Source of the DNA: Betaproteobacteria bacterium
GTDB lineage: Bacteria; Pseudomonadota; Gammaproteobacteria; Burkholderiales; Casimicrobiaceae
NCBI GenBank assembly: GCA_013298045.1
Contig: JAAFJI010000008.1
Location: 1 to 34,300, forward strand
DNA: 34,300 bases
Direction of reading: 5' to 3'
Shown in pieces: positions 1-34,300 of the stretch (its first letter is position 1; each line of letters begins with the position of its first letter). The position numbers were made by a program, and so were the translations under genes. The notes beneath the pieces are model-generated. The model did not search any database, was not told the origin of the DNA, and saw only the letters and a list, made by a program, of their open reading frames with translations.

Positions 1-33
1 TCCGATCAGCGCGACTTCGTAGCTCTCCATCAT
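1..33 (-). CDS. 5' end of an unidentified gene (possible FAD/NAD-binding protein)
   Basis: Only eleven codons lie in the window. They read MMESYEVALIG on the minus strand, from an ATG at 31-33 (a second ATG follows directly). An AGGGG stretch sits eight bases upstream, which is a good ribosome binding site. A short polar start followed by a hydrophobic strand ending in IG is how many Rossmann-fold flavoproteins, such as aromatic-ring monooxygenases, begin; the glycine-rich loop itself would lie outside the window. The product cannot be named from this much sequence. Confidence 0.4.
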   Translation of the reverse strand, partial: MMESYEVALIG

Positions 34-602
34 GATTGCGACCCCTGCATTCTTCTTCTGCTGCTCCCCGAACATATGCGCCGCGTTCTTTTCATGCACT
101 ACCTTGTACACGTCCGCATTTTTTTACGCAAGAGGGGAACACAATTGTCGTATCAAAAGCAACGTAGCGGGGGCAAACTCCCTGGAATGTCGTCTATTTC
201 AGATAGTTCGTACGCCAAATTCACCGTTTGTGCGTTTATCGAACGCTTCCTGATCGTTTCGATTTGTTTATGACAAGCACTTGCGGGAAAACCGCGTGCG
301 GGGCTGCGAGAGCGCGAGTGGATTGGACTCGTTACTGGTTTTACATCTCCGGGCGGCGGCGAGGATTGATGTGGCAGAAAAAACTTTATCGAAGAGAAAA
401 ACGATTCGCCCAGCGACGTTATAAATCGAGGCACTCGATCAAATCGCTATTGGCGTCGCGCGCGTCCGGCGCGCGATGGCGCTCACCGAAATAAGTTCGC
501 GGAGTGCGACCGCACAAGTGAGTGGTTTTTCCGCCTTTGCAATAATCCGGCGCAACAGAATTCTGCAACGCGGGTTTTCGCGCCCGAGTGAAAGGTTGAG
601 CG
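34..602. other. Intergenic region, no gene seen
   Basis: This 569-base stretch separates the leftward partial gene at 1-33 from the rightward dehydrogenase at 603. Open frames on both strands are short, have no convincing ribosome binding site and show no recognisable protein. It presumably holds the divergent promoters, but no convincing -35/-10 pair was found. Confidence 0.5.
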
Positions 603-1280
603 ATGAATCGTGTTGCGGTCGTCACCGGCGCGGGTGGAAACATGGGGCGCGCGCTCGTCCAACAGTTTTTAAATGATGGCTGCACGGTCGTAGGTGCCGA
701 TGCGAGCGCGCCCGCACACCCAGTGCAATACGAAGCGCACGCCGTGAATCTGATGGACGAGACCGCCGCGTCGGACTGGGTCAATGAGCTCGTCGCCCGG
801 CATACCCGAATAGACGTTGCCGTTTTGACCGTCGGCGGCTTTGCGATGGGCGGGGTGGCGGACACGAAAACCTCGGATATCGCACAGCAATACCGGCTTA
901 ATTTTGAGACGACCTACAACGTGGCGCGTCCGGTGTTTTTGCAGATGATGAAGCGGGGCAGTGGACGGCTATTTCTGGTGGGCGCACGACCGGCGCTCAG
1001 TGCCGAGGCGAGCAGAGGAATGCTTGCGTACGGGCTTGCAAAGTCGCTCGTTTTCCGGCTCGCCGAGATGATGAACGACGAGGCAAAATCAACCGACGTC
1101 GCAGTGCACGTGATTGTGCCGAGCATCATTGACACGCCACAGAACCGCGCGGCGATGCCAACGGCCGATTTCACGCGCTGGGTGCGCCCGGAACAAATTG
1201 CGCAAGCGGTTTCGTTTCACGCGAGTGAACAAGGCCAAGCGCTGCGCGGATCTGTGATCAAAGTCTACGGCGGCGCTTGA
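603..1280 (+). CDS. SDR-family oxidoreductase, dihydropteridine reductase-like
   Basis: A 225-residue short-chain dehydrogenase. The N-terminal cofactor loop TGAGGNMG (residues 8-15) is the Rossmann nucleotide-binding motif. The catalytic Tyr-Lys pair is in YGLAK. The serine that normally precedes it is absent: the strand reads LFLVGARPAL where classical SDRs have a Ser-Ser. This, together with the IDTPQNRAAMP stretch, resembles quinonoid dihydropteridine reductase, which also lacks that serine. The likely role is NAD(P)H-dependent reduction of a pterin-like or other small substrate in the cytoplasm, but the substrate is not shown by the sequence. An AAAGG ribosome binding site seven bases before the ATG supports the start. 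It appears to be a single-gene unit. Confidence 0.8.
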   Translation: MNRVAVVTGAGGNMGRALVQQFLNDGCTVVGADASAPAHPVQYEAHAVNLMDETAASDWVNELVARHTRIDVAVLTVGGFAMGGVADTKTSDIAQQYRLNFETTYNVARPVFLQMMKRGSGRLFLVGARPALSAEASRGMLAYGLAKSLVFRLAEMMNDEAKSTDVAVHVIVPSIIDTPQNRAAMPTADFTRWVRPEQIAQAVSFHASEQGQALRGSVIKVYGGA

Positions 1281-1330
1281 AACTAGGGTGCCACATACCG
1301 TCGTGCCGCGTCTCGTGTCGATTTAGAAAT

Positions 1331-1361
1331 GAAAAAACGCCACGCACCGAGTGGTTTTTTC
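1331..1361. terminator. Weak possible bidirectional terminator
   Basis: A run of A, an imperfect stem (CCAC/GTGG with a two-base bulge) and a run of six T lie about 50 bases after the dehydrogenase stop, between convergent genes. The stem is short, so the call is tentative. Confidence 0.3.
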
Positions 1362-1522
1362 TGCCGAATGCGCAGTACCGCAGCGCAAATGAGCTCTCGT
1401 TAAAACTACGCCCGCTATTGCCCTATTAAATAAGACTTAAGTCGAGTTTAAGCTTTACGTCATCATGTAAAAATAATGCAGCTAAATTGATATTTATCAG
1501 GGCAAACGGCTTTAGTGCTGTA

Positions 1523-2953
1523 TCAATTCGCCGGCACTCGCAGTCGCGGCTGATGCGGGGGCTCGACGCGAAGCAAAATGTCGTAATACGCGCGAATCGA
1601 TTCCACAAATTCGACCGGCATGCCGCAGCGGCAGCTGCCAGTCTTGAACTGTGCAGAGACCTCCGGCCGCATGAGCGCGAGTAGCTGACGGCGAACATCG
1701 GGCCACAGATCAGGATTTTTCTGCGCACGTTGAGCAAGAATCCGCGCGTTTTCAACATGCGCGAGACCGATGTTGTAAGCCGCAAGCGCGAGCCAGGTTC
1801 GGTCCGGTTCCTGCAATCGCGGCGGCAGACCGTCGCGCTTGAGCTCCGCCAGGTAGCGCGCGCCGCCGATGATCGATGAATACGGGTCGCCGCGATTGAC
1901 GTTGTAGCGTTTGGCGGTGTCCTCCGTAAACTGCATCATTCCGCGCGCACCGGTTTCGGAGACGGCTTCGGCATTCCAGTGCGACTCGTGATACGAAAGC
2001 GCCGCCAGGAGCCGCCATTCAATGCCGTGCAGTTCCTGCGCCTCTTTAAACCACTCGCGGTAGCGCGGCAGGGTTGAGGCGACACGATCGGCGAACACCT
2101 CGAAATCGGCTGCGCGGCGCGACTGTGGAAATCCAAAATACCGATCCTCCACCCGTGCGATCTGTCCATCGCGCACGATGCGCTGCAAAAACCCGTCGGC
2201 CTCGTCGCGCAATGACTCGCGATTGGCCGGGAAGAGCCAGGCGCGCTGGACCGCCGAGACAACGACGAACGCACGCTGCGTGTCATAGTGAAAGTGCCGC
2301 GACGCGTTAAACGTGTCCTCTTCGACGATTGCATAGGGCACTTCGTTGTCGCCGACCGCGGCAATCAGCGCCTCGTCGTCGCTTTTCGCATCGACGACGA
2401 ATTCGACCGAGGCGTTGCGACGGCGCACCTCGCTGAAGCTCGGGTGCGTGAAAATGCGCGCGCTCACGATCACGCGCTTAGGCAACAGCTCTTGCATCGA
2501 GCGCGGCATAAATTTCTGCGGCGTGTGCAGCAGAATCCAGGCGCTTTCGCGGTAGCGTGTCTTGGTTGCAATTTCGCTCGCAGCAATACCGACCGCATGG
2601 GTGCCGGTGGCCACCATATCGAGCTCGCCGCGCAGCAGCGCCTTGCGCGCTTCATCCGGGTTGGCGTAGGTTTTCCACTCGACCGCACTGCGACGGGTGA
2701 CCGCGAAGGCGTGCGCCAGGTCGTACTCAAGCCCCGCGCGCTCGCCGTTTGGATCGACGTAGTACACGGTCGGGTGAACCATCACGCCGATGCGAAGCAC
2801 CGGCTGGGCGCTGCGTGTCTCCTGCTGTTGGCGAACCCACTGCTCGGTGCTGGCGTTCATCCGATCGAACAGCGAAAAGGGCACCCACGCGAAAAGCGCA
2901 ATGGCGGCGGTGAGCAGTAGGATTCTGATCGCGCTTTTCAACACACGGTGCAT
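1523..2953 (-). CDS. mltF: Membrane-bound lytic murein transglycosylase F
   Basis: A 476-residue protein that would cleave the glycan strands of peptidoglycan in the periplasm. The order is: one hydrophobic anchor or signal segment (about residues 7-25), a solute-binding-protein-like domain beginning at LRIGVMVHPT, and a C-terminal SLT goose-type lysozyme domain. The catalytic glutamate is E323 in SYHESHW. The downstream GARGMMQFT and AAYNIG motifs are typical of the fold. E. coli MltF is slightly longer (518). The ATG at 2951-2953 was chosen because the open frame upstream runs into the SRP RNA gene and because a TATACT box lies 21 bases before it; no clear ribosome binding site is seen. It is divergent from ffs. 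Confidence 0.88.
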   Translation of the reverse strand: MHRVLKSAIRILLLTAAIALFAWVPFSLFDRMNASTEQWVRQQQETRSAQPVLRIGVMVHPTVYYVDPNGERAGLEYDLAHAFAVTRRSAVEWKTYANPDEARKALLRGELDMVATGTHAVGIAASEIATKTRYRESAWILLHTPQKFMPRSMQELLPKRVIVSARIFTHPSFSEVRRRNASVEFVVDAKSDDEALIAAVGDNEVPYAIVEEDTFNASRHFHYDTQRAFVVVSAVQRAWLFPANRESLRDEADGFLQRIVRDGQIARVEDRYFGFPQSRRAADFEVFADRVASTLPRYREWFKEAQELHGIEWRLLAALSYHESHWNAEAVSETGARGMMQFTEDTAKRYNVNRGDPYSSIIGGARYLAELKRDGLPPRLQEPDRTWLALAAYNIGLAHVENARILAQRAQKNPDLWPDVRRQLLALMRPEVSAQFKTGSCRCGMPVEFVESIRAYYDILLRVEPPHQPRLRVPAN

Positions 2954-2974
2954 CGGCGGTGGGAGTCGAGGCGC

Positions 2975-2980
2975 AGTATA
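2975..2980 (-). promoter_or_regulatory. Candidate -10 box for mltF
   Basis: TATACT on the minus strand, 21 bases before the mltF ATG, would give a leader of about 14 bases. No good -35 was found at the right distance. It lies back to back with the ffs promoter. Confidence 0.45.
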
Positions 2981-3001
2981 CGAGGGGGCTTTCGCAAGGA
3001 C

Positions 3002-3007
3002 TATAAT
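3002..3007 (+). promoter_or_regulatory. -10 box of the SRP RNA gene
   Basis: A perfect TATAAT ends seven bases before the inferred 5' end of the SRP RNA, the normal distance to a transcription start. The -35 region is poorly conserved. Confidence 0.75.
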
Positions 3008-3014
3008 CCGCCTC

Positions 3015-3109
3015 GGTGGGTCGCCCCGCATGTTCAAGCTATGAACCTGGTCAGGTCCGGAAGGAAGCAGCCATAGTGGTGTAGAGCAGTGCCGGGGGAA
3101 CGGCTCACC
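3015..3109 (+). ncRNA. ffs: 4.5S RNA of the signal recognition particle (small bacterial type)
   Basis: The conserved SRP domain IV core is present: CAGGTCCGGAAGGAAGCAGC, the GGAA tetraloop with its symmetric and asymmetric internal loops that bind the Ffh M domain. The ends pair as GGTGGGTCG with CGGCTCACC (nine pairs including wobbles), closing a single hairpin of about 95 bases, the usual length of the proteobacterial 4.5S RNA. It directs Ffh to signal sequences on translating ribosomes. Placement just upstream of dnaX is common in bacteria. The ends are inferred from pairing and from the TATAAT box. Confidence 0.95.
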
Positions 3110-3111
3110 AC

Positions 3112-3320
3112 TTTTGCGCTTGGATCGAGCGCTCGCTTCGTTGGAACTTGCTTGCCGTACTGTTCGTACTGTCTGCGCAAGTTCCGCCTTGCGATCATCT
3201 CGATCCAAGCGCAAAAGTTTTTGCGGCGCGCTCGCGGCGTTGCAACTGACTCGCCGTACTTGCGTACTGTCTTCGTCGGTTGCGCCTTGCGATCATCGCT
3301 GCAAAACGCAAAAGTCGGTC
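3112..3320. repeat. Two imperfect tandem long-hairpin repeats
   Basis: Unit one is closed by a perfect 20-base inverted repeat (3112-3131 with 3199-3218) and contains a second nested pair (GGAACTTGC with GCAAGTTCC). Unit two (about 3221-3320) repeats the same internal order with changes: CGCTCGC, then a GTACT/CGTACTGTCT centre, then GCCTTGCGATCATC, with GCAAC/GTTGC as the nested stem. The pair fills the gap between ffs and dnaX. It resembles a dispersed palindromic element; whether it also ends ffs transcription is unknown, since no clear T-run terminator follows ffs. Confidence 0.7.
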
Positions 3321-3431
3321 TCATTGAAAAAATTGCGCGCCTCGGGCGCGCTTTGTTTTCTTGGACGCTCCCACCACTACGATGGCTCGGTCGCGCCGCC
3401 TACAATTGCTCAAACGCAATCTGTTTCCACC

Positions 3432-5150
3432 GTGACGACCCCCTCTCTCGCCCTCGCTCGCAAATACCGCCCTCGGAGCTTCGCCGACCTGAAGGGGCAG
3501 GAACACGTAGTGAAAGCGCTTTCGCATGCGCTTGAAACTGGGCGTTTGCACCAGGCGTATCTGCTAACCGGCACGCGCGGCATTGGAAAAACGACGATCG
3601 CGCGCATCCTCGCGAAGACCTTGAATTGCGAGACCGGCGTCACGCCTACGCCGTGCGGCGTGTGTCAATCCTGCGTTGATATCGATGCCGGTCGCTTTCC
3701 TGACTTGATTGAGCTTGATGCCGCGTCAAACACCGGCGTCGACAACATGCGAGAGATCATCGATAACGCCCGCTATGCACCGACTGCGGGGCGCTACAAG
3801 GTGTATCTCATCGACGAGGTACACATGCTCTCGAAAAGCGCGTTTAACTCGATGTTGAAAACGCTCGAAGAGCCGCCCGAGCATGTGAAATTCGTGCTCG
3901 CGACGACCGATCCGCAGAAGATTCCGGTGACGGTGCTCTCGCGTTGTTTGCAATTTAATTTGAAAGCGTTTCCGCCGGAGCGCGTCGCCGAGCAATTGGA
4001 CAAGGTGCTCACGGCGGAGAACGTGCCGTTCGATGCGAAAGCCTTGCGATTGATCGGCGACGCCGCAAACGGTTCGATGCGCGATGCGCTTTCGATTACC
4101 GATCAAGCGATTGCCTTCGGTCATGGCAAAGTCGATGAGGCGCAAGTGCGGCAAATGCTCGGCAGCGTTGATCGCGATTTCGTCTGGCGCGTGCTTGATG
4201 CTGTCATCGCGAAAGATGCGAAGGCGCTCGACGAAGAATGTGATCGTTGTTTTGAAAACGCCCTCGCGGCGGATGACGCACTCGCGCAACTCGCGCGCGC
4301 GCTGCACCGCGTCGCGCTGTTTCAAGCGGTGCCCGAATCCGTTGATCGCGACGATCCCGACCATCCGCACATCGCACGCACTACGGCTGCGCTTGACGGT
4401 GAAACCGCGCAGCTCTACTATCAAATCGCATTACACGGTCGCGATGATTTGCGACTCGCGCCCGATGAACAAACTGCGCTCATGATGACGTTTCTGCGGC
4501 TACTCGCGTTTTCGCCAAACGCCGGAAGTGCGCCTGCGAGAGAAGCGGGCGGGAGCGCCTCACAAACCGCTCAAAATGCCTCGCCAGCACGGGCAAATGC
4601 GGGTGCACCCGTTCGCGCGCAACCGACGCGCGCAACGCAGCCAGCGCCTGCAAACACCGGTTCGTCATCGAATGCCCAGAAAAACAGCCAAACAGCAAAT
4701 TCAGCGCCGTCGATTAACGCCCAAGAGAACAGGGCGTTCGACGGCGATTGGCACAAACTCGCTACTTCGCTACCATTGGCCGCAATGGCCAAAGAACTGG
4801 CGCGTCACGCCGTATTGCTGGGCTACGAAAACAACGTATTCCGTTTAGCCGTTCCGCAGGACAAACGACCGCTCGCGACGACGCAGAAAGAACGTCTCGC
4901 GAACACGCTCACGGAATACTTTGGTCGCACCACAAAAGTCGAAATCGAACTTACCGATGGCGCGGGCAACGCCGTTGCCACGAACGGCGCTGCGCCTGCG
5001 GTACGCGAATCGATCGCTACAAAAGAAACGCGAGTGAAAGACGAAAAGCAAGCGGCGGCGGAGGCTGCGTTCCTTGCCGACCCTGCGGTGCAAGTGTTCC
5101 TCAACGAAGGTCAAGGCAAGATTCCTGCGGGGAGTATTCGGCCGGCGTAG
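3432..5150 (+). CDS. dnaX: DNA polymerase III subunits gamma/tau
   Basis: A 572-residue clamp-loader ATPase. The N-terminal AAA+ module has the Walker A loop GTRGIGKTT, the four-cysteine zinc site beginning CETG and ending CQSC, the Walker B VYLIDEVHM, and sensor 1 followed by the arginine finger in LATTDPQKIPVTVLSRC. A low-complexity Ala/Gln/Asn linker follows, then a tau-type C-terminal domain ending DPAVQVFLNEGQGKIPAGSI. The start is a GTG: it is the last possible start before the conserved ALARKYRPRSF, and a TACAAT box lies at 3401-3406, but there is no clear ribosome binding site. No E. coli-style slippery A-run for making gamma was seen. The TAG stop lies inside a palindromic repeat. 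Confidence 0.93.
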   Translation: MTTPSLALARKYRPRSFADLKGQEHVVKALSHALETGRLHQAYLLTGTRGIGKTTIARILAKTLNCETGVTPTPCGVCQSCVDIDAGRFPDLIELDAASNTGVDNMREIIDNARYAPTAGRYKVYLIDEVHMLSKSAFNSMLKTLEEPPEHVKFVLATTDPQKIPVTVLSRCLQFNLKAFPPERVAEQLDKVLTAENVPFDAKALRLIGDAANGSMRDALSITDQAIAFGHGKVDEAQVRQMLGSVDRDFVWRVLDAVIAKDAKALDEECDRCFENALAADDALAQLARALHRVALFQAVPESVDRDDPDHPHIARTTAALDGETAQLYYQIALHGRDDLRLAPDEQTALMMTFLRLLAFSPNAGSAPAREAGGSASQTAQNASPARANAGAPVRAQPTRATQPAPANTGSSSNAQKNSQTANSAPSINAQENRAFDGDWHKLATSLPLAAMAKELARHAVLLGYENNVFRLAVPQDKRPLATTQKERLANTLTEYFGRTTKVEIELTDGAGNAVATNGAAPAVRESIATKETRVKDEKQAAAEAAFLADPAVQVFLNEGQGKIPAGSIRPA

Positions 5151-5229
5151 GGTGCGTGGCTTGTCCACGCACGGACCTCCCCCAAAAAAAATACGATCAC
5201 GCGTGCGTGGGCAAGCCACGCACCCTACG
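5146..5229. repeat. 28-bp inverted repeat overlapping the dnaX stop
   Basis: Arms 5146-5173 and 5202-5229 are inverted copies with one mismatch, starting CGTAGGGTGCGTGGC, around a 28-base spacer containing eight A. The TAG in the left arm is the dnaX stop codon. Related GTAGGGTGC palindromes lie at 7134-7233 and 28451-28481. Confidence 0.8.
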
Positions 5230-5234
5230 AGACC

Positions 5235-5340
5235 GGGAGAGGTCGCGCTGAAGGCGCGGGTGAGGGAATTGCGTTACGAACTGCGTCGGCGTTTGGATGC
5301 GTAGAACACCCTCACCCAACGCTTCGCGTTGACCTCTCCC
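5235..5340. repeat. 32-bp inverted repeat with GGGAGAGGTC / GGGTGAGGG ends
   Basis: Arms 5235-5266 and 5309-5340 share the outer GGGAGAGGTC and inner GGGTGAGGG in inverted orientation while the middle is diverged. Each arm can form a small hairpin of its own. It is a different element from the neighbouring GTAGGGTGC palindrome. Confidence 0.65.
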
Positions 5341-5400
5341 CGAGGGAGAGGTGACACCTTCGAAGGCGCACCGAATAAAATGGTTTGAAGTAGAAACGTT

Positions 5401-5478
5401 GCGAAGCTTTGCGTCCTAGCGAAGCGTCGTCCTAGCGCGTAAGCGCGTCGTCCTAGCGAGCAGCGCGAGCGACGTCCT
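5401..5478. repeat. Array of CGTCCTAG motifs upstream of ybaB
   Basis: The motif GTCCTAGCG occurs three times, with a diverged fourth copy (CGACGTCCTG), separated by small GC-rich palindromes of 8-16 bases. The array occupies the dnaX-ybaB gap. Segments 5405-5419 and 5446-5459 recur exactly inverted after ybaB at 5904-5918 and 5881-5894. Confidence 0.65.
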
Positions 5479-5492
5479 GATTTGGAGTAAAC

Positions 5493-5822
5493 ATGTTCGG
5501 TGGCAAAGGTGGCATGGCGGGCTTGATGCAACAAGCCCAAAAAATGCAAGAGAATTTGAAGAAGGCGCAAGAGGAAATCGCGCGCATGGAAGTCGAAGGC
5601 CAGGCCGGTGCCGGTATGGTCAAAGTCACGATGACCGGTAAGCACGATTGCAAACGCGTGCAAATCGATCCGAGTGTGATGGACGACAAAGAGATGCTCG
5701 AGGATTTGATTACCGCAGCGATCAACGACGCTGCGCGCAAGATTGAAGCGACGTCGTCCGAAAAGATGGGATCGCTCGCGGGCGGGATGAATTTGCCGCC
5801 TGGGATGAAATTGCCGTTTTGA
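5493..5822 (+). CDS. ybaB: YbaB/EbfC nucleoid-associated protein
   Basis: A 109-residue small DNA-binding protein of the YbaB/EbfC family, usual length for the family. It starts [20 protein letters not shown], with a helical N-terminal half, then the conserved [11 protein letters not shown] strand and the [16 protein letters not shown] helix that forms the dimer pincers. It binds DNA and affects nucleoid structure and gene expression; the exact role is not settled in any species. A GGAG ribosome binding site five bases before the ATG supports the start. It keeps the conserved dnaX-ybaB-recR order, but the gaps on both sides are filled with repeats, so cotranscription is uncertain. Confidence 0.93.
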
Positions 5823-5918
5823 TGCTGCGCTTTCGCGCAGCAGGACGACGCGCTTCGCGCTGTGACGACGCTCATTTCATTCGCTAGGACGACGGCCTGC
5901 GGCCTAGGACGCAAAGCT
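5822..5918. repeat. Inverted CGTCCTAG-type array downstream of ybaB
   Basis: This is the inverse-orientation partner of the array before ybaB. It holds AGGACGACG-type motifs separated by short palindromes (such as CTGCGCTTTCGCGCAG), and 5904-5918 is the exact reverse complement of 5405-5419. Together the two arrays bracket ybaB. Confidence 0.6.
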
Positions 5919-5940
5919 AAGGGCAGTACCGTCTCCATTC

Positions 5941-6089
5941 CTGTCATCCCCGCGAAGGCGGGGACCCAGACCGAGACGTTGCCGATAGCGACCCTGCTTT
6001 ATTTGAAAACACAAGGTGTTTCTTCATGCGAATGCGGTTCCACATTGATGATTTCCCGGTCTGGGTCCCCGCCTTCGCGGGGATGACAG
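5941..6089. repeat. 149-bp element with perfect 33-bp terminal inverted repeats
   Basis: Arms 5941-5973 and 6057-6089 are perfect inverted copies (33 of 33), each beginning CTGTCATCCCCGCGAAGGCG and itself nearly palindromic in the CCCCGC..GCGGGG part. The core of 83 bases encodes nothing. Its right end lies three bases before the recR ATG. Repeats of this CATCCCCGCGAAGGCGGGG type are known as dispersed palindromes in many proteobacteria; the paired arrangement looks like a MITE or paired-REP element. Confidence 0.85.
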
Positions 6090-6092
6090 CAT

Positions 6093-6683
6093 ATGACTAC
6101 CCCAGTCTCCTTTAAGGTACTAGTCGACGCGTTAAAGGCGCTCCCAGGCGTCGGCCCACGCGCTGCGCAGCGCATCGCTTTCGATTTGGTCGAGCGCAAA
6201 CGCGAAGAAGCCGAAACGCTCGCGCAAGCGCTCACACGCGCGCTCGAAACGCTGCGTCATTGCGAGAGCTGCAACACGCTCTCGGAAACGCCGATCTGCG
6301 CGCTCTGCGCCTCGCCGCGTCGAGACAAATCGCTGCTCTGCGTCGTCGAATCGCCGTCCGATCAAATCACGCTCGAACAATCCGGCGCGTTCAGCGGTTT
6401 GTATTTCGTCTTGATGGGTCGCCTCTCGCCACTCGACGGTGTCGGCCCCGGCGAAATTCATCTCGAACGCCTCGTCGAGCGCGCCACCGACGGCAGCGTC
6501 AAAGAAGTGATCCTCGCCACCAACTTCACCAACGAAGGCGAAGTCACCGCGCACGTGATCACCGAACTGCTCGAATCACAAGGCGTGAAAGTGTCAAGGC
6601 TCGCACGCGGGATTCCGATTGGGAGTGAGCTTGAGTATGTTGATGCAGCTACCGTCGCGCAGGCGGTGAGGGAGAGGCGGTAG
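6093..6683 (+). CDS. recR: Recombination mediator protein RecR
   Basis: A 196-residue RecR of normal length, acting with RecF and RecO to load RecA on gapped DNA. The N-terminal helix-hairpin-helix is visible in [11 protein letters not shown]. It is followed by a four-cysteine zinc finger (CESC and CALC), a Toprim domain with VVESPSD near its start, [19 protein letters not shown], and the C-terminal [13 protein letters not shown] and GSELEYVD motifs. The start is fixed by homology, since the ATG follows a repeat element by three bases and no ribosome binding site is present. Confidence 0.95.
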
Positions 6684-6733
6684 CGCGCTTTCGCCGCGCC
6701 TCGCCATCATCTCGATCTCGCGACGTGCTCCGG

Positions 6734-7102
6734 TTAGAAATCATTATCAAATTCCTCGAACACCCTAAGGCAGGGTTGTTTTGATACGAAGATTCGATGT
6801 CGTTCGCCAAGCTTAATTTCTAAAGTTTCGCGCCGTCCGTCCCTCAGCAATCTTAGATCCCGAATCGCTAGGGCGCTCAGCGAATACACCACGTGATCTT
6901 TACGTTTAAAAGAGAGCTGAATCTCGGCCGCTGCCGGATGAATTCGGAACATCGCTGACTCGTCGCCAACTTCAATATTGAAGGTGAGACCGTTATAGGG
7001 CCACGATACGTCGCGATCGGTCTTTTCAGGGAACGATTCAAAGAACTCAGTCAAATCAAGTTCGGTAATCGAAAGGTTTGTAACCACGACTGACTTCTCC
7101 AA
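6734..7102 (-). CDS. Hypothetical protein, about 122 residues
   Basis: I do not recognise this protein. It is acidic at the N-terminus (ELDLTEFFESFPEKTDRD), with alternating hydrophobic residues suggesting mostly beta strands, and has no signal peptide or membrane segment. The longest reading starts at a TTG at 7100-7102; a GTG at 7085-7087 is a strong alternative because a GGAG lies nine bases before it, giving about 117 residues. Base composition is more AT-rich than the neighbours, which may hint at transfer. It lies between recR (convergent) and a repeat pair downstream of rsmA. Confidence 0.55.
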   Translation of the reverse strand: MEKSVVVTNLSITELDLTEFFESFPEKTDRDVSWPYNGLTFNIEVGDESAMFRIHPAAAEIQLSFKRKDHVVYSLSALAIRDLRLLRDGRRETLEIKLGERHRIFVSKQPCLRVFEEFDNDF

Positions 7103-7133
7103 TTCTCTTTCTTCACGGGCACCAGCGCAGTGG

Positions 7134-7233
7134 GGTGCGTTTTTAACGCACCTCGTCAGAGTGCGCGCGAAGTGTGTTTCTTCAATCCACGACGGTTGAT
7201 ATCAATTTGTGGTGCAATGAGATTGCACCCTAC
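7134..7233. repeat. Two GGTGC palindromes beside the rsmA stop
   Basis: Hairpins 7134-7152 (GGTGCGT loop ACGCACC) and 7211-7229 (GGTGCAATGAGATTGCACC) form a pair. The second extends into CACCCTAC, whose complement GTAGGGTG contains the TAG stop of rsmA. They match the GTAGGGTGC palindrome family seen at dnaX and pepA. Confidence 0.6.
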
Positions 7234-8069
7234 GCCGCCACACAATCCGCAAGCGCAACAAACTGCTCCGTCGTTAAATCCTCTGCGCGCGCCTGCGGGT
7301 CAACGTGTGCTTTTTCGAATCGCTCGGCGTCGATCCATTGCACTAGACTTTTGCGGAGCATTTTTCTTCGTTGTGTGAATGCTTGGGTGACCAGTTGCGC
7401 GAAGAATTTTTCGTTCTTCGGGCGTAGACGATCGGCGGCCAGCGGTACGAGGCGAACGATTGACGAATCTACCGCCGGAATCGGTCGAAACGCGCCGGGC
7501 GGCACGTCGAAACATTTCTCTACGCGATAGCGATATTGCAGCATCACCGAGAGTCGCCCGCGTGCGTCCTCGCCCGCACCTGCGGCCATGCGATCGACAA
7601 CTTCTTTTTGCAACATGAAAGTCATGTCGGCGATTCGATCTTCGTACTCACAGAGCCGGAAGAGAATCGGCGTTGAAATGTTGTACGGCAGGTTGCCAAC
7701 GATGCGAAGCGGCGATGGCAAGGTTGCGAAATCGAATTCGAGCGCGTCGCCTTCGTGAATACGTAGTTGTTGTTCGGTGAATTCCGTTTTGAGCCGCGCA
7801 ACGAGATCGCGATCGATTTCTACGACGTCGAGGCTTGCGGTAACGCCCTCCGCGCATTGCGCTTGCATTGCATCGAGCAATTCGCGAGTGAGCGCCGCTT
7901 GGCCCGGGCCGATTTCTACGAGGTGATCGCTCGGTTTTGGATCGATGGCTTCAACGATTCGTCGGATGTAGGTTTTGTCGACCAAGAAGTTTTGGCCGAA
8001 GCGCTTCCTTGCACGATGTGCAGTGTGATGAGGATTGTCTCGGTTCAGGGCGATGGCGGGCGTTTTCAC
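7230..8069 (-). CDS. rsmA: 16S rRNA dimethyladenosine transferase RsmA (KsgA)
   Basis: A 279-residue methyltransferase that dimethylates the two adjacent adenines in the 3'-terminal helix 45 of 16S rRNA, a late check in small-subunit assembly. The N-terminal RKRFGQNFLVD, the SAM-binding VEIGPGQAALT, the catalytic NLPYNIS motif and the C-terminal QAFTQRRKMLRKSL are all present. The open frame extends to 8264, but no good start exists there. The GTG at 8067-8069 was chosen because it leaves a normal 21-residue lead before KRFGQNFL and because a TACAAT box lies six bases upstream with no ribosome binding site, as in several other genes here. E. coli has 273 residues. Confidence 0.93.
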   Translation of the reverse strand: MKTPAIALNRDNPHHTAHRARKRFGQNFLVDKTYIRRIVEAIDPKPSDHLVEIGPGQAALTRELLDAMQAQCAEGVTASLDVVEIDRDLVARLKTEFTEQQLRIHEGDALEFDFATLPSPLRIVGNLPYNISTPILFRLCEYEDRIADMTFMLQKEVVDRMAAGAGEDARGRLSVMLQYRYRVEKCFDVPPGAFRPIPAVDSSIVRLVPLAADRLRPKNEKFFAQLVTQAFTQRRKMLRKSLVQWIDAERFEKAHVDPQARAEDLTTEQFVALADCVAA

Positions 8070-8075
8070 CCGCAA

Positions 8076-8081
8076 ATTGTA
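8076..8081 (-). promoter_or_regulatory. TACAAT box just before rsmA
   Basis: A -10-like TACAAT on the minus strand is separated from the rsmA GTG by six bases. Transcription would start at or within a base or two of the start codon, giving a leaderless mRNA. Confidence 0.45.
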
Positions 8082-8280
8082 GAGATCGTCTGTTGGGTCG
8101 AGCGGAAGCGTGGTGTGCGCGGTGCGAGTGACTCGCTTTGAGAGCCCGGAATAACGAGTGGCGCCGAGTGGTCGCCTCCACATGGATTCGTGGGTGTGGA
8201 CTTCGACGCGCTCAATGGCATCCTGAGCGTGTTTAGGCTCAAGCCTATCGCACGATGAAATCATCGCGGCAGCTCGCTTC

Positions 8281-8286
8281 TACAAT
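8281..8286 (+). promoter_or_regulatory. TACAAT box just before the P-loop kinase gene
   Basis: A TACAAT box ends seven bases before the ATG at 8294. It would place the transcription start at the start codon, and it argues against the earlier in-frame ATG at 8255. Confidence 0.45.
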
Positions 8287-8293
8287 TCTTCGG

Positions 8294-8728
8294 ATGATCC
8301 AGACGATTGCAACCTACGATTGCGTGATCTTGCGCGGGCTGCCGGGTAGCGGCAAAAGCACGTTTGCGAAACGTTTGGCAGACGAGTTTGGTTTCGTACA
8401 ACTCGAAGCCGACGATCACTTTTTTGTGAAGGGCGAGTATCGATTCGATCCGGCGCGGGTCGCCGACGCGCATGCGCTTGTGGTTCGCGACGCGCTCAAG
8501 CATCTGCAAGTCGGTCAGCGCGTCGTTGTCGCGAATACCCATGTCCGACTCTGGGAAATGGCGGCCATCGTCGGTGCCTGTGCGATCGCGATGAAACGTT
8601 ACTGCGTCGTTGAATGTGGCGGGCGCTGGGTCGGTCGCCACGACGTGCCCGCCGAGGTGCGCGATCAGATGCAAGCGAGGTGGGAGCTCTGGCCCGAGGC
8701 GCACCCCGCACCACGCTTCTCGATTTAG
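8294..8728 (+). CDS. P-loop ATP-binding protein (AAA_33 / zeta-toxin-like kinase family)
   Basis: A 144-residue small nucleotide kinase-like protein. Walker A is LRGLPGSGKST near residues 12-22. A conserved ADDHFF follows, then VANTHVRLWEM, which fits the lid or substrate region of this family, and HDVPAEVRDQMQARWE near the C-terminus. Such proteins phosphorylate diverse small molecules or nucleic-acid ends; the substrate here is unknown. A longer reading from 8255 adds 13 residues, but the TACAAT box seven bases before 8294 and the usual short lead before Walker A favour the later ATG. It is divergent from rsmA. No partner antitoxin is seen nearby. Confidence 0.7.
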   Translation: MIQTIATYDCVILRGLPGSGKSTFAKRLADEFGFVQLEADDHFFVKGEYRFDPARVADAHALVVRDALKHLQVGQRVVVANTHVRLWEMAAIVGACAIAMKRYCVVECGGRWVGRHDVPAEVRDQMQARWELWPEAHPAPRFSI

Positions 8729-8820
8729 CCGCCCGCTTGCAACACCGTTGTGCGCCGCGATCGCAAATACAGTTTCATTCCTGAATTGCTTTTTATGCCC
8801 TATTCAATAAGGCGTCACCG

Positions 8821-9921
8821 CTATTTTTTGTATACCTCGGCAGTAAGGTAGGAATCGCTCTGTAGCTGAAAAGCCAGGGCATTGAGGCAAATTCCTGAGG
8901 GTGTTGGCGCGGTACAGCTTGGTTTTACTGTTTGCGCATTGCTCATCGGCACCACCGCGTAGGAGCCTTTGGGCAGCTTGTGCTCGCAAATTCGGTAGCC
9001 GTTGATGACCGCGCCGCCGCTCGTCGGACCGCACCAGGCGATCTCTTTGAAGCCGTGGTAGAGCTTCACTGCGGGCTCATTGCCAGCGCCAAGATTTCCG
9101 CCCGATTTCACGAATAGCTTGAGGTTGACCAGCGGCTCGCCGCCTTTGAACACCATGACCGCGCCGCCCTGCGCTTCGCCGGGCGCGATCGTTGAATCGG
9201 TCTGACAATTGGCGAACTGACCCGGTGGGCAATGCCAGCCAAGTAGCGTGCCGCCGTCGTAGAGGATGAGCGCTGGCCGGTTGGTGTCGATGGAGACGTT
9301 GCAGAACGCCATGTCGGTGTGCACATCGGCGGGGCGCATCAGAGGGAAGTTGCCCTTCGTTGCCGTCGCATAGTTGCAGGCTCCGATTTGCTTTCCGTCC
9401 TGCATGATCCACGCTTTGAGGCCGTTGAGCGGCGCGTTCTTTTGCGCGAGAAACAGCTGGAAATTCACCATTTTCGGCGGCTTCGGCGTGGCCGAGGGCG
9501 GCAACGGCGCGCCGCCCTGCATCACCGGCACGGCAACGCGGTTTTGCGAGTCGGGTGTAAATGTCGGATCGTTTTGGCAGGTCGCGCCGTTCGGTGGGCA
9601 GTACCAATTGAGCACTTTTCCGTTTGGCACGAGCAGCACGGGCTTTCCGACATCCAGCATAAAGTTGCAGCGCGCTTGCTTGGTCTGAACGTTTGGCGGC
9701 AAGGGCGTGAGGTAGAAGTCTTTACTCGCGGTCGCATAACTGCAGACGCCGACAACCTGACCGTTTTGGTGGACGCTGACTTGCGCCGATTCGAGGGGGG
9801 TATCGTGCTGCGCGAGAAAGAGCTGCAAGATCGACTTTTGCGCAAATACCGTTGCGGGCGTGACCAAGACGATCACCAGCGCGAGCAAGCGCGCCGCATT
9901 TGCTGTCAAACAAGAAACCAT
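8821..9921 (-). CDS. Secreted modular cysteine-rich protein, function unknown
   Basis: I do not recognise this 366-residue protein. It has a signal peptide (hydrophobic core about residues 10-22, likely cleavage after TVFA at 27). The mature part holds two clear repeats, residues 31-140 and 153-263, both opening LFLAQ and sharing the patterns CSYATA/CNYATA, WYCPP/WHCPP and QGGAPL/KGGEPL. Four cysteines occupy matching places (60, 85, 108, 115 and 182, 207, 231, 239). A diverged third module (264-366) also carries four (297, 312, 336, 345). The pattern suggests disulphide-stabilised periplasmic or exported domains. A GGAG seven bases before the ATG supports the start. It lies alone, divergent from dnaJ. 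Confidence 0.75.
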   Translation of the reverse strand: MVSCLTANAARLLALVIVLVTPATVFAQKSILQLFLAQHDTPLESAQVSVHQNGQVVGVCSYATASKDFYLTPLPPNVQTKQARCNFMLDVGKPVLLVPNGKVLNWYCPPNGATCQNDPTFTPDSQNRVAVPVMQGGAPLPPSATPKPPKMVNFQLFLAQKNAPLNGLKAWIMQDGKQIGACNYATATKGNFPLMRPADVHTDMAFCNVSIDTNRPALILYDGGTLLGWHCPPGQFANCQTDSTIAPGEAQGGAVMVFKGGEPLVNLKLFVKSGGNLGAGNEPAVKLYHGFKEIAWCGPTSGGAVINGYRICEHKLPKGSYAVVPMSNAQTVKPSCTAPTPSGICLNALAFQLQSDSYLTAEVYKK

Positions 9922-10128
9922 GTGAATTCTCCGGAAAGTGTTATTTTGGAAGGGTGGTTTGCGTCTTTTTCACCTGGATGTATCGGTGAAAAATATAGCG
10001 CTACCGCCTCAGTCGTGTCGCGATTCGGTTCGGTTCAAGAATGCGCTTGAAAATGCAGGCACGCCCCCCAAATCCCCCGCTAACTTAATGGTTTTGATGA
10101 CCCGTGTGGCAAAACGCGCGGGCCGTAT

Positions 10129-11256
10129 ATGGCAAAAAAAGATTTCTACAAGGTGCTCGGTGTCGATAAAAGCGCCTCCGAGGACGACATCAAGAAGGCG
10201 TATCGCAAGCTCGCGATGAAGTTTCATCCGGACCGCAATCCGGACGACAAGCAGGCCGAGGAGAGTTTTAAGGAAGCCAAGGAAGCCTACGAAATTCTCT
10301 CCGAGCCGCAAAAGCGCGCCGCCTACGACCAATACGGTCATGCCGGCGTCGATCCGCAGGCGGGCGCAGCGGCCGGCGGCTTCGCGGGCGGCAACTTCGG
10401 CGACGCGTTCGGCGACATATTTGGTGAGATTTTTGGGGGCGGTCGCGGACGCCAGCAACGCGCCGATTCGCCGTTTCGCGGCTCCGATCTCCGCTACAAC
10501 CTAGAGATTACGCTGGAGGAAGCCGCGCGTGGCACGACGACTAAGCTGCGCATCCCTACCACCGAGACCTGTGATGTCTGCCACGGCACCGGCGCTGAAA
10601 AAGGTCACGATCCGGAGACTTGTCCGACCTGCAAAGGCGCGGGCGTCGTTCGCATGTCGCAAGGCTTTTTTAGCGTCCAGCAAACCTGCCCGCAGTGTCG
10701 CGGCAGCGGCAAAATCATCAAGCATCCGTGCAAGAGCTGTCATGGCGCGGGGGTGAAGAAAACCGCGAAAACGCTGGAAGTCAAGATTCCGGCAGGCGTG
10801 GACACAGATGATCGCGTGCGCCTTTCGGGCGAAGGCGAAGCGGGCAGCAATGGTGGACCGGCGGGCGACCTATATGTGGTGGTGCAGATCAAGCCGCATG
10901 CGGTGTTTCAGCGCGACGGAGCCGACCTTCACTGCGAAATGCCGATTTCGTTTTCGACCGCTGCACTCGGCGGCGAGCTCGAAATTCCGACGCTAGACGG
11001 AAAGGCGATGCTCAAAGTGCCGGGCGAAACCCAGAGTGGACAGGTGTTCCGGCTCAAAAACAAGGGAATTCGGCCAGTGCGTGGCTCCGTGACCGGCGAC
11101 CTGTACTGCCACGTCCAAGTGGAAACGCCGGTCAATATCACCTCGCGCCAAAAAGAATTGCTCAAAGAATTCGAAGACATTCGTGCAAAGAATGCGGCGA
11201 AACAGAGCCCCAAAGAAGCTGGTTTTTTCGATAAGCTGAAGTCCTTCTTCGAGTAG
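10129..11256 (+). CDS. dnaJ: Chaperone protein DnaJ
   Basis: A 375-residue type I Hsp40 that delivers unfolded clients to DnaK and stimulates its ATPase. The J domain (1-70) carries the essential HPD in [11 protein letters not shown] Gly/Phe-rich linker follows (about 75-115), then four zinc-binding CxxCxGxG repeats ([32 protein letters not shown]) and the C-terminal substrate-binding beta domains. Length equals the E. coli protein. dnaK and grpE are not in the window. No strong ribosome binding site is seen before the ATG; the start is set by the conserved [12 protein letters not shown]. Confidence 0.97.
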
Positions 11257-11296
11257 GATTTAGACGCTCGCATCGTTCTGCGGAGAGCCCAAGCGC

Positions 11297-11302
11297 TACA
11301 TT
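11297..11302 (+). promoter_or_regulatory. TACATT box just before the hybrid kinase gene
   Basis: A -10-like TACATT ends six bases before the ATG at 11309, and no ribosome binding site is present, consistent with a leaderless start. Confidence 0.35.
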
Positions 11303-11308
11303 AGCCGC

Positions 11309-14300
11309 ATGGTTTCGCAAAATCCGCAGCGGCGCTTGCGCACGCTTCTTACCGTTCCGTTTGTCGGCCTCATTCTCGCGCCGTCGCTCATCATCGCGCT
11401 CTCGTCGCTCTACGCCGGGTTGCGGGCGGTTGATACGTTATCGGAGCGGCTGATCACCGATATTTCCGGTCGGGTCGAGCAGGCTGCGGTTCATCAGCTC
11501 GAAGAGGCCGCCATTACCCTGCGCGCCACCTATCCGGAACCCTCCGACGCGCATGACGGATCGCTCGCAGTCTTTGCGAACCCGACGCTTCTTGAGCGTA
11601 AGCTCTTCGAGCTGACTGCGGCCGCGCGCACTACCAGCTACATGTTCTACGGCGCTGAGAACGGAGCCTTTATCGGTGTCGATCGTGGACGAGCAGGCGC
11701 ACGGGCGGCTGCCACCGTGCGGGTGCAAGACGATGCCACGCAACCGCGAAAAATTTATTCGGCGCGCGCGCCGCTTGATCGTTCGCGCCTCATAGAGGTC
11801 GAGGCGCGGGTCTTCGACGCACGCACGCGACCGTGGTACGTGAAGGCGAAGCAACAAAATCGGTTGATCTGGACGCCTGTTTACATCTCGTTTGCCTCCG
11901 GCGCGCTGGTTACCACTGCGAGTCAGCCTGTGGTCTCTCGCGATGGTCGCCTAATGGGGGTCTTGGCCGCTGACGTTGGCTTAGGCGAGCTCTCGGACTT
12001 CATGAAGTCGGTCAACGTCAGTGAAAACGGCGTCGCCTACATCGTCGACCACGAGGGCTATCTCGTTGCAAGCTCCGCACCAGGTGAACCGTTTCGCATC
12101 AATCAAAACGCTCAAAACCGCGTGCGTCCGAGCGAGAGCGGCTCTGCCATTTCGCGCGATAGCGCGCTGTGGTGGCAGAGCCTCAAGCAGGCTCGATCTG
12201 TACAGGAAGACATCGAACCGGCGTCAGCCCGCGGCAAATTGCGCAGCGCGAAGATAGACGGTGCCCAGGGAGAGTCGATTGACGTCGCGACTCGGCGAAT
12301 CGCGAATATCGAAGGCGTCGACTGGGATATCGTGGTGGCGATCCCGCGCAGCGATTTCACTGCGCCGATCGTGCGAAGCGCCGTGCTCATGTTTGTGGTG
12401 ATCGTCGCCGCGCTCGCAGCCGCGCTACAGCTCGGTTTGTGGATCGTGCGACGGGTCACAGGCGACGTTGAGGCGCTGGTGCGCGCGTCCAACGCATACT
12501 CGATTGATGCCGAACCGTTTCAGCCGCCGCGCACGACGTTGCGCGAAACGAGCGATTTAGCCGCCGCGTTCAGTGGAATGTTCGCGCGGCTACGCGAATC
12601 GCTTGGCACCATTCGCGAGCAAAACGAAGATCTCGCGGCGATCAACATGTCGCTCGAAGAGCGGGTTGAGCGTCGCACCCGGCAGCTTGAGGCAAAAAAT
12701 TCGGAGCTGGTTGCCGAAGTGGAGCGACGCAGTGCGCTCGAAGCCGACGTTCGCGCCGCGTCGCAAGCGGCGACCAAACAAGCCGACGACAAAGCGCGAT
12801 TCATGGCCATTCTGAGTCATGAATTACGCACGCCGCTGCAGGCGGTGATCGGAGCGAGCGAGATGCTCGCCAGCAAGATGCCGGTCGAAGCAAACGAGAT
12901 CAACATCCTAAAGGCTGCGTCGAAATCGATTCTCACGCTCGTCGATGGAGTTTTGTCTTATTCGAAACTCGAAGCCGGCAAGGTGCAGCCGCTGTACTCG
13001 CGCTTCTCCCTGGCCGAGGTCATCGACGAGAGCATCGCGCTTTCGCGGCTGGCGCATCCGGGGCGCGCGGTCGCGGTCGATTGCGCGATTGCCGCTGACG
13101 TCCCTGTGCGGGTGGAATCCGATGCCGGCATGGTGCGCCAGTTGCTCATGAATTTGCTTCAAAACGCGTTCAAGTATGCGCATGGCAGTCCCGTGCGCAT
13201 CGATGTGACAGCGGGCACGAACCTTGGTACAAGCCCTGAGGCCGCCCAGGTGGGGGTGTGGACCCTGAGCGTGTGCGTAAGCGACAACGGCCCCGGCATT
13301 CCGCAGGCGTCGCGTGAACGATTATTCAAACCCTTCGAGCAGGTTGGTCAGGGCAGTGCCGATCCCTCGCGCGGCAGCGGACTCGGACTGGCAATCTGCG
13401 CGATGCTTGCGCGCTCGCTCGGCGGCGATATCGCGGCACTGGACGATCATGCGGGCGCAGGTACTGGCGCACGAATCGGGTTCTGGATTCCGGTGCGCAC
13501 CGCCTCGAGCATGAACGTCGCGGGATCGAGTCTGGCGAGCCTGTCCGACGCGGGAACGACGGGCTCGCCGCTGGCGATTCTGCTGGTTGAAGATCACCCA
13601 GTTAACCAGCGATTGGTCACTGAGATGTTGCGGGCGTTGGGGCACCGGGTGCACGCGGTGGGTAGCGGCGGCGATGCGTGCGCTGCGTTCGCCGACACAC
13701 AATCGGCTGAGGCGCGGTTCGAATACGACGTTGTGCTGATGGATTTGAATTTGCCCGACTTTTCAGGCATCGAAGCGGCACAACGCATCAGCGCATCGTG
13801 CCAGGCTGCGGGGCGCACTCGACCGGCGCTGATCGCGCTTACGGCGAGCGCGGACGAGAGCGATCGGCTGGCGTGCGCGGCGGCCGGAATGCGCGAGCGC
13901 ATTACAAAACCGGCAACAATTCAGTCGTTAAGAACAGCTTTAGCGACGTATGCCCTGGAAAAAATGAGGAACTCATTGCTTGAAAGAAATAATGAGTTAG
14001 CCAATGAACCCAATGAAAATATATATTCAGAGCGGCGTAAGAGCGAAATGTTGAATCTGAGCATGCTCCTAGGGCTCGCTGAGGTCGAAAAGCGCGGGAA
14101 CACGCGCTTCGTCGCCGCCGTCATCACGGAATTCGTGGATGGACTTGACGCTGAGCTCGATGCGGTGTTCTCAGCACTGCGAACCGGAGACAGCGCCGCG
14201 CTCAAGCGACGGGTTCACGCGCTCTCGGGCGCGGCGAGTTCGGTCGGCGCGCGCGCTCTCGCCGATTGCCTTCGCGCGAGCGAGATCGATGGCGTTGCCA

Positions 14301-14392
14301 GCGCGATCGAATCGCTCACGCAGGTCGCTTCGCAGACCCGTATGGCGCTAATCGAGTGGCGCGATGCGCATGTCGCCCGATCGGCTCGCTGA
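11309..14392 (+). CDS. Hybrid sensor histidine kinase with receiver and Hpt domains
   Basis: A 1027-residue inner-membrane sensor. The order is: membrane segment about 13-38, periplasmic double-Cache-type sensor (to about 350, with RPWYVKAKQQNRLIWTPVY), membrane segment about 354-380, HAMP-like linker, coiled coil, then HisKA with phospho-acceptor H504 in SHELRTPL. The ATPase domain follows (NLLQNAFKYA, DNGPGIP, GSGLGLAIC), then a receiver with D812 in VLMDLNLPD and a C-terminal Hpt with H970 in RVHALSGAASS. It predicts an internal H504-D812-H970 relay ending on the regulator at 14545. The linker between receiver and Hpt is noticeably AT-rich. The ligand is unknown; Cache domains usually bind small organic molecules. 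Confidence 0.92.
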   Translation: MVSQNPQRRLRTLLTVPFVGLILAPSLIIALSSLYAGLRAVDTLSERLITDISGRVEQAAVHQLEEAAITLRATYPEPSDAHDGSLAVFANPTLLERKLFELTAAARTTSYMFYGAENGAFIGVDRGRAGARAAATVRVQDDATQPRKIYSARAPLDRSRLIEVEARVFDARTRPWYVKAKQQNRLIWTPVYISFASGALVTTASQPVVSRDGRLMGVLAADVGLGELSDFMKSVNVSENGVAYIVDHEGYLVASSAPGEPFRINQNAQNRVRPSESGSAISRDSALWWQSLKQARSVQEDIEPASARGKLRSAKIDGAQGESIDVATRRIANIEGVDWDIVVAIPRSDFTAPIVRSAVLMFVVIVAALAAALQLGLWIVRRVTGDVEALVRASNAYSIDAEPFQPPRTTLRETSDLAAAFSGMFARLRESLGTIREQNEDLAAINMSLEERVERRTRQLEAKNSELVAEVERRSALEADVRAASQAATKQADDKARFMAILSHELRTPLQAVIGASEMLASKMPVEANEINILKAASKSILTLVDGVLSYSKLEAGKVQPLYSRFSLAEVIDESIALSRLAHPGRAVAVDCAIAADVPVRVESDAGMVRQLLMNLLQNAFKYAHGSPVRIDVTAGTNLGTSPEAAQVGVWTLSVCVSDNGPGIPQASRERLFKPFEQVGQGSADPSRGSGLGLAICAMLARSLGGDIAALDDHAGAGTGARIGFWIPVRTASSMNVAGSSLASLSDAGTTGSPLAILLVEDHPVNQRLVTEMLRALGHRVHAVGSGGDACAAFADTQSAEARFEYDVVLMDLNLPDFSGIEAAQRISASCQAAGRTRPALIALTASADESDRLACAAAGMRERITKPATIQSLRTALATYALEKMRNSLLERNNELANEPNENIYSERRKSEMLNLSMLLGLAEVEKRGNTRFVAAVITEFVDGLDAELDAVFSALRTGDSAALKRRVHALSGAASSVGARALADCLRASEIDGVASAIESLTQVASQTRMALIEWRDAHVARSAR

Positions 14393-14544
14393 AGGTGTGG
14401 GCATCGAGCGCCGGCAACGCGTTGTCTCAGAGGGTTCCTAAATTGGTCGCGTTCTCAGAAAAATCGTCGCAAATCCAGCGCTTCGCATAGACAATTCGTC
14501 CCGTGTGTGAATGGGGAAGTTCACGACGAGAGGAAGTAACAAGC

Positions 14545-15150
14545 GTGGTACAGATTGGAATTGCAGATGACCATCCGATTGTCCGGGCTGGTCTAAAGGG
14601 CATTGTCGCGAGCGACGCAACCTACGTTGTTGCAGGCGAGGCGCGCGATAGCGTGAGCACCATCGAGCTGGTTCGATCGAAAGCGCTCGATTTGCTGCTG
14701 CTTGATCTGTCGATGCCCGGACGTGGCGGCCTGTGGCTGCTTTCGCGCGTACTCGACGAACGGCCAGGGCTTCGTGTGGTGGTGATTTCATCCTACGACC
14801 CGGCGTCGCACAAAGAGCGTTCACTGGCGCTCGGAGCAGCCGCCTATTTGCACAAAGACACCGAACCGGCGGGCGTACTTGCGGCAGTTCGCGATGCGCT
14901 GCGCAAGCCCGCGCCCGCCCGCACCCGTCTGTTCGAAGCCGAACCGCATACGACGCTTTCGAACCGACAGTACGATATTTTCATGCACCTCGTTGCAGGC
15001 AAATCGGTGACCGATATTGCAGCAATGTTCAATCTGAGCGTGAAAACTGTCAGCACCCACAAAGTCGCGGTGCAGAAGCGTTTGGGCGCGGAAAGTGTGG
15101 TCGATTTGGTGCGCTATGCTGCCCGCCACGGGATTTCGGCAGCGGCTTAG
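14545..15150 (+). CDS. NarL/FixJ-type response regulator
   Basis: A 201-residue transcription factor. The receiver domain (1-120) has the acidic pair in IADDHP, phospho-acceptor D54 in LLLLDLSMPG, and the conserved lysine in LHKDTEP. The C-terminal LuxR-type helix-turn-helix spans about 135-195 (LSNRQYDIFMHLVAGKSV and LSVKTVSTHK). The GTG at 14545 was preferred over an upstream GTG at 14503 because AGGAAG lies eight bases before it and MVQIGIADDHP is the usual receiver start. It follows the hybrid kinase by about 150 bases, and is its likely partner, receiving phosphate from the Hpt domain. Its targets are not shown by the sequence. Confidence 0.92.
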   Translation: MVQIGIADDHPIVRAGLKGIVASDATYVVAGEARDSVSTIELVRSKALDLLLLDLSMPGRGGLWLLSRVLDERPGLRVVVISSYDPASHKERSLALGAAAYLHKDTEPAGVLAAVRDALRKPAPARTRLFEAEPHTTLSNRQYDIFMHLVAGKSVTDIAAMFNLSVKTVSTHKVAVQKRLGAESVVDLVRYAARHGISAAA

Positions 15151-15183
15151 TTTTTTTGCAGCGACCGGTCTATGTCAGGTTGC

Positions 15184-15260
15184 TGGTCGGGGTGAGAGGA
15201 TTCGAACCTCCGGCCTCTACGTCCCGAACGTAGCGCTCTACCAGGCTAAGCTACACCCCG
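15184..15260 (-). tRNA. tRNA-Pro, anticodon CGG
   Basis: A 77-base cloverleaf on the minus strand. The acceptor stem pairs CGGGGTG with CACCCCG, starting with the proline-typical C1-G72. The anticodon stem CTACG/CGTAG encloses the loop TTCGGGA, so the anticodon is CGG. The T arm has GGTTCGAATCC. The discriminator is A and the 3' CCA is encoded. No second copy of its 3' end that could mark an integrated element was noticed in the window. Confidence 0.96.
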
Positions 15261-15390
15261 AATGTGCGCAATTGCGACGCGATACGATGTATTGGTGCCG
15301 ATACGACGAAGATCGCGGGAGTTCGCATCTTTCACGCGTTTGCAATGTACGTGGCGATTCGCGTTGAGCTCCATCAGGACTGCGGGAAAA

Positions 15391-16395
15391 TCACACATTT
15401 CGACGAACCGAATACTCGCATAATTCTAGCATCCAGCTTTTCGCGCGGGTCGTCGGAAGCGATGCGAGTTGATCGGCGGCGGAGGCTGCGTACTGCTCGG
15501 CAACCGCCATGCTTGCATCCAACGCACCGCAAGATTCGAGCAGCATGCGCACCCGAGGTAAGTGCTCATGGTCGTGGGTGTCGCGATTGCTGCGGATGAC
15601 TGAACACAGCCACTGGCGCTCGGCGCTCGACGTGCGCGCGAGTGCGAGGATGATCGGAAGCGTAAGCTTGCCTTCAGCAAGGTCGTCGCCGAGACTTTTG
15701 CCGAGCGAGCCGGCATCGCCCCGGTAGTCGAGCACATCGTCTGCGATCTGGAATGCAACGCCCAGTCGTCGGGCATACTCGGCCATCATTCGCTCGCCGC
15801 TGGCGTCAGCGTCCACCGCAATTGCGCCTAGGGCACCGGCCGCCTCAAACAACTTCGCGGTCTTCGCCTCGATTACCGCCATGTAGTCGCCCTCGGTCAA
15901 ATCGAGATTGCCAAGCGCCATCAGTTGCATGACCTCGCCTTCGGCGATTCGATTGGTTGCCTCCGCGACGATTTGCAAAACCCGCATATTTCCGGTGCCC
16001 ACCATCACCTGGAACGCTCGGCTGTAGAGGAAATCGCCCACTAGCACGCTGGCTGGATTGCCGAACTCTGCGTTTGCTGTCGGACGCCCGCGTCGCAAAT
16101 CGGAATCGTCCACGACGTCATCGTGAAGCAAGGTCGCAGTGTGGATCAGCTCAATCGTTGCTGCCAGATCGATTGCTTTTTTCGTGCTTGCCTCGGGTTT
16201 TATGGCTTTAGCTGCCAAAAAAACGAGTAAGGGTCGAAGCCTTTTTCCACCAGCTGATACGATGTAGTCAGCGATAGATCGAATAAGTAATACTTCCGAA
16301 TCAAGTGTTGTGCGAAGCCGCGAATCAAGCGCCGACAGCTCCTCGGCGAGTCCTTGTGTGAGATCAGAAATCGACGTAGGTGCGACCAAAACCAT
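15391..16395 (-). CDS. ispB: Octaprenyl (polyprenyl) diphosphate synthase
   Basis: A 334-residue trans-prenyltransferase that extends farnesyl diphosphate with isopentenyl diphosphate to make the side chain of ubiquinone. Both aspartate-rich motifs are present: LLHDDVVDDSDLRRG and FQIADDVLDYRGD. The GGKRLRPLL motif binds the isopentenyl substrate. The frame extends nine codons further to 16422, but a TACAAT box (16404-16409) lies eight bases before the ATG at 16395 and would remove those codons from the transcript. It is the only terpenoid gene here. In many proteobacteria it faces rplU directly; here the pga operon lies between. Confidence 0.93.
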   Translation of the reverse strand: MVLVAPTSISDLTQGLAEELSALDSRLRTTLDSEVLLIRSIADYIVSAGGKRLRPLLVFLAAKAIKPEASTKKAIDLAATIELIHTATLLHDDVVDDSDLRRGRPTANAEFGNPASVLVGDFLYSRAFQVMVGTGNMRVLQIVAEATNRIAEGEVMQLMALGNLDLTEGDYMAVIEAKTAKLFEAAGALGAIAVDADASGERMMAEYARRLGVAFQIADDVLDYRGDAGSLGKSLGDDLAEGKLTLPIILALARTSSAERQWLCSVIRSNRDTHDHEHLPRVRMLLESCGALDASMAVAEQYAASAADQLASLPTTRAKSWMLELCEYSVRRNV

Positions 16396-16782
16396 AGAGG
16401 TCGATTGTAGGTGAGTGCGCATTTCGAGCCGCTTTATCGCCGATCATGCGTCAAGCAGCATCTACTGCGTTCAGGTCGCGCTGGCAGCGCGTGCCCACCC
16501 GGTCATTTGTTTTCTAAGAATGGTCTTATAGAAAGACGTGGCTTTAGCTCAATGTCATAAAGCGCTGATTTCATTCATTTTTTTCGGCAGGTCTGGCTGG
16601 CTTTTTCCAGGTTCGAGGGTAAAATTGGCTCAGTCTTTCGGGGCACCGCATGGAGCCGGGGTCGCGCATCGAATCGCGTGACAACCCGAGCGTCCGCTTT
16701 GTTCAGTGGCGAGCTAAGCGGTGCATTGGGTCTGGCGGCTTAGTTGCGGCAGCGGCGACGAATTGGGTGGAGAGTGCATGGT
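16396..16782. promoter_or_regulatory. Divergent intergenic region between ispB and pgaA
   Basis: No gene is seen in these 387 bases. On the minus side the TACAAT box at 16404-16409 probably drives ispB. A perfect 15-base palindrome, CGCGCTGGCAGCGCG at 16477-16491, could be an operator or a short hairpin. The pga promoter must lie here, but no convincing -35/-10 pair could be picked out. Confidence 0.4.
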
Positions 16783-19308
16783 GTGGTTTTGCGTTTAGGC
16801 GGGTGTTGCGCGAAGCGGGGTCTCGTTCAGGAAAGTGCTGAGGCGTGCGCCTGCGCGATCCTGTGCGCGCTGGCAGCGCTGCCATTTTCTGCCAACGCAA
16901 TCTCGAGCGCCGAACATGATCGAATGATCGAGCGAGCGCGAAATGGCGAATCGGCCACGGTCGTTCGCGACATGCAGATTGCGCTCCTTGCGGAGCCTGC
17001 AAATACCCGCCTGCGCCGTGACGCTGTGGTCGTTGCCAACTGGGCCGAAGAACACGAAACGGCGGTGCGCGAATACGAGCGACTCGGACCGGGGCAACCG
17101 ATGTATGTGGTGTCGGTCGCGGCACTGTCGTACCGCCGACTCGAACGCTGGAAACCCGCAATCGAGGCCTATCAGCGCGTCGTGCGAGCTGAGCCTAAAA
17201 ACTACGATGCGCAGGCGGGGCTCGTTCATTCGACGATCGGCGATGGCCAACTCGACAACGCTTCGGCGCTGCTCGAAGCGTTTTTGCCGGTGTCGCTGCG
17301 TGAGCGAAAACAAAAGCAATACCTGCCGCTGATCGAGGCTCTGGCGATGCTTCGCGAGCGGCAGGAACGTTGGAGCGAGGCGCTTGCGGCGTGGCAGGAT
17401 GTGCTTGCCGTGAACCCAGAGTTTGCGGCGGCGAAGAGCGCAATCGTTTTCGTGGCGAGCCGCCTCGGAGCCGCCTCAATTGCCAACGATCGGGCGCGCT
17501 CGATTGGTCCGCCGCGCATCCAACCCGACGCACAGCTTAGGCTCGGACAAGATCGCACGGCCTTCCAGATGCGCCACGGCGATGTTCAGCTCTCGCTCGA
17601 CACCGGGCAGGCGCGCTTTGGCTGGACCGACCGCGCACTCGCCTCGAACGATGCGGATCGAAAAGCCGCACCTGAAGATAGCAGCTACGCAAACAATGCG
17701 ATGTTCGATCGCTTAATCGCGCTGCGAGATCGTGTGCGGATGGACGATGTGCTTGCGCTCTACGAAGAGATCAAGACACGCAAGTTAAAGACGCCGCCGT
17801 ACTCGCTGGCGGCAGTTGCCGACGCCTACCTCTACAACAAAAAGCCGTTCGACGCACGCGACCATTACATTCGGGCGCTGGACGCCGTTGTACAGGCGGG
17901 CGGGAAGCCGGTCGAGGAATGGCAATTCGCGCTGATCTACGCCTACCTCGAATGCGAGCAGTGGCAAGCCGCCAGCGACTTGCTGGATCAGTTGCTTGCG
18001 AAGCTCAAACCCTTTCGCTTCGAGAAGTCTCCGCTGCAACGCGACAATCCGGAGTACGCGCGGGCGCGGGTGATGCGAGCATTGCTCGATCTCTACGGCG
18101 ATCGTCTGGTGCCCTCGAAGGCGTGGCTCGATGAGTTTCTGAAACTCGCGCCGCACAATCTGTCGGCGCGCGCGGCGCTTGGCAGTTGGTACTCCGCCAA
18201 CAACATGCCCAATCATGCGAACGAAACTTTTCTGCGTATCAAGGCGGAAGACGGCGACTACTTGACGGGTCGTTTGGGTCTCGCGGAGAGCAATTTGTCA
18301 CTGTCCCGCTGGCGCGAAGCCCGCGCGGCGACACAGGCGATCGTTGCGGAGTACCCCGAAAATCGCGGCGCACAGCGACTCGACGACATTTTGCGCACCC
18401 ATGACGCACCGTCGCTTCGCATGACCACACAGATGACCTGGCCGGTCAACGACGGGCCGCGCGGCGCGCTTGCAACTCGGCCCTCGCGTGCGGATCGCGA
18501 CTGGAAAATCGATGCTTACGCCTACAGCATGCCGATTGCAGAGGACTATCGACTGTTTGCGCATGCCTTTGTGTCCGCCGCTGAGTTTCCAAACCTTCAG
18601 GGACGCCGCGAGCGCTACGGTCTCGGCGTTGAGCGTGAGGTGGAGTCGCTCGCACTCGCCGCAGAGCTACACGCAGATCGCCGACCCGGCAACACACAAG
18701 GGCTCTCGCTGTCGATGAGTTACCTGCCGAGCGACGCCTGGCGCGCGCGCATGTCGGTCGATACAAACACGACCGACATTGCTTTGCGTGCATCGCTCGC
18801 TGGCATTCGCGCACGCCAGTATTCGATCTCGGTCGATCGGCGCTACCCGTACTTCCGTAATCTGAACCTTGGACTCAACTACGCGCGCTACAGCGATGGC
18901 AACGAGCGCAGCGCGATATCAGGGACCTGGCATGAACGCTGGATTAGCCAGCCGCGACACAAACTCGACATGGATTTCTCGCTGTACGCGTCGCAAAACA
19001 CCTTGCTCGGCGTGCCGTACTTCAATCCCTCGCGCGATGCGAGCGTCGATGGAACGTTTATCGGCGAATGGTTGACCTGGCGAAACTACGAACGCAGCTT
19101 TAAGCAGCGCCTGATTGGGACTGCGGGCGCGTACTGGCAAGAGGGCTACGGCACGCTGCCGGTGCTTGCCATCAAGTACGAGCATGAATGGGAGCGTCAG
19201 CGCGAGTGGGTCATTCGCTACGGGCTGGGATGGACGCGCCGTCCGTACGATGGAGTACAGGAGCAACGCGCGCAGATCTATCTCGATCTGGACTGGAAGC
19301 TCAAGTGA
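16783..19308 (+). CDS. pgaA: PgaA outer-membrane porin for poly-beta-1,6-GlcNAc export
   Basis: About 841 residues (E. coli PgaA has 807). After a signal peptide (hydrophobic ACAILCALAALPFSANA) come periplasmic TPR-like helical repeats, for example AALSYRRLERWKPAIEAYQR, which bind PgaB and the partly deacetylated polymer. The last 300 residues alternate in a beta-strand pattern and end RPYDGVQEQRAQIYLDLDWK, a barrel that passes the chain through the outer membrane. The start is uncertain: the GTG at 16783 has GGAG ten bases upstream, while a GTG at 16774 and a TTG at 16744 are also in frame. The stop overlaps the pgaB start by one base, so the two genes are translationally coupled. Confidence 0.9.
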   Translation: MVLRLGGCCAKRGLVQESAEACACAILCALAALPFSANAISSAEHDRMIERARNGESATVVRDMQIALLAEPANTRLRRDAVVVANWAEEHETAVREYERLGPGQPMYVVSVAALSYRRLERWKPAIEAYQRVVRAEPKNYDAQAGLVHSTIGDGQLDNASALLEAFLPVSLRERKQKQYLPLIEALAMLRERQERWSEALAAWQDVLAVNPEFAAAKSAIVFVASRLGAASIANDRARSIGPPRIQPDAQLRLGQDRTAFQMRHGDVQLSLDTGQARFGWTDRALASNDADRKAAPEDSSYANNAMFDRLIALRDRVRMDDVLALYEEIKTRKLKTPPYSLAAVADAYLYNKKPFDARDHYIRALDAVVQAGGKPVEEWQFALIYAYLECEQWQAASDLLDQLLAKLKPFRFEKSPLQRDNPEYARARVMRALLDLYGDRLVPSKAWLDEFLKLAPHNLSARAALGSWYSANNMPNHANETFLRIKAEDGDYLTGRLGLAESNLSLSRWREARAATQAIVAEYPENRGAQRLDDILRTHDAPSLRMTTQMTWPVNDGPRGALATRPSRADRDWKIDAYAYSMPIAEDYRLFAHAFVSAAEFPNLQGRRERYGLGVEREVESLALAAELHADRRPGNTQGLSLSMSYLPSDAWRARMSVDTNTTDIALRASLAGIRARQYSISVDRRYPYFRNLNLGLNYARYSDGNERSAISGTWHERWISQPRHKLDMDFSLYASQNTLLGVPYFNPSRDASVDGTFIGEWLTWRNYERSFKQRLIGTAGAYWQEGYGTLPVLAIKYEHEWERQREWVIRYGLGWTRRPYDGVQEQRAQIYLDLDWKLK

Positions 19309-21290
19309 TGGGCGGCACGCTTCGTCGAGTAACGGTCGGCGCACTGCTCGCGCTGTCTGTGCTTGTCGCTACCGCTGCGCTTGGCGCCGGCGAGCAACCG
19401 CTGCTGCGCCTGGATTTGACGCTAAGTGCGAGCACTTCGCCCCCATCGCTCGCCTCTGCGGCCGTGTCGGCATCGACGATCACTACCTTGAAGGGTTCGC
19501 GCGTGACGTCCGCCGACGCCGTTCTTTCGATTGATCGCCCGCCTGTGGCGGCGTTACGTGCGAAGGCGATTGCAATCGCCCCGCCCGCGACGTCAGCGCT
19601 CGCACGACGAGAACCACTCTCGCCGAACAATGTGTTTCACGTGCTTGCGTACCACGATGTTTTCCCTTCGCTTACCTCTAAGCAAGACGTCGGCGACGCC
19701 GGCGCGATCACGGTCGATGAAATGACGCGCCACTTTTCGTGGCTGCGCGACAACGGCTATCGCGTCGTGAGTTTGCAACGCGTGTTGGATGCGCGTAGCG
19801 GAGGCGAGCCGCTGCCGGCGAAATCGGTGATGCTGAGCTTTGACGATGGGTACAAAAGTTTCCACACCCACGTGCTCCCGGTGCTCAAACTTTTCGGCTA
19901 CCCGGCCACGCTCGCAATCATTAGTCAGTGGATTGACAATCCGAGCGCCGCCACCATCGAATACGAGGCGACCCGCACCGTGGCTTCGCAGTTCATGAGC
20001 TGGGACGAGATTCGCGACTGCCTCGACTCCGGCTTAGTCGAAGTGGCCTCGCATACTCACGATTTGCATCACGGTCATCTGGGTAATCCGCAAGGCAACA
20101 AACAGCCTGCCGCGATTACGCGGCGATACGATCCGACGACCGCTAGCTACGAAAGCGAGGCGATGTACGAGGCGCGTATCCGCGCTGATCTTACGATGAA
20201 TAGCGACACGCTTGCCGCGCGTCTCGGCGTTCGACCGCGCGCCGTCGTGTGGCCCTATGGCGCCTACAACGCGCTCACCCAGCGGATCGCCGCCGAGCTT
20301 GGCATGCCCATAGGGTTGACGGTCGGCGACGGCTTGAATTCCGACGAAACCTCACTCGCAGCAATCGGTCGCGATCTGATCGATCACGATACCGACACCT
20401 ACGACATCGCTGCGAGTCTGCGCTCGCGAGATACGCGAACGCAGCGTGTAGTGACCGTCGATCTGCCAGCGGAAATGATCGGCTACAGCAATTTCGATGA
20501 AACCTCTTTGTCGTCGATGCTTGAGCGCATGCTGATACTAAAACCAAGTATCGTCATTTTGCGCGCACACGAAAAATTTTCTGCGGCAAAATCGCCAAGC
20601 GCTGTTTTTTTCTGGAACTCGGTGGTTCCGGTGCGCGCCAACCTGCTCAATCGCGTCGCCTGGCAGCTGCGCACGCGCGGTGGCGTGCGCGTGTTTGTGG
20701 AAGACCCTGCGGAATCGATGAACGCGCGCGATCGCTTGACCCTGCTCACTGAGCTTGGACGCTACAACCATTTCGCTGGTTTTGTGCGCGGCCTCGATGC
20801 GCCGAGCGCCCCGGCAACCGATCCTGGCGTTGCGGCTCTCGTGCAGAACCATCCCGCACTCGAGACCATGCAGCGGGTCGCGCTTGACGCGCGCTGCGGC
20901 GACGAATTGCCGTCGCCGAACGATGCGGCAGCTCGCACGACTCGAAACGCGAGCTACAGTCGCTGGCGCGAAGCGGCGGCGCTCAACCGGTGGGTGCTTC
21001 TTCGGGTGCGCGCGGTGCGGTCGGAAAGCTGCACTCTCAAGTGGTGGAAGTCGCTTGCGGCAATCGGTGCAACGATGCCGGATTGGCAACAGCGCACGAT
21101 CGTCGAGATCGACAACGATATCGCGCGCGATCATGGCGAGGAAAGCGTGGTCAAGCCGCTACTTAACGCGTATGCAGCTGGCTTTCGGCATCTCGGCTAC
21201 GCCCACGACGACATGCGCGCCGACCGCCCGACGGCGACGGTCGTGAAGCAAGCGATCTCGCTTGAAACCCACCCTGTCAAACAAAGGTAG
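19308..21290 (+). CDS. pgaB: PgaB poly-beta-1,6-GlcNAc N-deacetylase, atypical C-terminal domain
   Basis: A 660-residue periplasmic enzyme that removes acetyl groups from a share of the residues so the polymer can be exported. The signal peptide ends near ALGAGEQ; there is no lipobox cysteine, unlike the E. coli lipoprotein. A long Ala/Ser-rich linker leads to the NodB-type deacetylase domain (about 110-375): AYHDV with H116, LSFDDGY with D179 and D180, metal-binding SHTHDLHHG with H249 and H254, and VVWPYGAYN. The C-terminal domain (about 381-660) keeps the landmark VAWQLRTRGGV, but is shorter than in E. coli and has FVRGLDAP where that protein has FHDDA. Start and stop overlap tightly with the flanking pga genes. 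Confidence 0.92.
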   Translation: MGGTLRRVTVGALLALSVLVATAALGAGEQPLLRLDLTLSASTSPPSLASAAVSASTITTLKGSRVTSADAVLSIDRPPVAALRAKAIAIAPPATSALARREPLSPNNVFHVLAYHDVFPSLTSKQDVGDAGAITVDEMTRHFSWLRDNGYRVVSLQRVLDARSGGEPLPAKSVMLSFDDGYKSFHTHVLPVLKLFGYPATLAIISQWIDNPSAATIEYEATRTVASQFMSWDEIRDCLDSGLVEVASHTHDLHHGHLGNPQGNKQPAAITRRYDPTTASYESEAMYEARIRADLTMNSDTLAARLGVRPRAVVWPYGAYNALTQRIAAELGMPIGLTVGDGLNSDETSLAAIGRDLIDHDTDTYDIAASLRSRDTRTQRVVTVDLPAEMIGYSNFDETSLSSMLERMLILKPSIVILRAHEKFSAAKSPSAVFFWNSVVPVRANLLNRVAWQLRTRGGVRVFVEDPAESMNARDRLTLLTELGRYNHFAGFVRGLDAPSAPATDPGVAALVQNHPALETMQRVALDARCGDELPSPNDAAARTTRNASYSRWREAAALNRWVLLRVRAVRSESCTLKWWKSLAAIGATMPDWQQRTIVEIDNDIARDHGEESVVKPLLNAYAAGFRHLGYAHDDMRADRPTATVVKQAISLETHPVKQR

Positions 21291-21295
21291 CCGCG

Positions 21296-22630
21296 ATGTT
21301 TGACTGGATCCACGACTATCGACTGCTCAAACCGCTGTTCGACTTCGTCTTCTACTACCCGCTCTTCATGGCGTGGATGTGGATTATTGGCGGGCTTTGG
21401 TACTACTACCACTACGAGCGAAAAGACCTGGCCATTGAGGGCGAGCCGCCGCTCAAGTCGCACCCAAAAGTCACGGTCGTCGTGCCCTGCTACAACGAAG
21501 CCGACAATGTCGAGGAGGTGGTCGCCGCGCTCGACAAGCTGGTCTATCCGAACTTCGACATCATCTGCATCAACGACGGTAGCAAGGATAAAACCGGCGA
21601 GATTCTTGATCGCCTACTACCGTTGTTTCCGCGCCTGCGCGTTGTGCATCAGGCAAAAAACCAGGGCAAGGCGGTCGGACTCAACACCGCCGCTGCGGTC
21701 GCCGACAGCGAATATCTGCTCTGCATCGACGGCGACGCCATTCTTGATCCGCATGTGATCCCGTGGATGATCCGGCACTTCGACAGCCCGCGTGTCGGTG
21801 CCGTTACGGGCAACCCGCGGATTCGCACCCGCTCAACGCTGCTCGGCAAAGTACAGGTTGGCGAGTTCTCCTCGATCATCGGGCTCATTAAGCGCGCCCA
21901 GCGCAGCTACGGTCGTATTTTCACCGTCTCCGGTGTGGTGACGATGTTTCGTAAAACCTCGGTACACCACATTGGCTATTGGAGCCCGGAGATGCTCACC
22001 GAGGACATCGACGTGAGCTGGAAGCTGCAAACGGCGCACTGGGAGGTGCGCTACGAGCCGCGCGCGCTCTCGTGGATTCTGATGCCGGAGACGCTAAAGG
22101 GTTTGTGGAAGCAGCGGGTGCGCTGGGCGATGGGTGGCATTCAAGTCATCATGAAATACACCAAGCCGTTGTTCACCAGTTGGAAGCAACGGCGCATGTG
22201 GCCGATCTACATCGAGTATCTGACGAGCGTGGTCTGGGCCTACTGCATGGCGCTTGTTTTCGTACTCTGGATTTTGACGATGCTCTGGCCGGGTATCCCG
22301 CACGGTCTGCACGTCGGCTCGGTGTTGCCGCAGTGGCACGGGCTATTGATCGGCACGACCTGCCTTGTTCAGTTTTTCGTCTCGCTCAAAATTGACCAAC
22401 ACTACGAACCGAAGCTCACGCGCTACTTCTTCTGGATGGTCTGGTATCCGCTCGCCTACTGGATGCTCACGACGTTCTCGACCGTTGCTGCGGTGCCGAA
22501 AACGCTCACTCGCAAATCGGGCAAGCGCGCGGTGTGGGTGAGTCCTGATCGCGGGCTCCGGCAGACACCTGTCGCTGGAGGCGCGGAAAGCGTACCCGCC
22601 AATCCTGCCGCGCCCGGAGCGTCGGTGTGA
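21296..22630 (+). CDS. pgaC: PgaC poly-beta-1,6-GlcNAc synthase
   Basis: A 444-residue inner-membrane family 2 glycosyltransferase that polymerises UDP-GlcNAc (E. coli has 441). One N-terminal membrane segment (about 17-38) precedes the catalytic domain with PCYNEADN, INDGSKD, the metal-binding CIDGDAIL, the catalytic-base motif LTEDID and the processive KQRVRWAMGG. About three membrane segments follow (near 305-333, 344-364 and 378-400). An AAGG lies before the ATG. The stop overlaps the pgaD start as GTGA. It acts with PgaD, which it needs for activity and for response to cyclic di-GMP in E. coli. Confidence 0.96.
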   Translation: MFDWIHDYRLLKPLFDFVFYYPLFMAWMWIIGGLWYYYHYERKDLAIEGEPPLKSHPKVTVVVPCYNEADNVEEVVAALDKLVYPNFDIICINDGSKDKTGEILDRLLPLFPRLRVVHQAKNQGKAVGLNTAAAVADSEYLLCIDGDAILDPHVIPWMIRHFDSPRVGAVTGNPRIRTRSTLLGKVQVGEFSSIIGLIKRAQRSYGRIFTVSGVVTMFRKTSVHHIGYWSPEMLTEDIDVSWKLQTAHWEVRYEPRALSWILMPETLKGLWKQRVRWAMGGIQVIMKYTKPLFTSWKQRRMWPIYIEYLTSVVWAYCMALVFVLWILTMLWPGIPHGLHVGSVLPQWHGLLIGTTCLVQFFVSLKIDQHYEPKLTRYFFWMVWYPLAYWMLTTFSTVAAVPKTLTRKSGKRAVWVSPDRGLRQTPVAGGAESVPANPAAPGASV

Positions 22631-23589
22631 GCAAGCACAGCAAAGCGCTGATTATCGAGTCGCCCGGGCTGCAACGACCGCTGCCACGCTCCGCTTGGGC
22701 GCTCGCAACGATGCTGTTTTGGGCAGCGTGGTTTTGGCTCTGGTTGCCGCTGCTTTCAATAATCGGATGGGCGTTTGGCATATACACGGTTTTTGACCAG
22801 TTCGTCGTTCGCTGGGGATATATCGAGCTTTTGCGGCTACTGCCATACTACCTCCTCGTGATCGGCGTGAGCGGCGTTGCGCTGGTTGGATGGTCGTTGC
22901 TCCAGTACCATCGTTTTCACGGGAAGGAGCGGCGTAAGGCGTTTCCCGTCGTGTCGCGCGCCGACATTGCGAAGTCACTTGGACTGACCGAGGAGACCAC
23001 CGTCCCGTGGGCGGCAGCGCGGCGGATGGTTGCGCATCACGACGAAAACGGGCGGGTCAGTTGGGTCGAAGTCGGGGAGAACGCGGTCGCAGCCGACGAG
23101 GCAAGTCCGCTTGCGATTACCGCTGAAGCCGACGCTGCCGCGCTCACCGCAATTTTAATTGAACCGTCGCCGCTTCTCAATACCGCAGCGCTTGCGAAGG
23201 CAAGCCGGACGCGAACCCCGATTGCTCCCCTCATTGTTGAACCAATCAACGAGCAGGACCGCGAACTACTACAGGGAGATTTACGGGATCCGACGAGTTC
23301 TGACTCAGAAATCAGTCGGCTCGCGGTCGGCGACGACCAGCTTCCGATCGAATCGCTTGCTTCAGAAAACACAATTGGTCGATTCGCATTCGTTTCGAAT
23401 GCATCAGAAAACGCGTCTAAATCGAACGTGAATGAGGCAAGCGGCGATGAAGCTGTGGCTCGCACGCAGATCGAAACATCCGACGCGGCGCTCCTCAACA
23501 CACCGAATCAGAGCCTTGGCCTGCGTCCTCGGCGAAAGCGCCGTGTGGCAAGCCCCGTCGTGCGGCGAACCGGCCATTTCGCGCTATAA
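22627..23589 (+). CDS. pgaD: PgaD-like subunit with a long C-terminal extension
   Basis: A 320-residue protein starting at a GTG that overlaps the pgaC stop. The first 150 residues fit PgaD: two membrane segments (about 25-56 and 68-92) and a cytoplasmic stretch with LQYHRFHGKERR. PgaD in E. coli has only 137 residues and partners PgaC in the cyclic di-GMP-controlled synthase. The extra 170 residues are Ala/Ser/Glu-rich and probably disordered, end in the basic run RPRRKRR, and show no domain that I recognise. The TAA stop lies within the TATAAT of the next promoter. Confidence 0.78.
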   Translation: MSKHSKALIIESPGLQRPLPRSAWALATMLFWAAWFWLWLPLLSIIGWAFGIYTVFDQFVVRWGYIELLRLLPYYLLVIGVSGVALVGWSLLQYHRFHGKERRKAFPVVSRADIAKSLGLTEETTVPWAAARRMVAHHDENGRVSWVEVGENAVAADEASPLAITAEADAAALTAILIEPSPLLNTAALAKASRTRTPIAPLIVEPINEQDRELLQGDLRDPTSSDSEISRLAVGDDQLPIESLASENTIGRFAFVSNASENASKSNVNEASGDEAVARTQIETSDAALLNTPNQSLGLRPRRKRRVASPVVRRTGHFAL

Positions 23590-23590
23590 T
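23585..23590 (+). promoter_or_regulatory. -10 box for rplU-rpmA
   Basis: A perfect TATAAT overlaps the pgaD stop codon, 76 bases before the rplU ATG. The -35 region is weak. A leader of about 70 bases with the AAGG ribosome binding site would result. Confidence 0.6.
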
Positions 23591-23666
23591 ATCGGGCTTT
23601 CCGGGCTCGACGCATCCTTGCGCAGAACCCTGAAAAAGTTCTTTTCACACAAAAAGGTTTTCATCA

Positions 23667-24356
23667 ATGTATGCGGTCATAAAAACCGGCGGCAAGCAGT
23701 ATCGTGTTGCCGCTGGCGAAAAATTAAAGGTAGAACAGATACCTGCAGACATCGGCGCAACCATCACCTTCAACGAAGTGCTCGCCGTCGGCGCGGGTGC
23801 GGATTTGGTGGTCGGTGCGCCGTTGGTTAGCGGTGCAAAGGTTGACGCTTCTGTCGTCGAACAGGGACGCGGTGACAAGGTGCGCATTTTCAAACTGCGT
23901 CGCCGTAAGCACTACAAGCGTCAGGGCGGCCATCGCCAAAATTTCACCGAAGTCTTTATCTCCGCGATTTATGGCGCGAATGGCGCGGAAATCGCAACGG
24001 CCAGCGCGCCAGCGTTGAGCGGCGTCGCGCTTGCTGCGGCTGCGGGTGCTGCGGCGACCACGAAGAAGGCGAGTAAGGTTCGCGGCAAGAATAAAGACGG
24101 CAGCGATGACATCGAGTTGATTGAGGGCATCGGCCCGAAGATTGCGGAATTGCTCAAAGCGGCTGACTTAGGTACCTTCGATGCGATCTCGAAAGCGTCG
24201 CCTGAGAAGCTCACCGAAGTGCTTCATGCTGCGGGCAGTAAGTTCAACATGGCAAAACCGGAAACCTGGCCTGAGCAAGCTGCGCTTGCCGCCAAGGGCG
24301 ACTGGGCGGCATTCGACAAGCTCACCGAAGCGCTTGTTGGCGGCGTTCGAAAGTAA
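23667..24356 (+). CDS. rplU: Ribosomal protein bL21 with C-terminal helix-hairpin-helix-like extension
   Basis: A 229-residue protein. Residues 1-103 are a full bL21, which binds 23S r[17 protein letters not shown] at the start, and [16 protein letters not shown] in the conserved basic region. E. coli bL21 stops at 103. Here an Ala-rich linker (about 104-147) is followed by [17 protein letters not shown], a helix-hairpin-helix-like sequence, and a helical tail rich in Ala, Lys and Trp to residue 229. The frame is open and uninterrupted. AAGG lies before the ATG. rpmA follows by 14 bases as usual, so the extension seems to be a real fusion rather than a sequencing artefact. Confidence 0.92.
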
Positions 24357-24370
24357 GGAGTTAAAGCACC

Positions 24371-24640
24371 ATGGCACAAAAGAAAGGCGGCGGCTCAACA
24401 CGCAACGGCCGCGATTCCGAATCGAAGCGTTTGGGCGTTAAGTCCTACGGCGGCGAATTGATCAACGCTGGCACGATCATCATTCGTCAGCGCGGTACGA
24501 CCATTCACCCGGGCGTGAATGTCGGCATGGGCAAAGACCACACGCTCTACGCAACGGTCACCGGACACGTTCAATTCACCGTCAAAGGCGAAAAAAATCG
24601 CAAGTACGCCAACATCGTTCCGATGAAAGCAGCTGAGTAA
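24371..24640 (+). CDS. rpmA: Ribosomal protein bL27
   Basis: An 89-residue large-subunit protein whose N-terminus reaches the peptidyl transferase centre. The start [19 protein letters not shown] and the following [10 protein letters not shown] and GKDHTLYA are diagnostic. AAGGAG ten bases before the ATG is the clearest ribosome binding site in the region. It is the second gene of the rplU-rpmA operon and is followed by a terminator. In many genomes obgE comes next; here it does not. Confidence 0.97.
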
Positions 24641-24657
24641 ACAAGTGTTGCTCTGTC

Positions 24658-24685
24658 AAAAAAAGCACCCTCGGGTGCTTTTTTT
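24658..24685. terminator. Bidirectional rho-independent terminator
   Basis: Seven A, the stem AGCACCC/GGGTGCT and seven T form a symmetric terminator 18 bases after rpmA and 22 bases after the end of the opposite-strand lptG. It can serve both convergent operons. Confidence 0.9.
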
Positions 24686-24707
24686 CTGTCTGCGCGGAGA
24701 ATCGGCG

Positions 24708-25778
24708 TCAGCGCCTTTCAATCCGCCACATCATGATTGCCGCTGCGGTCAGGAATATCGCACCGGGCATGATCGCCCCGATGAAAGCCGGCCAATCGTA
24801 GAGCAACGCCAGATACGAAAAAAGCCGATTGAAGATGATAAATACGAGTCCCAGCAGGATGCCGATGAATATTCGTGCACCGACGCCCCCGCTTCGCTGT
24901 TGAATCTGCGCAAACGGCAGCGCGAGCAGCATCAGCACGCAGGTGGCGAGCGGGTAGAAGAATTTCCCCCACAGCGCGACCTCGAACCGCCGCGAGTCCT
25001 GATTGTTTGCCTGCAAATGCCCGATGTACTCCCAGAGTCCGTCGAGCGAGAGTCGCTCTGGCGCAATTTGAAGCACTGAAAGCATATTGGGCGTCAGCAC
25101 CGTCTTCCAGTCGAGCTTTGGCGATTCGGTAACGCTCACCTTGCCGCCGCTGAACCGGGTTTCAACCGCGCGATCGAGACTCCATTGCTGTCCGGCGACG
25201 AAGCTCGCCCGCTCGGCCGTGACGCTGCGCGAAATGTTTAGGCTGTCGGCGTACTCGAATACACGCACCGAGCGCAGCGAGCCGTCGGGTAGCACGCTTG
25301 CGATGTTGATAAACGTGTTGCCATCCTTAAACCAATAACCCGACTGGAAGGCCCGCGCCACAAACGGTCGCGAACCGGTAAAAGCGCGAACCCGTTGTGC
25401 CAATTGCTCGGCGCGTGGAACGACATACTCGCCAATGGTGAACACGAGGGTCGCGATCACCAGTCCGACGCTGAGCACGATGCCAGCAATTTGCAGCACC
25501 GAGACTCCGGAGGTGCGCATCACTGCATACTCACTATTTCCAGCAAGTTGAGCGAGTGCGAATAGCGTGCCGATGAGTGCCGCGATTGGCAATAGCTCAT
25601 AGGCGTAGCCCGGTATTGTTGCCGCAATCAAAACAAAAAACTGCGCCGCATTGAGTTGCCGGAGCGCCGAGAGCTCCTGCAGAAAGTCGTAGAACAGCAG
25701 CAGCATGAGTAGCGCGATCAGCGTGAGCATCGTCGCTGCGAAAACTTCCTTCGCGACGTATCTTGTCAACGTTTTCAC
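24708..25778 (-). CDS. lptG: LPS export ABC transporter permease LptG
   Basis: A 356-residue inner-membrane permease that, with LptF and the ATPase LptB, lifts lipopolysaccharide from the inner membrane onto the LptC-LptA bridge. Six membrane segments are visible, three near the N-terminus (from FAATMLTLIALLMLLLFYDF) and three near the C-terminus, flanking a periplasmic beta-jellyroll. The conserved NSEYAVMRTSGVSV coupling helix, which contacts LptB, is present. The GTG at 25776-25778 overlaps the lptF stop as GTGA; the frame extends ten codons further but this start couples the two genes. Confidence 0.95.
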   Translation of the reverse strand: MKTLTRYVAKEVFAATMLTLIALLMLLLFYDFLQELSALRQLNAAQFFVLIAATIPGYAYELLPIAALIGTLFALAQLAGNSEYAVMRTSGVSVLQIAGIVLSVGLVIATLVFTIGEYVVPRAEQLAQRVRAFTGSRPFVARAFQSGYWFKDGNTFINIASVLPDGSLRSVRVFEYADSLNISRSVTAERASFVAGQQWSLDRAVETRFSGGKVSVTESPKLDWKTVLTPNMLSVLQIAPERLSLDGLWEYIGHLQANNQDSRRFEVALWGKFFYPLATCVLMLLALPFAQIQQRSGGVGARIFIGILLGLVFIIFNRLFSYLALLYDWPAFIGAIMPGAIFLTAAAIMMWRIERR

Positions 25779-26887
25779 GACGCGCCGCTCCAACTGCGCC
25801 GCTGCCACGGCCAGACAAATACCGCGCCTCGATAACGACGGTAATAGAACGCGGCGACCGCGAGCGCCAGCGCGCTATGGAACATGACTAACGCGGGAAA
25901 AAGCCCGATCGCTTGTTTGCTGATTTGCGCCTGCACAATGTTCATCAGATTGAGTACGATCATGAACAGCAGGATTGCCATGATCAAGTTAACGGAGCGG
26001 CCAAAGCGCGGGTTCACATACGCGAGCGGAATGGCCAGGAGCACGAATGCGACACCCGCCAGAGGAATCGAAAAACGATAAAAAATCCAGCCGTGCGAAC
26101 TGGGCGTTCCCCGTTCAATCAGGGTCGCAGTGTCTAGCGCTCGCTCCTCTAGAGGATCGTCCCGAATTTCATTTGCAGTCATTCGCAGCCCGTATCGCTC
26201 AAAGCTAGCGAACTCATATTCATTGACCCCGGTTTGTGGGTTCAAGCGGCGCAGGCGCTTTCCGTTTTCGAGGATTACATAGCGATCGCCGAGCTGGTCT
26301 GTGTAGAGAAATCCGCTCTCGGCTCGGGTGAGCGACGCGCCGTCCGGATCGTCGGTGAAAACGAAGATATTGCGAATATTGCCCCGCAGCAGATCGGTCG
26401 TTTCGACGAAAAACACTTGCCGTTTTCGGCGCATCTCCTGAAAAATCCCCGGCGCGAGCATGGAGAGGTCGTCGCGTGCGTCGAGGATGCGTCGATACTC
26501 GGCTTGCCGCTTCTCCGCCCACGGCGACAGTAACAACGACAGTAGTGCCGCGACGGCGAGTAGCGGAAGCGCGAAGGTAAGTACGGGGCGAATCCACGCC
26601 GCGAGGCTTTGTCCCGCGCTCATCCAGATCGCAGTCTCGCTGTCGCGCCAGCCGCGCGAGAGTGTCAGTAGCGTGGCAAACGAAACCGCGATGACGATCA
26701 ACGGCGGTAGCTGCGAGAGCAGGCGAAACCCGACCAACGGCAGCAGCCCTTCGGTCGGCAGCGACCCGGAAGAAGCTGCACCAATCAAACGGATCAGGAA
26801 CTGAGTGACGAGAATTGCTACCAGCACCACAAATAGATACGTGGCGTTAATGGTCAGTTCGCGCAACATCGCTCGGCGAAAAATCAT
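25775..26887 (-). CDS. lptF: LPS export ABC transporter permease LptF
   Basis: A 370-residue partner of LptG with the same plan: membrane segments near residues 14-36, 50-77 and 97-121, a periplasmic jellyroll, then three C-terminal segments from about 270 (IPLAGVAFVLLAIPLAYV). The coupling helix SETAIWMSAGQS is present. The start MIFRRAMLRELTINA is typical. It is divergent from pepA, the same arrangement as in E. coli, with only about 70 bases between the two starts. Confidence 0.95.
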   Translation of the reverse strand: MIFRRAMLRELTINATYLFVVLVAILVTQFLIRLIGAASSGSLPTEGLLPLVGFRLLSQLPPLIVIAVSFATLLTLSRGWRDSETAIWMSAGQSLAAWIRPVLTFALPLLAVAALLSLLLSPWAEKRQAEYRRILDARDDLSMLAPGIFQEMRRKRQVFFVETTDLLRGNIRNIFVFTDDPDGASLTRAESGFLYTDQLGDRYVILENGKRLRRLNPQTGVNEYEFASFERYGLRMTANEIRDDPLEERALDTATLIERGTPSSHGWIFYRFSIPLAGVAFVLLAIPLAYVNPRFGRSVNLIMAILLFMIVLNLMNIVQAQISKQAIGLFPALVMFHSALALAVAAFYYRRYRGAVFVWPWQRRSWSGAS

Positions 26888-26961
26888 GATTGAGCGAGGC
26901 GCAGTGTGGCCGGAGAGCGGTACATAATTACAGAGTTTACCTATTCACGAAAGATCAAACC

Positions 26962-28443
26962 ATGATCGACTTTTCATTGCGCACCGAGCATCCGGCCAAC
27001 ACCAAAGCCGACGCGGTTGCCGTGCCGGTTCATGAGGGACAAAAACTCTCCTGGCCGGCCCAGGAGATTGACAAAGCCAGCAAAGGCGCGCTCGCCGCCG
27101 CGCTCAAAGCTGCTTCATTTTCGGGGCGTCCAGGCGCGGTGCTGCCGCTGTTCAACCTTCCTGGCGTCGCGGCTTCGCGCGTAATCGTCTACGGCGTGGG
27201 AGAGGCAAATGCGCTTTCGGCGAAGGACGCGCGAACATGCGGGCGAGTCGTTGCGCTATCTGCCAACGAGCAGTCGATCGCCGACGTCGCAGTGTTTCCG
27301 CTCGGTGAAGAAGCGGTCGCCTCGATGTCGCAGATGGTGCTCGGTGTATCGGACGCGTGTTACCGATTCGACGAGACCAAAGGTCGTGCGGCCAAAGCCA
27401 AGACCGAGACGCCGACCCTCAAGCGTGTGCGCTTCGGTCTTCCCGAGTCCGCACACAAGGCGGCACCTTCGGCGTTGAAAGCCGCAGTCGCGTCGGCGCA
27501 TGGCATCGAATTCGCGAAATATCTCGGCAATCTTCCGGCCAATCACTGCACCCCTGCGCGGCTCGGCGACGAGGCCAAGAAGCTGACCAAGTCGCACGGC
27601 TTGAAGGTCACGGTCATGGATCGAAAGCAAATCGAGAAGCTCGGCATGGGCTCGTTTCTCTCAGTCACCAACGGCTCCGACGAGCCGCCGCGCTTCATCG
27701 TAATGGAGTACATGGGTGGCAAGAAGGGACAGGCACCCACGGTCTTCGTCGGTAAGGGGGTCACCTTCGACACCGGCGGCATCTCGCTTAAACCGGCAGA
27801 GAACATGGATCACATGAAGTGGGACATGATGGGCGCGGCAACCGTGTTTGGTGTGATGAAAGCCGTCGCCGAGATCAAGCCAAAACAGAACATTGTGGGT
27901 CTCGTCGTTGCCTGCGAAAACATGCCGTCGGGAAAAGCGACGAAGCCTGGGGATGTCTTCACCAGCATGAGCGGGCAGACCATTGAAGTGCTCAATACCG
28001 ACGCCGAAGGGCGCTTAATTCTCTGCGACGCACTGACCTACGCCGAGCGATACAAACCGCGCGCGGTGATTGATATTGCAACGCTCACCGGTGCCTGCGT
28101 CGTCGCGCTCGGTAGTGTGAATGCTGGACTTTTCGCGACAAACGATCAGCTCGCAGACGCAATCCTGGCGTCGGGGAAAAAAACCAACGATCGTTTCTGG
28201 CGAATGCCGCTGGAGGAGGATTATCAGGAGGCGCTTAACAGCAACTTCGCCGATATGGCCAACGTTGCGGGGCGCGAGGGTGGCGCGATCACAGCTGCTT
28301 GCTTCCTGTGGCGCTTTGCAAAGAAATACGACTGGGCACATTTGGACATTGCCGGCGTCGCCTACAAGGGTGCGGGCAAAGAAAAAGGAGCGACCGGTCG
28401 CCCGGTCGCGGCATTGGTTGACTACGTAGTGGGCATCGAGTAA
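26962..28443 (+). CDS. pepA: Leucyl (cytosol) aminopeptidase, M17 family
   Basis: A 493-residue two-zinc aminopeptidase that removes N-terminal residues from peptides; in E. coli it also binds DNA as a repressor and recombination accessory. The M17 signature NTDAEGRL is at 345-352. VGKGVTFDTGGISLKP and KWDMMGAA hold other metal and substrate residues. The ATG at 26962 (MIDFSLRTEH) was preferred over the open frame from 26890. A CATAAT at 26924-26929 may be the -10 box. Confidence 0.95.
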   Translation: MIDFSLRTEHPANTKADAVAVPVHEGQKLSWPAQEIDKASKGALAAALKAASFSGRPGAVLPLFNLPGVAASRVIVYGVGEANALSAKDARTCGRVVALSANEQSIADVAVFPLGEEAVASMSQMVLGVSDACYRFDETKGRAAKAKTETPTLKRVRFGLPESAHKAAPSALKAAVASAHGIEFAKYLGNLPANHCTPARLGDEAKKLTKSHGLKVTVMDRKQIEKLGMGSFLSVTNGSDEPPRFIVMEYMGGKKGQAPTVFVGKGVTFDTGGISLKPAENMDHMKWDMMGAATVFGVMKAVAEIKPKQNIVGLVVACENMPSGKATKPGDVFTSMSGQTIEVLNTDAEGRLILCDALTYAERYKPRAVIDIATLTGACVVALGSVNAGLFATNDQLADAILASGKKTNDRFWRMPLEEDYQEALNSNFADMANVAGREGGAITAACFLWRFAKKYDWAHLDIAGVAYKGAGKEKGATGRPVAALVDYVVGIE

Positions 28444-28450
28444 TCGTGCG

Positions 28451-28481
28451 GTAGGGTGCGAGACACATTGTGGCTCGCACC
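28451..28481. repeat. GTAGGGTGCG palindrome after pepA
   Basis: GTAGGGTGCGAG pairs through its last eight bases with CTCGCACC (stem 28455-28462 and 28474-28481, loop 11). It begins seven bases after the pepA stop and belongs to the same family as the palindromes at dnaX and rsmA. It has no T-run, so it is not an obvious terminator. Confidence 0.6.
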
Positions 28482-28528
28482 GGACGCATTGCCTAAAGTG
28501 CGAAGCGAGTTCGTTCGCGAATCGAGAA

Positions 28529-28969
28529 ATGACAACGATTGAGTTCTACACCGGGGTAGCAAACCCGCTGCATGCCGCGCACAAGCTCGCGCTTAAAGTG
28601 CACGCGGCCAAGCGCCGACTGCGAATCGCGACACCGGATGCGGTCGCGACCGATCAGCTTGATCGCCTGCTTTGGGAGTCGCCCGACGACGGCTTTGTTC
28701 CGCATGTCCGACTCGACTCGACGCTGCGCGACGCTACACCGATCATCGTCGATCACGCGGACGGACATGACGGCGCGGCGGATGTGCTCATCAGTTTGCG
28801 CGGGACCCCGCCGAGCTTTTTCGCGCGCTTTGAGCGCCTCATTGAAATTGTCGGTATAGACGACGAAATTGCCAAAAGCGGTCGCGCTCGCTGGCAGTTC
28901 TACAAAGAGCGCGGTTACGAGATGACGCACACCGATCTGTCGCGCGCAAAAGCGCGCGCTGGTGGCTGA
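28529..28969 (+). CDS. holC: DNA polymerase III subunit chi
   Basis: A 146-residue accessory subunit that links the clamp loader to single-strand binding protein on the lagging strand. The N-terminal TTIEFYTGVANPL, the LDRLLWESPDDGFVPHV stretch, and YKERGYEMTHTDL near the C-terminus match the family. Length is usual (E. coli 147). Position between pepA and valS is the classic one. No good ribosome binding site is seen. Confidence 0.92.
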   Translation: MTTIEFYTGVANPLHAAHKLALKVHAAKRRLRIATPDAVATDQLDRLLWESPDDGFVPHVRLDSTLRDATPIIVDHADGHDGAADVLISLRGTPPSFFARFERLIEIVGIDDEIAKSGRARWQFYKERGYEMTHTDLSRAKARAGG

Positions 28970-28981
28970 ACCGCTCGCGCG

Positions 28982-28987
28982 CATAAT
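28982..28987 (+). promoter_or_regulatory. CATAAT box just before the 28996 gene
   Basis: CATAAT ends eight bases before the ATG at 28996, with no ribosome binding site, again consistent with a leaderless start. Confidence 0.35.
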
Positions 28988-28995
28988 CTCGGCAC

Positions 28996-29637
28996 ATGAG
29001 TAACTCCTCCGCCAAAGATCTGCTCGAGCAAGCCGACCAATTGATCCGTCGAGCGCGGGTGCCCGACGATCTCCCGGTGCTCACGGAGCTTGTCGCGGAT
29101 CCTCCGCCCGCGCGCGCATCGCGCCGCTCGGCACCGACGACCAATGCGGCGGATCGTTACGGAGGCACGTTCGCCGACGAGTCGAATGGTGCCGACGAAC
29201 GCGCAAACGTTTTCGGCGGCGAACCCGGACGGCGGGAGCCGTCGCTTGGCGCATTCGCCACCCAGGCAACTTCGGTCGGTTCGGTGCAACGCGCTGCCGT
29301 TGCCTCGGCGTTTGCCGATGCGCGACGCGAGTCTGCTGACGGCGCGTTCAGCCGTGAACAGTTCGACCAGGCGGTGATTGCGAAGCTCGAACAGATCCAG
29401 CACTCGGTCTATAGCCAGGTCATGCAGCAGCTCGAACTGCACGCGACCGGCGAGATGAAGCGCAAGCTACGCGAGGCGCTCGAACCGGCGCTGATGCAAG
29501 TCTCGCGTGACATCGCCGCGCAGGTGGCGGAGGAGACCTCCCTTCAAGTTCAGCATATTGTTTCCAACGCTGTCGAGAACGAAGTGGCGCGACTGCGCGA
29601 GCAGATTCTGAACAAGCGCAAAGAGACACGAAACTAG
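28996..29637 (+). CDS. Hypothetical protein between holC and valS
   Basis: A 213-residue soluble protein. An early DDLPVLTELV segment is followed by a low-complexity, Ala/Arg/Ser-rich middle (about 40-110), then a long charged helical C-terminal half, EQFDQAVIAKLEQIQHSV onward, ending NKRKETRN. The PVLTE motif and layout recall a family of uncharacterised betaproteobacterial proteins (DUF2486-like), an assignment made from memory and not certain. The position between holC and valS may point to a coat or assembly helper of the translation or replication genes, but nothing in the sequence says so. Confidence 0.7.
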   Translation: MSNSSAKDLLEQADQLIRRARVPDDLPVLTELVADPPPARASRRSAPTTNAADRYGGTFADESNGADERANVFGGEPGRREPSLGAFATQATSVGSVQRAAVASAFADARRESADGAFSREQFDQAVIAKLEQIQHSVYSQVMQQLELHATGEMKRKLREALEPALMQVSRDIAAQVAEETSLQVQHIVSNAVENEVARLREQILNKRKETRN

Positions 29638-29650
29638 CTACGGCACTCGC

Positions 29651-29746
29651 GTCTTAAGCCCAGTAAAATATGGAATTTAGTCGAAATTAATTTTGTTTCG
29701 ATAGTATACGATTTAGTAATGTAATCGTTATTTATAGAGGCGATGC
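29651..29746 (+). repeat. AT-rich element, copy A (before valS)
   Basis: A markedly AT-rich island of about 96 bases in GC-rich surroundings. It begins GTCTTAAGCC and ends near TTATTTATAGAGGCGATGC. A diverged copy of the same length and orientation lies after valS at 32871-32966. Confidence 0.5.
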
Positions 29747-29771
29747 GCTATTAATTTGTAAATTCCACGGC

Positions 29772-29777
29772 TAGAAT
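29772..29777 (+). promoter_or_regulatory. Candidate -10 box for valS
   Basis: TAGAAT lies 42 bases before the chosen valS ATG. It argues against the GTG at 29778, which sits right against the box and would be upstream of the transcript start. Confidence 0.45.
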
Positions 29778-29819
29778 GTGGCATCGCAAAATTTCGCTGC
29801 TTTTTCGAGCCACTTTCCT

Positions 29820-32696
29820 ATGTCCGCCCCTGAGTCCGCGCTAGAAAAACTCTCCAAATCCTTCGAACCGAAAGCCATCGAATCGAAGTGGTACCCAGTC
29901 TGGGAACAAGGCGGCTATTTCAAACCAAATGGCGACGCCTCGAAACCCGCATACACGATTCAGCTGCCGCCGCCGAATGTGACGGGCACCCTGCACATGG
30001 GCCATGCGTTTCAGCAAACGCTCATGGACACGATGATTCGCTATCACCGCATGAAGGGCGACAACACGAATTGGGTCGTGGGCACCGATCATGCAGGCAT
30101 CGCCACCCAAATCGTTGTTGAGCGGCAATTGCAAGCCGAAGGCAAGTCGCGGCACGATCTTGGTCGCGAGGAATTCACGAAACGCGTGTGGACGTGGAAA
30201 GAAAAATCAGGCTCCACCATCACGCAGCAAATGCGGCGCTTAGGCGCATCGGCGAACTGGGGCTTCGCGGACGCGAGTGGCGCGAATCAAGGCTATTTCA
30301 CGATGGATGACCACATGTCGAAAGGCGTGGTCGAAACCTTTGTGAAGCTCTTTGAGCAAGGTTTGATCTATCGCGGCAAGCGTCTCGTGCATTGGGATCC
30401 GGTGTTGCAATCGGCGGTCTCCGATCTCGAAATCGAATCGGTCGAGCGCGATGGCTTCATGTGGCACATCCTCTATCCGTTTAGCGATGGACCGCAGAAG
30501 GATCATGAAGGCAACATGATTCCCGGCATGTACATCGCCACGACGCGACCCGAGACGATGCTCGCCGACGGCGCGCTCGCCGTGCATCCCGAAGACGAGC
30601 GCTACAAGCATTTGCTGGGCAAGATGGTGGATCTGCCGCTCTGCGATCGCAAGATTCCGATCATCGCGGATGATTTCGTGGATCGCGAATTCGGCTCGGG
30701 CTGCGTGAAGATCACCGGCGCGCACGACTTCAACGACTACGCCTGCGCGATGCGGCACAACATTCCGCTGATCACGATCTTCACGCTCGATGCGAAGATC
30801 AACGATGAAGGGCCCAAAGCGTATCGCGGCATGGATCGTTTCGATGCACGCAAAGCAGTGCTGCACGATCTTGAGGAGCAAAAGTTTTTGCTGAAAGCCG
30901 TGAAGCACAAGAGCATGGTGCCGGTGTGCGAACGCACTGGGCAGATCACCGAGCCGATGTTGACCGATCAATGGTTCGTTGCGATGAGCAAACCCACCGC
31001 GAAACACGAGAAAGGTCTCGCCGGTCGCGCGCTCGATGCGGTGGCGAACGGCGATGTGAAATTCTTCCCCGAGCATTGGACGGCGACTTACAACCATTGG
31101 CTTAACAACATTCAAGATTGGTGTATCTCGCGCCAACTGTGGTGGGGGCATCAGATCCCGGCGTGGTACGACGAAGACGGCAAGGTCTACGTCGCGCGCA
31201 GCGACGAAGACGCAAAAAAGCAAGCGGGCGGCAAAACGCTCAAGCGTGATGCTGACGTGTTGGATACGTGGTTTTCTTCCGCGCTCGTGTGTCACACGAC
31301 GCTTGGCTGGCCCGAAGGCGTGAGATTTGAGAAGGATCGCGTTTACTTGCCAAGCAACGTGCTCGTGACGGGCAACGACATCATCTTCTTCTGGGTCGCG
31401 CGCATGATCGTGATGACTTTGCATTTCGCCGATCAAGTGCCATTCCGCGATGTGTACATCAATGCGATGGTGCGCGATGCCGAAGGCAACAAGATGAGCA
31501 AATCGAAGGGCAATGTGATCGACCCGATCGATTTGCTCGACGGCATCGAGCTCGAACCGCTCGTCACAAAATCGACGAAAGATTTGATGCTTGCTTCGCA
31601 CAAGGAGAAAGCCGAGAAATACATTCGCAAGAATTTCGCGAACGGTATTCCAGCGTATGGCGCTGACGCGGTGCGCTTCACGTTTGCGTCACTTTCGAAT
31701 CTCTCGATGACGCTCAATTTCGATCTCTCGCGCTGCGAGGGCTATCGCAATTTCTGCAACAAGCTTTGGAACGCCACGCGCTTCGTGTTGATGAACACCG
31801 AAGGCAAGCAAGCAACGCCGTATGCGAAAGCGCCACTCGAACAACTCACGTTCGTCGATCGCTGGCTGCTCGGTCGCCTGCAGCAAGCAAAGAAAGACAT
31901 CTCGGAAGGCATCGAGTCTTATCGCTTCGATTTCGCTTCGAAAGCACTCTATGAATTTGTGTGGGACGAGTACTGCGACTGGTATCTCGAATGTGCGAAA
32001 GTGCAACTCGCAGATGCGGAGAAAAGTGGAAACGCAGCCTCGCTCGCAGCCACGCGAGGCGTACTCGTGCGCGAGCTCGAAAACACGCTGCGACTCGCGC
32101 ATCCAATCATGCCGTTTGTGACGGAAGAGCTCTGGCAGGCCGTCGCGCCACTCGTGGGCAAAGCCGGACCGAATACGTCAATCTGTAATCAGAAATACCC
32201 AACGGTTGTTCCCGAAGTGATCGATGAAGCGATTGCAGCGAGGATGGTCTTGCTTAAACAAATCGTTACGGCCGTTCGCACCTTGCGCTCCGAGATGAAG
32301 ATTTCACCTGCGGAACGGGTGCCGCTCGTCGCGCAATTCGCGAACGCAACCGATGCGAAAGCGCTCGCCGAGTTCAAGCCGTACATCGAAGCACTCGCAA
32401 AGCTCTCTGAAATGCAAATCGTCGAGACCTTGCCACAGAGCAATGCGCCCGTGCAAGTCGTTGGCAATTTCCGCTTGATGCTCGAAGTCAAAGTCGATCC
32501 GGTTGCCGAACGGGCGCGGCTTGACAAAGAAATCGCGCGACTCGCGAACGAAATCGAGAAATCCAGCGCGAAACTCGGTAATCCGGCGTTTGCCGACAAA
32601 GCGCCGCCACATGTGCTTGCGCAAGAACGCGATCGCCTCGCGCTTCACAGCGCCTCGCTTGAGAAAAACAAGGCGATTCGCGCGGCGCTCGGATAG
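29820..32696 (+). CDS. valS: Valyl-tRNA synthetase
   Basis: A 958-residue class I synthetase (E. coli 951) that charges tRNA-Val. The HIGH motif is HMGH at 59-62 within [13 protein letters not shown]. The editing domain follows, with [10 protein letters not shown]. The KMSKS loop is at 558-562 ([10 protein letters not shown]). The anticodon-binding domain and a C-terminal coiled coil ([20 protein letters not shown]) complete it. The ATG at 29820 was chosen over the GTG at 29778 on promoter position and on the normal length of the lead before KWYPVWEQ. It ends the pepA-holC-valS region. Confidence 0.97.
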
Positions 32697-33159
32697 CGGA
32701 GGGCGATGGCGCAATGCCGCGTTTGGCAGTACCGTGTCGCGACGCTCTCAATCGGTTCCGAGTGGAATTGTTGTTTTTGCACGGTTTTGTTGCCATCACG
32801 ACGTCATGCGCGTGGACGGCGAGCGTTTCGTACTGGGTTTGCAGCGTGAATCGCTCAGTACGGCTTTTTAGTCTTAAGCCTGTAAAAAAATGGTGTTTAT
32901 CGAAAAAATATAATTTCCGTAAAAAATATATTACTTCGTAGCTATTCGATTTATTGAGGCATTGCCTGCTCTTGTTGTTGCCCTGCGTCTGGTCAACGTT
33001 GCCGGAGCAATAAACGCGACGGTTCCGAACGACGGATTGACGCACGATAGGGTTGTGCGTGAGGTGTGCAAAGACGAGTCCGTCGCGCGCGTCGCTACCG
33101 AGCAGAAGGTCGAGCTCATCGGCGTGCGAGCGTAAAACCGTACTAAACGAATCGAAAAC
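32697..33159. other. Gene-poor stretch after valS
   Basis: No intact gene is seen. A possible valS terminator was not found. It holds AT-rich element copy B (32871-32966). From 32941 one forward frame is open until a TAA at 33133-33135 and is in register with the pseudogene that follows, so its 5' remnant may begin here. Confidence 0.5.
32871..32966 (+). repeat. AT-rich element, copy B (after valS)
   Basis: It begins GTCTTAAGCC exactly as copy A, continues with GTAAAA, ATGG and TCGAAA at matching offsets, and ends TTATTGAGGCATTGCC. The length agrees with copy A within one base. The two are direct repeats about 3.2 kb apart. Confidence 0.5.
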
Positions 33160-33894
33160 GTGACCTTCGTAAGTGTTCCCAATGGCGCGGCGATCGATCA
33201 TCGCGACTGTTCGCGAGAAGCAGGGAACCTCACTGCAATCAACGTGCGGCTCGTCAACGCAAAAACAGATCGTTGCGACAGCGACCATTCGCGAAACTTT
33301 GACTTAGCGATTTCCGACACCACGAGCAGCAAGCTTGGCAACGGCGTGCCGGCCACTTTCACGCCGGCGTCTAGCGCTTCCTGGGCGATGGACACGATGA
33401 GCTACCCGATTAATACCGCGCTTGGCGTGCGTGTGTGCAACGGTCTCTTGGGCTAATCGAACTTGCATTTTGGCGTCGCAAATTCAAACCTGTTGCGAGA
33501 CGACGGGGTGGCGCTAAATCAAGCCGATGTCAACAGCCATCCGTTCTACCGGACAACGATTGAAGATCGCCGCTACAACCTTACGGGCAACGTCGCCTCG
33601 CAGCCAACGATAGCGCTTAGGATGACGGGCAAGTACGAGGACGACAATGTTGACCAGAGCACGGTACTCCGTATGCCTGCGATATCGAATTTCTCGATAG
33701 TCGGGCTCAACGTAAACTGGTTTAGTCCTTGGATCGATTCGCGTGCCGGGATGAGCACAGTGCCGCAGTTAGCTTCGATTGCTGCCGTAGAAGCGAGCAC
33801 AACGACGGTCTATTTCCTCGATGTAGCTACTCGTACCATTCATCTCAAACTGCGCACAGACGGTATTAACCGCGTCTATATTGATCGGCGATAG
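33160..33894 (+). pseudogene. Decayed C-terminal part of a secreted beta-rich protein
   Basis: A single forward frame reads through as coherent protein with an in-frame TAA at 33454-33456 and another upstream at 33133-33135. The text on both sides of the stops joins naturally: VTFVSVPNGAAIDHRDCS, then after the stop LHFGVANSNLLRDDGVALN and NSHPFYRTTIEDRRYNLTG, ending TIHLKLRTDGINRVYID before a TAG. There is no start codon context or ribosome binding site. The style (short strands, many Asn, Thr and Gly, VTF..V repeats) suggests a parallel beta-helix exoprotein, possibly of the G8-domain or CEMIP-like type; that family guess is weak. Stop-codon readthrough or sequencing error could also explain the pattern. 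Confidence 0.55.
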
Positions 33895-34016
33895 CAGCGA
33901 CACCCCGATACTCAAACGGAGCCACAACATTGCTCGCCCGTCGTGGCGCGACGCGAGTGCGTCCATAGGTCGGGATCGTGTAGTGAGTAGAGCGCGAAAG
34001 CGCGGTAAGCGCACGC

Positions 34017-34300
34017 TCAGTAGCGACGCGTCCACCACGCCTCTCCGAGCTGCTCGCGCAACCATTCGGTGAACCCACTTACTTTTGCCGGCACCATGCG
34101 CGGTGACGGGAAGACGGCGTGCATCTCCTGGATCGGCAGCGACCAATCTGGAAGCAGTGAGACGAGCGCGCCGCTCGCCAGCGACTCGTGAACGACGTAA
34201 GTGGGCAGCGCCGCGATTCCCAGACCTTCGCACGCAGCCGTGAGGAGCGCGGATTTGTTATTGGAGCGCAGCGGACCCTTGAGCTGCACGGTTAGCGCTT
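34017..34300 (-). CDS. LysR-type transcriptional regulator, C-terminal part
   Basis: The last 94 or so residues of a regulator whose start lies beyond the right edge. The sequence LKGPLRSNNKSALLTAACEG, then GLGIAALPTYVVHESLASG and LVSLLPDW is the closing part of a LysR substrate-binding domain (the usual strand-helix with GLGIA.LP, then L..G.LV.LL). The effector and targets cannot be told without the rest. It ends at a TGA and lies convergent with the pseudogene. Confidence 0.85.
   Translation of the reverse strand, partial: ALTVQLKGPLRSNNKSALLTAACEGLGIAALPTYVVHESLASGALVSLLPDWSLPIQEMHAVFPSPRMVPAKVSGFTEWLREQLGEAWWTRRY

Follow-up and report, generated by a model that had tools for sequence, protein, structure and literature searches.

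A PgaB ortholog with an intact deacetylase site and a lost hydrolase site, shared with relatives, in a complete pgaABCD operon

PgaB of Escherichia coli (PDB 4F9D) and PgaB of Bordetella bronchiseptica (BpsB; PDB 5BU6 and 6AU1), the latter defining family GH153, join a CE4 deacetylase domain to a GH153 hydrolase domain. What a polymer-cutting enzyme contributes to biofilm-polymer operons is unsettled; the biological role of PgaB hydrolysis is called unknown in one study (PMC7112194) and left to further study in another (PMC5933820). In B. bronchiseptica the catalytic residue is D474, with D466 as its counterpart in E. coli and D463 in Serratia (PMC5933820, PMC13366581). BpsB is an active hydrolase in which alanine mutants of D326, D328, H473, D474 and E585 are reported to lose >90% of activity and D364A is unstable, while D474, the probable catalytic acid, is the only residue that failed both as Ala and as Asn (PMC5933820). 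Deacetylases without GH153 activity are found in IcaB and the icaB-like clades, which have no hydrolase domain; the Gram-negative icaB-like clades are also described as being without detectable pgaA and pgaD (PMC7112194). A functional analogue of a deacetylase/hydrolase without hydrolysis, again acting on a synthase-dependent polymer, is offered by the hydrolase-dead mutants of Pseudomonas aeruginosa PelA (PMC9894940), although these are laboratory mutants of the Pel system and are likened to the protein described here by function. No report of a degenerate or dead GH153 domain within a pgaABCD operon was among the literature matches listed, which is a weak negative.

We analysed a 34,300-nucleotide stretch of a betaproteobacterial genome (the window), which carries a PgaB with the same domain order as BpsB and the same operon position as E. 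coli PgaB. Like the IcaB-type proteins it would, judging from its sequence, deacetylate without GH153 activity, but it differs from them in having a conserved 290-residue C-terminal domain and an accompanying pgaA.

The pga operon and its deacetylase half

The genes pgaA, pgaB, pgaC and pgaD follow one another in that order on the forward strand, their ends overlapping or nearly touching (Table 1), so that pgaB has a PgaA_barrel protein upstream and a GT2 synthase and PgaD downstream. The position and frame given for pgaB in the original prediction were correct: its ATG at 19308 overlaps the stop codon of pgaA (TGATG) and the frame closes at 21290. The pgaA open frame begins at TTG and its real start may therefore lie further downstream. 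PgaC contains DGS, DGD, TED and QRVRW, which we take to be motifs of GT2 synthases. PgaD has a C-terminal extension of ~175 residues past its Pfam domain, and between the window and a second genome of the genus (G010) it is only 41% identical, compared with 75% for PgaC and 81% for PgaA. Further downstream, a ribosomal protein L21 gene (23667-24356) encodes a C-terminal helix-hairpin-helix match of 26.5 bits against a Pfam cut-off of 27.

Table 1 Features of the pga locus in the window
Feature	Position	Strand	Remarks
pgaA, periplasmic TPR region and outer-membrane porin barrel	16744..19308	+	PF21197 PgaA_barrel, 179.2 bits, residues 574-852
pgaB	19308..21290	+	660 aa; signal peptide, variable linker, CE4 deacetylase, degenerate GH153
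PgaB signal peptide			Residues 1-26; our reading of the sequence
PgaB linker, signal peptide to CE4	19386..19622	+	Residues 27-105; long, little conserved
PgaB CE4 de-N-acetylase domain	19623..20417	+	Residues 106-370
PgaB GH153 domain, degenerate and shortened	20418..21287	+	Residues 371-660
Best-kept stretch of the GH153 domain	20616..20678	+	Residues 437-457, NSVVPVRANLLNRVAWQLRTR; E. coli 372-392
Former catalytic site FVRGLDAP	20781..20804	+	Residues 492-499; equivalent of E. coli FHDDA
Cys530	20895..20897	+	Cys in all three genus members in alignment A2 (column C158)
Cys575	21030..21032	+	Cys in all three genus members in alignment A2 (column C203)
pgaC, GT2 synthase	21296..22630	+	49% identity to E. 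coli PgaC over its residues 30-438
pgaD	22627..23589	+	320 aa; PF13994, 89.6 bits, residues 8-144

E. coli PgaB is lipid-anchored (PMC9384988), whereas the first 30 residues of the window PgaB hold no Cys and no lipid anchor is therefore expected. The deacetylase half, called intact on the strength of D179, D180, H249 and H254, is indeed so, and H116 is kept as well, which completes the five catalytic and metal residues (H55, D114, D115, H184 and H189 in the E. coli reference). This domain scores 85.2 bits against the CE4 Pfam profile (in the longer 700-aa frame), and its best solved relative by sequence is the CE4 domain of B. bronchiseptica (5BU6, E 2.1e-69). Identity to E. coli PgaB is 31.6% over E. 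coli residues 45-418, which cover CE4 and the beginning of the GH part; the match to 4F9D ends at window residue 478, just past the third strand.

The degenerate GH153 domain

Homology of the C-terminal domain to GH153 is seen both in Pfam and by profile comparison. The GHL13/GH153 profile PF14883 gives 46.3 bits (cut-off 27; 700-aa frame) over only profile positions 16-85 of 324. An hhalign comparison of the three genus members with 25 canonical GH153 domains extends homology across nearly the whole C-terminal half, pairing columns 3-286 with 5-366 (probability 99.5, E 3.7e-22). Single sequences compared in the same way gave 99.2 for the window PgaB and 100.0 for L052, a more distant PgaB described below, while L005, the PgaB of genus member G016, gave 41.5 over 120 columns only. 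The alignment opens a single gap of ~35 residues at the third loop, with more gaps past the motif, and we read it as retaining all eight barrel strands. AlphaFold models, run on two sequences each, were too poor for use (pLDDT 32.7 for the whole protein, 45.7 for the domain). The domain model drew seven strands near their expected places and expected strand 4 as a helix, which we do not count as evidence; a Foldseek search returned 594 matches at E <= 10, on which we base nothing, and none at E <= 0.001.

Counted from ten alignment columns ahead of the Asp of the first strand, the GH part comes to 285 residues, compared with 361 for E. coli PgaB; the shortfall of 76 agrees with the original prediction of about 80, and about 35 of these fall in the segment that links the third strand to the former catalytic motif, where some 40 had been said to be missing. 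Most of the long third loop thus appears to be gone; in GH153 this is the longest loop and folds back into the pocket (PMC5933820). The claim that FVRGLDAP stands in place of FHDDA was likewise upheld: R494-G495-L496-D497 align with E. coli F464-H465-D466-D467, and the catalytic position is therefore Leu496. The second position retains Asp (D497). Both D466 and D467 are Asp in all 39 canonical PgaBs of our set; the closest relative, the sister protein L023, has Glu-Asn at the two positions and the next relative Leu-Glu, so that no acid is conserved at either, although the Glu at the catalytic position of L023 speaks against a dead site. The B. bronchiseptica residues D326, D328, D364, H473, D474 and E585 correspond to D385, P387, K423, G495, L496 and R571 of the window PgaB, by a mapping of Bordetella numbers to alignment columns that is our own except for D474=D466. 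One of these six charged residues thus survives, the D326 equivalent D385, and the acids of the groove and -3 subsite are mostly lost. Since the catalytic residue was checked for and is absent, we do not class the protein with the active GH153 enzymes.

Conservation in the genus and recurrence of the loss

A PgaB match was found in three of 17 genomes of the genus, those of the window, G010 and G016, and these three are also the only genomes with PgaD among 64 surveyed in the family. The G010 protein has the same architecture and, over residues 10-660, an identity of 69%; READ01000041.1 (Betaproteobacteria isolate PH2015_03U_57_24) matches this stretch at 68% and likely belongs to the same genome. 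The G016 protein is 33% identical to that of the window and has no GHL13 match, in an operon with pgaABCD in order. Alignment of related PgaBs, proposed with the original prediction as a check, places the lost site and the architecture in the genus relatives too. Between the window PgaB and L023 the CE4 domain is 79% identical (dN/dS 0.07), the GH-like part 69% (about 0.10) and residues 1-105 36% (101 aligned; 0.30), ratios that are rough because they come from a single pair with a dS of about 2, near saturation. Residues 546-660, at 78% identity, are conserved like CE4.

Position 465, after the third strand, is Glu in the window and L023 and Asp in L005, against Trp in 39/39 canonical PgaBs. 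In alignment A2 all three genus members share W553, and Cys530 and Cys575 might form a disulfide; a larger alignment sets L005 differently at all three columns, so that its Cys and Trp residues are not aligned there. The Cys pair was rejected as proof of a disulfide: canonical L045 and L077, like L086, also carry two Cys, and canonical L037 and L079, like L052, carry one.

Surveys with PgaA and GHL13 profiles placed the window PgaB in a wider setting. GHL13 was found in 30 of 399 genomes of the order and PgaA_barrel in 39 (E <= 0.001), 29 of them at E <= 1e-20; G016 alone among these 29 has no GHL13 match. A class sample of 369 genomes gave 20 with GHL13 and 31 with PgaA; at E <= 1e-20 PgaA remained in 19, and two of these, G749 and G794, have no GHL13 match. 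G749 has a degenerate PgaB, while G794, whose contig ends at pgaA, was dropped, as were L083 (G785, CE4 site absent), L085 (G627, no PgaB frame found) and L086 (a second copy in G457 with the CE4 site lost and the GH site kept). The survey covers genomes with a PgaA or GHL13 match, and PgaBs outside those would be missed. Fifty PgaBs with all five CE4 residues resulted, E. coli included as a yardstick; 39 have Asp at the D466 position and 11 (hereafter losers) do not. The CE4 residues are intact in 11/11 losers, which were selected on that property.

The losers comprise the three PgaBs of the window genus (window, L023, L005), L052 (G158), L049, L050 and L051 (G190, G347 and G375, with Glu, Gly and Asn at the catalytic position), L081 and L082 (G652 and G525), L084 (G759) and L127 (G749). 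L081 and L082, of 466 and 480 aa, stop inside the GH region, 2 bases ahead of pgaC. Losers make up 7 of the 31 PgaBs from the order and 4 of the 18 from the remainder of the class sample; as some genera are represented by several species, these counts are not independent rates. On a 50-row tree of CE4 domains, with the loser label set by the GH residue and not by the tree, the losers require 5 changes (bootstrap 5-6), 4 of them forced by well-supported branches, and a single clade for all 11 is rejected (p-AU 2.5e-5). A 49-row tree without L127 gave four changes for 10 losers; the first tree, of 32 rows, had been seen by the time L127 was added and counted losers only as two groups against each other. 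L052, L081/L082 and L049-L051 fall in starred clades alongside intact PgaBs, and loss is the best reading for them. The three rows of the window genus group with support 85/81; they and the G759/G749 pair lie on long branches close to the midpoint root, which makes it less certain where they belong and in which direction the site changed.

The window PgaB is thus one case of a recurrent loss, not a single odd protein, and repeated natural loss with the deacetylase site kept suggests that hydrolysis is dispensable in those lineages. Intact L047 groups with L049-L051, and intact L067, L069 and L070 with L081/L082; such losers beside close intact relatives are natural matched sets for separating deacetylase and hydrolase activities. 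There was no sign in the window of a co-loss of the hydrolase-stimulating region of PgaA, which aligns from E. coli residue 28.

Several variants of the operon were encountered in the survey. Beside the degenerate PgaB of G759 lies a 569-aa PgaC (L092:3149-4858, minus strand) with what looks by eye like a PgaD-like tail, and beside that of G749 a 644-aa PgaC (L127:4185-6119, minus strand); these are possibly a PgaC-PgaD fusion lineage. The reverse case is the PgaB-like copy L086 of G457 (L095:5054-6985, plus strand), which retains the Asp pair of GH153 but not the CE4 site; the 12.5 kb surveyed around it holds no pga neighbours, and the genome has no PgaA_barrel match. Directly before a pgaC in G010 is a 126-aa frame (L056:8810-9190, minus strand) whose last ~50 residues weakly match the C-terminus of PgaB (41%, 36 bits); the full pgaAB of G010 is on another contig, perhaps reflecting a split operon with a pgaB remnant.

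Readings of the degenerate domain

We consider it likely that the window PgaB is a hydrolase-dead ortholog whose trimmed barrel is kept as a partner of the deacetylase or a guide for the polymer, which is exported untrimmed. Because its residues are intact and the operon is complete, the CE4 domain would be expected still to remove acetyl groups from the PNAG-type polymer of PgaC/PgaD and to dock to PgaA. The C-terminal barrel would persist as a conserved domain despite having lost the catalytic Asp, most of the groove residues tested and the greater part of the third loop, presumably as a scaffold with the barrel fold. It is most likely retained because the deacetylase needs the barrel structurally and the barrel helps to pass the chain to PgaA. 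In E. coli the CE4 domain is inactive in isolation (PMC5933820), and PgaA binds the CE4 half, the GH half being dispensable for this binding (PMC9384988). The polymer would leave the cell deacetylated and probably not endo-cleaved; it may as a result be longer and more cell-attached. Hydrolase activity of PelA lowers adherent biomass and makes low-molecular-weight secreted Pel (PMC9894940); Yersinia pestis PgaB mutants at the D364 and D474 equivalents formed normal biofilm, for which gene copy number may be an explanation (PMC5933820).

The distribution of kept residues gives a hint of such a partner role. E. coli PgaB residues 367-392 are reported to be near the CE4 domain (PMC7112194), and the best-kept stretch of the window domain falls within them. 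The window PgaB keeps 11 of 16 conserved residues in this segment and 29 of 78 elsewhere (nominal p = 0.021, in a test of 10 losers with columns treated as independent; L127, found later, was left out). The values for L081 (2.2e-6) and L082 (5.6e-5) are low partly since the second half of their domain is absent, and that for L052 is 0.0076. Keeping was not significant in L023 (0.082), L049 (0.37), L050 and L051 (0.078 each) and L084 (0.14). L005 keeps 2/16 in the segment against 23/78 elsewhere, so other parts of the domain must matter too.

More tentatively, and with the balance somewhat against it, the loss could be a recurrent adaptive switch rather than decay, turning the hydrolase into a non-catalytic barrel that serves as partner and guide and, if so, moving the matrix away from released and towards retained polymer. 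One lineage would then keep a half-length domain instead of a minimal barrel, and the Cys pair and the acidic position after strand 3 shared in the genus would point to a newly selected role.

Two alternatives to a hydrolase-dead partner or guide would account for the lost site in other ways, and we regard both as unlikely. The operon may make a different or differently modified polymer, hydrolysis having been lost as the substrate changed: identity to E. coli is as low as 24% for PgaA (over E. coli residues 28-807) and 26% for PgaD over a 73-residue match, and the PgaD extension is long, but PgaC is much closer to its E. coli counterpart and has the GT2 motifs, and the CE4 site is complete. 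Alternatively, a separate enzyme encoded elsewhere in the genome may trim the polymer, leaving the PgaB site free to decay. Site loss is what this predicts, and other bacteria do have a separate PNAG hydrolase, the GH20 enzyme DspB (PMC5933820). The chances of such trimming in trans are lowered, to about those of a changed polymer, by a family search for GH20 that found none in the four genomes searched (G000, G010, G016 and G158) and by the window pgaB being the sole GHL13 match in G000, a genome about 90% complete.

We think it improbable that the barrel still acts as a hydrolase through a site rebuilt from window residues E465/D466 after strand 3, D385 on strand 1, E600 on strand 7 and D634. 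The acid at 465 in all three genus members, at a position of canonical Trp, leaves a small opening for acids supplied from another loop, and D385 and E600 are kept in both the window and L023. W553, invariant in A2, is the equivalent of the sugar-stacking E. coli W552 (PMC9935895). L005, however, retains neither D385 nor E600, and its Trp is not at the W553 column in the larger alignment; most of the pocket-shaping third loop is gone, and the equivalents of D328, D364, H473, D474 and E585 are lost. Finally, a pseudogene, frameshift or assembly error, which a fragmented draft genome of 346 contigs might suggest, is extremely improbable and was rejected, since the same architecture recurs at 69% identity in another genome and, more diverged, in a third species, with the domain conserved where the linker is not and the open frame free of stops.
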